From assembly GCF_001428065.1 (NCBI RefSeq), contig NZ_LMSE01000001.1, positions 52,656-116,655 of the forward strand: a stretch of 64,000 bases of DNA, given 5' to 3'. The stretch is from Nostocoides sp. Soil756. GTDB lineage: Bacteria; Actinomycetota; Actinomycetes; Actinomycetales; Dermatophilaceae. The notes under the pieces were generated by a model that did no database searches, was not told where the DNA came from, and saw only the letters and a program-made list of their open reading frames with translations. The translations under genes and the position numbers were made by a program. This document shows, piece after piece, positions 1-64,000 of the stretch (the first letter of the stretch is position 1; each line of letters starts with the position of its first letter).

Positions 1-45
1 TCGCAGCTCAGGTGAAGTCGGGAGGAATTTCCTTACTGGCTCAAG

Positions 46-113
46 GCGCGCCTTCGGCGCGCAGGCGCGGGGCCCCGCGACAGGGACCCCCGCGCTCCGG
101 GCGCTTCGCGCCC
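46..113. terminator. Two GC-rich hairpins at the left edge
   Basis: Positions 46-62 form a 7-bp stem (GCGCGCC / GGCGCGC) closed by a TTC loop, and 99-113 form a 6-bp stem (GGGCGC / GCGCCC), also with a TTC loop. They lie just past the stop of the minus-strand membrane gene at 158, so they could end its transcription. No T-run follows on either strand, so a terminator role is inference. Confidence 0.4.
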
Positions 114-157
114 TCCGCGCACCCCCGCCGCACCCCACGCAAGATGGCGTGACCAAG

Positions 158-415
158 TCAGCTTCGATCGCGCCGACGTCGCCGCAGATGCCAAGGCACC
201 GCCCACAGCCAGAAGGGAATCGAGATCACGCCGAAGATCACGTTGTAGGCGGCATCCGACCGAGCGCCCAGTAGGTATGCCACGCCGGCCGCCGAGCCGG
301 TAAGCACGGCCCACACCAGGAAGATCGGTAGCGTCTTGACGCGCTCTCCCGCGATCTCATCGAGCCAGCCCTCATACCCGCGCCGCCTCTTGTCTTCCGA
401 CTCCGATCCCGACAC
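158..415 (-). CDS. Small two-helix membrane protein
   Basis: An 85-residue protein of no family I recognise. The first 25 residues are charged, two hydrophobic segments follow at about residues 30-47 and 56-72, and the tail is a run of arginines (RRRRRD), as expected for a protein anchored with its C-terminus in the cytoplasm. The start is GTG at 415; a strong ribosome site, GGAGGGG, lies 5-6 nt upstream and supports both the gene and this start. It lies on the left side of the tRNA-Gly fragment at 722, so it is probably cargo of the integrated element and not core chromosome. Function unknown. Confidence 0.6.
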   Translation of the reverse strand: MSGSESEDKRRRGYEGWLDEIAGERVKTLPIFLVWAVLTGSAAGVAYLLGARSDAAYNVIFGVISIPFWLWAVPWHLRRRRRDRS

Positions 416-721
416 TACCCCTCCTCGCCGCCGACAGATCCAATATGTTGCGGAATCGTCTCACCCTCAAGCCGCCGAACCTCCGCTCCACTCTCCGCCG
501 GTCTCCGGGCCGCCTCAAGGGCGCTGCGCGTCGCTACGCGATGACCTCCGGCCACCCTTGACCCGACCACTCCAGCCGGCTCCCCTGCTCCGCTACGGAT
601 CGGTGGCTCTCCCTGCCCGCGTGCCCAATCGTGCCCAATCACCCTCCAGAACACACCAAACAGGCACCACCAAAGCCAGTGCAGCCGTGCGTGATCGCAG
701 CCTGGGAAGACCCGTCCGCCC
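416..721. other. Gene-free stretch next to the tRNA fragment
   Basis: About 300 bases upstream of the small membrane gene and left of the tRNA-Gly fragment. Open frames run through it on both strands, but none has a ribosome site, a family resemblance or a sensible start. The minus-strand frame that crosses the tRNA fragment (with residues such as MTGIEPACPAWEAGG) is the well-known false ORF read antisense through tRNA-Gly genes. Apart from being the presumed end of the integrated element, I see nothing in it. Confidence 0.5.
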
Positions 722-767
722 GCTTCCCAAGCTGGACACGCGGGTTCGATTCCCGTCATCGGCTCCA
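722..767 (+). repeat. 3' half of tRNA-Gly(CCC), probable attachment-site remnant
   Basis: Starting at 722 the sequence reads as a tRNA from the anticodon loop onward: loop TTCCCAA with anticodon CCC, the 3' side of the anticodon stem GCTGG, a variable loop, T-arm GCGGG-TTCGATT-CCCGT, acceptor 3' strand CATCGGC, discriminator T (normal for Gly) and CCA at 765-767. The 5' half is missing: no D-arm and no GCCGATG acceptor partner lie in the preceding 45-80 bases, and the 5' anticodon stem pairs imperfectly. A lone 3' half is what a tRNA-targeting integrase leaves at the distal end of its element. That would put the intact tRNA and the element to the left of the window. Confidence 0.75.
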
Positions 768-779
768 GAACGACAGATC

Positions 780-802
780 CCCCGACACGCTTTTCGTCGG
801 GG
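780..802. terminator. Hairpin behind the tRNA-Gly fragment
   Basis: Arms CCCCGAC (780-786) and GTCGGGG (796-802) pair perfectly over 7 bp around a 9-nt loop containing TTTT. It sits 12 nt after the CCA of the tRNA-Gly fragment, where the original tRNA terminator would be. That fits the idea that sequence from here rightward is the native chromosome downstream of the original tRNA gene. Confidence 0.5.
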
Positions 803-871
803 AATTCCTCGTTCAGACACGCAAGCACGGCGGGAATCGGGAGACGCCCATCGCGCGAAGCGCTCGACGCG

Positions 872-893
872 GCGGGTCCCGTCATCGGCTCCA
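872..893 (+). repeat. Second, shorter tRNA-Gly 3' end copy
   Basis: Bases 872-893 repeat the end of the tRNA fragment: GCGGGT, then CCCGTCATCGGCTCCA, the same 16 bases that end the first copy. Six bases (TTCGAT or equivalent) of the T-loop are deleted. The two copies are 126 bp apart in the same orientation. This could be an older attachment-site scar, or a duplication made when an element was lost. Confidence 0.6.
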
Positions 894-920
894 GTGAGCA
901 GGTGCGCCTGCTCCGAGAGC

Positions 921-1514
921 TCAGGCTCCCAGCACGTCAGGCAGCCGAGGACGCGGAAATCCGCGGATGGCACGGTTGTATCCGCGCCCGCGGGCGCCGG
1001 AGATCTCGGACACCGAGCCGCCGTAGAAGTGGGTGGCGTACACGGTGTTGGTGACGGAGTTGACCGCCACGCCGAAATGCGGGCCGTCGCCGTCCCGCTG
1101 CAGGTCCCGCGTGGCGCTGACGGTGTTCGCGCCGTCGATGACGACGAGGTCGCCGAGGTGGCCACCCGAGCCCGAGGTCCCCGTCGTGAGGTAGGTCGTA
1201 TCGGTCACCGGGTTGACCGCCAGGGTGATCGGATACCCGCCCACGGGCACGGACGCCGCCACGGAGTGGTCCGACGTCCTGACGACCGAGATCGTGTCGT
1301 CGGCGGTGTTCGCGACGTAGAGGCGGCCGGTGTGCGGGTTGAGCGCCACGCTCGTGGGCGCGCCACCGACCGCGATGGTGTCGGTGACGGCGTAGGTCGG
1401 GGCCGCGGGTGCGGCGACCGCCGCGGGGGCGGTCGATGCCTCCACCCCGACCATGCCCAGGCCCATGAGCGCGGCGAGCGCCAGCACGGGACCACGACGA
1501 CGCACAGGCTGCAT
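921..1514 (-). CDS. Secreted YVTN-type beta-propeller protein, probably truncated
   Basis: A 197-residue protein starting at MQPVRRRG, with a signal peptide: basic start, hydrophobic core at about residues 9-24, and Ala-rich cleavage region. It then shows about three blades of the 40-residue YVTN propeller repeat (VGGAPTSVALNPHTGRLYVAN, VGGYPITLAVNPVT, FGVAVNSVTNTVYATHF). Family members usually have six or seven blades, and this one ends abruptly after SEISGARG in unrelated residues (RGFPRPRLPDVLGA). The stop lies only 27 bp from the second tRNA-Gly fragment, so the 3' end was probably removed by recombination there. The in-frame extension upstream to 1847 has no ribosome site and no propeller character. 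Likely a decaying surface protein of unknown role. Confidence 0.6.
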   Translation of the reverse strand: MQPVRRRGPVLALAALMGLGMVGVEASTAPAAVAAPAAPTYAVTDTIAVGGAPTSVALNPHTGRLYVANTADDTISVVRTSDHSVAASVPVGGYPITLAVNPVTDTTYLTTGTSGSGGHLGDLVVIDGANTVSATRDLQRDGDGPHFGVAVNSVTNTVYATHFYGGSVSEISGARGRGYNRAIRGFPRPRLPDVLGA

Positions 1515-1765
1515 ACCAGGAGCCCCCAATAAAGGTGGTGGCGAACACCACGGGAGTCCGCGTGCATCAGCAACCACTCGAGTCCCTGGAACGTAACACG
1601 TCAGCGCTCTCACCTGCGCCGATCCTTCGATGTGCCGCCATGGACCATCCACCAGGACGGCCACGTGCCTCGACTGCCGGTCGTCGTCGGTGAGCAGACT
1701 GCTGCCCACTGGCGCCACCGAGGTCGCCGAGGGGATGCGCCGCGTCGTGGCAGGACGCGGCCCCT

Positions 1766-2317
1766 TCACCCGCCCGGGACGAGCCAGTTCAGGACCGTCA
1801 CCGCGCCGATGACGGCGCACACCACGAAGAGCGCGGCCACGATCCATCCGATGACCTGCGCCCCGTCGAGCCCCGAGGACTCCTCCTCATCACCCGGCAC
1901 CTCCTGAGCCACGACGGCATCCGGCCCCGCGCCGTCGGGCAGCAGCGGGGACGTGGGCTTGTCGAGGTCGGGGTCGCTGGTCAGGGCGCGGGCGCGCAGC
2001 GCCTCCAGGCGTGGGGGCCGCGGCTCGTCGCGGAACGGCGCGGGGATGGAGCGCCACATCACCGCGAAGTCGTCGGCCGACTGCTCGCGCCACGCCGCCA
2101 CGGCCTCGTCGGCCTCGGGGCCCCGGACCCCGGTGGTGAACCACGCCGCGCCCGCCCGCGGCAGGTCACCCATCCCGTGGTGGACGTGGCCGAGGAGGGT
2201 CAGGGCCGGCGCGTCGCGTTCGGACCCGACGTGCTCGACGAGCAGGTCGCGGGCCTGCCAGGTGCGGCCCTGCTCGATGAGCTCGCGCGCACGCTCGACG
2301 ACCTCGGACCCGCTCAC
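1766..2317 (-). CDS. DUF6584-like protein with C-terminal membrane anchor
   Basis: A 183-residue protein. Residues 1-75 resemble the DUF6584 / TPR-like module of Actinobacteria (VVERARELIEQGRTWQARDLL, then a helix-turn-helix repeat ending in GDLPRAGAAWF). Here an acidic linker and one C-terminal transmembrane helix (about residues 155-178) follow. The GTG start at 2317 overlaps by 4 nt the stop of a 33-codon ORF upstream (GTGA), suggesting coupled translation. Function unknown; the architecture suggests a tail-anchored scaffold or regulator. The 250 bp between it and the propeller gene holds nothing I can identify. Confidence 0.7.
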   Translation of the reverse strand: MSGSEVVERARELIEQGRTWQARDLLVEHVGSERDAPALTLLGHVHHGMGDLPRAGAAWFTTGVRGPEADEAVAAWREQSADDFAVMWRSIPAPFRDEPRPPRLEALRARALTSDPDLDKPTSPLLPDGAGPDAVVAQEVPGDEEESSGLDGAQVIGWIVAALFVVCAVIGAVTVLNWLVPGG

Positions 2318-2415
2318 GCCAGAACCCCCTCGTCGTCCGTGCCGGGCACCTCGGCGGAGAGCAGGTGCGGGAGGACCACACCCTGCCCCACCAGCGCCGA
2401 CGGGACGATGCTCAT
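2314..2415 (-). CDS. Possible 33-residue leader ORF
   Basis: A short ORF (MSIVPSALVGQG ... DDEGVLA) whose TGA overlaps the GTG of the DUF6584-like gene by 4 nt. No recognised domain. The overlap is the main argument for it. It may instead be untranslated leader, or the N-terminus of a differently framed protein. Confidence 0.3.
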   Translation of the reverse strand: MSIVPSALVGQGVVLPHLLSAEVPGTDDEGVLA

Positions 2416-2496
2416 GGCGCGAGTATGCCGCTCACGGCTCCCCGCCGTGGGCGGGCGCGCGCGTCGCACCGGCCGACCCCGCCCCTTGCCCTGGGT

Positions 2497-2531
2497 TACC
2501 GGTCGGTAGAATACTGGTGAGCAAGCGCTCA
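2497..2531. promoter_or_regulatory. Two adjacent inverted repeats before the acyl-CoA dehydrogenase
   Basis: TACCG-GT-CGGTA at 2497-2508 and TGAGC-AAGC-GCTCA at 2518-2531 are two perfect dyads 9 nt apart, ending 23 nt before the acyl-CoA dehydrogenase start. Short dyads of this kind are typical operators of TetR-family repressors, which commonly control fatty-acid genes in Actinobacteria. The regulator is not in the window. A ribosome site (GAGAGGA) lies at 2542-2548. Confidence 0.55.
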
Positions 2532-2554
2532 CTCATGCGACGAGAGGACGACCC

Positions 2555-4426
2555 ATGGGGCACTACAAGAGCAACCTGCGCGACATCGAGTTCACCCTCT
2601 TCGAGGTGCTCGGTCGCGGGGACGTCCTGGGCTCCGGTCCCTACGCGGACCTCGACCCCGACACCGCGCGCGAGATGCTCAAGGAGGTCTCGCGCCTGGC
2701 CGAGCACGAGATCGCCGACTCCTTCGCCGACGCCGACCGCCATCCGCCGGTCTACGACCCGCAGACCCAGGCCGTGACGATGCCCGCCTCGTTCGCGACG
2801 TCCTTCGCCGCGTACCGCGACAGCGGCTTCTGGGCCATCGACCTGCCCGCCGAGCTCGACGGCACCGTCGCGCCGCCGAGCCTGCGCTGGGCCGTCAACG
2901 AGATGCTGCTCGGCGCCAACCCCGCGCTGGCGATGTTCGCGGCCTCCTACTCCTTCGCCAAGCTCCTGCACGAGCTCGGCACGCCCGAGCAGCAGCAGCT
3001 GGCCCGCTGGATCGTCGAGAAGGGCTGGCACTGCACGATGGTGCTCACCGAGCCCGACGCCGGCTCCGACGTCGGCGCCGGCCGCACCAAGGCCGTGCCG
3101 AACGCCGACGGCACCTGGACCCTCACCGGCGTCAAGCGCTTCATCACCAGCGCCGAGTCCGACCTGGTCGACAACGTCGTGCACTTCGTCCTGGCCCGGC
3201 CCGAGGGCGCGGGCCCCGGCACCAAGGGCCTGTCGCTCTTCATCCTGCCCAAGTACGCCGTCGACCTCGAGACCGGCGAGCTCGGCGAGCGCAACGGCGT
3301 CTACGTCACCAACGTCGAGAAGAAGATGGGCCTGAAGGTCTCCCCCACCTGCGAGGTCACCTTCGGCGGCGACGTGCCGGCCGTCGGTACCCTGCTCGGG
3401 GAGGTCCACGACGGCATCGCGCAGATGTTCCACGTCATCGAGAACGCGCGGATGATGGTGGGCACCAAGGCGATCGCCACCCTGTCGACCGGCTACCTCA
3501 ACGCGCTCGAGTACGCCAAGCAGCGCGTCCAGGGCGCCGACCTCACCCAGATGAGCGACAAGGCGGCGCCGCGCGTCACCATCACCCACCACCCCGACGT
3601 GCGCCGATCGCTGATGCTGCAGAAGGCCTACTCCGAGGGCCTGCGCGCGCTGGTGCTCTACACCGCGAGCCAGCAGGACGTCGTCGACCAGCACCGCCTC
3701 ACCACCGGCGACGCCGTGCCCGAGCCCGGCTCGGCCGCCGACATCGCCAACCGGGTCAACGACCTGCTGCTGCCGATCGTCAAGGGCCTGGGCTCCGAGC
3801 GGGCCTGGGTGCTGCTGGGCACCGAGTCGCTGCAGACCTTCGGCGGCTCCGGCTTCCTCCAGGACTACCCGGTCGAGCAGTACGTGCGCGACGCCAAGAT
3901 CGACACCCTCTACGAGGGCACCACGGCCATCCAGGGCATGGACTTCTTCTTCCGCAAGATCGTGCGCGACAAGGGCCAGGCCCTGACCCACCTCGCGACC
4001 CAGATGCAGGAGTTCGCCAAGGACCTCGGCCAGCACGGCGGCCGCATCGACCGCGAGCGCGAGCTGCTCGGGCAGGGCGTCGACGACGTGCAGGGGATCC
4101 TCGGCTACATGGTCGGCGAGCTGACCAAGGCCGACCCGCGCCAGGGCGGCGACGTCGCGAACCTCTACAAGGTCGGGCAGAACACCTCCCGGCTGCTCCT
4201 CGGCGCGGGCGACCTGGTGGTCGGCTGGCTCCTGCTGCGCCAGGCCGCGGTGGCGCTCGACGCGCTGGCCGCCGGCGCGCAGGGCAAGGACAAGGACTTC
4301 TACGAGGGCAAGGTCGCGGCGGCGCAGTTCTACGCCCGGCAGGTGCTGCCCCGGCTGGGCGCCGAGCGCGCCATGGCCGAGGCCACCGACAACGACCTGA
4401 TGGACGTGCCCGAGTCCGCGTTCTGA
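2555..4426 (+). CDS. Acyl-CoA dehydrogenase, long actinobacterial type
   Basis: A 623-residue FAD enzyme that introduces the 2,3-double bond into acyl-CoA, the first step of beta-oxidation. The N-terminus ([19 protein letters not shown]) marks the long 600-residue subgroup with an extra N-terminal and C-terminal domain. The FAD and substrate core contains [13 protein letters not shown], and the catalytic Glu is expected in LYEGTTAIQ near residue 453. The start has GAGAGGA 6 nt upstream. It converges on the acyl-CoA ligase gene, 21 bp between stops, and the pair suggests fatty-acid or branched acyl catabolism. The exact chain-length preference cannot be read from the sequence. Confidence 0.9.
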
Positions 4427-4447
4427 CCGGCGCGCAGCCGGGGCGGC

Positions 4448-5971
4448 TCAGGCGTCGAGGCGGTCGCGCAGCACCCGCTTGAGCAGCTTGCCGCTCTGGT
4501 TGCGCGGCAGCTCGTCGACGAACACGACCTTCTTGGGGACCTTGTAGGACGCCAGGCTGGTGCGCGCGTGGGCGATGATCGCCGCCTCGTCGACATCCTC
4601 GCCGGAGCGGCGGACCACCACGGCCGTGACCGCCTCGATCCAGCGCTCGTCGGGGGTGGCCACCACCGCGACCTCGGCGACGGCCGGATGGGTGTAGACG
4701 GCGTCCTCGACCTCTCGCGAGGCGACCAGCACGCCACCGGTGTTGATGACGTCCTTGATGCGGTCGACGACCGTGATGTAGCCCGCCTCGTCCCGCACGA
4801 CCATGTCGCCGGAGTGGAACCAGCCGTCGCGGAACGCGGCCTCGGTCTCGTCCGGCTTGTTCCAGTAGCCGATGCACAGCTGGGGCGAGCGGTAGAGCAG
4901 CTCGCCGCGCTCGCCGGCGGGGACGTCGGCGCCCTCCTCGTCGACCACCCTGGTCTCGACGAACAGCACCGTCCGCCCGCACGACTCGGGGCGCTCCTCG
5001 TGCTCGGCGGGCAGCAGCACGGTGGCCAGCGGGCCGATCTCGCTCTGCCCGAAGCAGTTGTAGAAGCCGATGTCGGGCAACCGCGCGGCCAGGCGGTCGC
5101 GCACCGGCCCCGGCATGATCGAGGCGCCGTAGTACGCCTTGCGCAGGCTGGTGAGGTCGGCGGTGGCCAGTGCCTCGTGGTTCGAGAGCGGCACCCAGAC
5201 CGTGGGCGCGAGGAACAGCGAGCGATGCCGGTCGGCCGCCACCCGGCGCAGGATCTCGGCCACGTCGGGCTTGGGCAGCAGGGTGTTGGTGCAGCCCCGG
5301 GCCAGCGACGGCAGGAGGAACACGTGCATCTGGGCCGAGTGGTAGAGCGGCATGCAGTGCAGCGGGTCGTCGTCCTCGGCGATCTCGAGCCCGGCGAGGC
5401 ACGACACGTACTCGTGCACCAGCGCGCGGTGCGTCATCATCGCGCCCTTGGGCGCCGAGGTGGTGCCCGAGGTGTAGAGCAGCTGCACCAGGTCGAGCTC
5501 GTCGACCTCGTGTTCGAGGGTCGGGACCTCGCCGGCGGCCCAGTGGGGCAGGACGGCGTCGTCGGTGCCGTGGAGCACCAGCACCTGCTCCAGCGCCGTG
5601 CGCTCGCGGACCTGCTCGACGCCCGCGCGCAGCGGCTCGTCGACGAGCACCACCCGGGCGCCGGAGTCGGTCAGCAGGTACTCGAGCTCGCCGCCGGTGA
5701 GGGCGAAGTTGACCGGCACGTGGACCAGCCCGGCCCGGGCGCAGCCGAGGAAGGCCAGCAGGTAGGCGTCGGAGTTCAGGCCCACCGTGGCCACGCGGTC
5801 ACCGTGGGCCAGCCCCAGCGAGAGGAGGTGCCCCGCGGCGCGGGTGACCCCGGCGTCGAGCTCGCGGTAGGTCCACTGCCGCTCGGCGAACCGCAGGGCG
5901 ACCTTGTCGCCGAACCGCTGTGCGCTGCGCCGGACGATGTCGTCGACGGTGCTCGACCGTGGGTCACCCAT
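4448..5971 (-). CDS. Acyl-CoA synthetase (AMP-forming)
   Basis: A 507-residue adenylating enzyme (ANL superfamily) that activates a carboxylic acid with ATP and CoA. The P-loop motif YTSGTTSAPKGAM lies at about residues 163-175, GYWNKPDET with GWFHSGDM near 365-385, and the C-terminal lysine loop in LPRNQSGKLLKR at the end, so the enzyme is full length. Start MGDPRSS at 5971. Its neighbour, the convergent acyl-CoA dehydrogenase, suggests the acid enters beta-oxidation. FadD-like, but the substrate (medium, long or aromatic acid) is not certain. Confidence 0.88.
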   Translation of the reverse strand: MGDPRSSTVDDIVRRSAQRFGDKVALRFAERQWTYRELDAGVTRAAGHLLSLGLAHGDRVATVGLNSDAYLLAFLGCARAGLVHVPVNFALTGGELEYLLTDSGARVVLVDEPLRAGVEQVRERTALEQVLVLHGTDDAVLPHWAAGEVPTLEHEVDELDLVQLLYTSGTTSAPKGAMMTHRALVHEYVSCLAGLEIAEDDDPLHCMPLYHSAQMHVFLLPSLARGCTNTLLPKPDVAEILRRVAADRHRSLFLAPTVWVPLSNHEALATADLTSLRKAYYGASIMPGPVRDRLAARLPDIGFYNCFGQSEIGPLATVLLPAEHEERPESCGRTVLFVETRVVDEEGADVPAGERGELLYRSPQLCIGYWNKPDETEAAFRDGWFHSGDMVVRDEAGYITVVDRIKDVINTGGVLVASREVEDAVYTHPAVAEVAVVATPDERWIEAVTAVVVRRSGEDVDEAAIIAHARTSLASYKVPKKVVFVDELPRNQSGKLLKRVLRDRLDA

Positions 5972-6033
5972 CCCCGGACCCTAGGCAGCGGGATCGGCGG
6001 GGGTCAAGCATCCGAACGGGGACCCGGACACGA

Positions 6034-6066
6034 CGACGGCCCGCCCCTGTCGGGGACGGGCCGTCG
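6034..6066 (-). terminator. Strong hairpin after the DUF6458 gene
   Basis: Arms CGACGGCCCG (6034-6043) and CGGGCCGTCG (6057-6066) pair perfectly and the stem extends inward with CCCC/GGGG around a TGT loop. It lies 25 bp past the stop of the minus-strand DUF6458 gene and in front of the acyl-CoA ligase. No T-run is visible, which is common for actinobacterial terminators. Confidence 0.6.
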
Positions 6067-6090
6067 GACGTGGTGCGGTGTCGCCGCCGG

Positions 6091-6342
6091 TCAGAGCGGG
6101 TCGACGTCGGTGCGGTCGACCCGGGAGCCGGTGGCGGGGTCGACGGTGGACTGACGGGTGGCGGTGTAGCCACGGCTGGTGCGACCGCGCATGGCGAAGG
6201 ACAGGATGATCGCCAGGAGGCCGGCGATCATCAGGATGATGCCGACGAGGCTGAGGTTGACGCCCGCGACGACGGTGGTCCCGACGGCGAAGAAGAGGAT
6301 CGCGCCGACGACGAGCAGGAAGATGCCGAGTCCGATGTACAT
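6091..6342 (-). CDS. DUF6458 family two-helix membrane protein
   Basis: An 83-residue protein with two hydrophobic helices (about residues 3-22 and 28-50, containing SLVGIILMIAGLLAIILSF) and a polar cytoplasmic-type tail rich in Thr, Arg and Asp. The pattern GLGIFLLVVGAILFFAV followed by GVNLSLVGIILMIAG is that of DUF6458, a family common in Actinobacteria with no known function. The start at 6342 has AGGAGA 6 nt upstream; longer upstream reading frames lack such a site. A possible promoter (TTCAAC, 18 nt, TAGAGT on the minus strand near 6385-6412) precedes it. Confidence 0.8.
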   Translation of the reverse strand: MYIGLGIFLLVVGAILFFAVGTTVVAGVNLSLVGIILMIAGLLAIILSFAMRGRTSRGYTATRQSTVDPATGSRVDRTDVDPL

Positions 6343-6458
6343 GTGGGTCTCCTGAGTGGCCGGGGTCGGATGGCCGACAACGCACTCTACCTGCGAAAAC
6401 GCCCCATGTTGAAGGTTGGTGCAGCCCTCTGCACCAGGGGGCCGGGCGTGGCCGCGGG

Positions 6459-6674
6459 CTAGACCCAGCCGCCGCGGTCGGTCATTCGGGTGTGCTGCGC
6501 GGCGGCGGTCTCGGCCGAGTACGGCGCGTCGGACGAGGCTCGCGCGTCGGACGAGGCTCGCGCCCCGACCCGGTCGTGGCGGCGCGCGATGTACTGGCGG
6601 GCCCACACGACGGCGCCCGCAACGGCGCCGAGCACCAGCAGTCCGAGCATCACCACGGCGAACGGTGTCGGCAC
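6459..6674 (-). CDS. Small single-pass membrane protein with a repeated RASSDA motif
   Basis: A 71-residue protein: one N-terminal helix (about residues 4-24, VVMLGLLVLGAVAGAVVW), a basic stretch, then the repeat RASSDA-RASSDA, encoded by an 18-bp tandem duplication at about 6527-6562. GTG start at 6674 with GGGGAG 5 nt upstream. No family recognised. It lies between DUF6458 and the FAD oxidase on the same strand and may be expressed on its own. Confidence 0.6.
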   Translation of the reverse strand: MPTPFAVVMLGLLVLGAVAGAVVWARQYIARRHDRVGARASSDARASSDAPYSAETAAAQHTRMTDRGGWV

Positions 6675-6748
6675 GGGGCTCCCCTCTCGTCGGCCCCGGC
6701 GGTGCGGGGTCCTCAGTGTGACGCGCGCGGGGGGGCGGCGTCCAGGCC

Positions 6749-8113
6749 TCAGACGAACGAGCCGGGGTTGAGGATGCCGTCGGGGTCGAGCGCGGCCTTG
6801 ACCCGGCGGTTCAGCGCCATCGCCGCGGGGCCGATCTGGTCCTCGAGGCAGCCGGCCTTGAGCCGCCCCACCCCGTGCTCACCGGTGATGGTGCCGCCAA
6901 GGGCGATCGCGGCGCGCATGACGTCGTCGAACGCCAGCCGGGCGCGGCGCTCGGAGTCGGGGTCGCCCGCGTCGTAGACGATGGCGGGGTGGGTGTTGCC
7001 GTCGCCGGCGTGGGCGACGACGGGGATCTCGACCTGGTGGCGCTGGGCGATGGCCTCGATCTCGGCGAGCAGGGCCGGCAGCTGCGGCACCGGGACGCCG
7101 ACGTCCTCGGGCAGGACGGCGCCGCGGGGCTCGAGCGCGGTGAAGTGCACGCGCCGGGCCTGGACGAACATCTCGCCCTCGGCCGGGTCGTCGGTGGCCT
7201 CGACGTCCTTGGCGCCGCACAGCTCGCAGGCGGCCACGATGGCGGCGACCTCCTCCTCGCGGGAGGCGCCCGGGGCGTCGGACTGGATGAGCAGCAGCGC
7301 GCCCGCGTCGCGGTCGAGACCCATCGGGCGGAAGTCCTCGACGGCGTTGATCGAGGCCCGGTCCATGAGCTCGACCATGCTGGCGCGCACGGTGCGGCCG
7401 AGCTCGATGACGGCGGCCGCGGCATCCGCGACCGTGGGGAACAACGCGACGACGGTGGAGGCCGGCTGCTGGGCCGGGACCAGGCGCAGCACGGCCCGGG
7501 TGACGATCCCGAGCGTCCCCTCGGAGCCGACGAAGAGCTTCAGCAGCGACAGGCCGGCGACGTCCTTGACGCGCTTGCCGCCGAGGGTGACGAGGGTGCC
7601 GTCGGCCAGCACGACGTCCATCCCCAGCACGTAGTCGGTGGTGACTCCGTACTTGACGCAGCACAGGCCCCCGGCGTTGGTGGCGATGTTGCCGCCGATC
7701 GAGCAGATCTCGAACGAGCTGGGGTCCGGCGGGTACCAGAGGCCCTCGGCCGCGGCGGCCCGCTTGACCTCGACGTTCAGGGCGCCCGGCTCGACCACGG
7801 CCACCCGCGCCGCGGTGTCGATCTCGACGGCGCGCATCCGCTCCAGGCTCAGGGTGACGCAGCCGTCGACGGCCATCGAGCCGCCCGAGAGCGACGTGCC
7901 GGCACCGCGCGGGACGACGCCGATGCCGTGCCGCGTGGCCCAGCGCAGCGTCGCCTGGACGTGCTCGGCCGACTCCGCGCGGACAGCGGCGCGGGGAGTC
8001 CCGACGCTCGCGTCGTGCGTCCAGTCGTAGCGGTACTTCTCGAGCGCGGCGGGGTCGGTGACGACGACTCCGGCGGGGAGGGCGTCGGCGAGCTCCTTGA
8101 CGACATCGTCCAT
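6749..8113 (-). CDS. FAD-linked oxidase, GlcD / D-lactate dehydrogenase type
   Basis: A 454-residue flavoprotein of the PCMH-FAD family that oxidises 2-hydroxy acids such as glycolate or D-lactate. The FAD-binding domain contains GAGTSLSGGSM near residue 75 and NIATNAGGLCCVKYG near 145. The C-terminal FAD-oxidase domain carries HAGDGNTHP and TGEHGVGRLK, the metal- and substrate-binding signature of GlcD, and ends in DPDGILNPGSF. Start MDDVVKEL at 8113 follows a G-rich ribosome site. It lies 37 bp downstream of the nitrilase on the same strand, so the two are probably cotranscribed. No GlcE or GlcF partner is nearby, so a single-subunit enzyme is likely. Confidence 0.85.
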   Translation of the reverse strand: MDDVVKELADALPAGVVVTDPAALEKYRYDWTHDASVGTPRAAVRAESAEHVQATLRWATRHGIGVVPRGAGTSLSGGSMAVDGCVTLSLERMRAVEIDTAARVAVVEPGALNVEVKRAAAAEGLWYPPDPSSFEICSIGGNIATNAGGLCCVKYGVTTDYVLGMDVVLADGTLVTLGGKRVKDVAGLSLLKLFVGSEGTLGIVTRAVLRLVPAQQPASTVVALFPTVADAAAAVIELGRTVRASMVELMDRASINAVEDFRPMGLDRDAGALLLIQSDAPGASREEEVAAIVAACELCGAKDVEATDDPAEGEMFVQARRVHFTALEPRGAVLPEDVGVPVPQLPALLAEIEAIAQRHQVEIPVVAHAGDGNTHPAIVYDAGDPDSERRARLAFDDVMRAAIALGGTITGEHGVGRLKAGCLEDQIGPAAMALNRRVKAALDPDGILNPGSFV

Positions 8114-8150
8114 CCCCCCACTCTCGCACGCCCGGTTCAGGCGCACGAGG

Positions 8151-8957
8151 TCAGAGACGACGGTCGGACAGGACGGGGAAGGCCTCGCGGTACGCGGCGG
8201 TGGCGGAGAGGTCGACGTCGACCGAGAGCACGGCCTCGTCGGGGTGGGCGGCCTCGGCGAGGATGTCGCCGGCGGCGGTGACCACCTGGCTGTGCCCGCC
8301 CATGGGGGTGCGGGCGTGGGTGCCTCCGGTGTTGACCTGCACGACCACCGCCTGGTTCTCGACGGCACGGGCGCGGCCCAGCAGGGTCCAGTGGGCGACG
8401 CGGGCGGCGGGCCAGGCGGCCGGGACGAGGAGGAGCTCGGCGCCGGCCTCCTGCTGGCGCCGGTAGAGCTCGGGGAAGCGCAGGTCGTAGCACGTCGAGA
8501 GGCCGGCGCGGACGGTGGCGCCACCGCCGGCGAGGAGGTCGAGCACGACGACGTCCTCACCGGCCTCCATCAGCCGGGGCTCGCCGGCGCCGAAGCCGAA
8601 GCGGTGGATCTTGCGGTAGGTGGCGAGGAGGGAGCCGTCGGCCCCGAAGACCAGCGAGGTGTTGGCGAGGGTGTGGCCGTCGGAGCCCGGGTCGGGGAGA
8701 CGCTCGACGAAGGAGCCGGCGTGCAGGGTGGTCCCGGCGGCACGGGCGGCGTCGGCCATGGCCCGGGCCCAGGAGCCGTCGAGGGGTTGGGCGTCCCCGT
8801 CCCACCGGCGGTAGTCGAAGCCGGTGGGGGCCCACAGCTCGGGCAGGACGACGAGGTCGTGGCCGCCCTGTTCGGCGACGAGGGTGGCCACGCGGTCGAC
8901 GCGGGCCTCGAACGGCTCGTCGTCGCCGTAGGCGAGCTGGACCAGGGCGATGCGCAT
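8151..8957 (-). CDS. Nitrilase-superfamily amidohydrolase
   Basis: A 268-residue carbon-nitrogen hydrolase with the full Glu-Lys-Cys triad: Glu in LPELWAPTGF (about residue 41), Lys in YRKIHRFGF (about 115) and Cys in GLSTCYDLRFPELYR (about 155). The layout resembles omega-amidases of the NIT2/YafV type, which clean up side products such as 2-oxoglutaramate, but the substrate is not proven. The start MRIALVQLAYG was chosen because the longer frame upstream is low-complexity and outside the conserved fold. It heads a probable two-gene unit with the GlcD-type oxidase; the structured element at 9026-9229 lies in its upstream region. Confidence 0.85.
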   Translation of the reverse strand: MRIALVQLAYGDDEPFEARVDRVATLVAEQGGHDLVVLPELWAPTGFDYRRWDGDAQPLDGSWARAMADAARAAGTTLHAGSFVERLPDPGSDGHTLANTSLVFGADGSLLATYRKIHRFGFGAGEPRLMEAGEDVVVLDLLAGGGATVRAGLSTCYDLRFPELYRRQQEAGAELLLVPAAWPAARVAHWTLLGRARAVENQAVVVQVNTGGTHARTPMGGHSQVVTAAGDILAEAAHPDEAVLSVDVDLSATAAYREAFPVLSDRRL

Positions 8958-9025
8958 GCGGCCATCCTCCCGCATCCGGCCGGGAGCCGTCGGGAACCGC
9001 CCGGGAGAAGCATCGCGCCGGCGGA

Positions 9026-9229
9026 GGTCCGGATGCTCCCGATGCCGGGCCACCCGCTCAGCCCCCGGAGCACACGTACACGTGCACCGACACCGGGACC
9101 GTCGCGCTCGTCCCCCGGAGCACCTCTACAGGTGCTCCGAGACCGGGACCGTCGCGCTCGTCCTCTGGAGCAGAGATACACGTGCTCCGGATGTGGGGCG
9201 GGTGGCTCGCCGCTCGGAGCATCCGGACC
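9026..9229. repeat. Structured intergenic element: three 50-bp palindromic repeats inside 14-bp inverted ends
   Basis: The 340 bp between the nitrilase start and the CopD-CtaG stop hold no gene. Units begin at 9062, 9112 and 9162, an exact 50-bp period, and each contains a palindrome of the form GGAGCA-loop-TGCTCC. Unit 2 is best: GGAGCACC-tctaca-GGTGCTCC. Units 1 and 2 share the spacer ACCGGGACCGTCGCGCTCGT. The array is flanked by a perfect 14-bp inverted pair, GGTCCGGATGCTCC (9026-9039) and GGAGCATCCGGACC (9216-9229). Related palindromes occur inside cydD (37814) and cydC (39380). This looks like a REP/BIME-type element that could fold as RNA. Confidence 0.75.
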
Positions 9230-9297
9230 TGGCGCACACACCCCCCATCCGGCGGCGGGCTCGACCCCCCGCGGGCCGGCGGCCGACCCCCCGCGGC

Positions 9298-11319
9298 TCA
9301 GCCGAGCCGCTCGGTCTCGTCGCGCAGCCGTGCCAGGTGCTCGTTGTAGGCGGTGAGCTCGGCGTCGCCGTCGCGGTCGGCCTGGCGGTCCTGGCGGACG
9401 GCGTCGCGGGTCTCGCTGCGGAACCACTGCACCGCCACCACCACGGCCAGCACCAGCGTGGGTCCCTCGCCGACCCCCCAGGCGATCTCGCCCGCGGTGC
9501 GCTGGTCGGCCAGCGGGGCCGGCGCCCACGGCAGGCCGAGGGCCTGGAAGAAGTCGGGCGCGAGCAGGGTCGAGGAGCCCGTGAGCGCCACTCCGAAGAA
9601 CGCGTGGAACGACACCGTCGCGAACAGGATGACCAGCAACATGAGCGGCGACCACCGCCGGGGCCCGGGGTCGATCCCGACCATCACCCACACGAACAGG
9701 TACCCGGTGAGCAGGAAGTGGGCCATCATCAGCAGGTGCCCGGTGTGGGTGGTGAGGGCGATCTCGAACAGGCCCGTGTAGTAGAACGCCGCCAGGCTGA
9801 AGAAGAACAGGGCCGCCGCCACCACCGGGTTCGACAGCACCCCCATGACCCGCGAGTGCACCACCTGCAGGATGACCTCGCGCGGCCCCCAGGTGCGGTC
9901 GGGCCGCGCCGGCAGCGCGCGCAGGGCCAGGGTCAGCGGCGCGGCCGGGACCAGCAGCAGGGGCACCACCATCGCCACGGCCATGTGCATCACCATGTGG
10001 GCACTGAACAGCACGCGCCCCCAGATGCCGGGCGCGCCGCAGGTCGCCCACACGAACAACGCCCAGCCCAGCACCCACATCACCACACGCAGCAGCGGCC
10101 AGGCGTCGCCGCGGGCCCGCAGGCGACGCACCCCGGCCACGTACAGCCCCACAGCGAGCACCGCGACGCCCACGAACAGCCAGTCCAGCCGCCACGCGAG
10201 CAGCCAGTCGGAGGAGAGCAGCGGGCCGGGGTCGGGGTAGCCGGTGAGCTCGAGGACCCGGCTGGGGTCGGGCGCGGCGTCGGGCACCGGGGGCGCGCTG
10301 CGCGCCAGCACCGCCGCCAGCCCGGTGGCCAGGCCCATCAGGACGATCTCGCCGAGGGCCAGGCGGGTGAAGGAGCGCCCGTCGCCCGGGTCGACGGCCA
10401 GCCGCCCGGCCAGCACGGTGCGCTGCTGCCGGCCGAGGATCCCGAGCAGGACCAGCGCCACGGTCTTGCCGATGATCACCGCGCCGTACGCGGTCGCCAG
10501 CCCCGCGAACGAGCCGAGGCGGATCCACGCCTGCAGCACCCCCGAGAGGGCGACCGCGGCGAACGCCCACGTGGCCAGCACCGAGAACCGCGCCACCGAT
10601 GCCCCCAGGTCGCGCCCGAGACGCGGCCGGAGCACGACCAGCGCGATGAGCCCGCCGACCCAGACGACGACGCCCAGCAGGTGCACGGCCAGCCCGTTCA
10701 CCGCGTCCTCGTGGCTGGCCGACCCGGCCGCGTGCCCGGTCAGCGACTGCACGACCACGGCGAACAGCGCCAGCACCGCCAGCCACGCCATCGGCCCGCG
10801 CCGCGAGGTCAGCCACGAGCCGACGCTCACGACCAGCGCGATGCCGGCCGAGACCAGCAGCACCCGCGTGGTCTCGAGCCCCCAGGCGAAGGAGACCAGC
10901 TGGGCGAACAGCCCCTCACCGGTGATCGGCGTCCCCGCGAGGTCGGCGAAGGTGAGCACCACCTCGAGCACGGCCGCCACGAACCACGCGGCGGCCACGC
11001 CCCCGGCCAGGCGGGCGGCGGTGCCACGGCGGTCGGTGTGGGTGCGCTCGGGCACCACGAAGGCCCCCAGCAGCAACAGCCCGACCACGGTGACGGAGGT
11101 CAACGTCGAGACCGCGTCGACGATCGGCACGCCCCACCGCACGAACGGCCCGGGGTCCGCCAGCGCCAGCGGCGCCACGGCGCCGGTGAGGAGGGCGGCG
11201 GGCACGAGGGCGACCAGCGCCGCCCCCACCGCCAGCGCCAGGGCCCGCAGCGAGATGCGCGCCGGGGCGCCGGCCGGCCGGGTGACGGCGACCGGCGGAG
11301 TGCTCTCGCGGACGGCCAT
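9298..11319 (-). CDS. CopD-CtaG fusion: copper import / cytochrome oxidase assembly membrane protein
   Basis: A 673-residue polytopic membrane protein made of two families. The N-terminal half, about residues 25-330, resembles CopD copper-import proteins (VHLLGVVVWVGGLIALVVL, ALSGVLQAWIRLGS). The C-terminal half, about residues 380-640, is a caa3_CtaG domain with the expected His pairs (SAHMVMHMAVAM, HTGHLLMMAHFLLTGY). CtaG-type proteins deliver copper to the CuB site of cytochrome c oxidase. Such fusions are normal in Actinobacteria. The start MAVREST at 11319 lies only 27 bp from the divergent MDMPI gene, so the two promoters must overlap. Confidence 0.85.
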   Translation of the reverse strand: MAVRESTPPVAVTRPAGAPARISLRALALAVGAALVALVPAALLTGAVAPLALADPGPFVRWGVPIVDAVSTLTSVTVVGLLLLGAFVVPERTHTDRRGTAARLAGGVAAAWFVAAVLEVVLTFADLAGTPITGEGLFAQLVSFAWGLETTRVLLVSAGIALVVSVGSWLTSRRGPMAWLAVLALFAVVVQSLTGHAAGSASHEDAVNGLAVHLLGVVVWVGGLIALVVLRPRLGRDLGASVARFSVLATWAFAAVALSGVLQAWIRLGSFAGLATAYGAVIIGKTVALVLLGILGRQQRTVLAGRLAVDPGDGRSFTRLALGEIVLMGLATGLAAVLARSAPPVPDAAPDPSRVLELTGYPDPGPLLSSDWLLAWRLDWLFVGVAVLAVGLYVAGVRRLRARGDAWPLLRVVMWVLGWALFVWATCGAPGIWGRVLFSAHMVMHMAVAMVVPLLLVPAAPLTLALRALPARPDRTWGPREVILQVVHSRVMGVLSNPVVAAALFFFSLAAFYYTGLFEIALTTHTGHLLMMAHFLLTGYLFVWVMVGIDPGPRRWSPLMLLVILFATVSFHAFFGVALTGSSTLLAPDFFQALGLPWAPAPLADQRTAGEIAWGVGEGPTLVLAVVVAVQWFRSETRDAVRQDRQADRDGDAELTAYNEHLARLRDETERLG

Positions 11320-11346
11320 GTCCTCCAGCGTAGGTACTGTGGCGGC

Positions 11347-12195
11347 ATGTCGCTGCACCCCCCCGCTCCGACGGGCTTCCCCGAGACCGTCGACGCGTGG
11401 GCCCAGACCGTCCGGTCCGTCGTCGACCTGGGCCGCACCATGCGCCCCGAGCACGCCGACCTCGCCACCGACTGCCCCGGGTGGACGGTCTTCGACCAGG
11501 TGGCGCACGTGGCGGGGGTCGAGGCCACCATCGCGGGCGACCCGGTGCCCGAGATCGACGTCAGCCGGCACGCCCACGTGCGCAGCGACTTCGGAGCCCG
11601 GATGGAGCGCCTCGTCGAGTCGCGGCGCGGCCGCTCGCTCGAGGACCTCCTCGAAGAGCTCGAGTGGCGCCTCGACGAGCGTCTCGGCGTCTACCGCGCC
11701 GAGGACCTGACCGGCGAGGAGGTGGTCGAGGGGCTGTTCGGCCCGACGTCCCTGGTCGACCTCCTGGCCCTGCGCACCTTCGATGTCTGGATGCACGAGC
11801 AGGACCTGCGCGAGGCCCTCGAGCGCCCCGGCGGTCTCGACACCCCGGCCGCCGCGCAGAGCGTCGCGCGTCTGTTCGCGGTCTTCCCGCGCATCGTCGC
11901 GCGCACCGCCGGCATCGAGCCCGGCAACGCCGTGGTCCTCGACCTCACCGGGCCCACCGTCGGCCGCACCGGCGCCCGGGTGGAGGAGCAGGACGGCGCC
12001 GCCGTGGGCATCCCGCTGTTCCGTGGTGACGCCGACGAGCACGCCGACGTCGTCACCACCTCGCTGGCGATGTCGACCCGGGTGGCGATGCGTCTGGCCG
12101 GCGGCCGCCGCTCCCCCGACGACCTGCCCGTCACCGTCACCGGCGACGAGGCCGTCGCGCACCGCGTCCTGGCCGCGCTGGTCGTCACCCCGTGA
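11347..12195 (+). CDS. Mycothiol-dependent maleylpyruvate isomerase-family protein
   Basis: A 282-residue protein of the MDMPI/DinB-like fold. The N-terminal four-helix domain contains LATDCPGWTVFDQVAHVAGVEATI near residues 38-62, the usual metal-binding His being in QVAHVAG, with the later histidine of FDVWMHEQDLREAL near 150. An MDMPI C-terminal domain follows. Mycothiol is the actinobacterial thiol, and members either isomerise or transfer it. The true substrate is unknown. ATG at 11347; a SRPBCC gene begins 10 bp after its stop, and the two are likely cotranscribed. Confidence 0.8.
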   Translation: MSLHPPAPTGFPETVDAWAQTVRSVVDLGRTMRPEHADLATDCPGWTVFDQVAHVAGVEATIAGDPVPEIDVSRHAHVRSDFGARMERLVESRRGRSLEDLLEELEWRLDERLGVYRAEDLTGEEVVEGLFGPTSLVDLLALRTFDVWMHEQDLREALERPGGLDTPAAAQSVARLFAVFPRIVARTAGIEPGNAVVLDLTGPTVGRTGARVEEQDGAAVGIPLFRGDADEHADVVTTSLAMSTRVAMRLAGGRRSPDDLPVTVTGDEAVAHRVLAALVVTP

Positions 12196-12205
12196 CGCGG
12201 CCGCG

Positions 12206-12682
12206 ATGACCAGCTTCTCGACCTCGACGCGCTCGGCCGCCACCGTCACCGCTGCCCCCGAGGAGGTCTGGGCCGCCATCACCGACCCCGACCAGGTCGC
12301 CCGCATGACACCGTTCCTCTCGCGGGTGACCCCCCGCGGCGAGCACTGGGTGTGGGAGATGACCAAGGTGCCGGTGCTCGGCAAGAGCTTCTCGTTCACC
12401 TTCACCGAGCGGATGACCTTCGACGAGCCCCGCCGGATGGAGTTCGTCCACGACCCGGCGGCCGCCCCCCGGAGCGAGTCCGCCGGGGTCGAGGGCTGGT
12501 ACGCCCTCACGCCCCACGGTGAGGGCACCCGCCTCGAGACCTCGATGGCGATCACCGTCGACCTGCCGTTCCCAGGCCTCACCCGGCCGGCCGTCGGCGC
12601 GGCGATGAAGGGCGTGGTCACCCTGATGGGCCAGCGCTTCGCGCAGAACCTGCTGCACCACCTCGGCGCCCGTACCGCCTGA
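12206..12682 (+). CDS. SRPBCC (START-like) ligand-binding protein
   Basis: A 158-residue protein with the features of the polyketide cyclase/SRPBCC helix-grip fold: an N-terminal strand followed by AAPEEVWAAITDPDQVARM, a central sheet (GEHWVWEMTKVPVLGKS), and a long C-terminal helix (AMKGVVTLMGQRFAQNLLHHL). These proteins bind hydrophobic ligands; no catalytic residue is evident. It follows the MDMPI-family gene by 10 bp, suggesting a shared metabolic role, but no pathway can be named. Confidence 0.75.
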   Translation: MTSFSTSTRSAATVTAAPEEVWAAITDPDQVARMTPFLSRVTPRGEHWVWEMTKVPVLGKSFSFTFTERMTFDEPRRMEFVHDPAAAPRSESAGVEGWYALTPHGEGTRLETSMAITVDLPFPGLTRPAVGAAMKGVVTLMGQRFAQNLLHHLGARTA

Positions 12683-12730
12683 GGGCCTTCACCCAACCTT
12701 CGACAGCGCTGCGGGCGTCGGGCTTTTTAG

Positions 12731-12747
12731 TTGTATGCTGCACGCAA
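12731..12747. promoter_or_regulatory. Candidate MarR operator upstream of marR-MFS
   Basis: TTGTATGC-T-GCACGCAA is an 8+1+8 dyad with 6 of 8 positions paired, ending 20 nt before the GTG of the marR gene. MarR-family repressors bind pseudo-palindromes of this size and often repress their own operon. The ribosome site AGAGGAGG (12754-12761) lies between it and the start. Confidence 0.5.
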
Positions 12748-12767
12748 GTTTAGAGAGGAGGTCGACC

Positions 12768-13265
12768 GTGCACGACACCACCACACCCACCACCACGCCC
12801 ACATCCGCCCCCACCCCCGCGTCGGCGCTCGGCGACGAGCTCGTCCGGGTCGTCAAGCTCATGCACGTGGCACGACAGCGCGCACCGCGCCAGCACCCGC
12901 TGGTCGACCCGATGGCCTACCCCCTCCTGTACACCATCAGCCGCGGCCCCAGCCGTGTCTCCGAGCTGGCCGACGCGGTGCACGCCGACGTCTCCACCGT
13001 GAGCCGCCAGGTCAGCACCCTCGTCGACCTCGGCTTCGTCTCGCGCGAGGCAGACCCCGACGACGGCCGGGCGCAGGTCCTGGCCGTCACGCCCGAGGGG
13101 GAGGACCTGCTCCTCGCCCTGCGTGAGAACCGCGAGCGCTGGCTCCAGGGCCTGCTCGCCGACTGGAAGGACGACGACGTCCGCTCCCTCACCGCCTGGC
13201 TCGCCCGCCTCCGCGGCGACCTGGAAGCCTCCTTCACCACCACGACCGGCAGGACCGAACGATGA
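12768..13265 (+). CDS. MarR-family transcriptional regulator
   Basis: A 165-residue winged-helix regulator. After a Thr/Pro-rich N-terminus of about 25 residues, the recognition region reads RVSELADAVHADVSTVSRQVSTLVDLGFVSREADPDDGRAQVLAVTPEG, with the wing at DPDDGRAQ. I take the GTG at 12768 as the start because AGAGGAGG lies 6 nt upstream; the ATG at 12735 has no such site. Its stop overlaps the MFS start by 4 nt (ATGA), so regulator and exporter form an operon. Most such pairs derepress the pump when a drug or phenolic ligand binds MarR. Confidence 0.88.
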   Translation: MHDTTTPTTTPTSAPTPASALGDELVRVVKLMHVARQRAPRQHPLVDPMAYPLLYTISRGPSRVSELADAVHADVSTVSRQVSTLVDLGFVSREADPDDGRAQVLAVTPEGEDLLLALRENRERWLQGLLADWKDDDVRSLTAWLARLRGDLEASFTTTTGRTER

Positions 13266-15121
13266 CCCAGAACCCCCGCCACGCCGCTGCCGGCGGGCCA
13301 TCCCTCGACCGAGCCACCGGTGGCCGCCGCTCCGGCGCCGCCGCGGCCGCGCCCGAGGGACCCGACGGCGCGCTCAGCCACCGCCAGATCGTCACCATCC
13401 TCCTCGCCCTGATGGCCGGGATGTTCCTCGCGGCCCTCGACCAGACGATCGTGGCCACCGCCATCCGCACCATCGCCGACGACCTCAAGGGGCTCGACCA
13501 GCAGGCCTGGGCGACGACGGCGTACCTCATCACCTCCACCATCGTCACGCCGCTCTACGGCAAGCTCGGCGACATCTACGGCCGTAAGAAGCTGTTCATC
13601 ACGGCCATCTCGATCTTCGTCGTGGGCTCGGTGCTGTGCACCCTCTCCACCTCGATGACGGGCCTGGCCTTCTTCCGCGCCTTCCAGGGCCTGGGGGCCG
13701 GCGGCCTGTTCTCGCTCGCGCTGGCCATCATCGGCGACATCGTGCCGGCGCGTGAGCGCGCGAAGTACCAGGGCTACTTCCTGGCCGTGTTCGGGACCTC
13801 CTCGGTGCTCGGCCCGGTCATCGGCGGCTTCTTCGCCGGCGCCGACTCCATCCTCGGGATCACCGGCTGGCGCTGGGTCTTCCTCGTGAACGTGCCGATC
13901 GGCATCATCGCCCTCGCCCTGGTCACCAAGACCCTGCACCTGCGCCACCAGCGTCTCGACCACCGCATCGACTGGCTGGGCGCCGCGCTGCTCGCGGTCA
14001 CGCTGGTGCCGCTGCTGCTCGTGGCCGAGCAGGGCCGGGACTGGGGCTGGGGATCGGGCCGCTCGATCGCCGCGTACGTGGTCGGCGCCGTCGCCGCCGC
14101 GCTCTTCGTCGTCCAGGAGAACCGGATGGGCGCCGAGGCGATCCTGCCGCTGAAGATCTTCCGTAACCGCACCGTCGGTGTGTCCTCGGCCGCGTCGGTC
14201 ATCATCGGCATGGGGATGTTCGGCGGCCTGGCCGCGCTGCCCCTCTACCTCCAGATCGTCAAGGGCGCCTCGCCCACCGAGGCGGGGCTGCTGCTGCTGC
14301 CGCTGACGCTCGGGATCATGGCGGGCTCGATCTCGTCGGGCCAGATCATCTCGCGCACCGGCCAGTACCGGCTCTTCCCGGTCACCGGGGCCGTGCTGCT
14401 CACCGGGTCGCTGTTCGCGCTGCACTACACCGCCTTCGACACCCCGCTGTGGAAGACGATGGCCATCATGGTCTTCTTCGGCCTGGGCCTCGGCTTCAAC
14501 TTCCAGCCGCTGACCCTGGCCGTGCAGAACGCCGTGCCCCCGCAGCAGATCGGCGTGGCCACCTCGACGGCCACCTTCACCCGGCAGATCGGCGGCACCA
14601 TCGGCACCGCCGTCTTCCTGACCGTGCTGTTCTCGCTGGTCCCCGAGCGGATCACCTCGGCGTTCAGCACCGTGGCCCCGACGCCCGAGTTCCAGGCCGC
14701 GCTGCGCGACCCGGCCAACGCGGCCTTCGCCCAGCAGCTGCAGGAGAGCCAGGCCGGCGGGTCGGCGGCCGCGGCGAGCGGGGTGCTGCAGGACAGCTCG
14801 TTCCTCAGTGGCCTCGACCCGAGGCTGGCCAAGCCGTTCCTGATCGGCTTCTCGGAGGCGATGGACACCGTCTTCCTGGTCGGGGCCATCGTGATGGTGC
14901 TGGCCGTCTTCGTGCTGGTCTTCCTCCCCCAGGTCGAGCTGCGCCGGGGCTCGGCCTACAGCGCCCGCGCCGACGGCGAGAAGGCCGCCGCGCAGGCGGA
15001 GCCCGGGACGCGCGGCGCCCACGGCGAGGACGGCGCCGGCCCCGCGGGCCGGACCGACAGCGACCGGACCGACAGCGGACGCACCGGGAGCGAGGTCACC
15101 GAGCCGAGCCCGGCCGGCTGA
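13262..15121 (+). CDS. DHA2 (14-helix) drug:H+ antiporter, MFS
   Basis: A 619-residue efflux pump. It shows the DHA2 signature near the start (MFLAALDQTIVATAIRTIADDL, motif D1), motif A in YGKLGDIYGRKKLF, motif C-like GPVIGGFF, and about 14 hydrophobic segments. The C-terminal 75 residues are a polar, disordered-looking tail rich in Asp, Gly and Ser-Gly repeats (DSDRTDSGRTGS). It is translationally coupled to the MarR regulator before it. The substrate is unknown; related pumps export antibiotics and biocides. Confidence 0.9.
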   Translation: MTQNPRHAAAGGPSLDRATGGRRSGAAAAAPEGPDGALSHRQIVTILLALMAGMFLAALDQTIVATAIRTIADDLKGLDQQAWATTAYLITSTIVTPLYGKLGDIYGRKKLFITAISIFVVGSVLCTLSTSMTGLAFFRAFQGLGAGGLFSLALAIIGDIVPARERAKYQGYFLAVFGTSSVLGPVIGGFFAGADSILGITGWRWVFLVNVPIGIIALALVTKTLHLRHQRLDHRIDWLGAALLAVTLVPLLLVAEQGRDWGWGSGRSIAAYVVGAVAAALFVVQENRMGAEAILPLKIFRNRTVGVSSAASVIIGMGMFGGLAALPLYLQIVKGASPTEAGLLLLPLTLGIMAGSISSGQIISRTGQYRLFPVTGAVLLTGSLFALHYTAFDTPLWKTMAIMVFFGLGLGFNFQPLTLAVQNAVPPQQIGVATSTATFTRQIGGTIGTAVFLTVLFSLVPERITSAFSTVAPTPEFQAALRDPANAAFAQQLQESQAGGSAAAASGVLQDSSFLSGLDPRLAKPFLIGFSEAMDTVFLVGAIVMVLAVFVLVFLPQVELRRGSAYSARADGEKAAAQAEPGTRGAHGEDGAGPAGRTDSDRTDSGRTGSEVTEPSPAG

Positions 15122-15139
15122 CCCGGCGCCGCCGGACCC

Positions 15140-15176
15140 GAAGGGCCCCGCTCTCACCTCGAGGGTGGGGTCCTTC
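15140..15176. terminator. Bidirectional terminator between two convergent MFS genes
   Basis: Arms GAAGGGCCCC and GGGGTCCTTC (10 bp with one G-T wobble) at 15140-15149 and 15167-15176, in the 108-bp gap between convergent stops. Suitable for ending transcription from both sides. Confidence 0.65.
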
Positions 15177-15229
15177 GCCGTGGGTGGCCGGGCGCGGGGC
15201 CGCCGCGGGGGGTCACCGCGGAGCGGGCG

Positions 15230-16441
15230 TCACAGCGGGGCGGGGGCCAGCCGCGCCGCCTCCGCGCGCGCGAGGCCCCGCCGGTTCACGCCGACGATGC
15301 CCACGGCGAGCGCCCCCGCCACCACAGGCACGAGGTAGGCGTGCTGCGGCCCGTACGCCTCGACGGCCCACCCGGCCACGACCGAGCCGGCCGAGATGCC
15401 GATGAGGATGCCGGTGACGGCCACGGCCAGGCCCTCGGTGAGCAGCCCCGCCGGCACCAGGCGCTGGGCCAGCGAGAGGCTGGTGATGAGCATCGGCGCC
15501 GTCGCCGAGCCCGCCACCAGCATCACGGCCGCGAGCTGCCAGGTGTTCTGCACCAGCAGCGCCGGCACCTCGAGCACGACCATCGCGGTGGCCGCCAGCA
15601 GCAGGCGCCGGGTCAGGGTGGAGCGGACGACCCGCGCCCCCACGACGATGCCGGCCACCGTCGACCCGACCGCGAACAGGCCGAGCACCAGACTCGAGAG
15701 GCTCTTGTCCCCCTGGGCGTCGGCGTAGGCGACGGCGATGATCTCGTTGGCGCCGAAGATCATCCCGGTCAGCACCAGGGCACCGGCGACCACCGGGAGC
15801 CCCGGGCGGCGGATGGCCAGGCCCGCGGGACGGTCGGCGTGCGCCACCACCGGAGGCTCGGTACGGCGCGCCGACAGGAAGCTGACGACACCCACGGTGA
15901 ACAGCACCTCGGCCAGCACCAGGCCGGCCTCGGGGAACCACAGCGTCGAGACCAGCACGGCCAGGACCGGGCCGACCACGAAGGAGGCCTCGTCGGCCAC
16001 CTGCTCGAACGACATCGCGGTGTGCAGGCTGTCGGGGTCGTCGCGGAAGATGTGCGCCCACCGGGCCCGCGACATCGGGCCCGGCTCGGGCAGGAAGGCG
16101 CTCAACCCGTAGAGCACGAACAGGGTCCACACCGGCGCACCGAAGCCCGAGGCGAGGGCCACGCCGAGCCCCGTGGTGGCCGAGAGGACCACGAACGGCA
16201 GCGCCACCTTCCGCTGCCCGTGGCGGTCGATGAGCCGGCCGAGCACGGGCCCCGCCACGGCCAGGACGGCCAGCCCGACGGCCGAGACGGCGCCGGCGAG
16301 CCCGTAGGAGCCCTGCCGGCTGCTGACCATGACGACGACGGCGACACCGAACATCGCACCCCCCACCCGGGAGAACATGGTGCCGGCGATGAACGCCAGG
16401 GCGCCGGGGACGCGGAACAGGGGCAGGTAGGCCGACAGCAC
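15230..16441 (-). CDS. MFS transporter (12 helices)
   Basis: A 403-residue major facilitator protein with about 12 hydrophobic segments. Motif A is present as GRLIDRHGQRKVALPF near residue 70, and RRGLARAE lies at the cytoplasmic end. The family resembles actinobacterial MFS proteins of unknown substrate, including sugar-efflux-like members, with no specific match I can name. It begins at ATG 16441; the gcdH-like terminator lies just upstream, so it has its own transcript. Confidence 0.8.
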   Translation of the reverse strand: MLSAYLPLFRVPGALAFIAGTMFSRVGGAMFGVAVVVMVSSRQGSYGLAGAVSAVGLAVLAVAGPVLGRLIDRHGQRKVALPFVVLSATTGLGVALASGFGAPVWTLFVLYGLSAFLPEPGPMSRARWAHIFRDDPDSLHTAMSFEQVADEASFVVGPVLAVLVSTLWFPEAGLVLAEVLFTVGVVSFLSARRTEPPVVAHADRPAGLAIRRPGLPVVAGALVLTGMIFGANEIIAVAYADAQGDKSLSSLVLGLFAVGSTVAGIVVGARVVRSTLTRRLLLAATAMVVLEVPALLVQNTWQLAAVMLVAGSATAPMLITSLSLAQRLVPAGLLTEGLAVAVTGILIGISAGSVVAGWAVEAYGPQHAYLVPVVAGALAVGIVGVNRRGLARAEAARLAPAPL

Positions 16442-16463
16442 GGGGAGGCTCGCTCATCAAGAA

Positions 16464-16493
16464 ACCGCCGGGCACCCGAACGGGCCCGGCGGT
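16464..16493 (-). terminator. Rho-independent terminator of the glutaryl-CoA dehydrogenase-like gene
   Basis: On the minus strand a perfect 10-bp stem, ACCGCCGGGC with GCCCGGCGGT, is followed by TTTCTT. This is the most classical intrinsic terminator in the window. It lies about 115 nt after the dehydrogenase stop and just before the MFS gene on the same strand. Confidence 0.8.
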
Positions 16494-16609
16494 GGGAGGG
16501 ACGGAGGATCGCCTCCATCATCCTCCGCCGGCGAGCGCCCGCCAAACGAGTTGCCGGCGAGCGCGTCCTGCACCGTCGGCGAGCGCGCCGGGGGGTGCGG
16601 TGCGCAGCG

Positions 16610-17824
16610 TCAGCGGAAGGCCGACTCCCCCGTGAGGGTCTGGCCGATGACGAGGGTGTGCATCTCGACGGTGCCCTCGTAGGTGAGCACCGACTCGAGG
16701 TTGTTGGCGTGCCGCATCACCGGGTACTCGCCGCTGATGCCGTTGCCGCCGAGGATGGTGCGCGCCGTGCGGCAGATCTCGATGGCCTTGGTGACGTTGT
16801 TGTACTTGCCGACCGACACCTGCTCGGGGCGCAGCCCGACACTGTCCTTGCGGCGGCCCAGGTGCAGGGCCAGGAGCCGCCCCAGCTGGAGCTCGGTCGA
16901 CATGTGCGCGAGCTTGGCCTGGGTCAGCTGGAAGCCGGCGATGGGCCGGTCGAACTGGGTGCGCTCCATCGAGTAGCGCCGGGCGGCATCGAGGGCGGTG
17001 CGGGCCGCGCCCAGGCAGCCCCAGACGATGCCGTAGCGCGCCTCCGACAGGCAGGACAGCGGTCCCTTGAGCCCCGTGACGTCGGGCAGGACGGCCCCGG
17101 CGGGCAGGCGCACCTCCGCCAGGCTGAGCTCGGCGGTGACCGAGGCCCGCAGCGACATCTTGTTCTTCAGCTCGTGGGCCTCGAACCCAGGGGTGTCGGT
17201 GGGGACGACGAAGCCGCGGATCCCGCCGTTCTCCTCGCCCGCGTTGGCCCAGACGACGGCCACGTCGGCGATCGAGCCGTTGGTGATCCACATCTTGGAG
17301 CCGTCGAGCACCCAATCGTCGCCGTCGCGGCGGGCGCGGGTGCGCATCGAGCCAGGGTCGGAGCCGTGGTCGGGCTCGGTGAGGCCGAAGCAGCCGATGG
17401 CCTCACCGGCCGCCATCCGCGGCAGCCACTCCTGCTTCTGCTCCTCGCTGCCGAACGCGTGGATCGCGTACATCGCGAGGCTGCCCTGCACCGACACCAA
17501 CGAGCGGATGCCCGAGTCGCTGGCCTCGAGCTCGAGACACGCGAGGCCGTAGTCGACCGACGACATCCCCGCGCAGCCGTAGCCCTCGAGGTGCATCCCG
17601 AGCAGCCCTACCTTGCCGAACTCCTGGGCGAGCTCGCGCGCGACGGGCAGGTCGCCCTGCTCGTACCACTGCACGACGTGCGGCTCGACGAGGTCGTCGC
17701 ACACCTGGCGCACGGTGGCGCGGATGGCGCGCTCCTCGTCGGTGAGCATCGAGTCGACGTCGATGATGTCGAGAGGATCGGAGGGGCGCTTCGGCATCGT
17801 CGACGAGCTCATGGGGGCCATCAT
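16610..17824 (-). CDS. Acyl-CoA dehydrogenase, glutaryl-CoA dehydrogenase type
   Basis: A 404-residue FAD acyl-CoA dehydrogenase. The family pattern includes CFGLTEPDHGSDPGSM, KMWITNGSIADVAVVWA and the C-terminal YEGTVEMHTLVIGQTLTG, where Glu is the expected catalytic base. LLGMHLEGYGCAGMSSVDYG and the overall length favour the GcdH subgroup, which oxidises and decarboxylates glutaryl-CoA to crotonyl-CoA in lysine and tryptophan breakdown. Two starts are possible (17824 MMAPM, or 17812 MSSSTMPK); neither has a clear ribosome site. It is divergent from the EamA gene with 48 bp between starts. Confidence 0.85.
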   Translation of the reverse strand: MMAPMSSSTMPKRPSDPLDIIDVDSMLTDEERAIRATVRQVCDDLVEPHVVQWYEQGDLPVARELAQEFGKVGLLGMHLEGYGCAGMSSVDYGLACLELEASDSGIRSLVSVQGSLAMYAIHAFGSEEQKQEWLPRMAAGEAIGCFGLTEPDHGSDPGSMRTRARRDGDDWVLDGSKMWITNGSIADVAVVWANAGEENGGIRGFVVPTDTPGFEAHELKNKMSLRASVTAELSLAEVRLPAGAVLPDVTGLKGPLSCLSEARYGIVWGCLGAARTALDAARRYSMERTQFDRPIAGFQLTQAKLAHMSTELQLGRLLALHLGRRKDSVGLRPEQVSVGKYNNVTKAIEICRTARTILGGNGISGEYPVMRHANNLESVLTYEGTVEMHTLVIGQTLTGESAFR

Positions 17825-17872
17825 GCCCTTGACGGCGGGAACACGACGGACGAGAGGCAGGTTGGGCCCGGC

Positions 17873-18829
17873 ATGGTCTCGACGACGAGCAGCGTGCGAA
17901 CGACCACTCCGGCTCCCGGTGCGCTCCCCCTGCTCCCGGCAGCCGCCTTCGTGGTCGTCTGGTGTTCGGGCTACATCGCCGGGCCGGCCGGGGTGGCGGC
18001 CATCGACCCCTTCACCGTGCTGACCCTGCGCTTCCTCGTCGCCTCGGTCGTGATGGTCGCCCTGGCGCGGTGGCTGCGCGGGCCGCTGCGCATCCCGGGG
18101 CCGGTGCTGCGGCGCATCGCGCTGGTGGGGCTGATGATGAACGGCGTCGTCTTCGCCCTGATGTACCTGGCCTTCGCCGAGGGGATGGGGGCCACCCTCG
18201 GCGCACTGCTGCACTCGCTCAGCCCGGTGCTCACCGCGCTGCTGGCCGGGGTCGTGCTGGGCGAACGGCTGAGCCGGCTCCAGGTGGTGGGGTTCGTCCT
18301 GGGCGTCGTGGGGGTCCTGGTGGTGCTGGGGCCCGACGTCGACCAGGCGGGGGGGTCGCTCGGGGTGGTGCTGGGGGTGCTGAGCCTCGTCGGCCTGAGC
18401 CTGGGGACCCTGGGCCAGCGCTGGTACGCCGCCGACGAGCGCCACGAGGCGCCCGACCCGCTGTGGGCCGCCACCGTGCAGTTCGCGGTGTGCGTCCCGC
18501 CGCTGGCCGTGCTGGCCCTGGCGCTCGAGGGCGTGCACACCGTGCACGACCCGCTGCCCGGGGCGCTGGCCGTGCTCTGGATGGCGCTGGTCAACTCCGT
18601 CGTGGGGCTGCTGCTGCTGGGGCTGCTGGTCCGGCGGGGTGGGGCCGGGGCGTCGGCGAGCCTGTTCTTCGTCTGCCCGCCGGTGACGGCGCTGATGGCG
18701 TGGGCGGCGTTCGGCGACACCCTCGACGCGCGCGAGGGGGTCGGCATCGTCGTGACGGTGCTCGGGGTGGCCATCGCCACCGGGGTCTTCCGGCGCTCCC
18801 CCGCCGCCCCCGCCCCCGAACGTGTGTGA
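17873..18829 (+). CDS. EamA / DMT-family exporter
   Basis: A 318-residue membrane protein with about 10 helices in two homologous EamA halves (first half with FVVVWCSGYIAGPAGVAAIDPFTVLTLRF, second beginning near residue 160). Family members export amino acids, nucleotides or other metabolites; the substrate is unknown. The last codons (PERV-stop) lie inside the 56-bp palindrome at 18814-18869, so the hairpin arm is used as coding sequence. Start ATG 17873, with AGGCAGG about 11 nt upstream. Confidence 0.82.
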   Translation: MVSTTSSVRTTTPAPGALPLLPAAAFVVVWCSGYIAGPAGVAAIDPFTVLTLRFLVASVVMVALARWLRGPLRIPGPVLRRIALVGLMMNGVVFALMYLAFAEGMGATLGALLHSLSPVLTALLAGVVLGERLSRLQVVGFVLGVVGVLVVLGPDVDQAGGSLGVVLGVLSLVGLSLGTLGQRWYAADERHEAPDPLWAATVQFAVCVPPLAVLALALEGVHTVHDPLPGALAVLWMALVNSVVGLLLLGLLVRRGGAGASASLFFVCPPVTALMAWAAFGDTLDAREGVGIVVTVLGVAIATGVFRRSPAAPAPERV

Positions 18830-18869
18830 AGAACGTCGACATCCCGAGGTTCTTCACACACGTTCGGGG
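18814..18869. terminator. Dispersed hairpin, copy 1 (perfect 21-bp stem)
   Basis: The left arm (18814-18834) starts CCCCGAACGTGTGTGAAG and pairs perfectly over 21 bp with 18849-18869, with a 14-nt loop. It covers the stop codon of the eamA gene and lies between that gene and a convergent one. It shares its outer arm with the hairpins at 44178 and 52311, but its inner stem is different. Likely a transcription terminator or mRNA 3'-end element. Confidence 0.75.
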
Positions 18870-18883
18870 TGAGGCCGGGGGGG

Positions 18884-20344
18884 TCAGCGAGCGGAGGCGC
18901 CGCCGAGCAGGGCCGCCAGCCCGAGGGCGCTGCGCGGGGCGTAGGCGCAGCGCCACAGCCCGCCGTGGGCGGCGGCCTGGGCCTCGTCCTGCCACGGATG
19001 GTCCTGCGCGGCCGGGCGCGCCATCAGGTCGTACACCAGCAGCGCTGCCATCAGGGTGTTGGCGGTCCCGGGCTCGAAGACCTCGACCCCGAAGCGGTGG
19101 GCCCCCGAGTAGGCCGCCGCCAGGGCCCGGTTCCGGACCACCGAGCGGGTGCGCGTGGGCGGCGCGACCTTGAACGACACCGTGGCACCGGACGCGCGGG
19201 CCGTGGTGGCGCGCCAGCGCTGGATGCGCTTGGCCAACAGGTAGTTCGGGCCCTGCTGCAGCACCACCGAGTCGTTGATGCCGGGGTCGACGCCCGGCAC
19301 GTAGTTGCGGCGCAGCAGCCGGCCCCCCGACAGCGTGCGCAGCGGGACCCGCAGCACCTTGGAGGTGCGGCGCTGCGCGTAGCTCTCGGTGGCGGCGGCC
19401 ACCGCCTCGGCCGGGACGGCGAACACGTCGGTGGGGGTCGCCAGGAACGACAGCGCCGTGTCGGAGCGCAGCCGCCGGACCTCGTCGGTGAGGGCGTCGA
19501 CGGCGGTGCTGACCCGCACGTTGGTGGCGCCGTCGGCGTAGACGTAGTTGCCGAGGACGAGGGGCCCCTCGAGGCCCCCGACCCACGAGGTCGCCAGCGG
19601 CAGGTCGTGCAACAGGTCGAGGCCGGCCCGCTGGGCGAGGTCGCCGTCGCCCGCCGCCACCGGCAGGACGAGCCGACCGGCGAGGTCGCGGGTGTCGTCG
19701 AGGAGGCGGGCCCACAGGTCCGGGCGCGGGAGGTCGACGGCGGCCACGGTGGCGCCCCACCGCAGCAGCGAGCGCAGGGGGCCCATCTCGGCGGCCGCCC
19801 CGAGCACCACCACGGTGCGCCCCTCGAGGCGCAGCCACTCGGGGTTCTCGAGGACGGCGGTGACGGCCTCGCGCAGGCCGGGCTCGACGACCCCGGCGGC
19901 GACCCAGGCGTCGAGCCGGCGGCGCAGGTCGTCCCCGGCCAGGCGGGTGCCCTGGTAGGGGATGGTCAGCGCGGTGTCGGGCTCGGCGCCCCCGGCCAGC
20001 ACCTCGTGGCCGTGCGTCGGGTGCGGCGCTCCGGCCGCGCCGGCCACGGCGGCCGAGAGCGGCTGCTCGTCGTGGCCGTCGGGGCTCCACCGCATCCGGC
20101 CGTGGACCGAGGCCAGGCCCGCCTCGGCGATGGACCGGGCATCGGCGTAGCTGGGCAGCCCGGCTTCGACCAGCCGCCGGAAGTGGCCGAGGTAGCCGCT
20201 GCGCCAGTTCGTCTCGCGCGCCGCTGCGGCCGAGCCCACCGGGTCCACCGGGAGCAGGGCGTCCGCGACGACGGCCCGACCGGTGGCGGACGTCGAGCGC
20301 CGCCCCTCGACGTCGGGGAAGACGACCCCGCGCTCCCCGGCCAT
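18884..20344 (-). CDS. Unrecognised 486-residue protein, last gene of the bkd operon
   Basis: I do not recognise the family. The middle of the protein, near residue 180, has a Rossmann-like start, RTVVVLGAAAEMGPLRSLLRWGATVAAVDL, so a nucleotide-binding fold is likely. The N-terminal third contains GRMRWSPDGHDEQPL. The C-terminal third has INDSVVLQQGPNYLLAKRIQRWRA and VVRNRALAAAYSGAHRFGVEVFEPGTANTLMAALLVYD. It begins 3 bp after the stop of the E2 gene, so it is cotranscribed with the branched-chain 2-oxoacid dehydrogenase. A role in using or adjusting branched acyl products is possible but inferred from position only. Confidence 0.7.
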   Translation of the reverse strand: MAGERGVVFPDVEGRRSTSATGRAVVADALLPVDPVGSAAAARETNWRSGYLGHFRRLVEAGLPSYADARSIAEAGLASVHGRMRWSPDGHDEQPLSAAVAGAAGAPHPTHGHEVLAGGAEPDTALTIPYQGTRLAGDDLRRRLDAWVAAGVVEPGLREAVTAVLENPEWLRLEGRTVVVLGAAAEMGPLRSLLRWGATVAAVDLPRPDLWARLLDDTRDLAGRLVLPVAAGDGDLAQRAGLDLLHDLPLATSWVGGLEGPLVLGNYVYADGATNVRVSTAVDALTDEVRRLRSDTALSFLATPTDVFAVPAEAVAAATESYAQRRTSKVLRVPLRTLSGGRLLRRNYVPGVDPGINDSVVLQQGPNYLLAKRIQRWRATTARASGATVSFKVAPPTRTRSVVRNRALAAAYSGAHRFGVEVFEPGTANTLMAALLVYDLMARPAAQDHPWQDEAQAAAHGGLWRCAYAPRSALGLAALLGGASAR

Positions 20345-20347
20345 CCG

Positions 20348-21838
20348 TCAGCCCCAGACCAGGCCGCGGGACGGGTCGGCGAGGACGGCGGCGACGTCGG
20401 CGAGGAAGCGCGACCCGAGCTCGCCGTCGACGAGCCGGTGGTCGAAGCTGAGCGCCAGCGTGGTGACCCAGCGCGGCTCGATGCGCTCGTCGGCGCCGGA
20501 TCCGACGACCCACGGGCGGCGGGTCACCGAACCGAACGCCAGGATGGCCGCCTCGCCGGGGTTGAGGATGGGGGTACCCGCGTCGACACCGAAGACGCCG
20601 ACGTTGGTGATGGTGATGGTGCCGCCGGCCATGTCGGCGGGCGGGGTCCGGCCCTCGCGGGCGGTGGCGGTGAGGGCGCCGATGGCCTCGGCGAGCTCGC
20701 GCATCGACATCCGGTCGGCCGCCTTGACGTTCGGCACGACGAGGCCGCGCGGGGTCGCGGCGGCGATGCCGAGGTTGACGTCGTGCTTGAGCACGATCTC
20801 CTGCGCCGCCTCGTCCCAGCTGGCGTTGATGTCGGGATGGCGGCGGGCGACGACGCACATCGCCTTGGCCAGCACCAGCAGCGGGGTGACCTTGACGTCG
20901 CGGAACTCCTTGTCCCGCTTGAGCTTCTCGACGAGCTCCATCGTGGCGGTGACGTCGACGGTGACCCACTCGGTGACGTGCGGGGCGGTGAAGGCCGAGG
21001 CCACCATCGCCTGGGCGGTCATCCGGCGCACGCCCTTGACCGGGATGCGGGTCTCCCCACCGGAGGGGGAAGCCGCGCCGCCGGCCGGTCGCGAGGAGGG
21101 CGCGGCCGGGGCGGCGCTCGTGGCGTCGGCACTCGCGGCGTCGGTGCCGCCGGCGGCGGCCGCCTCCACGTCGGCGCGGGTGACGATGCCGCCGTCGCCG
21201 GTGGGGGTGACGGCGGACAGGTCGATGCCGAGGTCCTTGGCCAGCTTGCGCACCGGCGGCTTCGCCAGCGGCCGACCGCCTCCGGCCGCGGCAGGGGACG
21301 GCTCCGGCACCTGACGTGACGAGTCGGACGCTCCGGGTGCGGGGGTCGAGGCGGCGTCGGGGGTGGCGGTGCCCTTGCGGGGGCGGCGCTTGGCCTCGGT
21401 CTGCTTCACGCCGTAGCCGACGAGCACCGCGGTGCGCCCGGTGGACGTGGTGCCGCCGATCAGCCCCTCGGCGATCTCGCCCTCGGGTGTTGCGGCAGGG
21501 GGCGCCGGGGCCGCAGGTGCGGACGGCCGTCCCTCCTGAGCCCCGTCGGCCGACTCAGGGACGGGGGCGGCATCCGCGGGCGCGGAGGCGCCCCCCACAC
21601 CGTCGTCGATGGTGATGATGGGCGTGCCCACCTCGACGGTGTCGCCCTCGGCGACGTGCAGCGCCGAGACGGTGCCCGCGAACGGCACCGGCAGCTCGAC
21701 GAGCGACTTGGCCGTCTCGATCTCGACCACGACGTCGTTGACCTTGACGGTGTCGCCGACGGCGACGTGCCAGGTGACGACATCGGCCTCGGTCAGACCC
21801 TCGCCCGGGTCGGGGAGCTTGAACTCACGAAGAGCCAT
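20348..21838 (-). CDS. bkdC: Dihydrolipoyl acyltransferase (E2) of branched-chain 2-oxoacid dehydrogenase
   Basis: A 496-residue E2 core subunit. The lipoyl domain occupies residues 1-80, with the lipoylated Lys44 in EIETAKSLVELP. A peripheral subunit-binding domain lies near residues 200-240 (PLAKPPVRKLAKDLGIDLSAVTPTG). The catalytic domain ends with the active-site motif DHRLVDG near residue 465. Long Ala/Pro linkers join the domains. It transfers the branched acyl group from E1 to CoA. It is the third gene of the operon, 15 bp after E1 beta; no E3 gene lies here, so dihydrolipoamide dehydrogenase must come from elsewhere. Confidence 0.9.
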   Translation of the reverse strand: MALREFKLPDPGEGLTEADVVTWHVAVGDTVKVNDVVVEIETAKSLVELPVPFAGTVSALHVAEGDTVEVGTPIITIDDGVGGASAPADAAPVPESADGAQEGRPSAPAAPAPPAATPEGEIAEGLIGGTTSTGRTAVLVGYGVKQTEAKRRPRKGTATPDAASTPAPGASDSSRQVPEPSPAAAGGGRPLAKPPVRKLAKDLGIDLSAVTPTGDGGIVTRADVEAAAAGGTDAASADATSAAPAAPSSRPAGGAASPSGGETRIPVKGVRRMTAQAMVASAFTAPHVTEWVTVDVTATMELVEKLKRDKEFRDVKVTPLLVLAKAMCVVARRHPDINASWDEAAQEIVLKHDVNLGIAAATPRGLVVPNVKAADRMSMRELAEAIGALTATAREGRTPPADMAGGTITITNVGVFGVDAGTPILNPGEAAILAFGSVTRRPWVVGSGADERIEPRWVTTLALSFDHRLVDGELGSRFLADVAAVLADPSRGLVWG

Positions 21839-21853
21839 CTGCGACAGTCCCTT

Positions 21854-22825
21854 TCAGTACGCGAGCGAACGGTCGACGGCATCGAGGACCCGGTCGAGGT
21901 CGGGGAGGAACTCTTCCTCGATCCGGCTCGGCGGGTAGGGCACGTTGTAGCCGCCGACCCGCAGCACCGGCGCCTCGAGGTGGTGGAACGCCTCCTCGGT
22001 GACCATGGCCGCGATCTCGGCGCCGAGGCCGAGGAAGGTCGAGGCCTCGTGCACCACCACGGCGCGCCCCGTCCTGCGCACCGAGGCCAGCACGGCCTCG
22101 CCGTCGAGCGGCGAGAGCGAGCGCAGGTCGACGACCTCGAGCGAGCGACCCTCCTCTTGCGCGGCCTCGGCCGCCTGGAGGCAGGTCTTGACCATGGGGC
22201 CGTAGGCGAGGAGCGAGACGTCGGTCCCCTCCCGCAGCACCCGCGCGGTCCCGAGGGCGCCGTCCGGGCCGTCGCCGACCTCGCCCTTGTCCCAGTAGCG
22301 CCGCTTGGGCTCGTAGAACACGACCGGGTCGTCGCTGGCGATCGCCTGCTGGATCATCCAGTGCGCGTCGTGGGGGTTCGAGACCGCGACGACCCGCAGG
22401 CCGGCGGTGTGCGCGAAGTAGGCCTCGTTGGACTCGCTGTGGTGCTCGACGGCGCCGATGCCACCCCCGAACGGGATGCGGATGACCAGCGGCATCGCGA
22501 CGTACCCGAGCGAGCGGGCACGCAGCTTGGCGACCTGGCTGACGATGTGGTCGAAGGCGGGGTAGACGAAGCCGTCGAACTGGATCTCGACGACGGGCCG
22601 GTAGCCGCGCAGCGCCATCCCGATGGCGGTGCCGAGGATGCCGGCCTCCGCGAGCGGGGTGTCGATGACGCGGTCCTCGCCGAAGTCCTTCTGGAGGCCC
22701 TCGGTGACCCGGAAGACTCCCCCGAGCTTGCCGATGTCCTCGCCCATCAGGACGACCTTGGGGTCCTTCTCCATCGCGGCCCGCAGGCCGGTGGTGATGC
22801 CCTTGGCCAGGGTCGTGGCGGCCAT
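21854..22825 (-). CDS. bkdB: Branched-chain 2-oxoacid dehydrogenase E1 beta subunit
   Basis: A 323-residue transketolase-like subunit. It includes GEDIGKLGGVFRVTEGL, the PLAEAGILGTAIGMALRGYRPVVEIQFDGF stretch and FGGGIGAVEHHSESNEAYFAHTAGL, all conserved in E1 beta, and a transketolase C-terminal domain (VSLLAYGPMVKTCLQAA). With E1 alpha it decarboxylates the keto acids of valine, leucine and isoleucine. Its ATG shares one base with the TGA of E1 alpha (TGATG), ensuring equal synthesis. In Actinobacteria the products also prime branched fatty-acid synthesis. Confidence 0.92.
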   Translation of the reverse strand: MAATTLAKGITTGLRAAMEKDPKVVLMGEDIGKLGGVFRVTEGLQKDFGEDRVIDTPLAEAGILGTAIGMALRGYRPVVEIQFDGFVYPAFDHIVSQVAKLRARSLGYVAMPLVIRIPFGGGIGAVEHHSESNEAYFAHTAGLRVVAVSNPHDAHWMIQQAIASDDPVVFYEPKRRYWDKGEVGDGPDGALGTARVLREGTDVSLLAYGPMVKTCLQAAEAAQEEGRSLEVVDLRSLSPLDGEAVLASVRRTGRAVVVHEASTFLGLGAEIAAMVTEEAFHHLEAPVLRVGGYNVPYPPSRIEEEFLPDLDRVLDAVDRSLAY

Positions 22826-24018
22826 CAGCGGACCTCCTCGAAGGAGGCGTGGTACGCCTCGAACGCGGCCTTCTCGCGGGCCATCACGGGGTGCGGGTCG
22901 GCGTAGACGTGGTCGAACATCGAGGACCCGTCGGGGTCGGGCATCGCCAGGCAGCGCTCCCGCACCGAGGTCCCGAGCTCGTCGGCCTCGGCCTCCACGG
23001 CCTCGAAGAAGGAGGCGTCGGCGCGCTGGGTGGTGAGCAGCCAGCGCTTGTAGCGCTCGATGGGGTCGCGGTGCTTCCAGACCTCGACCTCGGCGCTGAC
23101 GCGGTACTTGGTGGGGTCGTCGGAGGTGGTGTGCGCCCCCATCCGGTAGGTGAAGGCCTCGACGAAGGTGGGGCCCTGGCCGCTGCGGGCGGCGTCGAGC
23201 GCCTGCTGGGTGACGGCGTAGACCGCCAGCACGTCGTTGCCGTCGACCCGGATGCCGGGGAAGCCGAAGCCGCGGGCGCGGTGCCACAGCGGGGCGCGCG
23301 ACTGCTTCTCGTTGGGCTCGGAGATGGCCCACTGGTTGTTCTGGCAGAAGAAGACGACCGGGCTGTTGTTGACGCCGGCGAAGACCAGGGCCTCCGAGAC
23401 GTCGCCCTGCGAGGTGGCGCCGTCGCCGAAGTACGCGATGACCGCGGTGTCGCGCCGCTCGTCGCCGGTGCCCACGTCGCCGTCGCGCTGGACGCCCATC
23501 GCGTAGCCGGTGGCGTGCAGGGTCTGGGCGCCGATGATGATGGTGTAGAGGTGGAAGTTCTTCTCGTTGGGGTCCCAGCCGCCGTGGTTGACGCCGCGGA
23601 ACATCCCGAGGAGGTTCACCGGGTCGACCCCGCGGCACCAGGCCACGCCGTGCTCGCGGTAGGTCGGGAACGCGTAGTCCTGGCGGCGCATCGCTCGGCC
23701 CGAGCCGACCTGGGCGGCCTCCTGGCCGAGCAGGCTGGCCCAGAGGCCGAGCTCGCCCTGGCGCTGGAGCGCGGTGGCCTCGGTGTCGAAGCGCCGGACG
23801 AGGACGAGGTCGCGGTAGAGGCCGCGCAGCGCCTCGTCGGACAACGCGTCGACGATGGCGTCGAGCTCGGCGTGCGGCACACGCTCGCCCTCGGGGGTCA
23901 GCAGCTGGACCATCTCGGGGCCGCCCTCGTGGGCGGGGCGGCCTGGGGCGTCCGCCCGCGTGACGTGGTGCTGCACGCCGTAGGCGGTCTCGAGCGGGGC
24001 GACGTCGCTGTCGCTCAC
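22825..24018 (-). CDS. bkdA: Branched-chain 2-oxoacid dehydrogenase E1 alpha subunit
   Basis: A 397-residue thiamine-diphosphate subunit. The TPP motif is complete: GDGATSQGDVSEAL near residue 196 and, after the usual spacing, QNNQWAIS. LGQEAAQVGSGRAM and AFPTYREHGVAW are further family marks. The phosphorylation-loop region is bacterial in style (YRMGAHTTSDDPTKYR). The GTG at 24018 is chosen over upstream ATGs because GAAGGAG lies 6-7 nt before it. It is the first gene of the bkdABC operon. A pyruvate dehydrogenase of alpha/beta type is the alternative, but the sequence details favour the branched-chain enzyme. Confidence 0.9.
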   Translation of the reverse strand: MSDSDVAPLETAYGVQHHVTRADAPGRPAHEGGPEMVQLLTPEGERVPHAELDAIVDALSDEALRGLYRDLVLVRRFDTEATALQRQGELGLWASLLGQEAAQVGSGRAMRRQDYAFPTYREHGVAWCRGVDPVNLLGMFRGVNHGGWDPNEKNFHLYTIIIGAQTLHATGYAMGVQRDGDVGTGDERRDTAVIAYFGDGATSQGDVSEALVFAGVNNSPVVFFCQNNQWAISEPNEKQSRAPLWHRARGFGFPGIRVDGNDVLAVYAVTQQALDAARSGQGPTFVEAFTYRMGAHTTSDDPTKYRVSAEVEVWKHRDPIERYKRWLLTTQRADASFFEAVEAEADELGTSVRERCLAMPDPDGSSMFDHVYADPHPVMAREKAAFEAYHASFEEVR

Positions 24019-24165
24019 GGGGCACTCCTTCTCCGGCCCCGGGGTGACGGGGCCCGAACGGGGGACGTCGCGCACGCACCGCTGGGTGTGGCGGACGGGC
24101 ACGGCCGGTGTCGGGCTTACCGTACCCGGCGCGCGGGCCGTGCCGGGAGCGGGCAGGCTGGGGGG

Positions 24166-24705
24166 ATGAGTCCCGCACGCCGAGCCCGCCCCCTCACGAC
24201 CGCAGGGTTCGCTCTCGGGGCCGCCCTGGCACTCCTGGCCGGGTGCAGCGCAGGGGACCCCGAGCCGGTCGCCACGACCCCGGGCTCCTCCCCCGCGTCG
24301 TCGTCGCCCACGCCGACCGCCGCCGCGTCCGGCGCCCCCACGGCCGCGGCCTCTCCGACCGCCTCGCCCACCGCCTCGCCGAGCTCCTCCGCGGCCGACA
24401 CGTCCACCCCCGCGCCCACGGCCTCGGCCTCGGCCTCGGCGCCGACCGTCGCGCCGTCACCCGCGGGGACGACGGCCGCCCGCGGCATCCCGCGCACCCT
24501 GGAGCTGGAGGTCACCTCGGTGGCGTCGGGGTGCGTCTACGCCGAACCGCCCGGGACCGAGCGGCTCTACGCCCTGCGCGGCCGGGTCCCCGCGGTGGCT
24601 CCCGGCGACCTGCTCACCGTTTCGGGGGCGGCCGACGACACCCCGTACCCCCAGTGCCCCGACGGGCGCCCGTTCCTCGTCAGCACGGCCACCCGCACCG
24701 GCTGA
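24166..24705 (+). CDS. Lipoprotein with a long Ser/Thr/Pro/Ala linker
   Basis: A 179-residue lipoprotein: signal peptide with hydrophobic core FALGAALALLAGC, lipobox LLAGC (Cys near residue 26), then about 80 residues of Ala, Ser, Thr and Pro that probably cross the cell wall. The C-terminal domain of about 70 residues has two cysteines (SGCVYAEPPG and YPQCPDGRPF) that may form a disulfide. The repetitive reading TASPTASPTASPSSS suggests replication slippage. No known family; divergent from the bkd operon. Confidence 0.75.
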   Translation: MSPARRARPLTTAGFALGAALALLAGCSAGDPEPVATTPGSSPASSSPTPTAAASGAPTAAASPTASPTASPSSSAADTSTPAPTASASASAPTVAPSPAGTTAARGIPRTLELEVTSVASGCVYAEPPGTERLYALRGRVPAVAPGDLLTVSGAADDTPYPQCPDGRPFLVSTATRTG

Positions 24706-24748
24706 GGCTCAGCGGTTCAGCGGTTCAGGTCTTCAGGGGCTCCCGGCG

Positions 24749-25159
24749 TCAGGGCCGCGGGGGCGCGGACCGGCGGCGGCGCTCGGCCACGACCGCGGTG
24801 ACGACGACGCCCAGGGCGACGAGTGCGACGTAGCCCGACCAGTACGGCCGGTCGAGCAGCGTCGCGTTGTCGTAGCGGGCGCCGAAGCGGCCCAGCACCG
24901 GGACGGCCACCAGCGTGAGCGGCCCCAGCACCACGAGCAGCCCCACGAGAGGGGCCCGCAGCCAGGCGGGGGTGCGGGAAGCGGCCAGCACCCCCAGCAG
25001 CACGACCAGCGGAGCCAGCACACCGTCGTGCAGCACGATGCCGCCGAGCGCCCAGACCAGGACGGCGGGCAGCCGCGGCCCGAGGTCGACCAGGAGCACC
25101 AGGCCCCGCACCAGGGCCGCCAGCCCGGCGAGCGCCAGCGCGACGCGCACGGCCTTCAC
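24749..25159 (-). CDS. Four-helix membrane protein downstream of the molybdopterin oxidoreductase
   Basis: A 136-residue protein with about four hydrophobic helices and a short basic tail (AERRRRSAPPRP). GTG start at 25159 overlaps the stop of the oxidoreductase (GTGA). No family recognised; the coupling suggests it helps the oxidoreductase in the membrane, for instance as an anchor or electron partner, but it lacks obvious haem or metal ligands. Confidence 0.65.
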   Translation of the reverse strand: MKAVRVALALAGLAALVRGLVLLVDLGPRLPAVLVWALGGIVLHDGVLAPLVVLLGVLAASRTPAWLRAPLVGLLVVLGPLTLVAVPVLGRFGARYDNATLLDRPYWSGYVALVALGVVVTAVVAERRRRSAPPRP

Positions 25160-26334
25160 GCCGGCACCACGTCGACCTGCGAGAGCCACTTGGTCTGGAG
25201 GACGCCCGGCCGCGCGGGGGCGATGAGGCGGCACGGGAAGCCGTGGTCGGGATGCAGCGGCTCGCCGGCCAGGGTCAGGGCGACGAGGGAGTCGTCGAGA
25301 CCGACCCAGGCAGCGGGCAGGGTGCTGGTGCGGTAGCCGCCACGGGGCTGCAGCGAGGTGAACGCGACGTCGCGGTCGGTGCCGCCGCCGACGAGCGCGA
25401 CGAGCTCGCGCACCCGCACCCCACCCCAGGTGCCGCCGGCGCTCCATCCCTCGACACAGGCGATGGGCAGCACGGCCTCGGTCTGCGGCATCGCGCGCAG
25501 GTCATCCAGCGTGAGCTCGACGGCGCCTGCGGGCCCCGTGACGGTGAGCCGCCAGGCCGGGTCGTGCAGCAGGTCGACCACGTCGGCGCCGATGGCACTG
25601 CGGTTGATCGGCACGCCTTGCGGCCCATCACCCGAGCGCACCGCCAGCACCGCGAGGCGCCGCACGCCGGGGATCCCGACCGAGGTGGTGGTGAGCGCCG
25701 CCACGGCCGCCGACAGCCAGGTCGTGCGCAGCAGCGCCCGGCGGGACAGGCCACCCGGGGCGGCCGGCCGCGTCTCGACCGGGGCGCCCCACGCCTCGCG
25801 GACGACGGGCAGCTTGACCGCGACGTGCAGCGCGACCGACCCGACGGCGACCCAGGCCAGCGCGAAGTGGGCGGAGATGAAGTCGAACGACCACGGGTAC
25901 CACTGGGCGCTGTTGGCGAGCCCGGTCACCAGCTGGAACACCGCGGACCCCACGAGCAGGGCGATCGAGCCCTTCTCGAGCAGGTCGAGCAGCAGCCGGC
26001 GCGGCGCGGCCGACGGGCGCTGGAAGAAGCGCGGGAAGACCGACCAGAGCTTGACCAGCAGCAGCGGGACCGCGGCCGTCCCGGCCGCCACGTGCAGACC
26101 CTGGGTCACCTGGTAGAGGCGCGCCGGGCCGGTGAGCAGCGGGACCCACGGTGACGGGTGCTGGAGGTAGTGGCTGTAGAGACCGGTGACGAAGCAGACC
26201 CCGAAGGCGATGCCGAGCCAGCCGCCGAGGCGAGCCGTGGTGCGCGGCCCGCGCAGCCCACTGCGGAAGTCCTCGGGGTGCGGGAGGCGGGCGTCGACGC
26301 GGCCGGCCAGGCCGGTCAGCTGGCGCTCGCTCAT
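25156..26334 (-). CDS. Membrane-bound molybdopterin-dependent oxidoreductase
   Basis: A 392-residue protein. Residues 30-190 form about four to five helices of cytochrome b561/b-like type, with histidines in GLYSHYLQHPS, GLHVAAG, ISAHFALAWVAVG and VALHVAVKLP that could bind haem. A twin-basic stretch (SRRALLRTTWLSAAVAALTTT) at about residues 205-225 leads to an oxidoreductase molybdopterin domain of sulfite-oxidase type (LPIACVEGWSAGGTWGGVRVRELV); the Cys there is the expected Mo ligand. Substrate unknown. It lies in a chain of 4-nt overlaps with the DUF2064 gene before it and the small membrane gene after it. Confidence 0.82.
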   Translation of the reverse strand: MSERQLTGLAGRVDARLPHPEDFRSGLRGPRTTARLGGWLGIAFGVCFVTGLYSHYLQHPSPWVPLLTGPARLYQVTQGLHVAAGTAAVPLLLVKLWSVFPRFFQRPSAAPRRLLLDLLEKGSIALLVGSAVFQLVTGLANSAQWYPWSFDFISAHFALAWVAVGSVALHVAVKLPVVREAWGAPVETRPAAPGGLSRRALLRTTWLSAAVAALTTTSVGIPGVRRLAVLAVRSGDGPQGVPINRSAIGADVVDLLHDPAWRLTVTGPAGAVELTLDDLRAMPQTEAVLPIACVEGWSAGGTWGGVRVRELVALVGGGTDRDVAFTSLQPRGGYRTSTLPAAWVGLDDSLVALTLAGEPLHPDHGFPCRLIAPARPGVLQTKWLSQVDVVPA

Positions 26335-27065
26335 GCCCGGCGCTCCTCGACCTCCGCCCGTGGATACAGGGCCCGGGCGCCAGCGTACCGGCGCCACAGG
26401 CCCGCGAACCGGGTGTCGGGAGCGGACGCGGCCACGTGGTGGGCGTCGTCGACGTGGTCGACGTCGCGCAGGGCCGGGCCCACCACGGCGCGATGCCCGG
26501 CCCCGGCGAGCGCCGCGGCGGTCAGGCGGCCGGTGTCGGCCCGGCTCATCGGGACGCTCGAGAGCACCTCGGCCTGCTCCGGGTGGGTCGTGACCAGCAC
26601 CCACCAGCCGCCGTCGTCGGCCGGGCCGAGCACCGGAGCGTCGTGCGCGTGGGACAGCGCGGCCACCTCGTGCAGGAGGGCGGCGGTCACCTGCGGGGTG
26701 TCCATGCCGACCTGCACCACCGGGCCGCCGGCCAGCCGGTGCGCCTCCCGATGGCCGTGGACCAGCCGCTCGCCGAAGCCCCGGCCGCGCTGCGGCACGA
26801 CGAGCCACCCGTCGGCGGCGAGCCGCAGCTCGTCGGGGCGCGCGCCCTCGGCGAGGTCGCCGGCCAGCGCCAGGACCCGCCGGTCGGCCGGGTAGGCAGC
26901 CGCCCCGGCCGCCAGGGTGTCGAGGAGCGCGGCGGCGGCGAGGTCGGCGGCAGCCGCCTCCCCGACCCCCACCGCGAGCCGGGTCTTGGCCTGCCCGGCC
27001 ACGGGGGCCTTGGCCATGACGAGCACGCTGCCGCGCACGGCGCGACCCCCACGCGCCCTGCTCAT
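26331..27065 (-). CDS. DUF2064 / TIGR04282-type nucleotidyl or glycosyl transferase
   Basis: A 244-residue protein with the start SVLVMAKAPVAGQAKTRLAVGVG, the mark of DUF2064, a GT-A-fold family related to MobA-like nucleotidyltransferases. VVQVGMDTPQVTAALLHEVAAL and VLGPADDGGWWVLV are further conserved parts. TIGR04282 members usually stand beside TIGR04283-type glycosyltransferases, as here. ATGA overlaps link it to the GT2 gene before it and the molybdopterin oxidoreductase after it. The substrate is unknown. Confidence 0.82.
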   Translation of the reverse strand: MSRARGGRAVRGSVLVMAKAPVAGQAKTRLAVGVGEAAAADLAAAALLDTLAAGAAAYPADRRVLALAGDLAEGARPDELRLAADGWLVVPQRGRGFGERLVHGHREAHRLAGGPVVQVGMDTPQVTAALLHEVAALSHAHDAPVLGPADDGGWWVLVTTHPEQAEVLSSVPMSRADTGRLTAAALAGAGHRAVVGPALRDVDHVDDAHHVAASAPDTRFAGLWRRYAGARALYPRAEVEERRA

Positions 27066-27736
27066 CGCAGCCCGTGGCGGGCCAGGACGGCGGCGAAGTC
27101 GCGACCGGCGCGCACGGTCCCGGTGAGCGAGCCCGACACCTTCGACCGGGTCCCCTCGGCGCGCGGGTGGTAGGTGATGTCGTGCTCGGTGAGGTCCCAG
27201 CCGGCGCGCTGGGCGCGCACCAGCATCTCGACCGGGTAGCCGAAGCGCCGGTCGAGGACGCCGAGGTCGAGCAGGTCCTGGCGGCGGCAGACCCGCATCG
27301 GCGCGATGTCGTGCACCGGGAGCCCGGTGGTGCGCCGCAGCCACGCCAGGACGGCGGCGTTGCCGGCCCGGGCGTGCCAGGGCCACACGCCGGGGCGCGA
27401 GGGGCGGCGGCGGCCGCAGGCCATCGTGGCGCGCCCGGAGCGCACGTCGTCGAGCAGCGGGAGGACGTCGCGCGGGTCCATCGACCCGTCGCCGTCGAGC
27501 ACCGCCACGTACTCGGCGGTGGCGGCCTCGACGCCCGCGTGCACGGCGGCCCCGTAGCCCGGGGTGGCCTCGTGCACCACCGTCGCGCCGTGGGCCCGGG
27601 CCACCTCCGCGGTGTCGTCGCTGGAGCCGTTGTCGACCACGACGACGTGCATCCCGTCGGGGACGAGCGCGAAGACCCCGGGCAGGGCCGCCGCCTCGTC
27701 ACGGCACGGCAGCACGAGGTCGCAGGAAACGGTCAC
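27062..27736 (-). CDS. Family 2 glycosyltransferase
   Basis: A 224-residue GT2 enzyme with LVLPCRDEAAALPGVFALVPDGMHVVVVDNGSSDDT at the N-terminus and the metal-binding DGDGSMDPRDV near residue 80. VHDIAPMRVCRRQDLLDLGVLDRRFGYPVEMLVRAQRAG resembles enzymes acting on polyprenyl or membrane-lipid acceptors, though no membrane helices are present. GTG start at 27736. First gene of the overlapping minus-strand cluster, divergent from a polytopic membrane protein at 27851. Confidence 0.85.
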   Translation of the reverse strand: MTVSCDLVLPCRDEAAALPGVFALVPDGMHVVVVDNGSSDDTAEVARAHGATVVHEATPGYGAAVHAGVEAATAEYVAVLDGDGSMDPRDVLPLLDDVRSGRATMACGRRRPSRPGVWPWHARAGNAAVLAWLRRTTGLPVHDIAPMRVCRRQDLLDLGVLDRRFGYPVEMLVRAQRAGWDLTEHDITYHPRAEGTRSKVSGSLTGTVRAGRDFAAVLARHGLR

Positions 27737-27850
27737 GACAAGCGAGCCTAGGTGGTCAGCGGCCGCTCTCGACCCGACGGCGCAGGCCAGACCGGGTGCC
27801 GGGTGGGGCCCTGCACGGCCGGCGGAGGCCGAGCGGGCATCCTTGGGGGC

Positions 27851-29272
27851 ATGGCGACGCCCCCGACGACGACGCGACCGCGCGCGGACGCCGGGCGGGA
27901 CGCCGGGGCGGCCGCCGCGGGTCGCCGGGCGTGGTGGGGCCTGGCCGCGGGGGTGCTCGTCGTCGCCGCGGCGATGCTGGTCCCGCCGGTCTTCGACGTC
28001 GTCGTCAAGGCCGGCCGCGCCGCCCCGCTGATCGGCGACTGGGACCTGCGCGTCGGGCCGATGAGCATCGTCGCCCTCGCCCTGGTCGCGCTGGCCGCTC
28101 GGCCCGGGGTGCTCGCCCGGCTCGAACGCCTCACCTGGGGCCAGCTGCTGGCGCTGTCGTGGCTGGTCTCGGTCGTCTGGATGGTGTCGCTGGCGCTGGT
28201 CGACGGCCCGACCGGCCTCGGCAAGCACCTCGAGCACGGCACCGAGTACCTCGGCAGCGCCCGGGCCGCCGACGACGTGGGCGAGATGCTGCGCGTCTAC
28301 ATCTCGCGCATCCCGCTCGACAGCGCGCACCACTGGCCGGTCCACCTGGCCGGCCACCCGCCGGGCGCGGTGCTGATGTTCGTCGGCCTCGACCGCCTCG
28401 GGCTGGGGTCGTGGCAGGCGGCCGGCGCCGTCGTGGTGCTCGTCGCCGGCACCGTGCCCGCCGCCGTGGCCGTCACCCTCGACCGGCTGGCGGCCCGCGA
28501 CGCCGCCCGCCGCGCCCTGCCGTTCCTGGTCCTGGCGCCCACGGCCGTCCTGATGGCGGTCTCGGCCGACGCCCTCTTCACCGCCACCGTCGCGTGGGGG
28601 ATGGCCGCGCTGGCGGCGGCCGGGGCGGCGACGGCCTGGCGGCGACCGGCCCTGGCGGTGCTCGCCGGACTGCTCCTCGGCTGGTGCCTCCTGGAGTCCT
28701 ACGGCCTCGGCCTGGTCGCGCTGCTGGCGGTGGCCGTGCTGGTGGCCACCGGTGGCGCGTGGCGGCCACGCCTGGTCGTGGGGGCGCTCGCCGCCGGTAC
28801 GGCCCTGCTGGTGGTGCTGCTCGCCGCCGGGCTCGGCTTCGCCTGGTGGGACGCCTACCCGGTGCTGCACGACCGCTACTGGGACCCGCGCGACCTCGCG
28901 AGCAAACGGCCGTTCTGGTACTGGTCCTTCGGCAACCTCGGCTCGCTGTTCCTGGCCGCCGGGCTGCTGCTGCCGGCGGCGCTCGGGGCGGCGTCGGTGC
29001 CCGTCGCGCGGCTGCGACGGGCGGCCGGGCGCGCCCGGGCGCAGGGCTGGGAGCGGGTCGTGGCCCCGCTCGTCGTGGCCGGCGTCGCGATGGTGCTGGC
29101 CGCCGACCTGTCGCGGATGAGCAAGGCCGAGGTCGAGCGCATCTGGCTGCCGTTCATGCCCTGGATGCTGCTGGCCGTGCTCTGGCTGCCCCCGCGCTGG
29201 CAGCGTTGGGGCCTGGTCGGCCAGGGCGTGCTGGCGCTGGCGCTGGCGCACGGCATCAAGACCGTCTGGTAG
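27851..29272 (+). CDS. Polytopic membrane protein, GT-C glycosyltransferase-like
   Basis: A 473-residue protein with about 10-12 hydrophobic helices. The loop after the second or third helix contains HLEHGTEYLGSARAADDVGEMLRVYISRIPLDSAHHWPVHLAGHPPGAVLM; a large first periplasmic loop of this sort is usual in GT-C enzymes (PMT/ArnT-like), which use polyprenyl-phosphate sugars. No family could be assigned with confidence. Its divergent neighbour is a GT2, and an epimerase lies after it, so a surface glycan or glycolipid pathway is likely. Confidence 0.7.
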   Translation: MATPPTTTRPRADAGRDAGAAAAGRRAWWGLAAGVLVVAAAMLVPPVFDVVVKAGRAAPLIGDWDLRVGPMSIVALALVALAARPGVLARLERLTWGQLLALSWLVSVVWMVSLALVDGPTGLGKHLEHGTEYLGSARAADDVGEMLRVYISRIPLDSAHHWPVHLAGHPPGAVLMFVGLDRLGLGSWQAAGAVVVLVAGTVPAAVAVTLDRLAARDAARRALPFLVLAPTAVLMAVSADALFTATVAWGMAALAAAGAATAWRRPALAVLAGLLLGWCLLESYGLGLVALLAVAVLVATGGAWRPRLVVGALAAGTALLVVLLAAGLGFAWWDAYPVLHDRYWDPRDLASKRPFWYWSFGNLGSLFLAAGLLLPAALGAASVPVARLRRAAGRARAQGWERVVAPLVVAGVAMVLAADLSRMSKAEVERIWLPFMPWMLLAVLWLPPRWQRWGLVGQGVLALALAHGIKTVW

Positions 29273-29308
29273 CCGGCATCGTCGGCCGGAAGCAGCCCGG
29301 GGCGGGGC

Positions 29309-30361
29309 TCAGGCGCGCAGCGGCGCGGTGGCGAACGCGGCCAGCCCCTCGTCGGGGGTCACCCGGGCGGTGAAGCCGATCTCGGCCGTGGCCCGCGCCG
29401 GGGAGGCCACGATGTGGCGCACGTCGCCGATGCGGTACTGCCCGGTGACGGTCGGCTCGACGTCGCGCCCCGACCCATGGGCCACCGCCCGGGCGACGTC
29501 GGCGATGGCGATGGGGTGCCCCGAGGCAACGTTGTAGGTGCGGTGGGTCGCGAGGTCGGCCGCGACCACGGCCCGCGCCGCGGCCAGGTTGGCCCGGGCC
29601 ACGTCGTCGACGTGCACGAAGTCGCGCATCTGGCGGCCGTCCTCGTAGACCGTGGGCGGCTCGCCCCGCTCGAGCGAGGAGCGGAACATGGCCGCCACCC
29701 CGGAGTAGGGGGTGTCGCGCGGCATCCCGGGCCCGTAGACGTTGTGGTAGCGCAGCGACACCGCCGCGCCCGGGGCCTGGCGGCACCACGCGGCGGCGTA
29801 CTGCTCCTGGGCGACCTTACTGACGGCGTAGCTCGAGCGGGGGTCGAGCGCGGCGTCCTCGTCGACGAGCGCCCAGTCCAGCGGGCCACCGCAGACGGGG
29901 CACGGGTCGTCGAACGCGCCGCGGTCGAGGTCCTCGCGGGTGCGCGGGCCGGGGCTCTGCGGGCCGTGCTCGGGGCAGGTGTAGCGGCCCTCGCCGTAGA
30001 CGACCATCGAGGACGCCTGCACGACGCGGGACACGCCCTCGGCGTGCATCGCGGCCAGCACGGCCGCGGTGCCGAGGTCGTTGTGCCCGGCGTAGAGGGG
30101 CAGGTCGGCGGCCGTGACGCCGGCGCCCACCATCGCCGCCAGGTGCACCACCACGTCGACGCCCTGGAACAGGTCGCCCCACGCCCCGGCCTCGCGGACG
30201 TCGAGCACGTGCACCCCGGGCGGCGGGTCGGCCCGGGTCGCGGCGGCGTGGGCCTCGGGGATGAGCAGGTCGACGGCGACCACGTCGTGGCCGTCGGTGA
30301 CGAGCTCGCGCCAGGTCGCCGTGCCGATGAAGCCGGCGGCGCCGGTGAGGAGGATGCGCAT
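29309..30361 (-). CDS. NAD-dependent sugar epimerase/dehydratase with a zinc-ribbon-like insertion
   Basis: A 350-residue extended short-chain dehydrogenase. It has the NAD motif TGAAGFIGTAT at residue 6, HLAAMVGAG, and the catalytic YAVSK near residue 190. Between the SSM segment and the YxxxK it carries an insertion with four possible metal ligands: TCPEH, then about 20 residues later CPVCGG. Most UDP-sugar epimerases lack this. The reaction is not known. It faces the glycosyltransferase-like gene and lies 53 bp downstream of hisC on the same strand. Confidence 0.82.
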   Translation of the reverse strand: MRILLTGAAGFIGTATWRELVTDGHDVVAVDLLIPEAHAAATRADPPPGVHVLDVREAGAWGDLFQGVDVVVHLAAMVGAGVTAADLPLYAGHNDLGTAAVLAAMHAEGVSRVVQASSMVVYGEGRYTCPEHGPQSPGPRTREDLDRGAFDDPCPVCGGPLDWALVDEDAALDPRSSYAVSKVAQEQYAAAWCRQAPGAAVSLRYHNVYGPGMPRDTPYSGVAAMFRSSLERGEPPTVYEDGRQMRDFVHVDDVARANLAAARAVVAADLATHRTYNVASGHPIAIADVARAVAHGSGRDVEPTVTGQYRIGDVRHIVASPARATAEIGFTARVTPDEGLAAFATAPLRA

Positions 30362-30414
30362 CCGGCCATCCTGCCGTGCGGGGACGCCGCCCCCGCCGCG
30401 CGGGTGGCGCCCGG

Positions 30415-31545
30415 TCAGCCCCGGCGCGCGGCCAGGAAGCGCCCCGCGACCTCGACCAAGCGGTCGTTGGCCTCGGACTCGGCGATGGTGGCCCGGACGC
30501 CGTCGGTGCCGTAGGGCCGCACGGTGAGGCCCTCGTCGTCGCAGGCCTGCGCGAAGGCGGCGGTGTCGTCGCCCAGCCCGAACCACACGAAGTTGGCCTG
30601 CTGGTCGGGGATGTCCCAGCCCTGCTCGCGCAGCGCGGCCACGACCCGATCCCGCTCGGCCACGAGCTCCTTGACCCGCACGTCGAGCTCGTCGGAGGCC
30701 TCGAGCGAGGCGATGGCCGCGGCCTGGGCCAGGCTGTTGACGCCGAACGGCAGGGCGGCCTTGCGCAGGGCGGCGGCCACCGGCTCGTGCGCCACGGCGT
30801 AGCCGACCCGGAGCCCGGCCAGCCCGTAGGCCTTCGAGAAGGTGCGCAGCACCACGACGTTGGGGCGGGCCGCGTGCACGGCCAGGGCGTCGGGCGCGTC
30901 GGGGTCGTCGACGAACTCGAGGTAGGCCTCGTCGAGGACGACCAGCACGTCGCGCGGCACCCGGTCGAGGAACGCGTCGAGCTCGGCGGCGCCGACCGTG
31001 GTACCGGTGGGGTTGTTGGGCGTGCAGACCAGGACCAGCCGGGTGCGGTCGGTGACGGCGGCGGCCATCGCGTCGAGGTCGTGCCGGTCGCCGGGGGCCA
31101 GCGGCACCATGACCGGTCGCGCCCCCGCCATCGTCGTGAGGATGGGGTAGGCCTCGAACGAGCGCCAGGCGAAGAGCACCTCGTCGCCGTCGTCGCAGGT
31201 GGCCCGGATCAGCTGGTCGAGCACGCCCACCGAGCCGGGCCCGGTCGAGATGCGCTCGGCCGGGACGCCGAGCCGCTGCGCCAGGGCGGCGGTGAGAGCG
31301 GTGACCGCCATGTCGGGGTAGCGGTTGACCGCGCCGGCCGCCTCGCGCACCACGTCGAGCACCGAGGGCAGCGGCGGGAAAGGGTTCTCGTTGCTGCTGA
31401 TCTTGTAGGCGACCAGCCCCTCACGGACGGTGGCCGGGCGCCCCGGGGTGTAGGCGGGCAGGGCCTCCAGCGCGGCACGCAGGCGTACCGGCAGCGGCGG
31501 CGCAGCGTCGGTGGCGCGGTCGTCGGTGGCGCGGTCGTCAGTCAT
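30415..31545 (-). CDS. Histidinol-phosphate / aromatic aminotransferase
   Basis: A 376-residue fold-type I PLP enzyme. [13 protein letters not shown] marks the HisC group, [10 protein letters not shown] follows near residue 155, the PLP lysine is in [17 protein letters not shown] near 235, and the substrate Arg lies near the C-terminus ([16 protein letters not shown]). In Actinobacteria this branch includes the second HisC, also called Pat, which makes phenylalanine or tyrosine. No other histidine gene lies nearby, which favours the aromatic role. The N-terminus contains a small tandem repeat, [12 protein letters not shown]. Start at 31545. Confidence 0.85.
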
Positions 31546-31666
31546 GGCGCCCACTCTAGGACCGGGGCACGCCGGCTCGCCGGGGGCGGCGGCCGGCGTC
31601 CGGGGCGCCCCGGGCCGCGTCCGGGCCGTGGCCGCGTCCGCGTCCGCGTGCCAGACTGGCGGGGTG

Positions 31667-32050
31667 ATGAACTTCCTGATCCGGGTCGCCATCAACGCCG
31701 TCGCGCTCTGGGTGGCGGCCCTCGTCGTGCCGGGCATCGACCTCGCCGAGGACAGCTCGACGTGGACGAGCAAGACCGTCACCGTGGTGCTGGTGGCGCT
31801 GGTCTTCGGGCTCGTCAACGCCGTCATCAAGCCGATCGCGAAGTTCTTCTCCTTCCCCTTCGTCGTGCTCACGCTGGGGCTGTTCACCTTCGTGATCAAC
31901 GCCTTCATGCTGCAGATCACCGAGTGGGTGGGTAGCGCCATCGGGCTCTCGTTCTCGATCCAGCACTTCTTCTGGGACGCCGTCCTGGCCGCGGTCGTCA
32001 TCACCCTGGTCTCATGGGTGCTCAGCGTCGTCCTGCCCGACGGCGACTGA
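31667..32050 (+). CDS. PF04020 (phage-holin-4-like) membrane protein
   Basis: A 127-residue protein with about four hydrophobic helices: [59 protein letters not shown] and the last [14 protein letters not shown]. The pattern [26 protein letters not shown] is diagnostic of PF04020, a widespread bacterial family of unknown function named for weak similarity to holins. It is not evidence of a phage. It lies 42 bp before galE and may be cotranscribed. Confidence 0.85.
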
Positions 32051-32092
32051 ACCCGAGCGGCCGGGCCGGGGCACGGCACTAGGGTCGACGCC

Positions 32093-33112
<1,020 letters not shown>

Positions 33113-33136
33113 CCCCCGGCCCGGCGCCCCCCTCGG

Positions 33137-33159
33137 CTTTTCGGGGTGACCCCGAAAAG
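33137..33159. terminator. Hairpin after galE
   Basis: CTTTTCGGGG-TGA-CCCCGAAAAG is a perfect 10-bp stem with a 3-nt loop, 24 nt after the galE stop. A second hairpin, GCACCGGA with TCCGGTGC, follows at about 33161-33195. Together they separate galE from the convergent VOC gene. Confidence 0.65.
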
Positions 33160-33262
33160 TGCACCGGACAAGGGTTGCGAGGCGGGGTCCGGTGCAGGAG
33201 GTCTTGTCTCGAGGTGCCCGGGTCCCGCGCGCAGGCCTGCACCCGGCGTTCGGGCCCCGCGC

Positions 33263-33700
33263 TCAGCCCTGGTCGAGCCGCTGGTTGAAGCGCAGCATGT
33301 TGCCCGCCGGGTCGCGGAAGGCGCAGTCCCGCACGCCGTAGAACTGGTCCTGCGGCTCCTGCAGCACCTCGCCGCCGGCCGCCACCACGTGCTCGAACAG
33401 CGCGTCGACGTCGTCGCACTGGAAGATCAGCGGGTTCATCAGCCCCTTGGCGAGCAACGTGTCCATCGCCTCGCGGTCGGCGGGGCTGCTGCCGGGGTAG
33501 ATGCCGACCGACTGCAGGGTGATCTCGAGCTCGGGCTGGGTCGGCGTGGCCAGGCTCAGCCAGCGGAAGTCGCCGTTGGTCACGTCCTGGGTCACGGTGA
33601 AGCCCAGCACGTCGCGGTAGAAGGCCATGGCGGTGTCGTGGTCGTCGACCACCAGGAAGCAGTTGCGGACGGCGAGCGAGGCGGTGGGTGAGGTCGTCAT
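33263..33700 (-). CDS. VOC-family (glyoxalase/bleomycin-resistance fold) protein
   Basis: A 145-residue protein: VRNCFLVVDDHDTAMAFYRDVLGF at the start, CDDVDALFEHVVAAGGEV in the middle and FRDPAGNMLRFNQR at the end, which is the VOC beta-alpha-beta repeat with its usual conserved DPAGN. One metal ligand may be missing, since the first strand has no His. Ligand unknown. It lies 10 bp after the AraC-type regulator and is probably controlled by it. Confidence 0.8.
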   Translation of the reverse strand: MTTSPTASLAVRNCFLVVDDHDTAMAFYRDVLGFTVTQDVTNGDFRWLSLATPTQPELEITLQSVGIYPGSSPADREAMDTLLAKGLMNPLIFQCDDVDALFEHVVAAGGEVLQEPQDQFYGVRDCAFRDPAGNMLRFNQRLDQG

Positions 33701-33710
33701 GCCGACGACG

Positions 33711-34142
33711 CTAGGCCGGCACCCCGGCGCGGCGCTTCTCCGATCCTGACCGGGTGCCCGCCGGCCGGTCGGCGAGCTTGCCGACGCACGGCGGGATGAC
33801 GGCCGCCGCCCCGTGCGCCCGGGCGCGGTACTCGCTGGGGGTGACCCCCATCAGCGCCGTGAACCGGCTCGAGAACGACCCCAGCGAGGTACAGCCCACC
33901 GCCATGCACGCGTCGGTGACCGACACGTCACCGTGCCGCAGCAGGGCGGCCGCCCGCTCGATGCGGCGGGTCATCAGGTGCTGGTAGGGCGTCTCGTCGT
34001 AGGCCTCGCGGAACATCCGGTGGAAGTGTCCCGGCGACATCAGGGCCTCGGCGGCGAGCGCCGGCACGTCGAGCGGCTGGGCGTAGTCGCGGTCCATCCG
34101 GTCGCGGGCGCGGCGGAGGCGCACGAGGTCGTCGCGGTGCAC
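33711..34142 (-). CDS. AraC-family transcriptional regulator, short form
   Basis: A 143-residue protein that is little more than the AraC DNA-binding domain. Two helix-turn-helix units are visible: DVPALAAEALMSPGHFHRMF and SVTDACMAVGCTSLGSFSSRFTALMGVTPSEYR, the latter matching the AraC signature. There is no ligand-binding domain, so the effector may be sensed by the adjacent VOC protein. I take the GTG at 34142; the frame continues upstream to 34217 but that part overlaps the cyd operator region. It heads the regulator-VOC pair and is divergent from cydA. Confidence 0.8.
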   Translation of the reverse strand: MHRDDLVRLRRARDRMDRDYAQPLDVPALAAEALMSPGHFHRMFREAYDETPYQHLMTRRIERAAALLRHGDVSVTDACMAVGCTSLGSFSSRFTALMGVTPSEYRARAHGAAAVIPPCVGKLADRPAGTRSGSEKRRAGVPA

Positions 34143-34218
34143 CCGGTCAGTGTGGCACCGGGATGCCGCTGCCCCACGCCCGTGCGTCGGGTCACCGGGG
34201 CACCCCTGGCGTCCCACC

Positions 34219-34254
34219 TACGACGTTGTGTAGTTTGTACTACGCACCGTCGTA
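34219..34254. promoter_or_regulatory. BlaI/MecI-type tandem operator before cydA
   Basis: A 36-bp symmetrical structure: TACGACG, 4 nt, GTAGT, 4 nt, ACTAC, 4 nt, CGTCGTA. It can be read as one large dyad or as two tandem sites, TACGAC-gttgt-GTAGT and TACTAC-gcacc-GTCGTA. The TACTAC/GTAGTA half sites are those of MecI/BlaI/CopY repressors, and a gene of that family closes the cyd operon (40095). It ends 26 nt before the cydA ATG, where binding would block the promoter. The AraC-VOC unit on the other side could also be affected. Confidence 0.65.
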
Positions 34255-34280
34255 TCAGACCGCACCCGCAGGAGCCCCGC

Positions 34281-35738
34281 ATGGGATCGTCGCTCGACGT
34301 CGCCCGGTGGCAGTTCGCCATCACGACCGTCTACCACTTCCTCTTCGTCCCCGTGACGATCGGGATGTCGGCCATCGTGGCCTGGTTCCACCTCCGCTGG
34401 GTGCGCACCCACCGCCCCGAGTACCTGCGTCTGACGAAGTTCTTCGGCAAGCTGTTCATGATCAACTTCGCGCTCGGCCTGGTCACGGGCATCGTGCAGG
34501 AGTTCCAGTTCGGGATGAACTGGTCGGACTACAGCCGCTTCGTCGGTGACATCTTCGGCGCACCGCTGGCCTTCGAGGCGCTCCTGGCGTTCTTCCTGGA
34601 GTCGACGTTCCTGGGCGTGTGGATCTTCGGCTGGGGCCGCATCCCCGAGCGCCTGCACGCGGCCTCGATGTGGCTGGTGCACCTCGGGACGGTCCTCTCG
34701 GGCTACTTCATCCTCGCGGCGAACTCGTTCATGCAGAACCCGGTCGGCTACCGCTTCAACCCCGAGACGGGCCGGGCCGAGATGGCCGACTTCCTCGCGG
34801 TGCTCACCAACAAGGTCCAGCTCGTCACCTTCCCGCACGTCATCCTGTCGGCCTACATGGTCGGTGGCGCGGTGGTCATGGGCGTCTCGCTGTGGCTGCT
34901 GCGCCGCGAGGCCGGCACCGACGACGACCGGATGTACCGCCACGGCGTGCGCGTCGGGGCCGTCGTGGCGCTCGTCGCATCCCTCGGGGTGGTCGTCTCG
35001 GGCGACCTCCAGGGCAAGATCATGACCGAGGTCCAGCCGATGAAGATGGCCGCCGCCGAGGCCCTCTACGACACCACCAGCCACGCGCCGTTCTCGGTGC
35101 TGTCGGTGGGCCCGCTCGACGGCAGCGAGGCCACCCGCATCATCGCCGTGCCCGGGCTGCTCTCCTTCCTCGGCACCGGCGACGTGAACGGCACCGTCGA
35201 GGGCATCAACGACCTCAAGGGCAGCGAGCGCGCACTGGCCGAGAAGGTGGTCGCGCAGTACGGCCCGCAGATGGCGCCCCTGGTCCTCACCGACGACTAC
35301 ACCCCGATCGTGCCGGTGGCCTACTGGACCTTCCGGCTGATGATGGGCCTGGGCTTCCTCACGATGCTGCTGGCCGCGCTCACCCTGTGGGCGACCCGCG
35401 GCACCCGCGTCCCCCGCGCCCGCTGGTGGCTGCTGGTCGCAGCCGTGACCCCGCTGCTGCCGGTCTTCGCCAACAGCTTCGGCTGGATCTTCACCGAGAT
35501 GGGGCGCCAGCCCTGGCTGGTCTACGGCCTGATGACCACCGCCACCGGCGTCTCGCCGTCGGTGAGCGTCGCCGAGGTGTGGGTCTCGATGGCCGTCTAC
35601 ACCCTCCTCTACGCGGTGCTGGCCGTCGTCGAGGTCAAGCTCTTCCTCACCTACGTCCGCCGTGGCGCCGAGCCCTTCGTCGACCCGGCCACCCCCGCGG
35701 ACGCCCACGAGGACGCCCCGCTCCAGTTCGCCTACTGA
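34281..35738 (+). CDS. cydA: Cytochrome bd oxidase subunit I
   Basis: A 485-residue quinol oxidase subunit in the cytoplasmic membrane that oxidises menaquinol and reduces oxygen with high affinity. His19 (TTVYHFLF) is the haem d-type ligand position, TFPHVILSAY carries another haem ligand, MMGLGF near residue 355 the Met region and MGRQPWLVYG the conserved GRQPW motif. The Q-loop region after about residue 245 is short. Start ATG 34281 has AGGAG 8 nt upstream. First gene of cydABDC-blaI-M56. Confidence 0.95.
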   Translation: MGSSLDVARWQFAITTVYHFLFVPVTIGMSAIVAWFHLRWVRTHRPEYLRLTKFFGKLFMINFALGLVTGIVQEFQFGMNWSDYSRFVGDIFGAPLAFEALLAFFLESTFLGVWIFGWGRIPERLHAASMWLVHLGTVLSGYFILAANSFMQNPVGYRFNPETGRAEMADFLAVLTNKVQLVTFPHVILSAYMVGGAVVMGVSLWLLRREAGTDDDRMYRHGVRVGAVVALVASLGVVVSGDLQGKIMTEVQPMKMAAAEALYDTTSHAPFSVLSVGPLDGSEATRIIAVPGLLSFLGTGDVNGTVEGINDLKGSERALAEKVVAQYGPQMAPLVLTDDYTPIVPVAYWTFRLMMGLGFLTMLLAALTLWATRGTRVPRARWWLLVAAVTPLLPVFANSFGWIFTEMGRQPWLVYGLMTTATGVSPSVSVAEVWVSMAVYTLLYAVLAVVEVKLFLTYVRRGAEPFVDPATPADAHEDAPLQFAY

Positions 35739-35754
35739 CCCCAGGGACACCGAC

Positions 35755-36786
35755 ATGGACACTCTCCAGCTCGTCTGGTTCGCACTCATCGGCCTGCTGT
35801 GGGCCGGCTACCTCGTCCTCGAGGGCTTCGACTTCGGGGTGGGGGCGCTCCTCCCCGTCCTCGGGGCCGGCGAGGACGCCGCCGACACCGAGAAGCGCCG
35901 CCGCGTCATGCTCACCACCATCGGACCCCACTGGGACGGCAACGAGGTCTGGCTCATCACCGCCGGCGGCGCCACCTTCGCGGCGTTCCCCGAGTGGTAC
36001 GCGACGATGTTCTCGGCCTTCTACCTGCCGCTGCTGGTGCTGCTGGTGGCGTTGATCGTGCGCAACATGGGCTTCGAGTATCGCCACAAGCGCGACGACG
36101 TCACGTGGCGCCGCCGCTGGGACGCCGCCATCATCGGCGGCTCGATCGCGGCGCCCCTGCTGGTCGGGGTCGCTCTCACCGACATCGTGCGAGGGCTACC
36201 CATCGACCGCGACCTCGAGTACACCGGCTCGCTGCTCACCCTCCTGGACCCTCTCGGGCTGCTGGGCGGGGTGACCGTGGTGGCCCTCTCCCTGACCCAC
36301 GGCGCGTTCTTCCTGGCGCTCAAGACCACCGGCACGATCCGCGAGGACGCCCGCCGGCTGGGCACGACCCTGGGCGCGGTCACCGCCGTGCTGGCCGTGG
36401 TGACCCTCGGCTGGCTGGGCCTGCTCACCGGGTCGGCGTGGTCGTGGGCCACGACGGTGGTCGCCGCGGTGGCGCTGCTGGCGGCGGTCGCGGCCAACGC
36501 CCGCGGCCGCGAGGGCTGGGCCTTCACGGGGACGGCGGTCACGGCCGCCGCGACGGTGGCCACGTACTTCCTGGCCCTGTTCCCGGACGTGATGCCGACG
36601 ACCCTCGACGGCGGCCGGTCGCTCACCATCGCCAACGCCTCGAGCAGCCCGATGACCCTGCAGATCATGACCTGGGCGGCCGCCGTCTTCACGCCGATCG
36701 TGCTCCTCTACACCGGCTACACCTACTACGCCTTCCGCCGGCGGATCGGGACCCAGCACATCCCCGAGCCGGTCGCGGTCGGCTGA
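35755..36786 (+). CDS. cydB: Cytochrome bd oxidase subunit II
   Basis: A 343-residue partner of CydA with about eight or nine helices. LEGFDFGVGALLP near residue 22 and GPHWDGNEVWLITAGGATFAAFP near 58 are the family signature, including the acidic residue in EGFD thought to serve a proton path. It follows cydA by 16 bp with its own ATG. Complete at both ends. Confidence 0.95.
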   Translation: MDTLQLVWFALIGLLWAGYLVLEGFDFGVGALLPVLGAGEDAADTEKRRRVMLTTIGPHWDGNEVWLITAGGATFAAFPEWYATMFSAFYLPLLVLLVALIVRNMGFEYRHKRDDVTWRRRWDAAIIGGSIAAPLLVGVALTDIVRGLPIDRDLEYTGSLLTLLDPLGLLGGVTVVALSLTHGAFFLALKTTGTIREDARRLGTTLGAVTAVLAVVTLGWLGLLTGSAWSWATTVVAAVALLAAVAANARGREGWAFTGTAVTAAATVATYFLALFPDVMPTTLDGGRSLTIANASSSPMTLQIMTWAAAVFTPIVLLYTGYTYYAFRRRIGTQHIPEPVAVG

Positions 36787-36796
36787 GGTCCGCGCC

Positions 36797-38392
36797 GTGC
36801 GGCCCTTCGACCCGCGCCTCCTGGCCGTCGCGCCCGCCGCCCGCCGCCCCGTCGTGGCGGTGGCGGTGGTCGGCGTCCTCCAGGGCCTCGCCACGGTGGC
36901 CACCGCCTTCGCCCTGGCGGCCCTGGTGGTCGCAGTGGTCGACGGCACGCCCGTGGGCGCTCCGGCCGGGTGGCTCGTGGCTTTGCTGGGGACGCGCTCC
37001 GCGCTGGGCTGGGCGGCCGAGCGGTCGGCGGCGCGCGCCGGGGTCGAGGTCACGGCGGCGCTGCGTCGTGCCCTGCTGGAGCACTGGCTGCGGGTGCCGG
37101 CCGAGCGGCGCCCGGACCCCGACCGCGGGGCCACCCTGGCCGGGCAGGGGGTCGCCACCGTCGAGCCGTACGCCGCGCGCTTCCTGCCGGCGCTGGTGGC
37201 GGGCGCGGTCGTGCCGGTGCTGGCGCTCGGCGCCCTGGTGTGGGTCGACCCGGTGAGCGCGCTCGTGGTGGCCCTGACCCTGCCGCTGCTCCCGGCCTTC
37301 GCGGCCCTGATCGGCGCCGCCACCCGCGACGAGACGCAGCGTCGGTGGCGCGCGCTGTCCTCGCTCGCGGGCCACTTCACGGATGTGGTGCGCGGGCTGC
37401 CGACCCTGGTGGGATACGGACGGGCCGAGCGCCAGGTCGAGGTCGTCGCCGAGGTCAGCGGCGCCCACCGCCGGGCCACGATGCGCACGCTGCGCCTGGC
37501 CTTCCTGTCATCGGCGGCCCTGGAGCTGCTGGCGTCGATCTCGGTGGCCATCGTGGCCGTCACGGTCGGGCTCCGGCTCACCCACGGCACGCTCGACCTC
37601 GGCACCGGCCTGCTCGCGATCCTGCTGGCGCCCGAGGCCTACTGGCCGATCCGCCGGGTCGGGGCCGAGTTCCACGCCGCGGCCGACGGGGCCGAGGCCG
37701 TGGCCGACGCCCTCGACGAGCTCGCCGCCGGGCCCGCCGGCCGCACGACACCGGCCGGGACGCCGGCCGCCGAGGCGCTCGGTGTCCGGCTGCGCGGCGT
37801 CCACTACTCGTATCCCGGAGCATCCATACCGGTGCTCCGGGGGCTGGACCTGGACGCCGGGCCCGGTCTCACCGTCCTGACCGGGCCCTCCGGCGCCGGC
37901 AAGTCGACCGTCCTGGAGCTGGCGGCCGGCCTGCGCACCCCCTCCGCCGGCACCGTCACGGCGGGCCACGCCCACCTGGTGACGCAGCGCCCGTTCCTGC
38001 CCGCCGGCACCGTGCGCGACGCCCTGCGACTCGGCAACGACGCTCCCGACGCCGACCTCTGGGCCGCGCTGCGCCGAGTGGGCCTCGAGGGGTTCGTCGC
38101 GGCCCTGCCGGCCGCGCTCGACACCCCGCTGGGCGACGAGGGCGTCGGGTTCTCGGCCGGCCAGCGGGCCCGGGTGGCGCTGGCCCGCGCAACGCTGTCG
38201 ACCGCGCCGGTGCTGCTGGTCGACGAGCCGACCGCCCACCTCGACGGCCCCGGGGCCGAGATCGTCCACGAGCTGCTGTCCGAGCTGGCCGAGCGGCGTG
38301 CCGTGCTCGTCGTGACCCATCGCCCCGAGCTCGTGGCGCGGGCCCACCGGCACGTGGGCCTCGAGCCCCGGGCAGTGGGGGCGACGGCATGA
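36797..38392 (+). CDS. cydD: Thiol reductant ABC exporter subunit CydD
   Basis: A 531-residue ABC transporter with a six-helix membrane domain (residues 1-300) and an ATPase domain: Walker A GPSGAGKST near residue 362, signature FSAGQRARVALARA, Walker B LLVDEPTAHLD and the His loop VTHRPE. With CydC it exports glutathione-like thiols, or haem by later reports, needed to assemble cytochrome bd. GTG start 10 bp after cydB. A GGAGCA-type palindrome (37814-37841) is read as codons just before the ATPase domain. Confidence 0.9.
   Translation: MRPFDPRLLAVAPAARRPVVAVAVVGVLQGLATVATAFALAALVVAVVDGTPVGAPAGWLVALLGTRSALGWAAERSAARAGVEVTAALRRALLEHWLRVPAERRPDPDRGATLAGQGVATVEPYAARFLPALVAGAVVPVLALGALVWVDPVSALVVALTLPLLPAFAALIGAATRDETQRRWRALSSLAGHFTDVVRGLPTLVGYGRAERQVEVVAEVSGAHRRATMRTLRLAFLSSAALELLASISVAIVAVTVGLRLTHGTLDLGTGLLAILLAPEAYWPIRRVGAEFHAAADGAEAVADALDELAAGPAGRTTPAGTPAAEALGVRLRGVHYSYPGASIPVLRGLDLDAGPGLTVLTGPSGAGKSTVLELAAGLRTPSAGTVTAGHAHLVTQRPFLPAGTVRDALRLGNDAPDADLWAALRRVGLEGFVAALPAALDTPLGDEGVGFSAGQRARVALARATLSTAPVLLVDEPTAHLDGPGAEIVHELLSELAERRAVLVVTHRPELVARAHRHVGLEPRAVGATA
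37814..37841. repeat. Dispersed GGAGCA palindrome inside cydD
   Basis: CCCGGAGCA (37814-37822) and TGCTCCGGG (37833-37841) pair perfectly over 9 bp around a 10-nt loop. It closely resembles unit 2 of the array at 9112. It encodes PGASIPVLRG at the start of the CydD ATPase domain, close to where an aromatic A-loop residue (YSYPG) sits. Confidence 0.6.
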
Positions 38393-40092
38393 GCGCCCCC
38401 GCCGCCCTCCGGAACCCCGTCACGGTCGTGCGCCCCACCCGGGCCACGGTCCTCGGCGGCCTGCTCGGCGGGGCCGCCACCACGTCCGGCATCGCCCTGA
38501 CCGCGACCTCGGGCTGGCTCGTGGTCCGCGCCAGCGAGCGCCCGGTCATCCTCACCCTGCTGGCGGCCATCGTCGCGGTCCGCGCGTTCGGGATGGCGCG
38601 GCCCTACTTCCGCTACCTCGAGCGGCTGGTCTCGCACGACGCCGCGCTCGCTGAGCTGGCCGACCGCCGGGTGGCGGTGTTCAGCGCCCTGGTGCCCCTG
38701 ACCCCCGCCCGGCTCGGCCGGCGCTCGCGGTCGGCGGTGCTCACGGGGGTCGTCGAGGATCTCACCGACGTGGTCGAGGCCCAGGTCCGGGTCACCGTCC
38801 CGCTGGTCTCCGGGGCGCTCGCGGGCCTGGGGGCCGCGGCCCTCACGGCGTGGTTCGCCCCCACGCTCGGGCTGGTCGTGGCCGCGCTGCTGGTGGTGCT
38901 GGCCCTCGGCTGCGTGGTCGCCTGGCACGCCGAGTCGACCTCGCGCGACGCGCTGCTGGCGGCCCGGGCCGAGGTGGCCCGGGTGGGCGACCTCGTCGCG
39001 CGCCAGGCCGGAGAGCTGAAGGCCATCGGCGCCGAGCGGGACGCGCTGCGCGCGCTCGGCGCCGCCCACGCCACGTGGCGCGCGGCGGTGGCGCGGCAGA
39101 GCCGGGGTCGGGCCCTGGTGGCGGCGCTGCTGCCGCTGGGGACGGCCGCCGCCACCGTCGCGGCGGCGCTGCTGGTGGACCCGGCCACGGTGGGCGCGCC
39201 GGTCGCAGCCCTGCTCGTGCTCGTCCCGGTGGCCGTGGGCGAGGCCCTGGCGCCGTTGGTCGACACCATGCGCGCGCTGGCCCGGGCCCAGGGCAGCAGC
39301 GCCCGCCTCACCGCCCTGCTCGACCAGGAGCCGGCCGTGCACGACCCGGCCGGCCCAACGACGTCCTCGGCCCAGCATCCGGAGCACGTGGATGGATGCT
39401 CCGAGCCGCGGGCCACGGGAGGCGCGCCGGTCGTCCGGCTCGAGGCGGTCACCGCGTCCTGGACTGGCGAGCGCACCGCGCTTGCACCCACCGACCTCGC
39501 GCTCCGCCCGGACCGGCACGTCGCCGTCGTCGGGCCCAACGGCTCGGGCAAGAGCACCCTGCTGGCGGTCCTCGCGCGCGCGCTCGACGTGACCGGGGGG
39601 CGCCACACCCGTGACGGGGTCGACGTGCGCGGGCTTCCCCTGGCCACCGCCCGCGCCGACATCGCCGTGGTCGACGACGAGCCGCACGTCTTCGCCGGGT
39701 CGCTCGCCGCGAACCTCCGGCTCGCCCGCCCGGACGCCGACGACGACGCGCTGCGCCATGCCCTCGCCCTCGCCGGCCTCGGCCCCTGGCTGACCGAGCT
39801 CCCCGACGGGCTCGACACCCGGCTCGGCACCGGCGGCCGCGGCGTCTCGGGCGGCGAGCGCACCCGGCTCGGCATCGCCCGCGCCGTGCTGGCGGAGCGG
39901 GCCGTCGTCCTGCTCGACGAACCCACCGCGCACCTCGACGACGCAACGGCCACCGCCGTGCTCGATGATGTCCTGGGCGCCACCCGCGAGCGCGCGGTCG
40001 TCCTCGTGAGCCACCGGCCCGAGGCGCTGAACCGCTTCGACCACGTCCTCGACCTCGGGGCCCACCCGTCGTCACGACCCGACCAGGAGTAG
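38389..40092 (+). CDS. cydC: Thiol reductant ABC exporter subunit CydC
   Basis: A 567-residue ABC half-transporter. The membrane domain spans residues 15-310; a low-complexity linker (SAQHPEHVDGCSEPRATGG) containing a dispersed palindrome leads to the ATPase domain, with Walker A GPNGSGKST near residue 382, signature VSGGERTRLGIARAVL, Walker B VVLLDEPTAHLDD and the His loop VSHRPE. Its ATG overlaps the CydD stop by 4 nt. The two form the heterodimer needed for bd oxidase maturation. Confidence 0.92.
   Translation: MSAPAALRNPVTVVRPTRATVLGGLLGGAATTSGIALTATSGWLVVRASERPVILTLLAAIVAVRAFGMARPYFRYLERLVSHDAALAELADRRVAVFSALVPLTPARLGRRSRSAVLTGVVEDLTDVVEAQVRVTVPLVSGALAGLGAAALTAWFAPTLGLVVAALLVVLALGCVVAWHAESTSRDALLAARAEVARVGDLVARQAGELKAIGAERDALRALGAAHATWRAAVARQSRGRALVAALLPLGTAAATVAAALLVDPATVGAPVAALLVLVPVAVGEALAPLVDTMRALARAQGSSARLTALLDQEPAVHDPAGPTTSSAQHPEHVDGCSEPRATGGAPVVRLEAVTASWTGERTALAPTDLALRPDRHVAVVGPNGSGKSTLLAVLARALDVTGGRHTRDGVDVRGLPLATARADIAVVDDEPHVFAGSLAANLRLARPDADDDALRHALALAGLGPWLTELPDGLDTRLGTGGRGVSGGERTRLGIARAVLAERAVVLLDEPTAHLDDATATAVLDDVLGATRERAVVLVSHRPEALNRFDHVLDLGAHPSSRPDQE
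39380..39403. repeat. Dispersed GGAGCA palindrome in the CydC linker
   Basis: CGGAGCA (39380-39386) and TGCTCCG (39397-39403) pair over 7 bp around 10 nt. It is translated as part of a linker between membrane and ATPase domains, a place where an inserted repeat could be tolerated. Confidence 0.6.
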
Positions 40093-40094
40093 CC

Positions 40095-40544
40095 ATGCCG
40101 CACTCGGCCCACGCCCCTCGCCTCGGCGACCTCGAGCGGGTCGTCATGGACCGTCTCTGGGAGAGCACCGTGGCCGGGGGCGACGGGTTCGCCGGCGTCA
40201 CCGTCCGCGAGGTCCACGAGGCCCTCGAGAAGGACCGGGAGATCGCCTATACGACGGTGATGACGGTGCTCGACCGGCTCGCGAAGAAGGACCTGGTCAC
40301 CCGCGAGCGCGACGGGCGCGCCTGGCGCTATCTGCCCGCCGACACCCGCGAGGCCCTCACCGCGCGCACCATGCGTCGCACCCTCGACGACATGGAGGTC
40401 ACCGACCGCCGTTCGGCGCTGCTGCACTTCCTCGACGGCGCCAGCACCGACGAGATCGCCGACCTCAAGGCCGCCCTGGCCGAGGTCGAGGCCCGCAGCG
40501 ACCGCCCGGCATCCCGGGGCGCGCGCTCCCGCCGGCCCCGCTGA
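40095..40544 (+). CDS. BlaI/MecI/CopY-family repressor
   Basis: A 149-residue winged-helix repressor. The N-terminal domain reads GDLERVVMDRLWES then VTVREVHEALEKDREIAYTTVMTVLDRLAKKDLVTRERDGRAWRYLPA, the hallmark of BlaI/MecI, where the recognition helix is AYTTVMTVLDRLA. A dimerisation helix region follows (LTARTMRRTLDDM) and a basic tail. It begins 2 bp after the cydC stop. In this family a partner M56 peptidase cleaves the repressor on signal; such a peptidase is the next gene. Confidence 0.9.
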   Translation: MPHSAHAPRLGDLERVVMDRLWESTVAGGDGFAGVTVREVHEALEKDREIAYTTVMTVLDRLAKKDLVTRERDGRAWRYLPADTREALTARTMRRTLDDMEVTDRRSALLHFLDGASTDEIADLKAALAEVEARSDRPASRGARSRRPR

Positions 40545-40590
40545 CCGGCCGAGCGTTCGCCCCGGCGCGCCCGGCTGCCACGATGGTGCC

Positions 40591-41433
40591 GTGGTCCCGC
40601 TCGCCCTCGCCGGGGTGGCCGTCGCGCTGGTCTGGCTGGCGCCCGGCCTCCTCGCCCGCCCGCGCCGTCTCCGGCGCGCGCCCCGCGCCGCCCTCGTGGC
40701 CTGGCAGGCGGTCTCCCTCGGCGGGGTCCTGGCCGCCCTCGCCGTGGCCCCGGCGGTGCTGCCGCTGGTGCTGGAGGGCGACGACCTGCGCTCCCACCCC
40801 TGGCTGGTCGCTCTCGCCCTGCTCGTCACCGCGGTGGTGCTGGGGCGCCTCCTGCTGTCGGGGCACCGGGTCGGCACCCGCATCCGGCAGGCGCGCACCG
40901 AGCATCGTGAGCTCGTCGACATCCTCGGTGAGCACGACCGCGATGGGCTGGTCGTGCTGCAGCACCCCACGCCGACGGCCTACTGCATCCCGGGCCGCGG
41001 CCCGCGGGTGGTCCTGACCCGCGGGGTGCTCGACGCCCTCCCCGACGAGCAGCTGGCCGCGGTGGTGGCCCACGAGCGCGCCCATTTGCGGGCCCGGCAC
41101 GACCTGCTGCTGGAGTTCTTCACCGTGCTGCACGAGTCGGTGCCCCCGGCGCTGCGCTCGGCCACCGCGCTGGCGGAGGTGCGCCTGCTGGTCGAGGCCC
41201 TGGCCGACCGGGCCGCCGTGCGGCGCAGCGGGGCGGTGGCCACGGCCCGGGCCCTGGTGACGGTGGCCGCGGGGCGGGCGCCCGCGGGAGCGATGGCCGC
41301 GAGCACCTCGGCTCCCGTACGCCTGCACCTGCTGGCCCTGGGGCCGCAACCCGTCACCGCAACGCTGGCCTACGCCCTGGCCGTCGTGGCCGTGGCCCTG
41401 CCGCTGGCCCTGCTCGGGTTCGCCTGGGCGTGA
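40591..41433 (+). CDS. M56-family membrane metallopeptidase, BlaR1/MecR1-like without sensor
   Basis: A 280-residue membrane peptidase. Two to three helices precede the zinc motif HERAH near residue 160 (VVAHERAHLRARHDLLLEFF), with a probable third ligand Glu in LVEALADRAAV, and a last helix closes the protein. There is no penicillin-binding sensor domain, as is usual for actinobacterial M56 partners of BlaI. It follows the repressor by 46 bp and is likely to relieve repression of the cyd operon. The signal is unknown. GTG start at 40591. Confidence 0.85.
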   Translation: MVPLALAGVAVALVWLAPGLLARPRRLRRAPRAALVAWQAVSLGGVLAALAVAPAVLPLVLEGDDLRSHPWLVALALLVTAVVLGRLLLSGHRVGTRIRQARTEHRELVDILGEHDRDGLVVLQHPTPTAYCIPGRGPRVVLTRGVLDALPDEQLAAVVAHERAHLRARHDLLLEFFTVLHESVPPALRSATALAEVRLLVEALADRAAVRRSGAVATARALVTVAAGRAPAGAMAASTSAPVRLHLLALGPQPVTATLAYALAVVAVALPLALLGFAWA

Positions 41434-41446
41434 GGACCGACCGCGG

Positions 41447-41944
41447 TCAGGCCCAGCTGGGCGGCGGCGGAGGCGGCGGCGTGGTGGGGCCCCCCGGCCG
41501 CTCCTCGTCCGGCATCGGCGGCACCGGCGGCCGGTCGTCGGCGGGCGGCGTGGTCAGCGGCCGGGGGCCGGGCTCGTCGCGCATCGGCATGACCCCACCG
41601 GGCGGAGGCGGCGGCACCGAGGCACCGGGTGGAGGCGGCGGCGGGGTGGGTGCGGCACCCCCCGGCGGCGGGGGCGGTGCACCGTAGGGCGACGGGGGCG
41701 GGGTGAGGGTCAGCGGCCCCAGCCGGCCGGCCGCCTCGAGCTCGCGCAGGGTCGCCATGACCCGCTCGCGGTCGGTCTCGCCGACGGGGCGGCCGGTGGC
41801 GTCCATCCACGCCACGACCCCGAGGTCGCGCAGCGCCCGGTCGGCGCCGATGCCGGGAACGCTGATCCCCGCGTTGGACATCGCGACGTCGGCCTTGGCC
41901 GCGAGGTCGCTCGCCGCCGCCTTCGCCCGTTCGAAGAAGCTCAT
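41447..41944 (-). CDS. Proline-rich protein with a conserved N-terminal helix domain
   Basis: A 165-residue protein. Residues 1-80 look folded (MSFFERAKAAASDLAAKADVAMSN, then RALRDLGVVAWMDATGRPVGETDRERVMATLRELEAAGRLGPL). The last 80 residues are mostly proline with Gly, Ala and Thr (runs such as PPPPPPG), likely disordered. GGGAGG lies 8 nt before the ATG at 41944. Many actinobacterial helix domains of this kind have no known function. Divergent from the AIM24 gene. Confidence 0.75.
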   Translation of the reverse strand: MSFFERAKAAASDLAAKADVAMSNAGISVPGIGADRALRDLGVVAWMDATGRPVGETDRERVMATLRELEAAGRLGPLTLTPPPSPYGAPPPPPGGAAPTPPPPPPGASVPPPPPGGVMPMRDEPGPRPLTTPPADDRPPVPPMPDEERPGGPTTPPPPPPPSWA

Positions 41945-42069
41945 CGGGGACCTCCCTGGGCCGACCCTTGTCCGTGCCCGGAACCATAGCGCCGACGGCG
42001 TCGTCCCTTCTAGCGTTGGTCCCCACGGGGTGGAACCCCACCCTCCCCCGCACGGAAGGCGTCGCACCC

Positions 42070-42801
42070 ATGACCATCCACGGCTCGCTGTTCACCGACT
42101 TCAAGGAGAAGGACAGCCAGGACCCGTTCTCGCTGCAGAACAAGAAGCTGCTGCGCATCGACATGCGCTACGGCCCGGTGCAGGCCAAGACCGGCTCGAT
42201 GGTGGCCTACCAGGGCGACGTCCGGTTCGCGAACAAGGGCTCGGGCGGCCTGGGCAAGATGTTCAAGGCCGCCGTCACGGGCGAGGGCGTGAAGATGATG
42301 GAGTGCTCGGGCACCGGCGAGCTGTTCGTCGCCGACGAGGCGGCCGAGGTGCAGGTCATGTACCTCGAGAACGACATGGTGTCGGTCAACGGCAACAACG
42401 TGCTGGCGTTCTCGAGCTCGATCCAGTGGGACATCCACCGCATCCAGGCCCGGGGCGCCGCGATGACCGGTGGCCTCTACAACGTCTCGCTGCGCGGCAC
42501 CGGCTACGTCGCGGTCACCACCAAGGGCGACCCCATCGCCCTCGACGTCGCCTCGTCGCCGACCTTCGCCGACGCCCAGGCCGTGGTGCTGTGGACCTCC
42601 GGGGTCTCGATGGACGTGCGCGTCGACACCGGCGGTCTCGGCTCGATGATCCGCGGCGGCACCGGCGAGCTGCTGCAGATGGCATTCGGCGGCCAGGGCT
42701 ACGTGCTGGTGCAGCCGTGCGAGAACGTCGTCGACGGGGGCCACCAGAGCGGCGGCAACCAGCAGGGCCCCGGCGGGATGCTCGGCCAGCTGCTCTCCTG
42801 A
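42070..42801 (+). CDS. AIM24-family protein
   Basis: A 243-residue beta-rich protein with the AIM24/DUF124 pattern: [26 protein letters not shown] near residue 32, [46 protein letters not shown], and [20 protein letters not shown]. The C-terminus is a Gly/Gln-rich tail ([21 protein letters not shown]). The mitochondrial namesake helps cristae organisation; bacterial members are uncharacterised, often near stress or membrane genes. Confidence 0.85.
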
Positions 42802-42842
42802 CCCGCCCCTCGGCGTCCGCCCACCGGACCGGCGAGGGCGGG
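42802..42842. terminator. Terminator after the AIM24 gene
   Basis: Arms CCCGCCCCTCG and CGAGGGCGGG pair over 10 bp with one bulged C, starting at the stop codon of the AIM24 gene and 39 bp before bioB. It would separate the AIM24 and bioB transcripts. Confidence 0.55.
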
Positions 42843-42880
42843 CGTCGGAGGTCGGGCCGCGGGCTGCCACAATCGAGCCC

Positions 42881-43894
42881 ATGACGGCTCAGGTGACCGG
42901 AACCGACATCCTCGACGTCGCGCGCGAGCAGGTGCTCGAGCGCGGGGTCGCGCTCACCCACGAGCAGATCGTGGCGGTCCTCGAGACCGGCGACGACCGC
43001 CTCCAGGACCTGCTGGCGCTGGCCCACGAGGTGCGTCTGAAGTACCAGGGCCCGAGCGTCGAGGTCGAGGGCATCGTGTCGCTCAAGACGGGCGGCTGCC
43101 CCGAGGACTGCCACTTCTGCTCGCAGAGCGGGCAGTTCACCTCGCCGGTGCGCTCGGTGTGGCTCAACATCCCCGAGCTCGTGCGGGCCGCGAAGGAGAC
43201 CGCCGCCACCGGGGCCAGCGAGTTCTGCATCGTCGCGGCCGTGCGCGGGCCCGACGAGAAGCTGATGCAGCAGATGCGCGAGGGCGTGGCCGCCATCCGC
43301 GCCGCCGTCGACATCCAGGTCGCCGCGTCCCTGGGGATGCTGACCCAGGAGCAGGTGGACGACCTGGTCGACATGGGGGTCCACCGCTACAACCACAACC
43401 TCGAGGCCGGGCGCTCGTACTTCCCGAACGTCGTCACCACGCACTCCTTCGACGAGCGGCTCGAGACCTGCCGCATGGTCAAGGACTCCGGGATGGAGCT
43501 GTGCTGCGGCGGCCTCGTCGGGATGGGCGAGACGGTCGAGCAGCGGGCCGAGCTGGCCGCGCAGCTGGGCGAGCTCGAGCCGCACGAGGTGCCGCTGAAC
43601 TTCCTCAACCCCCGCCCGGGCACGCCGTTCGGCGACCTCGAGCCGATGCCCGCCAACGACGCGCTGCGCACCATCGCGGCGTTCCGGCTGGCGCTGCCCC
43701 GGACCATCCTGCGCTACGCCGGCGGCCGCGAGCTGACCCTGGGTGACCTCGGGACGCGCGACGGGCTGCTCGGCGGCATCAACGCCGTCATCGTGGGCAA
43801 CTACCTGACGACGCTGGGACGCGACCCTCGCGAGGACCTGGCACTGCTCGACGAGCTCGAGATGCCGATCAAGGCCCTCAACGAGACGTTCTGA
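42881..43894 (+). CDS. bioB: Biotin synthase
   Basis: A 337-residue radical SAM enzyme that inserts sulfur into dethiobiotin, the last step of biotin synthesis. The iron-sulfur motif is C73-x3-C77-x2-C80 ([13 protein letters not shown]). [28 protein letters not shown], with its second-cluster ligands, and [11 protein letters not shown] are conserved. Start ATG 42881. The BsaP-like gene follows after 5 bp. bioA, bioF and bioD lie 1-6 kb downstream. Confidence 0.95.
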
Positions 43895-43899
43895 GCGCG

Positions 43900-44145
43900 A
43901 TGGTGTTCGCCGACGCGGGCGCGCACGAGCCGGTGGCGCGGGCCGGTGACCCCGGGGCGTGGTGCGGCCAGTGCGGGCTCGCGCTGGCCGAGGGCGACCA
44001 TGCGGGCTGCGCGCGGCGGGCCGAGCTCGAGCCGCCGCGCTTCTGCGTGCACTGCCGCCGCCGGATGGTCGTGCAGGTAACGCCCGGGACGTGGACGGCC
44101 ACCTGCAGCCGGCACGGCAGCGTCGAACGCTCCACCTGGCACTGA
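43900..44145 (+). CDS. Biotin synthase auxiliary protein (BsaP-like)
   Basis: An 81-residue Cys-rich protein: [16 protein letters not shown] in the N-terminal half, then CVHCRRRM, and C-SRHG near the end. The cysteines and histidine could bind zinc or iron-sulfur. Location 5 bp after bioB and size fit the small auxiliary protein (BsaP) that actinobacterial biotin synthases need, whose proposed role is to support the auxiliary iron-sulfur cluster. Placement in that family is by size, cysteine pattern and position. Confidence 0.75.
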
Positions 44146-44177
44146 CCCCCTCCCCAGCACCCTCCCCCTCGCCTCCG

Positions 44178-44234
44178 CGCGAATGTGTGTGAAGAGCCTC
44201 GGGCATCCAGGGGGTTTTCACACACGTTCGGGGT
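44178..44234. terminator. Dispersed hairpin, copy 2 (imperfect)
   Basis: The arm CGAATGTGTGTGAAGA pairs with TTTTCACACACGTTCG across a 25-nt centre, with one T-G wobble and a mismatch near the outer end. It starts about 33 bp after the BsaP-like stop. It shares the GTGTGTGAA/TTCACACAC core with copies 1 and 3 and is the most degenerate of the three. Confidence 0.65.
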
Positions 44235-44260
44235 CAGCGCACCTCGGGAATGCGCGCCGA

Positions 44261-44278
44261 TGGTTGACTGTTCAACCA
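44261..44278. promoter_or_regulatory. Palindromic operator before the FMN reductase
   Basis: TGGTTGA-CTGT-TCAACCA is a perfect 7+4+7 dyad 50 nt before the reductase GTG. The inner TTGACT could serve as a -35 element, so a regulator bound here would cover the promoter. Dyads with TTGA-N-TCAA cores are typical of MarR and related winged-helix repressors. Confidence 0.55.
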
Positions 44279-44328
44279 CGAGGTCAGTGTCGACCCGTCC
44301 CGGCCCCCGACCTCCCCCAGGAGTCCCT

Positions 44329-44883
44329 GTGAACGTCCTCGTCCTCGTCGGCAGCCTGCGCGCCGGCTCCACGAACCGCCAGCTCGCCGACGCCGCCACC
44401 GCGCACCTGCCTCAGGGCGTGCAGGCGACCGTGTTCGAGCGGCTCGCCGACCTCCCGCACTACTCCGAGGAGCTCGACCACGACGACGCGCTGCCCCAGG
44501 TCGCCCGCGACCTGCGCGAGGCCGTCGCCGACGCCGACGCCCTGCTGCTGGTCACTCCCGAGTACAACGGCTCGATGCCGAGCGCCCTCAAGAACGCCGT
44601 CGACTGGGTCTCGCGCCCGCGCGGCGCGGCCGCCATCGCCGGCAAGCCGGCCGCGGTGGTGGGCGCCAGCGGCTCCCCGCGCGCCGCGCAGTGGGCCCGC
44701 GAGGAGGGCGTGAAGGTCCTCACCGTCGCCGGGGCCGCGGTCATCGAGGACACCGTGGGCGTCGGCGCCTCGTTCCAGGCCTTCGAGGAGGGCCGGCTCT
44801 CCGACGCCGAGCTCGACGCCGCCCTGCGCGCCCTCGTGCAGCGGCTCGCCGGCACGGTCGAGGACGCCCGCTCGGCCGCCTGA
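44329..44883 (+). CDS. NADPH-dependent FMN reductase
   Basis: A 184-residue flavodoxin-fold reductase. VLVLVGSLRAGSTNRQLADAA at the N-terminus binds FMN phosphate, and LLVTPEYNGSMPSALKNAVDWVS near residue 80 is the family signature. It probably reduces flavins, quinones or azo compounds. GTG at 44329 is chosen because AGGAG lies 6 nt upstream; the longer frame runs back through the hairpin. The location between bioB and bioA may be chance, although reduced flavin could help biotin synthase. Confidence 0.85.
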   Translation: MNVLVLVGSLRAGSTNRQLADAATAHLPQGVQATVFERLADLPHYSEELDHDDALPQVARDLREAVADADALLLVTPEYNGSMPSALKNAVDWVSRPRGAAAIAGKPAAVVGASGSPRAAQWAREEGVKVLTVAGAAVIEDTVGVGASFQAFEEGRLSDAELDAALRALVQRLAGTVEDARSAA

Positions 44884-44902
44884 CGCACGCCTCCCGCCAC
44901 GA

Positions 44903-44965
44903 GTCGAGGGGCCAGAACACGCGGATGCCGCCAGCCGGATCATCGGGGTGTCCTGGCCCCTCGAC
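44903..44965. terminator. Long hairpin after the FMN reductase
   Basis: GTCGAGGGGCCAGAACAC (44903-44920) and GTGTCCTGGCCCCTCGAC (44948-44965) pair over 18 bp with one mismatch, enclosing 27 nt. It starts 19 nt after the reductase stop and ends 76 bp before bioA, so it is well placed to terminate or attenuate transcription. It belongs to neither dispersed family. Confidence 0.65.
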
Positions 44966-45041
44966 CGCCATCCGGAGGATGCGGAGCCCCGGGATCCCCG
45001 TGGTGCAGCGGCTCCCGCCCGGCGCGGCATGATGGCCCGCG

Positions 45042-46358
45042 ATGGACGACCTCGACCCCGACGCGCTGCTCGCCTACGACCGCGAGCACGTCTGGCATCC
45101 GTACTCGTCGGCGCTCACCCCCACGGACGCCTACCTCGTCGAGTCCGCCGAGGGGGTGCGGCTGCGGCTGCGCGCCCCGGGCGGTGAGGCCCACGAGGTG
45201 GTCGACGCCATGAGCTCGTGGTGGTGCGCGGTCCACGGCTACCGGGTGCCCGAGCTCGACGCCGCCGCCCGCGACCAGCTGGGCCGGATGAGCCACGTGA
45301 TGTTCGGCGGCCTCACCCACGAGCCGGCCGTGGGGCTGGCCCGGCGCCTCCTCGACCTCGCGCCGGCCGGGATGGAGCACGTCTTCCTCGCCGACTCCGG
45401 GTCGGTCTCGGTCGAGGTCGCGATGAAGGCCGCGCTCCAGTTCCACCTCGCCGCCGGCCGGCCGCGGACCCGCTTCTTCACCGTGCGCGGCGGCTACCAC
45501 GGCGACACCTTCTCGCCGATGTCCGTCACCGACCCGGTCGGCGGGATGCACGCCCTCTTCCGCGGGGTGCTTCCCGAGCACGTGTTCGCGCCGCGCCCCC
45601 CGGCCGGCGTGGACCGCACCGACGACGACCCCGAGCTCGTCGCCTGGGAACGCACCACGCGGGACCTCTTCGCGCAGAACGCGTCCCACGTGGCAGCGGT
45701 CATCGTCGAGCCCGTGCTCCAGGGCGCCGGCGGGATGCACGTGTACGCCCCCCGGGTGCTCGACGTGCTGCACGACCTGGCGCGCGAGCACGGCGCCCTC
45801 GTCATCCACGACGAGATCGCCACCGGCTTCCACCGCACCGGGCCGCGCTGGGCGGGCGACCGGGCCGCGCACACCCCCGACATCCTGTGCGTCGGCAAGG
45901 CCCTGACCGGCGGCTACCTCACCCTGGCCGCGATGCTGTGCACCCGCGAGGTGGCCGAGGGCGTCAGCCGCGGGGAGGCCGGCGGCCTGATGCACGGGCC
46001 GACCTTCATGGGGAACCCGCTGGCCTGTGCCGTCGCGAACGCCAACCTCGACCTGCTGGCCGCCCGCGACACCGAGGCCGAGGTGGCGCGGGTGGAGCGC
46101 GGCCTGGCCTCGGGGCTGGCCCGGGCCGCAGCCCTCGCCTCCGTGGCGGAGGTCCGCACCCTGGGGGCCGTCGGCGTCGTGCAGCTGCGCGAGCCGGTGC
46201 GGGTGGCCGAGGTGACGGCGGCGGCCGTCCGGCGCGGGGTGTGGGTGCGCCCGTTCCGTGACCTCGTCTACACGATGCCGCCCTTCGTCACCTCCGACCC
46301 CGACCTGGCGCTGCTGACGGCCGGGCTGGTCGGCGCGGTGGCCGACGTGCACGGCTGA
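45042..46358 (+). CDS. bioA: Adenosylmethionine-8-amino-7-oxononanoate aminotransferase
   Basis: A 438-residue class III aminotransferase that converts KAPA to DAPA using SAM as amino donor. HVWHPYSSALTPTDAYLVESAEGVRL at the start is diagnostic of BioA, as is SSWWCAVHGYRVPELDAAA. GGYHGDTFSPMSVTDPVGGMHALF follows near residue 148, and the PLP lysine is in VGKALTGGYLTLAAML near 286. Start ATG 45042. It converges on the PPOX gene with 9 bp between stops. Confidence 0.93.
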   Translation: MDDLDPDALLAYDREHVWHPYSSALTPTDAYLVESAEGVRLRLRAPGGEAHEVVDAMSSWWCAVHGYRVPELDAAARDQLGRMSHVMFGGLTHEPAVGLARRLLDLAPAGMEHVFLADSGSVSVEVAMKAALQFHLAAGRPRTRFFTVRGGYHGDTFSPMSVTDPVGGMHALFRGVLPEHVFAPRPPAGVDRTDDDPELVAWERTTRDLFAQNASHVAAVIVEPVLQGAGGMHVYAPRVLDVLHDLAREHGALVIHDEIATGFHRTGPRWAGDRAAHTPDILCVGKALTGGYLTLAAMLCTREVAEGVSRGEAGGLMHGPTFMGNPLACAVANANLDLLAARDTEAEVARVERGLASGLARAAALASVAEVRTLGAVGVVQLREPVRVAEVTAAAVRRGVWVRPFRDLVYTMPPFVTSDPDLALLTAGLVGAVADVHG

Positions 46359-46367
46359 GACCGCGGG

Positions 46368-46784
46368 TCAGTCGGCCTTGGCCTCGCCCCAGCCGTGCCA
46401 GTTCGTGACCTCGACCCAGCAGCTGATGCGAGCCCGGTCGCGCGTCGGGTAGTCGCGGCCGCCGTAGTGGTTGGACAGGCGGTCGATGTCGGCGAGGGCG
46501 CGCTCGGGGTCGTCGTCCCACCGCACCACCCGTCCGCGCACACTGACGTGGGTGTACCACTCGCCCTCCTTCAGGGCGGTGAGCGCGACCTCGGGGTGCT
46601 CGCGCATCCACGAGACCCGCGCGCGCTCGGCGTCCATGTTGAGCAGCACGGTGCCGTCGTCCTCGACGAGGTACCAGGTGGCGACCGACATCGGCGCGCC
46701 GCTGGGCAGCAGCACCGCGACGACGGCGGGGTTGGGCCGGGCGAACAGCTCGGCGACATCGGCGGGCAGTGGGGCCTTGGGCAC
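46368..46784 (-). CDS. PPOX/F420-type split-barrel oxidoreductase
   Basis: A 138-residue flavin- or F420-binding split-barrel protein. LPADVAELFARPNPAVVAVLLPSGAPMSVATWYLVEDDGTVLLNMDAERARVSWMREHPEVAL is the pattern of actinobacterial PPOX-class F420-dependent enzymes (TIGR03618-like). The C-terminal half is WYTHVSVRGRVVRWDDDPERALADIDRL. GTG at 46784 has AAGGAG 5-6 nt upstream. Substrate unknown. Confidence 0.8.
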   Translation of the reverse strand: MPKAPLPADVAELFARPNPAVVAVLLPSGAPMSVATWYLVEDDGTVLLNMDAERARVSWMREHPEVALTALKEGEWYTHVSVRGRVVRWDDDPERALADIDRLSNHYGGRDYPTRDRARISCWVEVTNWHGWGEAKAD

Positions 46785-46853
46785 GGGGACTCCTTCGGAG
46801 GACGGGTGTCCCTCCAGGATGCCCCCTCGCGACGACACGGACCCGGGGCCCGC

Positions 46854-47228
46854 TCAGCGGGACGCCTGGCGCTGCACCACCGCCAGCGCCTCGTCGGTGC
46901 CGATGCCGAGCACCCGGGTCCGTTCGAGGTAGGCGGCCGCCGCCTCCTCCAGCGCGACCGCCGGGGTCGCCGCGGCGGGGGGGTGGGGCGCCACCCGCGT
47001 CCCGCCCCCGCGCCGCGACCGCACGTAGCCGGCCGCTTCGAGCTCACGGTAGGTCCGGGCCACGGTGCCGGGGGCGAGCCCGAGGTCGGCAGCCAACTGG
47101 CGCACCGGGGGCAGCCGGTCGCCGGGGGCCAGCACGCCGCTGCCGACGAGGTCGGCCAGCTGGCGGCGCAGCTGCTCGTATGGCGGCGTGGGGTCGAGGA
47201 CGTCGACCGTGACGGCCTGCAGGGTCAT
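46854..47228 (-). CDS. GntR-family regulator, YtrA subgroup
   Basis: A 124-residue regulator. The GntR winged helix is PPYEQLRRQLADLVGSGVLAPGDRLPPVRQLAADLGLAPGTVARTYRELEAAGYVRSRRGGGTRV, and a short C-terminal helical dimerisation region follows, which is the YtrA layout. YtrA-type regulators generally control the ABC or membrane genes beside them. Here the partner is the upstream membrane gene: its stop overlaps this ATG by 4 nt, so the regulator is the second gene, the reverse of the usual order. Confidence 0.88.
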   Translation of the reverse strand: MTLQAVTVDVLDPTPPYEQLRRQLADLVGSGVLAPGDRLPPVRQLAADLGLAPGTVARTYRELEAAGYVRSRRGGGTRVAPHPPAAATPAVALEEAAAAYLERTRVLGIGTDEALAVVQRQASR

Positions 47229-48172
47229 CGGACCGGCGCCCCCACCGGGGTCGCCTCCCCCGGGAGGGGACGGGGCAGATCGTCGACGCGGATGGTGGGC
47301 GTCACCAGCAGGGCGCCGAGAGCGGCGGCGCCGGCGACGAGCGCCACCGGCCCGACGGCGAGGGCCACCCAGCGGACCACCGCCTGGGTCACCGACATCG
47401 GGCACTCGCCGGGCTGCAGCCCCGCGGCGATGAGCACCGCCACCGGCCCGAGGGTGCCGAGCACGGTGAACAGGGCTGCGGTGAGGATGGTGCCGGCCGA
47501 CCAGCGGCGCAGCATCGAGTCCAGACCGAGGCTCTCGGGCTGCGGGCGGGGCCGCCGGGTGACCGCCACCAGGGCGGCCAGCACGAGGAGGGCGGCCACG
47601 CCGAGGGCGGCCGCCAGCGGGACCGCGTAGAAGGAGCCCGGCCACGGCCCACGCGAGGACCACGCCGACACGAGCGCCCCGTCGACCATCACCCGGCACC
47701 GCTGGGTGAACGAGCGCCCCGCCCGCTGCAGGTCGTCGGGGCCGCCCCAGGCGGCGCCGAGCGCCAGGGCACCGGCCAGCAGGACACCGGCCACCCCGAC
47801 CAGGGCGGTGCGCACCGGCGGCAGGATGCCGCGCACCGTGCGGGTCTCGACCACCGCGGTGCGGCGCACGCCGACCCGGGGCCGAGCGGTGAGCTCCCCG
47901 ACGATGGTGCCGAGGAGGACGCCGATGCCCAGGAGCGCGGGGGCCAGGGCGACCAGTCGGCCGAGGGCGTCCACCGACTGCCCCACGGTGAGCGCCAGGG
48001 CGGCCGCGACGAGCCCGGCGAGCAGGCCGCCTACTCGCCACGCCCGGGCGTGGCGGGCGATGCGCACCACCTCGGCGTGCTCGTTCACGCCCACGGTGAC
48101 GAGGTGACGCCGGGCCAGCGCGACCACGAAGGCCACCAGCGCGATCGGCAGTGACAGGACGGCGAGCCCCAT
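47225..48172 (-). CDS. Membrane protein coupled to a GntR regulator
   Basis: A 315-residue protein with about seven to eight hydrophobic segments; no family recognised with certainty, though layout resembles DUF1648-like membrane proteins near YtrA regulators. A segment near residue 145-180 (GPDDLQRAGRSFTQRCRVMVDGALVSAWSSRGPWPG) looks extracytoplasmic. Start at 48172 with GGAGGGG 3-4 nt upstream; the longer frame starting at 48214 has no such site. No ABC ATPase lies here, so the usual YtrA partner is missing. Confidence 0.7.
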   Translation of the reverse strand: MGLAVLSLPIALVAFVVALARRHLVTVGVNEHAEVVRIARHARAWRVGGLLAGLVAAALALTVGQSVDALGRLVALAPALLGIGVLLGTIVGELTARPRVGVRRTAVVETRTVRGILPPVRTALVGVAGVLLAGALALGAAWGGPDDLQRAGRSFTQRCRVMVDGALVSAWSSRGPWPGSFYAVPLAAALGVAALLVLAALVAVTRRPRPQPESLGLDSMLRRWSAGTILTAALFTVLGTLGPVAVLIAAGLQPGECPMSVTQAVVRWVALAVGPVALVAGAAALGALLVTPTIRVDDLPRPLPGEATPVGAPVR

Positions 48173-48354
48173 GACCCCTCCAGTTGTGTCGAACGATTGG
48201 TACAAGAGGAGCATGGCCGCGAGACCCGCCTTGTGTCAACCATCTGTCACAAACCGCAGCCATCCCGCGACGGGGCGCCTTCCTCCGCCTGCCTGCGACG
48301 GGCGCGTCCCGGCTCCGCGGGTGGCATCCGCGCACCCGTGGCAGGATCGGTGAC

Positions 48355-49482
48355 GTGACGCGCCCGCTCGACTGGATCAGGGATGCCGCCGCGGCCCGGG
48401 AGGACGCGGGGCTGGTCCGGCGGCTCTCGGTGACCAAGAGCGCCGACGCCGTCGACCTCGCCGGCAACGACTACCTGGGCCTGCGGCACCACCCTGCGGT
48501 GGTCGCCGGGGCGGTCGCCGCGGCCGAGACCTACGGCACCGGGGCGGGCGCATCCCGCCTGGTCACGGGCACCCTCGACATCCACGAGGAGCTCGAGGCG
48601 GCGCTCGTCGCCCTCACCGGCGCCCCGAGCGCCCTGGTGCTCTCGAGCGGGTACACCGCCAACCTCGCCGCCCTGACGACCCTGGCCGACGCCGGCACCC
48701 TGGTCGTCAGCGACGAGCACGCCCACGCCTCCCTCATCGACGGATGCCGCCTCTCGAGGGCCGCCGTCAGCGTGGCCCGGCACAACGACCTCGAGCACGT
48801 CGCCGAACTGCTCTCGCGCCGCGACACCCCGCGGGCCGTCGTCGTGGCCGAGTCGATCTACTCCGTCCTGGGCGACGCCGCCCCCGTGGAGGACCTCGTC
48901 GCCCTCACCCAGGAGGCCGGCGCGCTGCTGGTCATCGACGAGGCACATGCCCTCGGGGTCATCGGGCCCGGGGGCGGGGGACTCGTCGCGCGGGGCGGGC
49001 TGTTCGACGCCGAGCACGTGGTCGTCACCTCCACCCTCTCGAAGTCGCTCGCGGCCCAGGGCGGCGTCGTGCTCGCCCATCCCGACGTCCGCGAGCACCT
49101 GGTCAACACCGCGCGGCCCTTCATCTACGACACCGGGCTGGCGCCCGCGTCGGCCGGCGCCGCGCTGGCCGCCCTCGGGGTGCTGCGCGACCACCCCGAG
49201 CTACCGGCCCGCCTGCACGCCAACGCGACCCGCCTCGCCGAGGCCCTCGGCGTCGACGCCCCCGAGGGGGCCGTCATGTCGGTCGAGATGGCCGGCCCGC
49301 ACGAGACCGTCGAGGCGGTCGACGCCGCTCGCGCCCACGGGGTGCGCATCGGGGCGTTCCGGCCGCCGTCGACCCCCGACGGCTCCTCGCGCCTGCGCCT
49401 GACCGCGCACGCCGACCACAGCGCGCACGACCTCGACCGCGCCTGCGCCGTGCTCGCCGCCCTCCTCCCGGCCCGGGTCTGA
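48355..49482 (+). CDS. bioF: 8-amino-7-oxononanoate synthase
   Basis: A 375-residue PLP enzyme that condenses pimeloyl-ACP or -CoA with alanine to KAPA. LAGNDYLGLRHHP, YGTGAGASRLVTGTLDIHEELE, DEHAHASLIDGCRLS and the PLP lysine in TSTLSKSLAAQGG near residue 229 are all as expected. GTG start at 48355. bioD follows after 10 bp, forming the bioFD unit. Confidence 0.93.
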   Translation: MTRPLDWIRDAAAAREDAGLVRRLSVTKSADAVDLAGNDYLGLRHHPAVVAGAVAAAETYGTGAGASRLVTGTLDIHEELEAALVALTGAPSALVLSSGYTANLAALTTLADAGTLVVSDEHAHASLIDGCRLSRAAVSVARHNDLEHVAELLSRRDTPRAVVVAESIYSVLGDAAPVEDLVALTQEAGALLVIDEAHALGVIGPGGGGLVARGGLFDAEHVVVTSTLSKSLAAQGGVVLAHPDVREHLVNTARPFIYDTGLAPASAGAALAALGVLRDHPELPARLHANATRLAEALGVDAPEGAVMSVEMAGPHETVEAVDAARAHGVRIGAFRPPSTPDGSSRLRLTAHADHSAHDLDRACAVLAALLPARV

Positions 49483-49492
49483 GCGCGCCCCG

Positions 49493-50200
49493 GTGTCCGA
49501 CCCACGCGCCCTCCCCTCCGTCGTCCTCGTCACGGGCACCGGCACCGACGTCGGCAAGACCGTCGTCACCGCTGCCCTCGCGGCCCTGGTCCGTGCCCGG
49601 GGGAGCCGGGTGGCGGTGGTCAAGCCGGCCCAGACCGGGGTGCTGCCCGGTGAGCCCGGCGACCTCGACGGCGTGCGCGCTCTCGCGGGCGACGACCTCG
49701 AGACCCACGAGCTCGTCCGGCTGCGCGACCCGCTGTCCCCCGAGGCCGCGGCCCGTCGCGAAGGCGTCGCCCTCCCACCGGTCGCGCTGCACGCCAGGCG
49801 CATCGGCGAGATCGCGGCGGCCACCGACGTCACCCTCGTCGAGGGGGCCGGTGGCCTGCTGGTGCGGATGGACGCCCGCGGGGGCACGCTCGCCGATCTC
49901 GGTACGGCGCTGCGCTACAAGGGGGTGTCGTGCGGGGCGGTGCTCGTGGCCTCGGCCGGCCTCGGGGTGCTGAGCACCGCGGCCCTGACGGCCGAGGCGC
50001 TGACGGCCCGCGGCCTCCCGCTGCTCGGCGTGGTCGTCGGGTCGTGGCCGTCCGAGCCGGGACTGGCCGAGACCGAGAACCTGTACGACCTGCCGCGGGT
50101 CACCGGGGCGCCGCTCTGGGGCCGGGTGCCCGCAGGGGCCGGGGCGCTCACGGCCGCGGCGTTCTGCGAGGCCGCCCCCGGCTGGTTCAGCATCGGCTGA
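49493..50200 (+). CDS. bioD: Dethiobiotin synthetase
   Basis: A 235-residue ATP-dependent carboxylase that closes the ureido ring of dethiobiotin. LVTGTGTDVGKTVVTAALAAL is the P-loop, VVKPAQTGVLPGEPGD the substrate-binding stretch, and VEGAGGLLVRMD the conserved VEGAGG motif. GTG start 10 bp after bioF. It finishes the three-piece biotin set together with bioA and bioB. Confidence 0.93.
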   Translation: MSDPRALPSVVLVTGTGTDVGKTVVTAALAALVRARGSRVAVVKPAQTGVLPGEPGDLDGVRALAGDDLETHELVRLRDPLSPEAAARREGVALPPVALHARRIGEIAAATDVTLVEGAGGLLVRMDARGGTLADLGTALRYKGVSCGAVLVASAGLGVLSTAALTAEALTARGLPLLGVVVGSWPSEPGLAETENLYDLPRVTGAPLWGRVPAGAGALTAAAFCEAAPGWFSIG

Positions 50201-50252
50201 CCGCCTCGACTCCCCGCGCCACCCGACTCCGTGCGGAAGGCAGGATGGAGGC

Positions 50253-50771
50253 ATGAGCGCGTCCCCCGAGCCGTACCGCGTCACCGTCGTCTGCCACGGC
50301 AACATCTGCCGCTCGCCGATGGCCGAGTTCCTGCTGCGCGAGGCGTTCGACGAGGCCGGCCTGGGCGACCGGGTGGTCGTCGACTCGGCCGGCACCTCCA
50401 GCGAGGAGCTCGGCAACGGCGCCCATCCCCGCACCGTCGCGACCCTGCGCCGGCACGGGCATCCGGACGTCGGATGGTCCGAGCACCGCGCCCGCCAGTT
50501 CCGCGCCGACGCCTTCGACGACAGCGACCTCGTCCTGGCCGCCGACCACCCGCACGACGAGCGCCTGCGCCGCATCGCCCGGGACGAGAGCGACGCCGCC
50601 AAGGTCCGGCTGGTCCGCTCGTTCGACCCCGTGGCCGTGGCCGCCGGCGAGCTCGGGATGGACGACCCCTGGTACGGCGGTGACGCCGAGTACGAGCAGA
50701 CCTACGCCGAGATCCGCGCCGCCGTGCCGGGCATCGTCGAGTACGTCCGCCGCGAGGTCGACGGCGCCTGA
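50253..50771 (+). CDS. Low-molecular-weight protein tyrosine phosphatase
   Basis: A 172-residue phosphatase. The phosphate-binding loop CHGNICRS spans Cys14 (nucleophile) to Arg20, and the general acid is the Asp of MDDPWYGG near residue 137. In Actinobacteria these enzymes remove phosphates from tyrosine kinases that control capsule or metabolism, and some are secreted. No kinase is in the window. Confidence 0.9.
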   Translation: MSASPEPYRVTVVCHGNICRSPMAEFLLREAFDEAGLGDRVVVDSAGTSSEELGNGAHPRTVATLRRHGHPDVGWSEHRARQFRADAFDDSDLVLAADHPHDERLRRIARDESDAAKVRLVRSFDPVAVAAGELGMDDPWYGGDAEYEQTYAEIRAAVPGIVEYVRREVDGA

Positions 50772-50774
50772 CCG

Positions 50775-50801
50775 CGCCCGCGGGCCCGGCCCTCGCGGGC
50801 G
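50775..50801. terminator. GC hairpin after the phosphatase
   Basis: CGCCCGCG and CGCGGGCG pair over 8 bp around 11 nt, starting 4 nt after the phosphatase stop and ending about 49 bp before purB. A possible terminator; GC richness makes chance pairing common here. Confidence 0.4.
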
Positions 50802-50849
50802 GCCGGACGCCGGGACCGGGCGCCGCGTCACCTCTGGGAGGATGGGCCC

Positions 50850-52298
50850 ATGCCGAGCACGACCGACGCCACCTCCGGCCTCTCCCGCGCCCAGAGCCTC
50901 GCCGACCTCGACCCGCCGATCGCGCTCGGCGCCCTCGACGGGCGATACCGCGGGGTCGTCGCGCCGCTGGTCGACCACCTGTCGGAGCCCGCGCTCAACC
51001 GGGCCCGGGTCCACGTCGAGGTCGAGTGGCTCATCCACCTCACCGACCACGAGGTGGTCCCGGGCGTCCGGCGCCTCACCGACGCCGAGAAGTCCGGCCT
51101 GCGCGAGGTCGTCGCCGGGTTCAGCGCGGCCGAGATCGAGGAGATGGCCGCCACCGAGCGGGTCACCCAGCACGACGTCAAGGCGGTCGAGTACTTCCTC
51201 AAGGCCCGCCTGCGCGACCTCGCCCCCGCCCCCGAGGACGCCGGCCTGGCCGAGCTCATCCACTTCTGCTGCACCAGCGAGGACATCAACAACCTCTCCT
51301 ACGCCGTGATGGTGCGCGGCGCGGTGCACGAGGTCTGGCTGCCCCGCGCCCGAGCGCTCGTCGACACCCTCACCACGATGGCCCGCGACCTCGCCGACAC
51401 CCCGCTGCTGGCGCGCACCCACGGCCAGCCGGCCACCCCCACGACGATGGGCAAGGAGCTCGCGGTGCTGGCGTGGCGCCTGCGCCGCCAGCTGCGCCGC
51501 ATCGAGGACGCCGAGTTCCTGGGCAAGCTCAACGGCGCCACCGGCACCTACGGCGCGCACCTCGCGGCCGTCCCGGGCGCCGACTGGGAGGGCGTGAGCC
51601 GCTCGTTCGTCGAGCACCTCGGCCTCACCTGGAACCCGCTGACGACCCAGATCGAGAGCCACGACTGGCAGGCCGAGCTCTACTCCGACCTCGCGCGCTT
51701 CAACCGGGTGCTGCACAACATGTGCACCGACGTGTGGTCCTACATCTCGATGGGCTACTTCGCCCAGGTCCGCGGGCAGGGCACCGTCGGCAGCTCGACG
51801 ATGCCGCACAAGGTCAACCCCATCCGCTTCGAGAACGCCGAGGCCAACCTCGAGGTCAGCAACGCCCTGCTCGACGTGCTGGCCGCCACGCTGGTGCAGA
51901 GCCGGCTGCAGCGCGACCTCACCGACTCCTCGATGCAGCGCAACATCGGCTCGGCCTTCGGCCACAGCCTGCTGGCCATCGACAACGCCCACCGCGGGCT
52001 CGACGGGCTCGATGCCGTGCCCGCCACCATGGCCGCCGACCTCGACGGCAACTGGGAGGTCCTCGGCGAGGCCGTGCAGTCGGCCATGCGCGCGCTCGGA
52101 GCGCAGGGTGTGGCCGGGATGGAGGAGCCGTACGAGCGGCTCAAGGAGCTCACCAGGGGCCGGCGCATCGGCCAGGACGACCTCGTCGCGTTCGTGCGCG
52201 GGCTGGGGCTGCCGACCGAGGTCGAGGAGCGCCTGGCCGCGATGACGCCGCAGACCTACGTCGGGCTCGCGCCGGGGCTGGTCCGCCACCTGCCGTGA
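50850..52298 (+). CDS. purB: Adenylosuccinate lyase
   Basis: A 482-residue enzyme that catalyses two fumarate-releasing steps of purine synthesis (SAICAR to AICAR, and adenylosuccinate to AMP). The signature GSSTMPHKVNPIRFENAE near residue 313 carries the catalytic Ser. CCTSEDINNLSYAVMVRGAV and ARTHGQPATPTTMGKELAV are the other two conserved regions. It begins with LADLDPPIALGALDGRYRGVVAPL, as in the long PurB group. Ends 12 bp before a dispersed hairpin. Confidence 0.94.
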   Translation: MPSTTDATSGLSRAQSLADLDPPIALGALDGRYRGVVAPLVDHLSEPALNRARVHVEVEWLIHLTDHEVVPGVRRLTDAEKSGLREVVAGFSAAEIEEMAATERVTQHDVKAVEYFLKARLRDLAPAPEDAGLAELIHFCCTSEDINNLSYAVMVRGAVHEVWLPRARALVDTLTTMARDLADTPLLARTHGQPATPTTMGKELAVLAWRLRRQLRRIEDAEFLGKLNGATGTYGAHLAAVPGADWEGVSRSFVEHLGLTWNPLTTQIESHDWQAELYSDLARFNRVLHNMCTDVWSYISMGYFAQVRGQGTVGSSTMPHKVNPIRFENAEANLEVSNALLDVLAATLVQSRLQRDLTDSSMQRNIGSAFGHSLLAIDNAHRGLDGLDAVPATMAADLDGNWEVLGEAVQSAMRALGAQGVAGMEEPYERLKELTRGRRIGQDDLVAFVRGLGLPTEVEERLAAMTPQTYVGLAPGLVRHLP

Positions 52299-52310
52299 GC
52301 ACCGCTGCCC

Positions 52311-52365
52311 CCCGAACGTGTGTGAACACGCCCGGGCTTCTGCGGCGTGTTCACACACGTTCGGG
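52311..52365. terminator. Dispersed hairpin, copy 3 (perfect 22-bp stem)
   Basis: The arm from 52311 (CCCGAACGTGTGTGAACACG...) pairs perfectly over 22 bp with 52344-52365 around an 11-nt loop. The outer 16 bases match copy 1 (CCCGAACGTGTGTGAA); the inner stem differs (CACGCC/GGCGTG here versus GAAC/GTTC there) but stays paired. It lies 12 nt after the purB stop and 28 bp before the YjbR gene. Confidence 0.75.
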
Positions 52366-52393
52366 ATGCCGCGGGCTGTGGGAGGGTGGGCAC

Positions 52394-52795
52394 GTGGCCA
52401 GCACCGACCCCCGCCCCGTCGACCGTGACGACCTCGACGGCATCGCGATGGCGCTGCCGGAGGTGACCCGCGAGGGCACCGACGAGCACCCGTCCTACGC
52501 GGTGCGGGGCAGGACCTTCGTGGTGTGGCGCGGCCCGCGCAAGGACGCGCTGGACGCCGACGGCGAGCCGATGCCCGACGTCATCCGCATCACCGTGCCG
52601 GGCCCCGACGACAAGGCCGCCATCCTCGGGCTGGGCGAGCCGTGGTTCACCACCGCGCACTTCGAGGGGTACAACGCCGTGCTGGTGCGCGAGCGCGACC
52701 TGGGGCGGCTCGACTACCTCGAGCTGGCCGAGATCGTCACCGACGCCTGGGCCACCAAGGCGCCGAAGAAGCTGGTCAAGGAGCACCTGGGCTGA
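52394..52795 (+). CDS. MmcQ/YjbR-family protein
   Basis: A 133-residue protein with the double-wing DNA-binding-like fold of MmcQ/YjbR: LDGIAMALPEVTREGTDEHPSYAVRGRTFVVW, then IRITVPGPDDKAAILGLGEPWFTTAHFEGYNAVLVR, and a C-terminal helix AEIVTDAWATKAPKKLVKEHL. The function of this family is not settled. GTG at 52394 with GGAGGGTGG 6 nt upstream; no shared transcript with purB is expected because the hairpin lies between. Confidence 0.82.
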   Translation: MASTDPRPVDRDDLDGIAMALPEVTREGTDEHPSYAVRGRTFVVWRGPRKDALDADGEPMPDVIRITVPGPDDKAAILGLGEPWFTTAHFEGYNAVLVRERDLGRLDYLELAEIVTDAWATKAPKKLVKEHLG

Positions 52796-52898
52796 GCCCG
52801 GGGCAGCCCCCGACGCGACGACGGGCGCACGGGCCGAGCCCTGGACGCCACGGCTGTGCCATCCTGGCGGAGGGCCCCCGGCCCTGATTCGCTCCCCA

Positions 52899-52913
52899 TA
52901 CCCTAGGGGGGTA
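52899..52913. promoter_or_regulatory. CsoR copper operator
   Basis: TACCC-TAGGG-GGGTA, a GC-rich pseudo-palindrome of the kind bound by CsoR (TACCC..GGGTA arms). It ends 10 nt before the csoR ATG, where the repressor would block transcription in the absence of Cu(I). Confidence 0.75.
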
Positions 52914-52923
52914 ACATGGAGCC

Positions 52924-53241
52924 ATGAGCGCGACCCCCTCCGACCCGGCCGGCACGACCCCACCGGGCTACTCCGCCACCAAGGACGCGCAGCTCAAGCG
53001 ACTGCGCCGGATCGAGGGCCAGGTCCGCGGCATCGCCCGCATGGTCGAGAACGACACGTACTGCATCGACGTCCTCACCCAGGTCAGCGCCGCCACCCGC
53101 GCGCTCCAGGCGGTCAGTGTCGGCCTGCTCGAGGAGCACATCGCCCACTGCGTCGTCAGCGCGGCCCGTGAGTCCGACGAGGCCGCCGCCGCCAAGGTCG
53201 GCGAGGTCACGACCGCCGTCACCCGGCTGCTGAGGAGCTGA
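52924..53241 (+). CDS. csoR: CsoR-type copper-sensing repressor
   Basis: A 105-residue all-helical repressor. KRLRRIEGQVRGIARMVENDTYCIDVLTQ and EHIAHCVV carry the Cu(I) ligands Cys47, His72 and Cys76, with the exact CsoR spacing (25 and 4). Copper binding releases DNA. It represses itself and copA, whose start lies 1 nt after its stop. N-terminal 20 residues are a loose Pro/Thr tail. Confidence 0.93.
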   Translation: MSATPSDPAGTTPPGYSATKDAQLKRLRRIEGQVRGIARMVENDTYCIDVLTQVSAATRALQAVSVGLLEEHIAHCVVSAARESDEAAAAKVGEVTTAVTRLLRS

Positions 53242-53242
53242 G

Positions 53243-55534
53243 ATGACCCAGACCGCCGACCGCCCCACCGGCGAGGTCCACGAGGTCGACCTCGCGATCA
53301 CCGGGATGACGTGCGCCTCCTGCTCGGCGCGCATCGAGAAGAAGCTCGGCCGGCTCGACGGGGTCGACGCCGTGGTGAACCTCGCCACCGAGAAGGCCAC
53401 CGTGCGCTGGACCGGCCCGGTCACCGTCGACGAGCTGATCAGCACCGTGCGCCGCACCGGGTACGGCGCCGAGGTGCTGGCCCCGGCGCCCGACCCCACG
53501 GCCGCCCCCGCCGACCCCACGGCGCCCCCCGCCGGCCCCACGGCCGACACCGCCGCCGGCGAGTCCCCCACCGACCGGCAGGCCGGCCACCGCACGGCGC
53601 GCGTCGCCGACCTGCGCTCACGGGCCCTCTCGGCGGCCGTCCTGACCGTGCCGGTCGTCATCCTCGCGATGGTGCCGGGCGCCGACATCCCCAACAGTCC
53701 GTGGGTGCAGCTGGTCCTCGCGACCCCGGTGGTGCTCTGGGCCGGCCGGCCCTTCCACCGCGCGGCCGCCCAGGCCGCCCGGCACGGCGCCTCGACCATG
53801 GACACCCTCGTCTCGCTCGGCGTCCTGGCCGCCTACCTGTGGTCGGTCGTCGTCGTGGTCAGCGGCCGGGCCGGTGGGATGACGGGCGAGGGGTCGCACG
53901 TGTGGTTCGAGTCGGCCACCGTCGTCACCACCTTCCTGCTCCTCGGGCGGTGGATGGAGGCCCGCGCCACCGACCGCACCCGCGACGCCCTCCGCGGCCT
54001 GCTCGACCTCGGGGCAAAGGAGGCCTCGGTGCTGCGCACCGACACCGCGTCGGGCGCCACCGTCGAGCAACGCATCCCGGCCTCCGACCTCGTCGTCGGC
54101 GACCGCTTCCTGGTCCGCCCGGGCGAGAAGGTCGCCACCGACGGCGTGGTGCGCGACGGCACGAGCAGCATCGACACCGCGCTGGTCACCGGCGAGTCCC
54201 AGCCGGTCGACGTGGAGCCGGGCGACAGCGTCACCGGCGGCACCGTCAACACCACCGGCCGGCTCGTCGTCGAGGCCACCGGGGTCGGCGCCGACACCAC
54301 CCTGGCCGGCATCGCCCGCCTCGTCGAGCGCGCCCAGACCTCCAAGGCCCCGGTTCAGCGCCTGGCCGACCGGGTGTCGTCGGTCTTCGTCCCGGTGGTG
54401 CTGGCCCTGGCCGCCGTCACCTTCGTCGCCTGGTGGGCCATCGGCGGCGACGCCGTGCGTGCCCTCGAGGTCGCCATCTCGGTGCTGGTCATCGCCTGCC
54501 CCTGCGCGCTCGGGCTCGCCACCCCGACGGCCCTGCTCGTCGGCACCGGCCGCGGCGCCCGGCTCGGCATCCTCATCAAGGGCGCCGACGTCCTCGAGGA
54601 CACCCGGCGGATCGACACCATCGTGCTCGACAAGACCGGCACCGTCACCACCGGCGCCATGACCCTGGTGCAGGTCGTCACCGTGGGCCGCCTGCTCAAG
54701 GACCAGGCCCTGCGCGCCGCGGCCGCCGTCGAGGACGGCAGCGAGCACCCGGTCGCCCGCGCCATCGTCGCCGCTGCCGGCGCCCGGGCGCTGCGTCTGC
54801 CGGCGGTCGCCGCTTTCGAGTCCCTGCCCGGGGCCGGCGCGCGCGCCGAGGTCAACGGCACCGTCGTCACCGTGGGCCGCGCAGACCTGTTCGACGAGGT
54901 GCCCGACGAGGTCGCGCGCCCCACGGCCGAGGGCACCACGGTCTGGGTCGGCTGGGGCGGCCGCGCCCGCGCCTCGCTCACCGTCGCCGACACCGTGCGG
55001 CGCAGCTCGGCGCGCGCCGTGCGCGACCTCGGCGACGCCGGGCTCACCACCTACCTGCTGACCGGCGACCACGACCGGGCGGCGGTCACCGTGGCCCGCG
55101 ACGTCGGCATCCCGGTGGGTCGGGTCGTGGCCGACGTGCGGCCCGAGGACAAGCACGCGATGGTGGCCGACCTGCAACGCCGCGGGCGGGTCGTGGCCAT
55201 GGTCGGCGACGGCGTCAACGACGCGGCCGCCCTGGCCCAGGCCGACCTCGGCATCGCGATGGGCAGCGGGACCGACGTGGCGGCCGAGGCCGCCGACATC
55301 GTGCTGCTGCGCTCGGAGCTGCCGGCCGTGGTCGACGCCATCGCCCTGTCCCGCGCGACGCTGCGCACCATCCGGCAGAACCTGGCGTGGGCGTTCGGCT
55401 ACAACGTGGCCGCCATCCCGCTGGCGGTGGCCGGCGTGCTCAGCCCGATGGTCGCGGGGGCGGCGATGGCCGCCTCGAGCGTGCTGGTGGTGAGCAACAG
55501 CCTGCGGCTGCGGCGCTGGTCACGCGCCCGCTGA
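53243..55534 (+). CDS. copA: Copper-exporting P1B-type ATPase
   Basis: A 763-residue copper pump of the cytoplasmic membrane. One N-terminal heavy-metal domain binds Cu(I) through GMTCASC (Cys24, Cys27); a Pro/Asp/Ala linker (DPTAAPADPTAPPAGPTADT) leads to the membrane part. Motifs: LVTGESQPV, CPC in IACPCALGLATP near residue 420, the phosphorylated Asp in DKTGTVTTG near 463, EHPVARAI and GDGVNDAAAL. The gene is 1 nt after csoR, so copper induces both. Confidence 0.94.
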   Translation: MTQTADRPTGEVHEVDLAITGMTCASCSARIEKKLGRLDGVDAVVNLATEKATVRWTGPVTVDELISTVRRTGYGAEVLAPAPDPTAAPADPTAPPAGPTADTAAGESPTDRQAGHRTARVADLRSRALSAAVLTVPVVILAMVPGADIPNSPWVQLVLATPVVLWAGRPFHRAAAQAARHGASTMDTLVSLGVLAAYLWSVVVVVSGRAGGMTGEGSHVWFESATVVTTFLLLGRWMEARATDRTRDALRGLLDLGAKEASVLRTDTASGATVEQRIPASDLVVGDRFLVRPGEKVATDGVVRDGTSSIDTALVTGESQPVDVEPGDSVTGGTVNTTGRLVVEATGVGADTTLAGIARLVERAQTSKAPVQRLADRVSSVFVPVVLALAAVTFVAWWAIGGDAVRALEVAISVLVIACPCALGLATPTALLVGTGRGARLGILIKGADVLEDTRRIDTIVLDKTGTVTTGAMTLVQVVTVGRLLKDQALRAAAAVEDGSEHPVARAIVAAAGARALRLPAVAAFESLPGAGARAEVNGTVVTVGRADLFDEVPDEVARPTAEGTTVWVGWGGRARASLTVADTVRRSSARAVRDLGDAGLTTYLLTGDHDRAAVTVARDVGIPVGRVVADVRPEDKHAMVADLQRRGRVVAMVGDGVNDAAALAQADLGIAMGSGTDVAAEAADIVLLRSELPAVVDAIALSRATLRTIRQNLAWAFGYNVAAIPLAVAGVLSPMVAGAAMAASSVLVVSNSLRLRRWSRAR

Positions 55535-55544
55535 GGGCCGCGCC

Positions 55545-55560
55545 CGGACCCGAGGGTCCG
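55545..55560. terminator. Hairpin after copA
   Basis: CGGACCC-GA-GGGTCCG, a near-perfect 16-bp palindrome in the 35-bp gap between copA and the convergent VOC gene, 11 nt after the copA stop; GGGTCCG is repeated at 55563-55569. Confidence 0.5.
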
Positions 55561-55569
55561 CCGGGTCCG

Positions 55570-56205
55570 TCAGACGACGACGTCGCCGTGCGGGGTGTCG
55601 AAGGTGACGGCCATGAGCCCCGGCGTGCCGTGGGGCGAGACGAACGAGAACTCGATGACCGACGAGGTGTAGTCGGCGGGCAGGCCCAGCCAGTCGCGCA
55701 CCCGCTCGGGGTCGCCGGCGATGGTGAGCGACTCGATGGTCACCTCGGTGTCGGCGTCCTGCGAGGGATGCGGCGCGCCGTCGTCCCACTTGATGAAGAA
55801 GGGCAGCTGGGGGTCGGCCTGCAGGCCCTTGACCCCGATCTGCTGCCAGCGCAGCTCGACGCCATCGGGACGGCGTCGGTTGCCCGGCACCGCCTCCCGG
55901 CCCAGGCGGGCCTCCTGCTCGGCGATGTCGTCGACCCGCACGACCCAGCCCAGCCAGCCACCGCCGGCCTCGGAGCGGGCCCGGACGACCTGCCCGAAGG
56001 GGGCCTTGTCGGCCGCGGGGTGCTCGAGCACCTCGACGACCTCGACGTACCGCTCGTGGGCGAGCGGCAGGATGACGTTGCGCGTCCCGAAGCGCGGGTG
56101 GATCCCCCCGTCGACCGGCCGGACGCCGATCAGCTTCGCGAGACGCTCGGCCGTCGCGTGCACGCCATCGTGCTCGGCCGCGTAGACGACGTGGTCAACT
56201 CGCAT
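55570..56205 (-). CDS. Glyoxalase-like (VOC) protein
   Basis: A 211-residue protein with a duplicated VOC-type fold: MRVDHVVYAAEHDGVHATAERLAKLIGVRPVDGGIHPRFGTRNVILPLAHERYVEVVEVLEHP in the N-terminal half (typical of glyoxalase-like domain proteins, PF13468) and LTIAGDPERVRDWLGLPADYTSSVIEFSFV in the second. Substrate unknown. An ATG 3 codons upstream (56214) is an equally good start; neither has a clear ribosome site. Confidence 0.75.
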   Translation of the reverse strand: MRVDHVVYAAEHDGVHATAERLAKLIGVRPVDGGIHPRFGTRNVILPLAHERYVEVVEVLEHPAADKAPFGQVVRARSEAGGGWLGWVVRVDDIAEQEARLGREAVPGNRRRPDGVELRWQQIGVKGLQADPQLPFFIKWDDGAPHPSQDADTEVTIESLTIAGDPERVRDWLGLPADYTSSVIEFSFVSPHGTPGLMAVTFDTPHGDVVV

Positions 56206-56300
56206 GCCAGTCATGGTCGCATATGCGCAGGGGTGCTCCGGACACCGGGGCGGCCCCCCGGGCACCCTCCATCCCTGACGTCACAGACACCTCACCCGCC

Positions 56301-57107
56301 TCAGGAGGAGCGCTGTCGCACCGCCTCGTAGACGACGACGGCCGCGCTCACGCCGGCGTTGAGGGAGTTGACCTGCCCGGCCATCGGGATGCGGACGCGG
56401 GCATCGGCGTCGGCCAGCAGCTCGTCGGTGAGACCGGTCTTCTCGGTGCCCACCGCGATGGCGACCGACCCTCGGTAGTCGACGGCGGTGTGCAGCACGT
56501 CAGTGTGGGGGGTGGTGGCGATGACGCGGATGCCGTTGGCGTGCAGCCACTCCCGCACCTCGGCCAGGGTGGCCGCGGCCACCGGCACCGAGAACACGGC
56601 GCCCTTGCTGGCCCGCACCACGTTGGGGTTGCCCCAGTCGGTGGCGGGGTCGGCGGCGACGACGGCGGCCACCCCCGCGGCGTCGGCGGTCCGCAGCACC
56701 GAGCCCAGGTTGCCCGGCTTCTCGAGCGCCTCGACCACGACCACGAGGGGGTCGGGCGGGAGGCGGAGCAGGCCCAGCGGGACCCCGGCCGCCGGCACCA
56801 CGGCGACGAACCCGTCGGGACCCTCGCGGTAGGCCACCTTCTCGAACGCCGCGCGAGCACAGCGGATGGTGGAGGAACCCAGCGCCCGCACCTCGTCGAC
56901 CAGCGTGAGCTGCTCGTGGGGGTCGAGCATCAGCTCGGGGCAGTAGAGCAGCGTGCGTGGGACCACCCCGGCCCCCACCGCCAAGCGCAGCTCCTCGTAG
57001 CCGTCGACGACGGTCACACCCTCCTCCTCGCGGGTGCGACGCCGCCGTAGCGCGGCGACCGCCTTGAGGCGGGGGTTGGCGGGGGAGGTGACGTTCAGCT
57101 CGGCCAT
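56301..57107 (-). CDS. SpoU/TrmH-family RNA methyltransferase
   Basis: A 268-residue RNA 2'-O-ribose methyltransferase with a deep SAM knot. The substrate-binding N-terminus starts TSPANPRLKAVAALRRRRTREEEGVTVVDGYEELRLAV. The SpoU core has VVVVEALEKPGNLGSVLRTADAAGVAAVVAAD near residue 120, and the C-terminal knot GTEKTGLTDELLADADARVRIPMAGQVNSLNAGVSAAVVVYEAVRQ. It probably modifies 23S rRNA. Start ATG 57107, facing a PAP2 gene. Confidence 0.9.
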   Translation of the reverse strand: MAELNVTSPANPRLKAVAALRRRRTREEEGVTVVDGYEELRLAVGAGVVPRTLLYCPELMLDPHEQLTLVDEVRALGSSTIRCARAAFEKVAYREGPDGFVAVVPAAGVPLGLLRLPPDPLVVVVEALEKPGNLGSVLRTADAAGVAAVVAADPATDWGNPNVVRASKGAVFSVPVAAATLAEVREWLHANGIRVIATTPHTDVLHTAVDYRGSVAIAVGTEKTGLTDELLADADARVRIPMAGQVNSLNAGVSAAVVVYEAVRQRSS

Positions 57108-57188
57108 GGCCGGCCCAGCATCCCACGCCTCCCGGCGCGCCCGGCCGCTGCGGCGTCGGCGCACCCCCCGGTGCGGTAGACATGCCTG

Positions 57189-57956
57189 ATGACCAGCACG
57201 GACGCCCGCGCGCACCAGCAGACGCGAGCCCGTCGGCTCGGCCGGGCCGCGGCCTACGGCGTGGTGGTGGCGGCGGTCTTCTTCACGGTCGGCTTCCTGG
57301 TCCGCAGCAGGTGGGACCCGCTGATCAACGCCGACGACGCCGCCATCCGCGCCTTGGTGCCGATCACCCGCGACCATCCCTGGCTGCTGGACTTCTGGCT
57401 GTTCTGGCAGGCCGCCTTCCTCCCCCGCAACCTCTACGCCATCGGGACGGTGCTGTGCCTCTGGGTGTGGCTGCGCAAGGGGCTGCGCACCCGCGCCTGG
57501 TGGGCGTTCGGCACGATGATGGTCGCCTGGTTCATCGAGTACGCGGCCAAGCTCGTGTTCCAGCGGGCGCGCCCGGTCGTCGAGGACCCGGTCTCCAAGG
57601 CCCCCGGCTTCTCCTTCCCGTCCGGGCACGCGTTGGGCTCGGCCGCGTTCTTCACCACCGCCGTCCTCCTCCTCTGGCCCATCGTCACGTCCAGGGTCTG
57701 GCGAGGGGTCATGGTCACGGTGTCCGTGGTGCTCGTCGTGCTCACGGCGCTGGACCGCACCTTCCTCGGGGTGCACTACCCCAGCGACGTCACGGTGGGG
57801 GTGGTCACCGGGGCCGGGCTGGTCCTGGCCTCGTACGCGGGGTACGCCCGCTGGAACCCGCGCGACCGCGAGGCCGCGCACGACCCCGACCTTCACCCCC
57901 GCCCCGGCGACGACGACATCGCCGACGACCGCCACACCGCCCACCAGGAGCGCTGA
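57189..57956 (+). CDS. PAP2 lipid phosphatase, first of a pair
   Basis: A 255-residue membrane phosphatase with six helices. The three motifs are KLVFQRARP near residue 120 (K-x6-R-P), FPSGHALGSA near 140, and RTFLGVHYPSDVTVG near 190, so the active site is complete. It removes phosphate from lipids such as undecaprenyl diphosphate or phosphatidic acid. The tail is rich in Asp and His. Its TGA shares a base with the next PAP2 start (TGATG). Confidence 0.9.
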   Translation: MTSTDARAHQQTRARRLGRAAAYGVVVAAVFFTVGFLVRSRWDPLINADDAAIRALVPITRDHPWLLDFWLFWQAAFLPRNLYAIGTVLCLWVWLRKGLRTRAWWAFGTMMVAWFIEYAAKLVFQRARPVVEDPVSKAPGFSFPSGHALGSAAFFTTAVLLLWPIVTSRVWRGVMVTVSVVLVVLTALDRTFLGVHYPSDVTVGVVTGAGLVLASYAGYARWNPRDREAAHDPDLHPRPGDDDIADDRHTAHQER

Positions 57957-58690
57957 TGTCCATCCTCACCCGCTGGGAAGACCCCACCCGGCCCACCGTC
58001 CGCGAGGCCGTGCGCGACGCCTTCGTGCGCGCCGTCCTCCCGGCGATCCCCCTGTTCGTGGTGATCGTGGCCATCGGCCTGGTCATCATGAAGCCGCTGG
58101 ACGGCTTCAAGGCCGAGAACTCGGTCAACACCTGGCTGGCCGCGCGGCGCACCTCCACCGGCAACGCCGTCACCCAGGTGATGTCGATGATCGGCAACAC
58201 CGAGTACGTCATCGCGGTCGGCATCCTGGTGGCGCTCGTGGTCCTGTGGCGCACCCACAAGTGGTGGTACGCGGTCATCCCGCTGCTGGCGATCTCGGTG
58301 CAGGCCACCGTGTTCGTCATCGCCACCGCCGTCGTCGGTCGCAGCCGGCCGCCGGTCGAACGCCTCGACCCGGCGCCCCCGACGTCGAGCTACCCCAGTG
58401 GCCACGTCGGCGCCTCGACCGCCCTCTACGTCTCGTTCGCCCTGATGGCCACCCGCATCCAGAACGTCGTCGCGCGCCGGGTCATCGTGGTGCTGTGCAT
58501 CATCGTGCCGTTCCTGGTGTCGTTCGCGCGGCTCTACCGCGGCGCCCACCACGTCACCGACGTCATCATGGGCGCGGTCAACGGCGTGGTCTGCGCGCTG
58601 CTGGCGTGGGGCTACCTGCGCCGCGACGCGCACGCGGTGGCCGAGCGCCCCGACGGCGCGGACGACCGCCGGGCTCAGAGCCGGGCGTAG
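57956..58690 (+). CDS. PAP2 lipid phosphatase, second of a pair
   Basis: A 244-residue membrane protein of the same family but quite different sequence. Motifs: GRSRPP near residue 122 (first motif, with R-P), YPSGHVGAS near 141, and RLYRGAHHVTDVIMG near 195. The long first loop contains ENSVNTWLAARRTSTGNAVTQVMSMIGNTEYV. Coupled translation with the first PAP2 suggests the two act together, or as heteromer. Convergent with DUF1206; the coding ends overlap by 16 bp. Confidence 0.88.
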   Translation: MSILTRWEDPTRPTVREAVRDAFVRAVLPAIPLFVVIVAIGLVIMKPLDGFKAENSVNTWLAARRTSTGNAVTQVMSMIGNTEYVIAVGILVALVVLWRTHKWWYAVIPLLAISVQATVFVIATAVVGRSRPPVERLDPAPPTSSYPSGHVGASTALYVSFALMATRIQNVVARRVIVVLCIIVPFLVSFARLYRGAHHVTDVIMGAVNGVVCALLAWGYLRRDAHAVAERPDGADDRRAQSRA

Positions 58691-59469
58691 CGCGCCCGGG
58701 CGAAGCTGTAGACCCCGTAGCCCGCGATCCCCAGGGCGACGACCGTCAGCAGCGCCCGGCCGAACGGCAGCGCGAGGAAGGACTTGAGCGCGCCGTCGAG
58801 ACCCTTGACGTCCTGCGCGTCGGCGGTCCAGGCCGCCACGAAGAAGAAGATGCCGACGATGACCAGGGCCGCCCCCTTGGCCATATAGCCGACCCGGCCG
58901 GCCCGGACCGCCCACTGCCCCGGGTGCTCCACGAGGTCCCCGAGGAACTTCTTCGCGAACCCCTTGTAGACGTGGTAGCCGGCGATGCCGAGGATCACCA
59001 GGCCCACCACGGCGAGGACCAGCCGGCCCAGCACGCTGCCGGTGAGCGCGGCGGCGAAGCCCTGGGTCTGGTTCTCGCTGTGGCTGCCGTCGCCGAGGCC
59101 CACCAGCTTGAACGTGGTCCACGCGAAGAACAGGTAGACGACACCCTTGCTCGCGAGCTTGACCAGGTCGGCCTTGTCGTGGCGGCGCACGAACCCCTCG
59201 CTGAGGTTCCACACGCCGAGGAGGAGGAAGCCGACGACGGCGACCCACAGCAGGGCCCGGCCCGTGCCCGAACCGGCCAGGGTCCGCAGCGCCCCGGACG
59301 AGTCGGCCTCCTTGGAGCCGCCGCCCACCCCCCAGGCGATCTTGACCGCGATCCAGGCGATGAGGAGGTGCAGCACACCCAGGATCACGAACCCGACCCG
59401 GGCGCCGTACTCGACCACCCGGCTCTCGTTCGCTTCGTGGGTGGCGCGCGTGGCGTCGGCGAGGTCCAT
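58675..59469 (-). CDS. DUF1206 membrane protein
   Basis: A 264-residue protein made of three related two-helix units, each with a Gly-rich first helix (VEYGARVGFVILGVLHLLIAWIAVKIA; LASKGVVYLFFAWTTFKLVG; AGRVGYMAKGAALVIVGIFFFVAAW), as in DUF1206. Function unknown; widespread in Actinobacteria and Bacteroidetes. The C-terminal 5 codons overlap the convergent PAP2 gene. Confidence 0.85.
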   Translation of the reverse strand: MDLADATRATHEANESRVVEYGARVGFVILGVLHLLIAWIAVKIAWGVGGGSKEADSSGALRTLAGSGTGRALLWVAVVGFLLLGVWNLSEGFVRRHDKADLVKLASKGVVYLFFAWTTFKLVGLGDGSHSENQTQGFAAALTGSVLGRLVLAVVGLVILGIAGYHVYKGFAKKFLGDLVEHPGQWAVRAGRVGYMAKGAALVIVGIFFFVAAWTADAQDVKGLDGALKSFLALPFGRALLTVVALGIAGYGVYSFARARYARL

Positions 59470-59545
59470 GGCGCTCACCCTGCCACCTGCGGGGACGTCG
59501 CGTCGAGATCCTGACGGCCGGGGGTGGGCGCCGCCCGATGACGGC

Positions 59546-60340
59546 TCAGGCCAGACTGCGCAGGACGTCGACCAGCCCGTGCTCGTCGACGTGGCAGGTG
59601 ACGTCGTCGGCGGCGTCCTTGACCTCGTCGGGAGCGTTGCCCATCGCGACCCCGCGCGCGGCCCAGCGCAGCATCTCGAGGTCGTTGCGCTGGTCACCGA
59701 CGGCCAGGGTGAGCCGCGGCTCCACGCCCAGCCGGCGCCGGACCGTCTCGAGGGCCGCGGCCTTCGAGACACCCTCCGGGGTGATGTCGAGCCAGGCGCT
59801 CCAGCCGACGGCGTACTCGACGCCGTGCAGCCCGATGCGCTCGGCGCCGGCGAGGAAGTCCTCGTCGGTGCCCTCGGGGTCGCGGATGGTCACCCGGGTG
59901 ACGGGATGGGCCATCAGCTCCTCGAAGCTGACCACCCGGGGGGTGCCGTCGAGCTCGCCCTCGGGGAAGGGCGCCGACACCTTGAAGCCGACGCCGATCT
60001 CCTCGACCGCGACCAGGGCGGTGGGGAACTCCGCCCGCAGCACCCGCAACGCCGGGGCGGGGTCGAAGGTGACGGCCTCGAGCACCTCGTAGCCGTCGGG
60101 CAGCGCCGGGTCGAGGCGCAGGGTGATGGCGCCGTTGGCGCAGACGGCGTACCCCGTGGTCAGGCCCAGGGCGTCGAGCACGGGCAGCGTGCCGATGACC
60201 GCGCGCCCGGTGGCGAGGGTGACGTGGTGGCCGGCGTCGGCGACCGCCCGCACCGCCGCCCGGACGGGCTCGTGGAGGTGGCCGTCGTGGTCGACGGTGG
60301 TGCCGTCGATGTCGAGGCAGACCAGGTGTGGTGTCGTCAT
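59546..60340 (-). CDS. HAD-superfamily (Cof-type) phosphatase
   Basis: A 264-residue hydrolase of the HAD IIB class. Motif I CLDIDGTTVDHDG with nucleophile Asp9, motif II near residue 44 (LATGRAVIGTL), Lys in ITPEGVSKAAALE and motif IV AVGDQRNDLEMLRWA near residue 217; the large cap domain sits between. Substrates are usually sugar phosphates or PLP. Located downstream of the ABC exporter, with 54 bp between. Confidence 0.9.
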   Translation of the reverse strand: MTTPHLVCLDIDGTTVDHDGHLHEPVRAAVRAVADAGHHVTLATGRAVIGTLPVLDALGLTTGYAVCANGAITLRLDPALPDGYEVLEAVTFDPAPALRVLRAEFPTALVAVEEIGVGFKVSAPFPEGELDGTPRVVSFEELMAHPVTRVTIRDPEGTDEDFLAGAERIGLHGVEYAVGWSAWLDITPEGVSKAAALETVRRRLGVEPRLTLAVGDQRNDLEMLRWAARGVAMGNAPDEVKDAADDVTCHVDEHGLVDVLRSLA

Positions 60341-60394
60341 CGGTGGTCACGCTACCGAGGCCGGATGAACGGACGGTGGACGGCCCGCGCTCCA

Positions 60395-61639
60395 CTACTC
60401 GGGCGTCGACCAGGCCTGGCGCATCGAGAGCCTGCCGCCGGTCTGCAGCAGCGAGCGCCGGTACAGCCGCTCGGCCAGGGTGACGACCACGGCGGCCGCG
60501 GCCAGCAGCAGCCCGAGCGCCAGCACGGCCTCCCACCACTGCGCCGTGCCCTCGAGCAGTCGCGTCGGCATGAGCACGGCCGAGAACGGCGGGAGGTAGG
60601 ACAGGGCGACCTTGACCGTGCCGTCGACGAAGAGCGCTCCGAAGAAGACCGCCAGCACCAGCATCGTCAACGGGGTCGCGGTGCTCTGCACCTCCTCGGT
60701 GCGCGAGGCCAGCGCCCCGGCCACCGCCCACAGCGCGGCCAGCCCCACGAACCCGGCCACGAAGAACACCAGGAACCACACCACCGGCCCGCTCACCCCC
60801 GCCACGAGCGAGGAGTACGGCGTCAGCGACAGCCCGGCCAGCCCCACCCCGGCGTAGAGGACCATCTGCGCGATGGCCAGGAGGCTGTTGCCGACGATCT
60901 TGCCGACCAGCAGCTGGCGCACCGGGATCGAGGTGGCGATGATCTCGACGATCCGCGACTGCTTCTCCTCGACCACGCTGTTGGCCAGGGTGATCCCGAA
61001 GGTCAGGGTCGCCACGTAGAAGAGGAAGGCGAAGGCGAACGCGACCCCCTGCGCCAGGTCCGCCTTCTGGGCGTCGCCGGTGAGCAGGCGCGTCGTCACC
61101 GTGCTGCCGGCCTCGAGGCGGTCGACGGTGGTGCCGAGCTCCTCGGCCCGCTGGCGCAGCGACTCCTGCCGCACGACGTCCTGGGTCACCCGCGTGAGCG
61201 CGGTCTTCTGCTCGCTGTCGGTGGTGAGCACCCAGCCGTCGCCGTCGCGCGCGAGCCAGGCGTCGACGTCCCCGCTGGTCACCAACCCGCGGGCGGCCGA
61301 GGCGTCCTCGACCGGGCGGACCTCGACGGCCACGCCGTCGTCGATGCCGGGCGCCTTCTCGGCGAGCCGGTCGGCCATGGTGCGCGCGTCGGCGGTCGCT
61401 GCGACGGTGTACGTCGTCGTCCGCGCGGCGTCCCACGCCGAGTAGCCCATGAACCCCGTGATCAGCAGAAGGGTGAACACGGTGCCGATGAGGAACGAGC
61501 GGTCGGTGAGCTTGACCACCACCTCGCGGCGCGCCACGAGGGTCCAGGCCGAGCCCACCCGGCCGGGCGGCGCGTCGGGCGAGGTCTGGGGCGACGCGTC
61601 GAGCCCGGGACGGTCCTGCGGGAGCCGGGTCGTCGTCAT
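60395..61639 (-). CDS. ABC exporter permease, NatB-like
   Basis: A 414-residue permease with one helix after a polar N-terminus, a large extracytoplasmic domain (about residues 65-190, including TVAATADARTMADRLAEKAPGIDDGVAVEV) and about five to six C-terminal helices. EEKQSRIVEIIATSIPVRQLLVGKIVGN near residue 230 is the family mark of ABC2/NatB proteins. Start overlaps the ATPase stop (ATGA). NatAB-type systems expel sodium or peptides under envelope stress. Confidence 0.87.
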   Translation of the reverse strand: MTTTRLPQDRPGLDASPQTSPDAPPGRVGSAWTLVARREVVVKLTDRSFLIGTVFTLLLITGFMGYSAWDAARTTTYTVAATADARTMADRLAEKAPGIDDGVAVEVRPVEDASAARGLVTSGDVDAWLARDGDGWVLTTDSEQKTALTRVTQDVVRQESLRQRAEELGTTVDRLEAGSTVTTRLLTGDAQKADLAQGVAFAFAFLFYVATLTFGITLANSVVEEKQSRIVEIIATSIPVRQLLVGKIVGNSLLAIAQMVLYAGVGLAGLSLTPYSSLVAGVSGPVVWFLVFFVAGFVGLAALWAVAGALASRTEEVQSTATPLTMLVLAVFFGALFVDGTVKVALSYLPPFSAVLMPTRLLEGTAQWWEAVLALGLLLAAAAVVVTLAERLYRRSLLQTGGRLSMRQAWSTPE

Positions 61640-62520
61640 CAGGCGGCCACCTCTCGGTAGATGTCGGCCAGGGCGGGTCGGACCGGGGTGAAGTCACGCA
61701 CCGTCCCGCGGGCGGTCGCCTCGCGCAGGACGTGCTGCTCGGCCCCGTCGTCGATCACCTCGACCAGCGCGGTGCGTCCGTCGACGTCGACGACGTGGAT
61801 GCCGCCGAGGTCGCGCACCCAGCCGGCATCGCGGTCGAGGGTCAGGCGGTAGCGCACCGGGCCGCGCGAGCGGAGCTCGTCGGCATCGCCGGCGGCGACC
61901 ACCCGGCCGCGCGAGAGGATGACGAGGCGGTCGCACAGCTTCTCGACCAGGTCGAGCTGGTGGCTCGAGAACAGCACCGGCACCCCGGTGGCCGCCCGCT
62001 CGCGCAGGAGGTCGGCCATCGAGTCGACCGCCGTGGGGTCCAGCCCCGAGAACGGCTCGTCGAGGACCAGCGCGGCCGGGTCGTGCAGCAGCGCCGCCAC
62101 CACCTGCACCCGCTGCTGGTTGCCCAGGCTCAGCTTCTGCAGCTGGTCGCCGGCCCGCTCGGCCAGCCCGAAACGCTCGAGGTGCTCGAGGGCGGCCCGC
62201 CGGGCCGTCTCGGCCGCCATCCCCTTGAGCTGCGCGAGGTAGACGAGCTGGTCGAGCACACGCTGCTTGGGGTAGAGGCCGCGCTCCTCGGGCATGTAGC
62301 CGAAGCGGCGCTGGTCGGCGGCGGTGACGGTGCGCCCCTGCCAGCGCACCTCGCCCGCGTCGACGGCGAGCACGCCCATGACCATCCGCATGGTGGTGGT
62401 CTTGCCGGCACCGTTGCCGCCGACGAACCCGGTGAGGATGCCGTCGCGCACGTCGAACGAGACCCCGTCGACGGCCGTGACGTCACCGAAGCGCCGGGTG
62501 AGCTCTCTGATCTCCAACAT
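61639..62520 (-). CDS. ABC exporter ATPase, NatA-like
   Basis: A 293-residue ATPase: Walker A GGNGAGKTT near residue 38, signature LSLGNQQRVQVVAALL, Walker B ALVLDEPFSGLDPT, then SSHQLDLVEKLCDRLVILSRGRVVAAG. A DUF4162-type C-terminal region follows. It is coupled to the permease and lies 52 bp after the response regulator on the same strand, so one transcript from the kinase gene to the permease is likely. Confidence 0.92.
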   Translation of the reverse strand: MLEIRELTRRFGDVTAVDGVSFDVRDGILTGFVGGNGAGKTTTMRMVMGVLAVDAGEVRWQGRTVTAADQRRFGYMPEERGLYPKQRVLDQLVYLAQLKGMAAETARRAALEHLERFGLAERAGDQLQKLSLGNQQRVQVVAALLHDPAALVLDEPFSGLDPTAVDSMADLLRERAATGVPVLFSSHQLDLVEKLCDRLVILSRGRVVAAGDADELRSRGPVRYRLTLDRDAGWVRDLGGIHVVDVDGRTALVEVIDDGAEQHVLREATARGTVRDFTPVRPALADIYREVAA

Positions 62521-62572
62521 GCCGGCGACGCTACCGACCCCGCACGGGCGGCGGATCCCCCTGCGGGCTGAC

Positions 62573-63259
62573 TCAGCCCTCCACCGGCGAGATGAGCCCC
62601 GCCTCGTGGGCCAGCACCACGGCCTGCACCCGGTCGCGCACCTGCAGCTTGGCCAGGCAGCTCGACACGTGGGTCTTCACGGTGGCCTCGCCGAGGAAGA
62701 GGGTCCGCGCGATCTCACCGTTCGACAGACCCCGGCCGACCAGGACCAGCACCTCACGCTCGCGGTCGGTGAGCCGGTCCAGGCCGGGGGGCGCCGGCCG
62801 CCGCGGCATCCGCTGGTCGCTGGTCATCCGGTCGATGACCCGACGGGTGACCTCGGGGGCGAGGATGCCGGAGCCGGCGTGGACGACGCGCACGGCATCG
62901 AGCAGCTGCTCGGGCTCGGCGTTCTTCAGCAGGAAGCCACCGGCCCCGGCCTGGAGGGCGTCGAACAGGTAGTCGTCGCGGTCGAAGGTGGTGAGGATGA
63001 CGACGCGCCCCAGCCCCTCGGCCACGATGCGCCGGGTGGCCTCGATGCCGTCGAGCACCGGCATCTGCACGTCCATGAGCACGACGTCGGGGTGCACCGA
63101 GCGGGCCACGACCACGGCCTCGGCCCCGTTGGCGGCCTCGCCCACGACCTCGACGTCGTCCTCGACCGAGAGCATCATGGCGAAGCCCGAGCGCACCATC
63201 GCGTGGTCGTCGACCAGGAGTACCCGCACCCGCTCGGGGGACGGCGACGCATCGCTCAC
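62573..63259 (-). CDS. NarL/LuxR-family response regulator
   Basis: A 228-residue regulator. The receiver domain has Asp17-Asp18 (LLVDDHAMV), phosphoacceptor Asp63 (VLMDVQMP), and Lys in GFLLKNAEP. The LuxR-type helix-turn-helix ([43 protein letters not shown]) lies at the C-terminus. GTG at 63259 overlaps the kinase stop (GTGA). Most such pairs control the ABC exporter beside them. Confidence 0.93.
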
Positions 63260-64000
63260 GGGTGGCCCACCGCGACGTCGGTGGCGGCCGGGCCGGCCGC
63301 GGGGGCGGTGGACGCCTCGCCCGAGGAGGAGTGGGGGCCGGCCGGGGACCCGTTCCACGGGTAGCGGACCCGCACGCGGTACCCGCCCGTGGGGCGCGGC
63401 CCCACCTCGACGGTGCCGCGGTGCGAGGCCGCCCGCTCGCGGATGCCGAGCTGGCCGAGCCCGCTGCCCGAGGTGCCGGCGCGCGGGCGCCCGTCGTCGA
63501 CCACCTCGACCTCGGCGAAGCCGTGGGGGCCGTCGTCGAGCCGGACCACGACCGAGACCCGGGCGGCCGTCGAGTGCTTCTCGACGTTGGTGAGGGCCTC
63601 CTGCACGGTGCGGTGGACGGAGTGCGCCAGCGCCGACCCCAGCCGGTCGGCCGCCCCCGGCGTGGCTTCGACGACGTCGAGCTCGACGCGGCGTCCTGGG
63701 GTGCGGCAGGCCTCCACCAGCACCGGGAGCTGCGAGAGTCCCGGCTGGGGCGTGCGGTCGGCCTCCTCCGCGGGCACCCGCTCCGTCTCGCGCAGGGTGC
63801 CGAGCAGCCCCCGCATCGACGACACGGCCTCGCGGGAGGACCCCTCGATGCCGGCCAGGGCGCCCTTGGCGCTGCCCGGGTCACGGTCCATCACCCGTCG
63901 GGCCGCGGCGGCCTGGATGCCGATGACCGAGACGTGGTGGGCGACGACGTCGTGCAGCTCGCGCGCGATCCGCAGGCGCTCCTCGGTGACGGCCCGGGCG
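63256..64000 (-). CDS. Sensor histidine kinase, HisKA_3 type (5' end outside window)
   Basis: The last 248 residues of a kinase are inside the window. The phosphoacceptor box reads [20 protein letters not shown] near 63950 (His in ELHDVV), then a long coiled dimer helix, and the ATP domain with [13 protein letters not shown] and [13 protein letters not shown]. It continues past 64000; the ATG at 63894 is internal. The C-terminus has an Ala/Gly tail of about 30 residues. The NarL-type regulator is translationally coupled to it. Confidence 0.9.

Follow-up and report, generated by a model that had tools for sequence, protein, structure and literature searches.

The stretch of DNA analyzed here (the window; 64,000 nucleotides from Nostocoides sp. 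Soil756) carries a forward-strand row of genes for cytochrome bd, a back-up respiratory oxidase with which bacteria can breathe at low oxygen and tolerate sulfide, nitric oxide, and drugs blocking the main oxidase. Subunits I and II are encoded by cydA (34281..35738, ATG at 34281; PF01654, Cyt_bd_oxida_I, 542 bits) and cydB (35755..36786; PF02322, Cyt_bd_oxida_II, 353 bits), followed by the ABC exporter halves cydD (36797..38392; PF00664 and PF00005) and cydC (38389..40092; PF00005), in an order that matches relatives. A BlaI/MecI-type repressor gene (40095..40544; PF03965, Penicillinase_R, 90.3 bits against a cut-off of 22.6) starts at 40095, leaving a 2-bp gap after the cydC stop at 40092. 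It is followed by a gene for a BlaR1-like membrane metalloprotease with an HERAH motif and no sensor domain (40591..41433), which scores above the cut-off for PF01435 (Peptidase_M48, 43.4 against 20.3) and below it for PF05569 (Peptidase_M56, 21.6 against 31). An earlier note on this DNA had described cydABDC followed after 2 bp by a repressor and then a protease, and coordinates and Pfam matches agree with it. On the reverse strand lies a divergent AraC-family gene (33711..34217; PF12833), its longest reading frame starting 2 bp away from the putative operator.

This candidate operator consists of two sites before cydA. Site 1 (TACGACGTTGTGTAGT, 34219..34234) reads TACGAC-N5-GTAGT and matches TACKAC-N5-GTMGTA at 11 of 12 positions, while site 2 (TACTACGCACCGTCGTA, 34238..34254) reads TACTAC-N5-GTCGTA and matches at 12 of 12. 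The sites are separated by TTG and start 19 bp apart, and the inverted arms (34219-34234 and 34239-34254) are 88% complementary. The pair of dyads proposed earlier is therefore right in its coordinates and its right-hand site, but the left-hand site ends in T and not A. With up to one mismatch allowed, the 16-mer has four matches in the window on both strands, every one at the operator, against a mean of 1.46 in shuffled windows; since 10 of 100 shuffles reach at least four, the window by itself is weak evidence for the dyad and lacks the power to exclude a chance origin, which is instead ruled out by operator counts in other genomes. The strong evidence for the operator is thus comparative. 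Across 12 double-site loci, the arm columns are 96% identical, the spacers 62%, and the flanks 50% and 47%, and by its sequence and conservation the element appears to be the dyad of TAC..GTA half-sites that characterizes target promoters of the BlaI/MecI family. A scan for sigma-70-like promoters around the operator recognized none, and site 1 shares sequence with a terminator-like hairpin (34207-34228); we count both against our preferred explanation.

Among 82 genomes of the order with a BlaI match (the window's own excluded), BlaI lies within 7 kb of cydA in 68, divergent from cydA in 58 and downstream in 10. The operator, scored at 11 or more of 12 positions, is found upstream of cydA in 65 of the 67 testable linked cases (L210 and L231 lack it, and L156 was excluded because its contig ends at cydA), against none of 40 cydA upstreams from genomes without a BlaI match and 10 of 3350 shuffled upstreams. 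This count covers the linked loci, BlaI lying away from cydA in the other 14 of the 82 order genomes; the controls are 40 of approximately 102 genomes that have CydA but lack a BlaI match, chosen by top CydA scores, with G167 left out. The earlier note had suggested comparing the neighborhood across relatives, and the dyad is present in all 27 named loci that have cydA, which partly share species with the order survey. We examined 100 of the 114 BlaI matches outside the window's own genome, the remaining 14 being weaker second or third matches. That repressor, operator, and cyd belong together is borne out by these counts, and at the level of sequence the repressor–operator reading of the cyd locus is supported.

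The explanation that we prefer, and hold to be fairly probable, is that BlaI represses cyd and its own gene row until respiratory stress leads the protease to cut it. The repressor would bind the pair of dyads in front of cydA and repress cydABDC, and the repressor and protease genes would likewise be repressed because both end the cydABDC gene row, with which they are presumably co-transcribed. When the respiratory chain runs short of oxygen, or the main oxidase is blocked (e.g. by sulfide), a cue arising in the membrane or the cytosol would activate the membrane protease, which would then cut the repressor near H111-F112. This would free cyd and, in the window's genome, also a sulfide:quinone oxidoreductase (SQR)-type gene and a small membrane-protein gene. 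H111-F112 aligns with N-F of S. aureus BlaI, the cut site of that protein, and this alignment is counted against the explanation.

It is plausible that the predicted protease partner inactivates the repressor. The HERAH motif occupies residues 161-165, and H161, E162, H165, E202, and D206 are invariant in 32 proteins. In the structural model (pLDDT 92), the protein shows what would be expected of BlaR1/MecR1, namely a membrane zinc protease with HExxH and a downstream Glu/Asp in a BlaR1-like arrangement. BlaR1 gives the best structural alignment (Z 10.8, 213 residues, rmsd 6.5), and BlaR1 entries fill the top four VIA-align rows at Z 9.2-10.8, values that can be middling for helical proteins; a Foldseek search with the model gave E 0.17. 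In 67 of the 68 linked order loci, blaI has an M56 gene no more than 600 bp away, and locus L016, which lacks cyd, still carries the operator, BlaI, and M56 in the same position. Both observations argue against an alternative in which BlaI represses cyd but comes off independently of this protease, through some other ligand or protease, while the M56 neighbor has a different job. This alternative draws on six loci with BlaI, cyd, and operator but no adjoining M56 match (L032, L037, L048, L063, L064, and L069), and on two loci of the order survey, L162, where the M56 match lies 4.4 kb away, and L177, where it points in the opposite direction; we regard this alternative as unlikely.

A second alternative retains the same repressor–operator circuit and places a beta-lactam or cell-envelope signal at its start, as in staphylococcal BlaR1–BlaI and as the earlier note had proposed. 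That the protease model resembles BlaR1 speaks for it, as does a passage in PMC5473688 that ties mycobacterial BlaI to the beta-lactam response even though BlaR lacks a sensor there. However, the modeled protein resembles the membrane and protease part of BlaR1 and is too short for a beta-lactam sensor. Neither Pfam nor the model reveals a C-terminal penicillin-binding domain: the protein has 280 residues, against 531-556 in BlaR1 chains, with a last helix at 254-279 and nothing further, and the loop between helices 2 and 3 spans approximately eight residues in the model.

The predicted targets of the operator also bear on the nature of the signal. The window's genome has a single BlaI and three exact sites, against none for a reversed control pattern, with one before each of cydA, an SQR-type gene, and a gene for a 195-aa membrane protein; none of the three marks a beta-lactamase or PBP2a gene. 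In nine genus relatives, the site is also found before SQR in seven and before the 195-aa gene in six, so that this candidate target set is common to most of them. The 34 exact sites in the 10 genus genomes comprise 8 at cydA, 8 before SQR, 9 before the 195-aa gene (spread over 7 genomes), and 7 before neither, with 2 left unplaced (G312 C1:1839676 and G330 C538). Here, "at cydA" means approximately 5.8 kb before blaI, with cydA itself identified for L128, L131, and the window. No site precedes SQR or the 195-aa gene in G198 and G290, and G216 has a strong BlaI and no exact site. In G312, an exact 17-mer copy of the window's site 2 sits 149 kb from blaI (by position only), and G034 and G080, which have no BlaI match, carry one exact site each, neither before cydA. 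Like the missing operator in L210 and L231, these cases count against our explanation.

In other genomes of the family, sites are found before PPDK, NarK-type, USP, and DoxX-like genes and before blaI itself. Of 38 extra sites in many-site genomes, 23 precede genes from recurring classes (195-aa membrane protein 5, PPDK 5, DoxX-like 4, blaI 4, NarK-type 3, SQR 1, and USP 1) and the other 15 are single or ambiguous; one of the four blaI sites is 221 bp from the gene. PPDK is named from Pfam runs for L328 and L332 only, NarK-type from below-cut-off matches to TIGR00886 (L113, L305, and L333) or from MFS_1 alone (L306), and "DoxX-like" by eye from the sequence, the DoxX-like and 195-aa proteins having no Pfam match. 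The reversed pattern gives 0 to 6 matches per genome across 149 family genomes, so single extra sites prove little; we therefore did not accept a 17-mer match by itself as proving a target and kept only recurring classes. The recurrent targets that can be named fall under respiration, sulfur, transport, or energy, with no beta-lactamase or cell-wall gene among them. Given these targets and the missing sensor domain, we dropped the antibiotic reading as first choice: a beta-lactam or envelope trigger seems to us quite unlikely, and a respiratory signal would fit better.

The repressor's predicted recognition helix (approximately residues 51-58, AYTTVMTV) offers a further view of the pairing between BlaI and operator. 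The operator occurs in two dialects, of TAC and TTC type, that split with helix residues 52 and 56 (37 A loci and 28 B loci); this split coincides with two clades, which is counted against our explanation. Six genomes from four other families that use dialect A have 9 of 10 sites at cyd or blaI by position. For dialect B, G005 has five sites outside cyd (one, L338, was examined and has no clear target) against two for the reversed control, G114 has four (three examined, with USP at L340 and no clear target for the other two) against one, and G041 has two against one, the one examined (L348) lying 4 bp before qcrC. That the dyad belongs to some other regulator, for instance the divergently encoded AraC-family protein whose gene starts beside the operator in the window and in L016, with BlaI a mere neighbor, is most improbable given that the operator and cyd-linked BlaI co-occur across families with BlaI itself mostly divergent from cydA, that the dialect splits with the BlaI helix, and that sites also precede blaI in L316, L322, and L329.

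Among the known counterparts closest to the proposed BlaI–protease switch, one is mycobacterial. The nearest solved repressor by sequence is 2g9w (E 3e-27), which we take to be Rv1846c, the BlaI of M. tuberculosis. According to an eLife paper (PMC5473688), BlaR of the Rv1846c–Rv1845c pair also lacks a beta-lactam sensor, and the respiratory targets of BlaI are the cytochrome bd and ATP synthase promoters, binding at the former being credited to Sala 2009; Rv1303-atp is likewise given as a BlaI target in PMC12565901. The earlier note knew of no description of such an arrangement for cyd, a remark that holds in part: we found no account of a cyd–BlaI operon among the papers listed from the open PMC subset, but binding of BlaI to the cytochrome bd promoter was already stated for M. 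tuberculosis (PMC5473688). The systems differ in that M. tuberculosis BlaI also represses the beta-lactamase blaC, according to the same text. Unlike the window, none of the stretches examined for the Mycobacterium-group loci L036, L050, L051, L059, and L073 contains cydA. The site before blaI in this group is TACTAT-N5-TACGTA (L050, L051, and L073; one letter off in L059), and a search for sites of this type in four mycobacterial genomes gave equally high control counts in three.

The S. aureus BlaI–BlaR1 and MecI–MecR1 systems share the combination of a winged-helix repressor and a membrane zinc protease, and their repressors match that of the window by sequence (E 6e-4 for BlaI and 4e-3 for MecI). 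They differ in their target, which is a beta-lactamase or PBP2a there and would be a respiratory oxidase here, and in the sensor domain, which is absent here. The window's repressor falls far below the cut-offs of the curated NCBIfam models BlaI_of_BCL (32.3 against 180 bits), MecI_of_mecC (26 against 250), and BlaI_of_MRSA (19.7 against 250). It also falls outside CopY (CopY_TcrY model, 35.8 against 121.95 bits): CopY has a C-terminal cysteine motif, and this repressor contains no cysteine.

Taken together, the analysis suggests that in many actinobacteria what a cyd-linked BlaI–protease pair controls is not antibiotic defense but respiration during oxygen shortage or poisoning. It offers a candidate repressor, a two-dialect operator, and a testable protease partner for the control of cyd in dozens of genomes, and may suggest why mycobacterial BlaI touches respiratory genes. 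More tentatively, and with somewhat more doubt than conviction, we propose that a large group of Actinomycetes relies on BlaI and a sensor-less BlaR1-like protease as a switch dedicated to respiratory stress, either in addition to Rex and DosR or in their place. From inside the membrane, the protease would sense how the respiratory chain is faring, through quinol redox state, oxygen, or sulfide. Respiration may then be the older job of sensor-less BlaI–protease pairs, and the beta-lactam systems an offshoot that acquired a penicillin-binding sensor.

Other regulators are expected to act on cyd. Control of the same operon by Rex-type regulators is found in Streptomyces and others. Rex-like sites with up to one mismatch occur in none of 67 BlaI-linked cydA upstreams, against 4 of 40 without a BlaI match. 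With up to one mismatch, the CRP-type pattern TGTGA-N6-TCACA turns up in 1 of 67 BlaI-linked upstreams and in 6 of 40 controls; with up to two, it does so in 19 of 67 (5.4 in shuffles) and 11 of 40 (2.4 in shuffles). As matches occur in both sets, cyd probably has additional regulators in the linked and control groups alike.

In the window, cydA, cydB, cydD and cydC (34281-40092) share one strand with a BlaI/MecI-type repressor gene (40095-40544), which follows cydC, and with a membrane metalloprotease gene (40591-41433), which follows the repressor gene. Two operator dyads, TACGAC-GTTGT-GTAGT (starting at 34219) and TACTAC-GCACC-GTCGTA (starting at 34238, 19 bp after the start of the first), are found upstream of cydA, in the gap to a divergent AraC-family gene. 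The operator coordinates in an earlier note, made from the sequence alone and proposing BlaI control of cyd, are correct, with the left dyad carrying one mismatch to TACKAC-N5-GTMGTA. The window's genome (3.47 Mb, 9 contigs) holds one match to Penicillinase_R (PF03965, here called a BlaI match) and three exact TACKAC-N5-GTMGTA sites, with none for the reversed control pattern. A terminator-like hairpin on the + strand (34207-34228; one found, shuffle mean 0.0) overlaps the first operator site and is probably a by-product of the dyad.

We followed the arrangement in two samples of BlaI loci, differently drawn and partly overlapping. Among 80 named loci around BlaI relatives (the best 80 of 260), 27 contain cydA, and all 27 have a site scoring at least 11/12 within 250 bp 5' of it. 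Gene order varies among them: cydABDC-BlaI-M56 in Phycicoccus, Pedococcus and Kytococcus (M56 being the BlaR1-like metalloprotease gene), BlaI-M56-cydABDC in Ornithinimicrobium sediminis, and BlaI divergent from cydA in Phytoactinopolyspora, Nocardioides caldifontis, Marmoricola and Propioniciclava. The second sample comprised 198 genomes of the order Actinomycetales, with a BlaI match in 83 and CydA in 183; the window's own genome aside, there were 114 BlaI matches, of which 100 were fetched, from 82 genomes. Sixty-eight of these 100 lie within 7 kb of cydA ("linked"), one per genome in 68 genomes, with 58 divergent from cydA and 10 downstream as in the window. The operator (at least 11/12) precedes cydA in 65 of the 67 linked loci with readable upstream sequence, 60 of them perfectly, compared with none of 40 same-order genomes without a BlaI match; operator and linked BlaI thus co-occur, and the expectation that the operator precedes cydA where BlaI adjoins cyd is borne out in both samples. 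First-order shuffles of the linked cydA upstream regions gave an operator in 10 of 3350 cases. The two linked loci without it are L210 and L231; the former has TCTAC-N6-GTAGA, possibly a degenerate form of the site. Of 246 genomes sampled across the phylum, 100 had a BlaI match, and BlaI lay near cydA (by eye) in at least six, all in the window's class, so the module is not shared by the phylum at large.

The linked operators fall into two dialects, TACKAC-N5-GTMGTA (dialect A, 37 loci) and TTCTAC-N5-GTAGAA (dialect B, 28 loci), and these correspond to differences in the BlaI protein. The recognition-helix segment AYTTVMTV is present in 37/37 dialect A loci; in 28/28 dialect B loci position 52 holds a residue other than Y, and position 56 has L or H in place of M. 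The two sets form separate clades in a BlaI tree built on just 138 columns, whose deep forks are weak, which argues for one or a few helix/operator switches and not 65 independent events. Across 12 loci with the double site (Phycicoccus and relatives), arm columns are 96% identical, spacers 62% and flanks 50% and 47%, a footprint such as a bound dyad would leave. On these comparative grounds we consider the operator-BlaI-cyd arrangement real, conserved and functional-looking, and a regulatory link from repressor through operator to cyd very probable.

A blaI gene separated from cyd, or with some room upstream, can carry a site of its own (L016, L017, L023, L316, L322 and L329; judged by length, L322 and L023 are the same contig). 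L016, from an uncultured Tetrasphaera (2827-7098), keeps the operator and the window's flanking genes (glyoxalase and AraC types on one side, AIM24 and BioB types on the other, named by likeness to the window's proteins), with no cydABDC between operator and blaI; here the cargo of the circuit was either lost or gained. Two dialect B genomes in which BlaI is not near cyd, G113 (L206 6903) and G071 (L211 6928), have no CydA match, and the site sits directly before blaI, which has an M56-like neighbour. G312 is the closest relative seen, with a BlaI that is 95% identical; there an exact copy of the window's site 2 sits 149 kb from blaI (C1:1839676 and C1:1988815), possibly through a rearrangement splitting operator from repressor.

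The operator also occurs before other genes. In the window's genome, one site lies about 70 bp before a gene for a 195-aa membrane protein (L002) and another precedes, by 7 bp, the start of a gene (L003) encoding a 381-aa flavoprotein of sulfide:quinone oxidoreductase (SQR) type (PDB 8dhk, E 2e-28). Against the type III SQR model the flavoprotein scores 446 bits, below the cut-off of 525, and its relative at L139 scores 590, above it. Among nine genus relatives the site precedes the SQR gene in seven and the 195-aa gene in six, and it precedes neither in G198 and G290. At the four SQR loci examined (L139, L146, L148, L151) DsrC/TusE-like and DsrE-like genes follow, names read from the sequences with a weak DsrE-type Pfam match as their only other basis. 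Two of eight SQR genes under the operator look broken. That of the window's genome (L003 1525-2670, G000:C4, outside the window) continues in frame from SQR residues 1-330 into the last part of the DsrE-like gene, which in relatives lies two genes downstream; either an internal deletion has removed the C-terminal part of SQR together with the DsrC-like gene, or the assembly is at fault. The other (L143 2525-3694, G268) lacks about 80 internal residues and ends out of frame. Elsewhere in the family, outside the genus, six more genomes have the site before the 195-aa protein gene (L117, L296, L302, L309, L320, L330), and it also precedes SQR (L299), pyruvate phosphate dikinase (PPDK; L318, L319, L323, L328, L332), NarK-type transporters (L112 and L113, L305, L306, L333), universal stress proteins (L111, L303) and polyphosphate kinase 2 (L321). 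The 195-aa gene (L002 1589-2176 and relatives) was seen after the site in 13 genomes; its product has hydrophobic stretches near both ends (by reading) and gave no match in Pfam and NCBIfam searches.

For dialect B, qcrC of the bcc complex is preceded at 4 bp by a site in one genome (G041, L348 1501-2358), so that BlaI there may act also on the main respiratory branch; in G114 (L340) a universal stress protein gene has one 96 bp upstream, and in G021, G054 and G153 the only site is that at cyd. Across six genomes drawn from four other families, 9/10 exact sites lie at cyd or blaI (by position), which, with the lineage-specific extras, makes cyd the core target of a set that expanded in certain lineages. 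A strong BlaI (E <=1.2e-31) is present in each of the 26 family genomes with sites that were tested; among seven lacking an exact site, the BlaI match is absent in five, weak in G199 and strong in G216. Conversely, G034 and G080 carry one exact site each, not before cydA, despite lacking a BlaI match.

Repressor dimers on both dyads would block cydA transcription. The cyd genes, blaI and the protease gene are presumably co-transcribed, and with the latter two at the end of the row, release would raise both, giving a self-limiting switch. Cleavage of the repressor might fall at H111-F112, a position guessed by aligning it with the staphylococcal repressor, whose cut site we take to be aligned there. 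That the protease serves as antirepressor is likely. It has 280 aa, four hydrophobic stretches and H161, E162, H165, E202 and D206 invariant across 32 proteins, and in 67 of the 68 linked order loci blaI has an M56 gene less than 600 bp away. The best structural alignment of its AlphaFold2 model (mean pLDDT 92) is with S. aureus BlaR1 (Z 10.8, 213 residues, rmsd 6.5; residues 5-240 of the model on BlaR1 3-289), and the next is with ZMPSTE24 (Z 8.4), values that the alignment tool's own note treats as middling for helical proteins; Foldseek alone gave E 0.17 against BlaR1. The protease is not universal, as six loci have no M56 match beside blaI (L032, L037, L048, L063, L064, L069). At L037, L063 and L069 a VIT-type membrane protein (named by sequence reading) follows the cyd-linked BlaI instead.

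As to the signal, the antibiotic or envelope cue proposed in the earlier note appears improbable: BlaR1 chains have 531-556 residues, whereas the window's protease ends with its last helix (254-279), which leaves no room for a penicillin-binding sensor. In the model, helices 2 and 3 are joined by a loop of about 8 residues. The repressor contains no cysteine, and hence does not sense metals or thiols through cysteines of its own. We lean towards a respiratory signal. Low oxygen or a poisoned main oxidase could be the trigger, as suggested by the company the operator keeps: an alternative oxidase, sulfide oxidation, nitrate transport, PPDK and universal stress proteins. Resistance to sulfide is a known property of cytochrome bd, and this lends interest to the pairing of cyd and SQR in the window's genus.

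The nearest solved relative of the repressor is 2g9w (E 3e-27), which we take to be mycobacterial BlaI. An eLife paper (PMC5473688) places M. tuberculosis BlaI at the cytochrome bd promoter, so BlaI touching cyd is not new as an idea, and a second paper (PMC12565901) describes Rv1303, co-transcribed with the atp genes, as repressed. In the open PMC literature we found no description of a cyd-embedded BlaI-M56 module with two operator dialects, spread over the order and some neighbours, nor of SQR, NarK and PPDK as targets of its operator.

Rex-like sites (TTGTGA-N6-TCACAA, at most one mismatch) were seen before cydA in 4/40 genomes without a BlaI match and 0/67 with linked BlaI; at L256, L257 and L267, all without a BlaI match, the inner TGTGA-N6-TCACA is exact.
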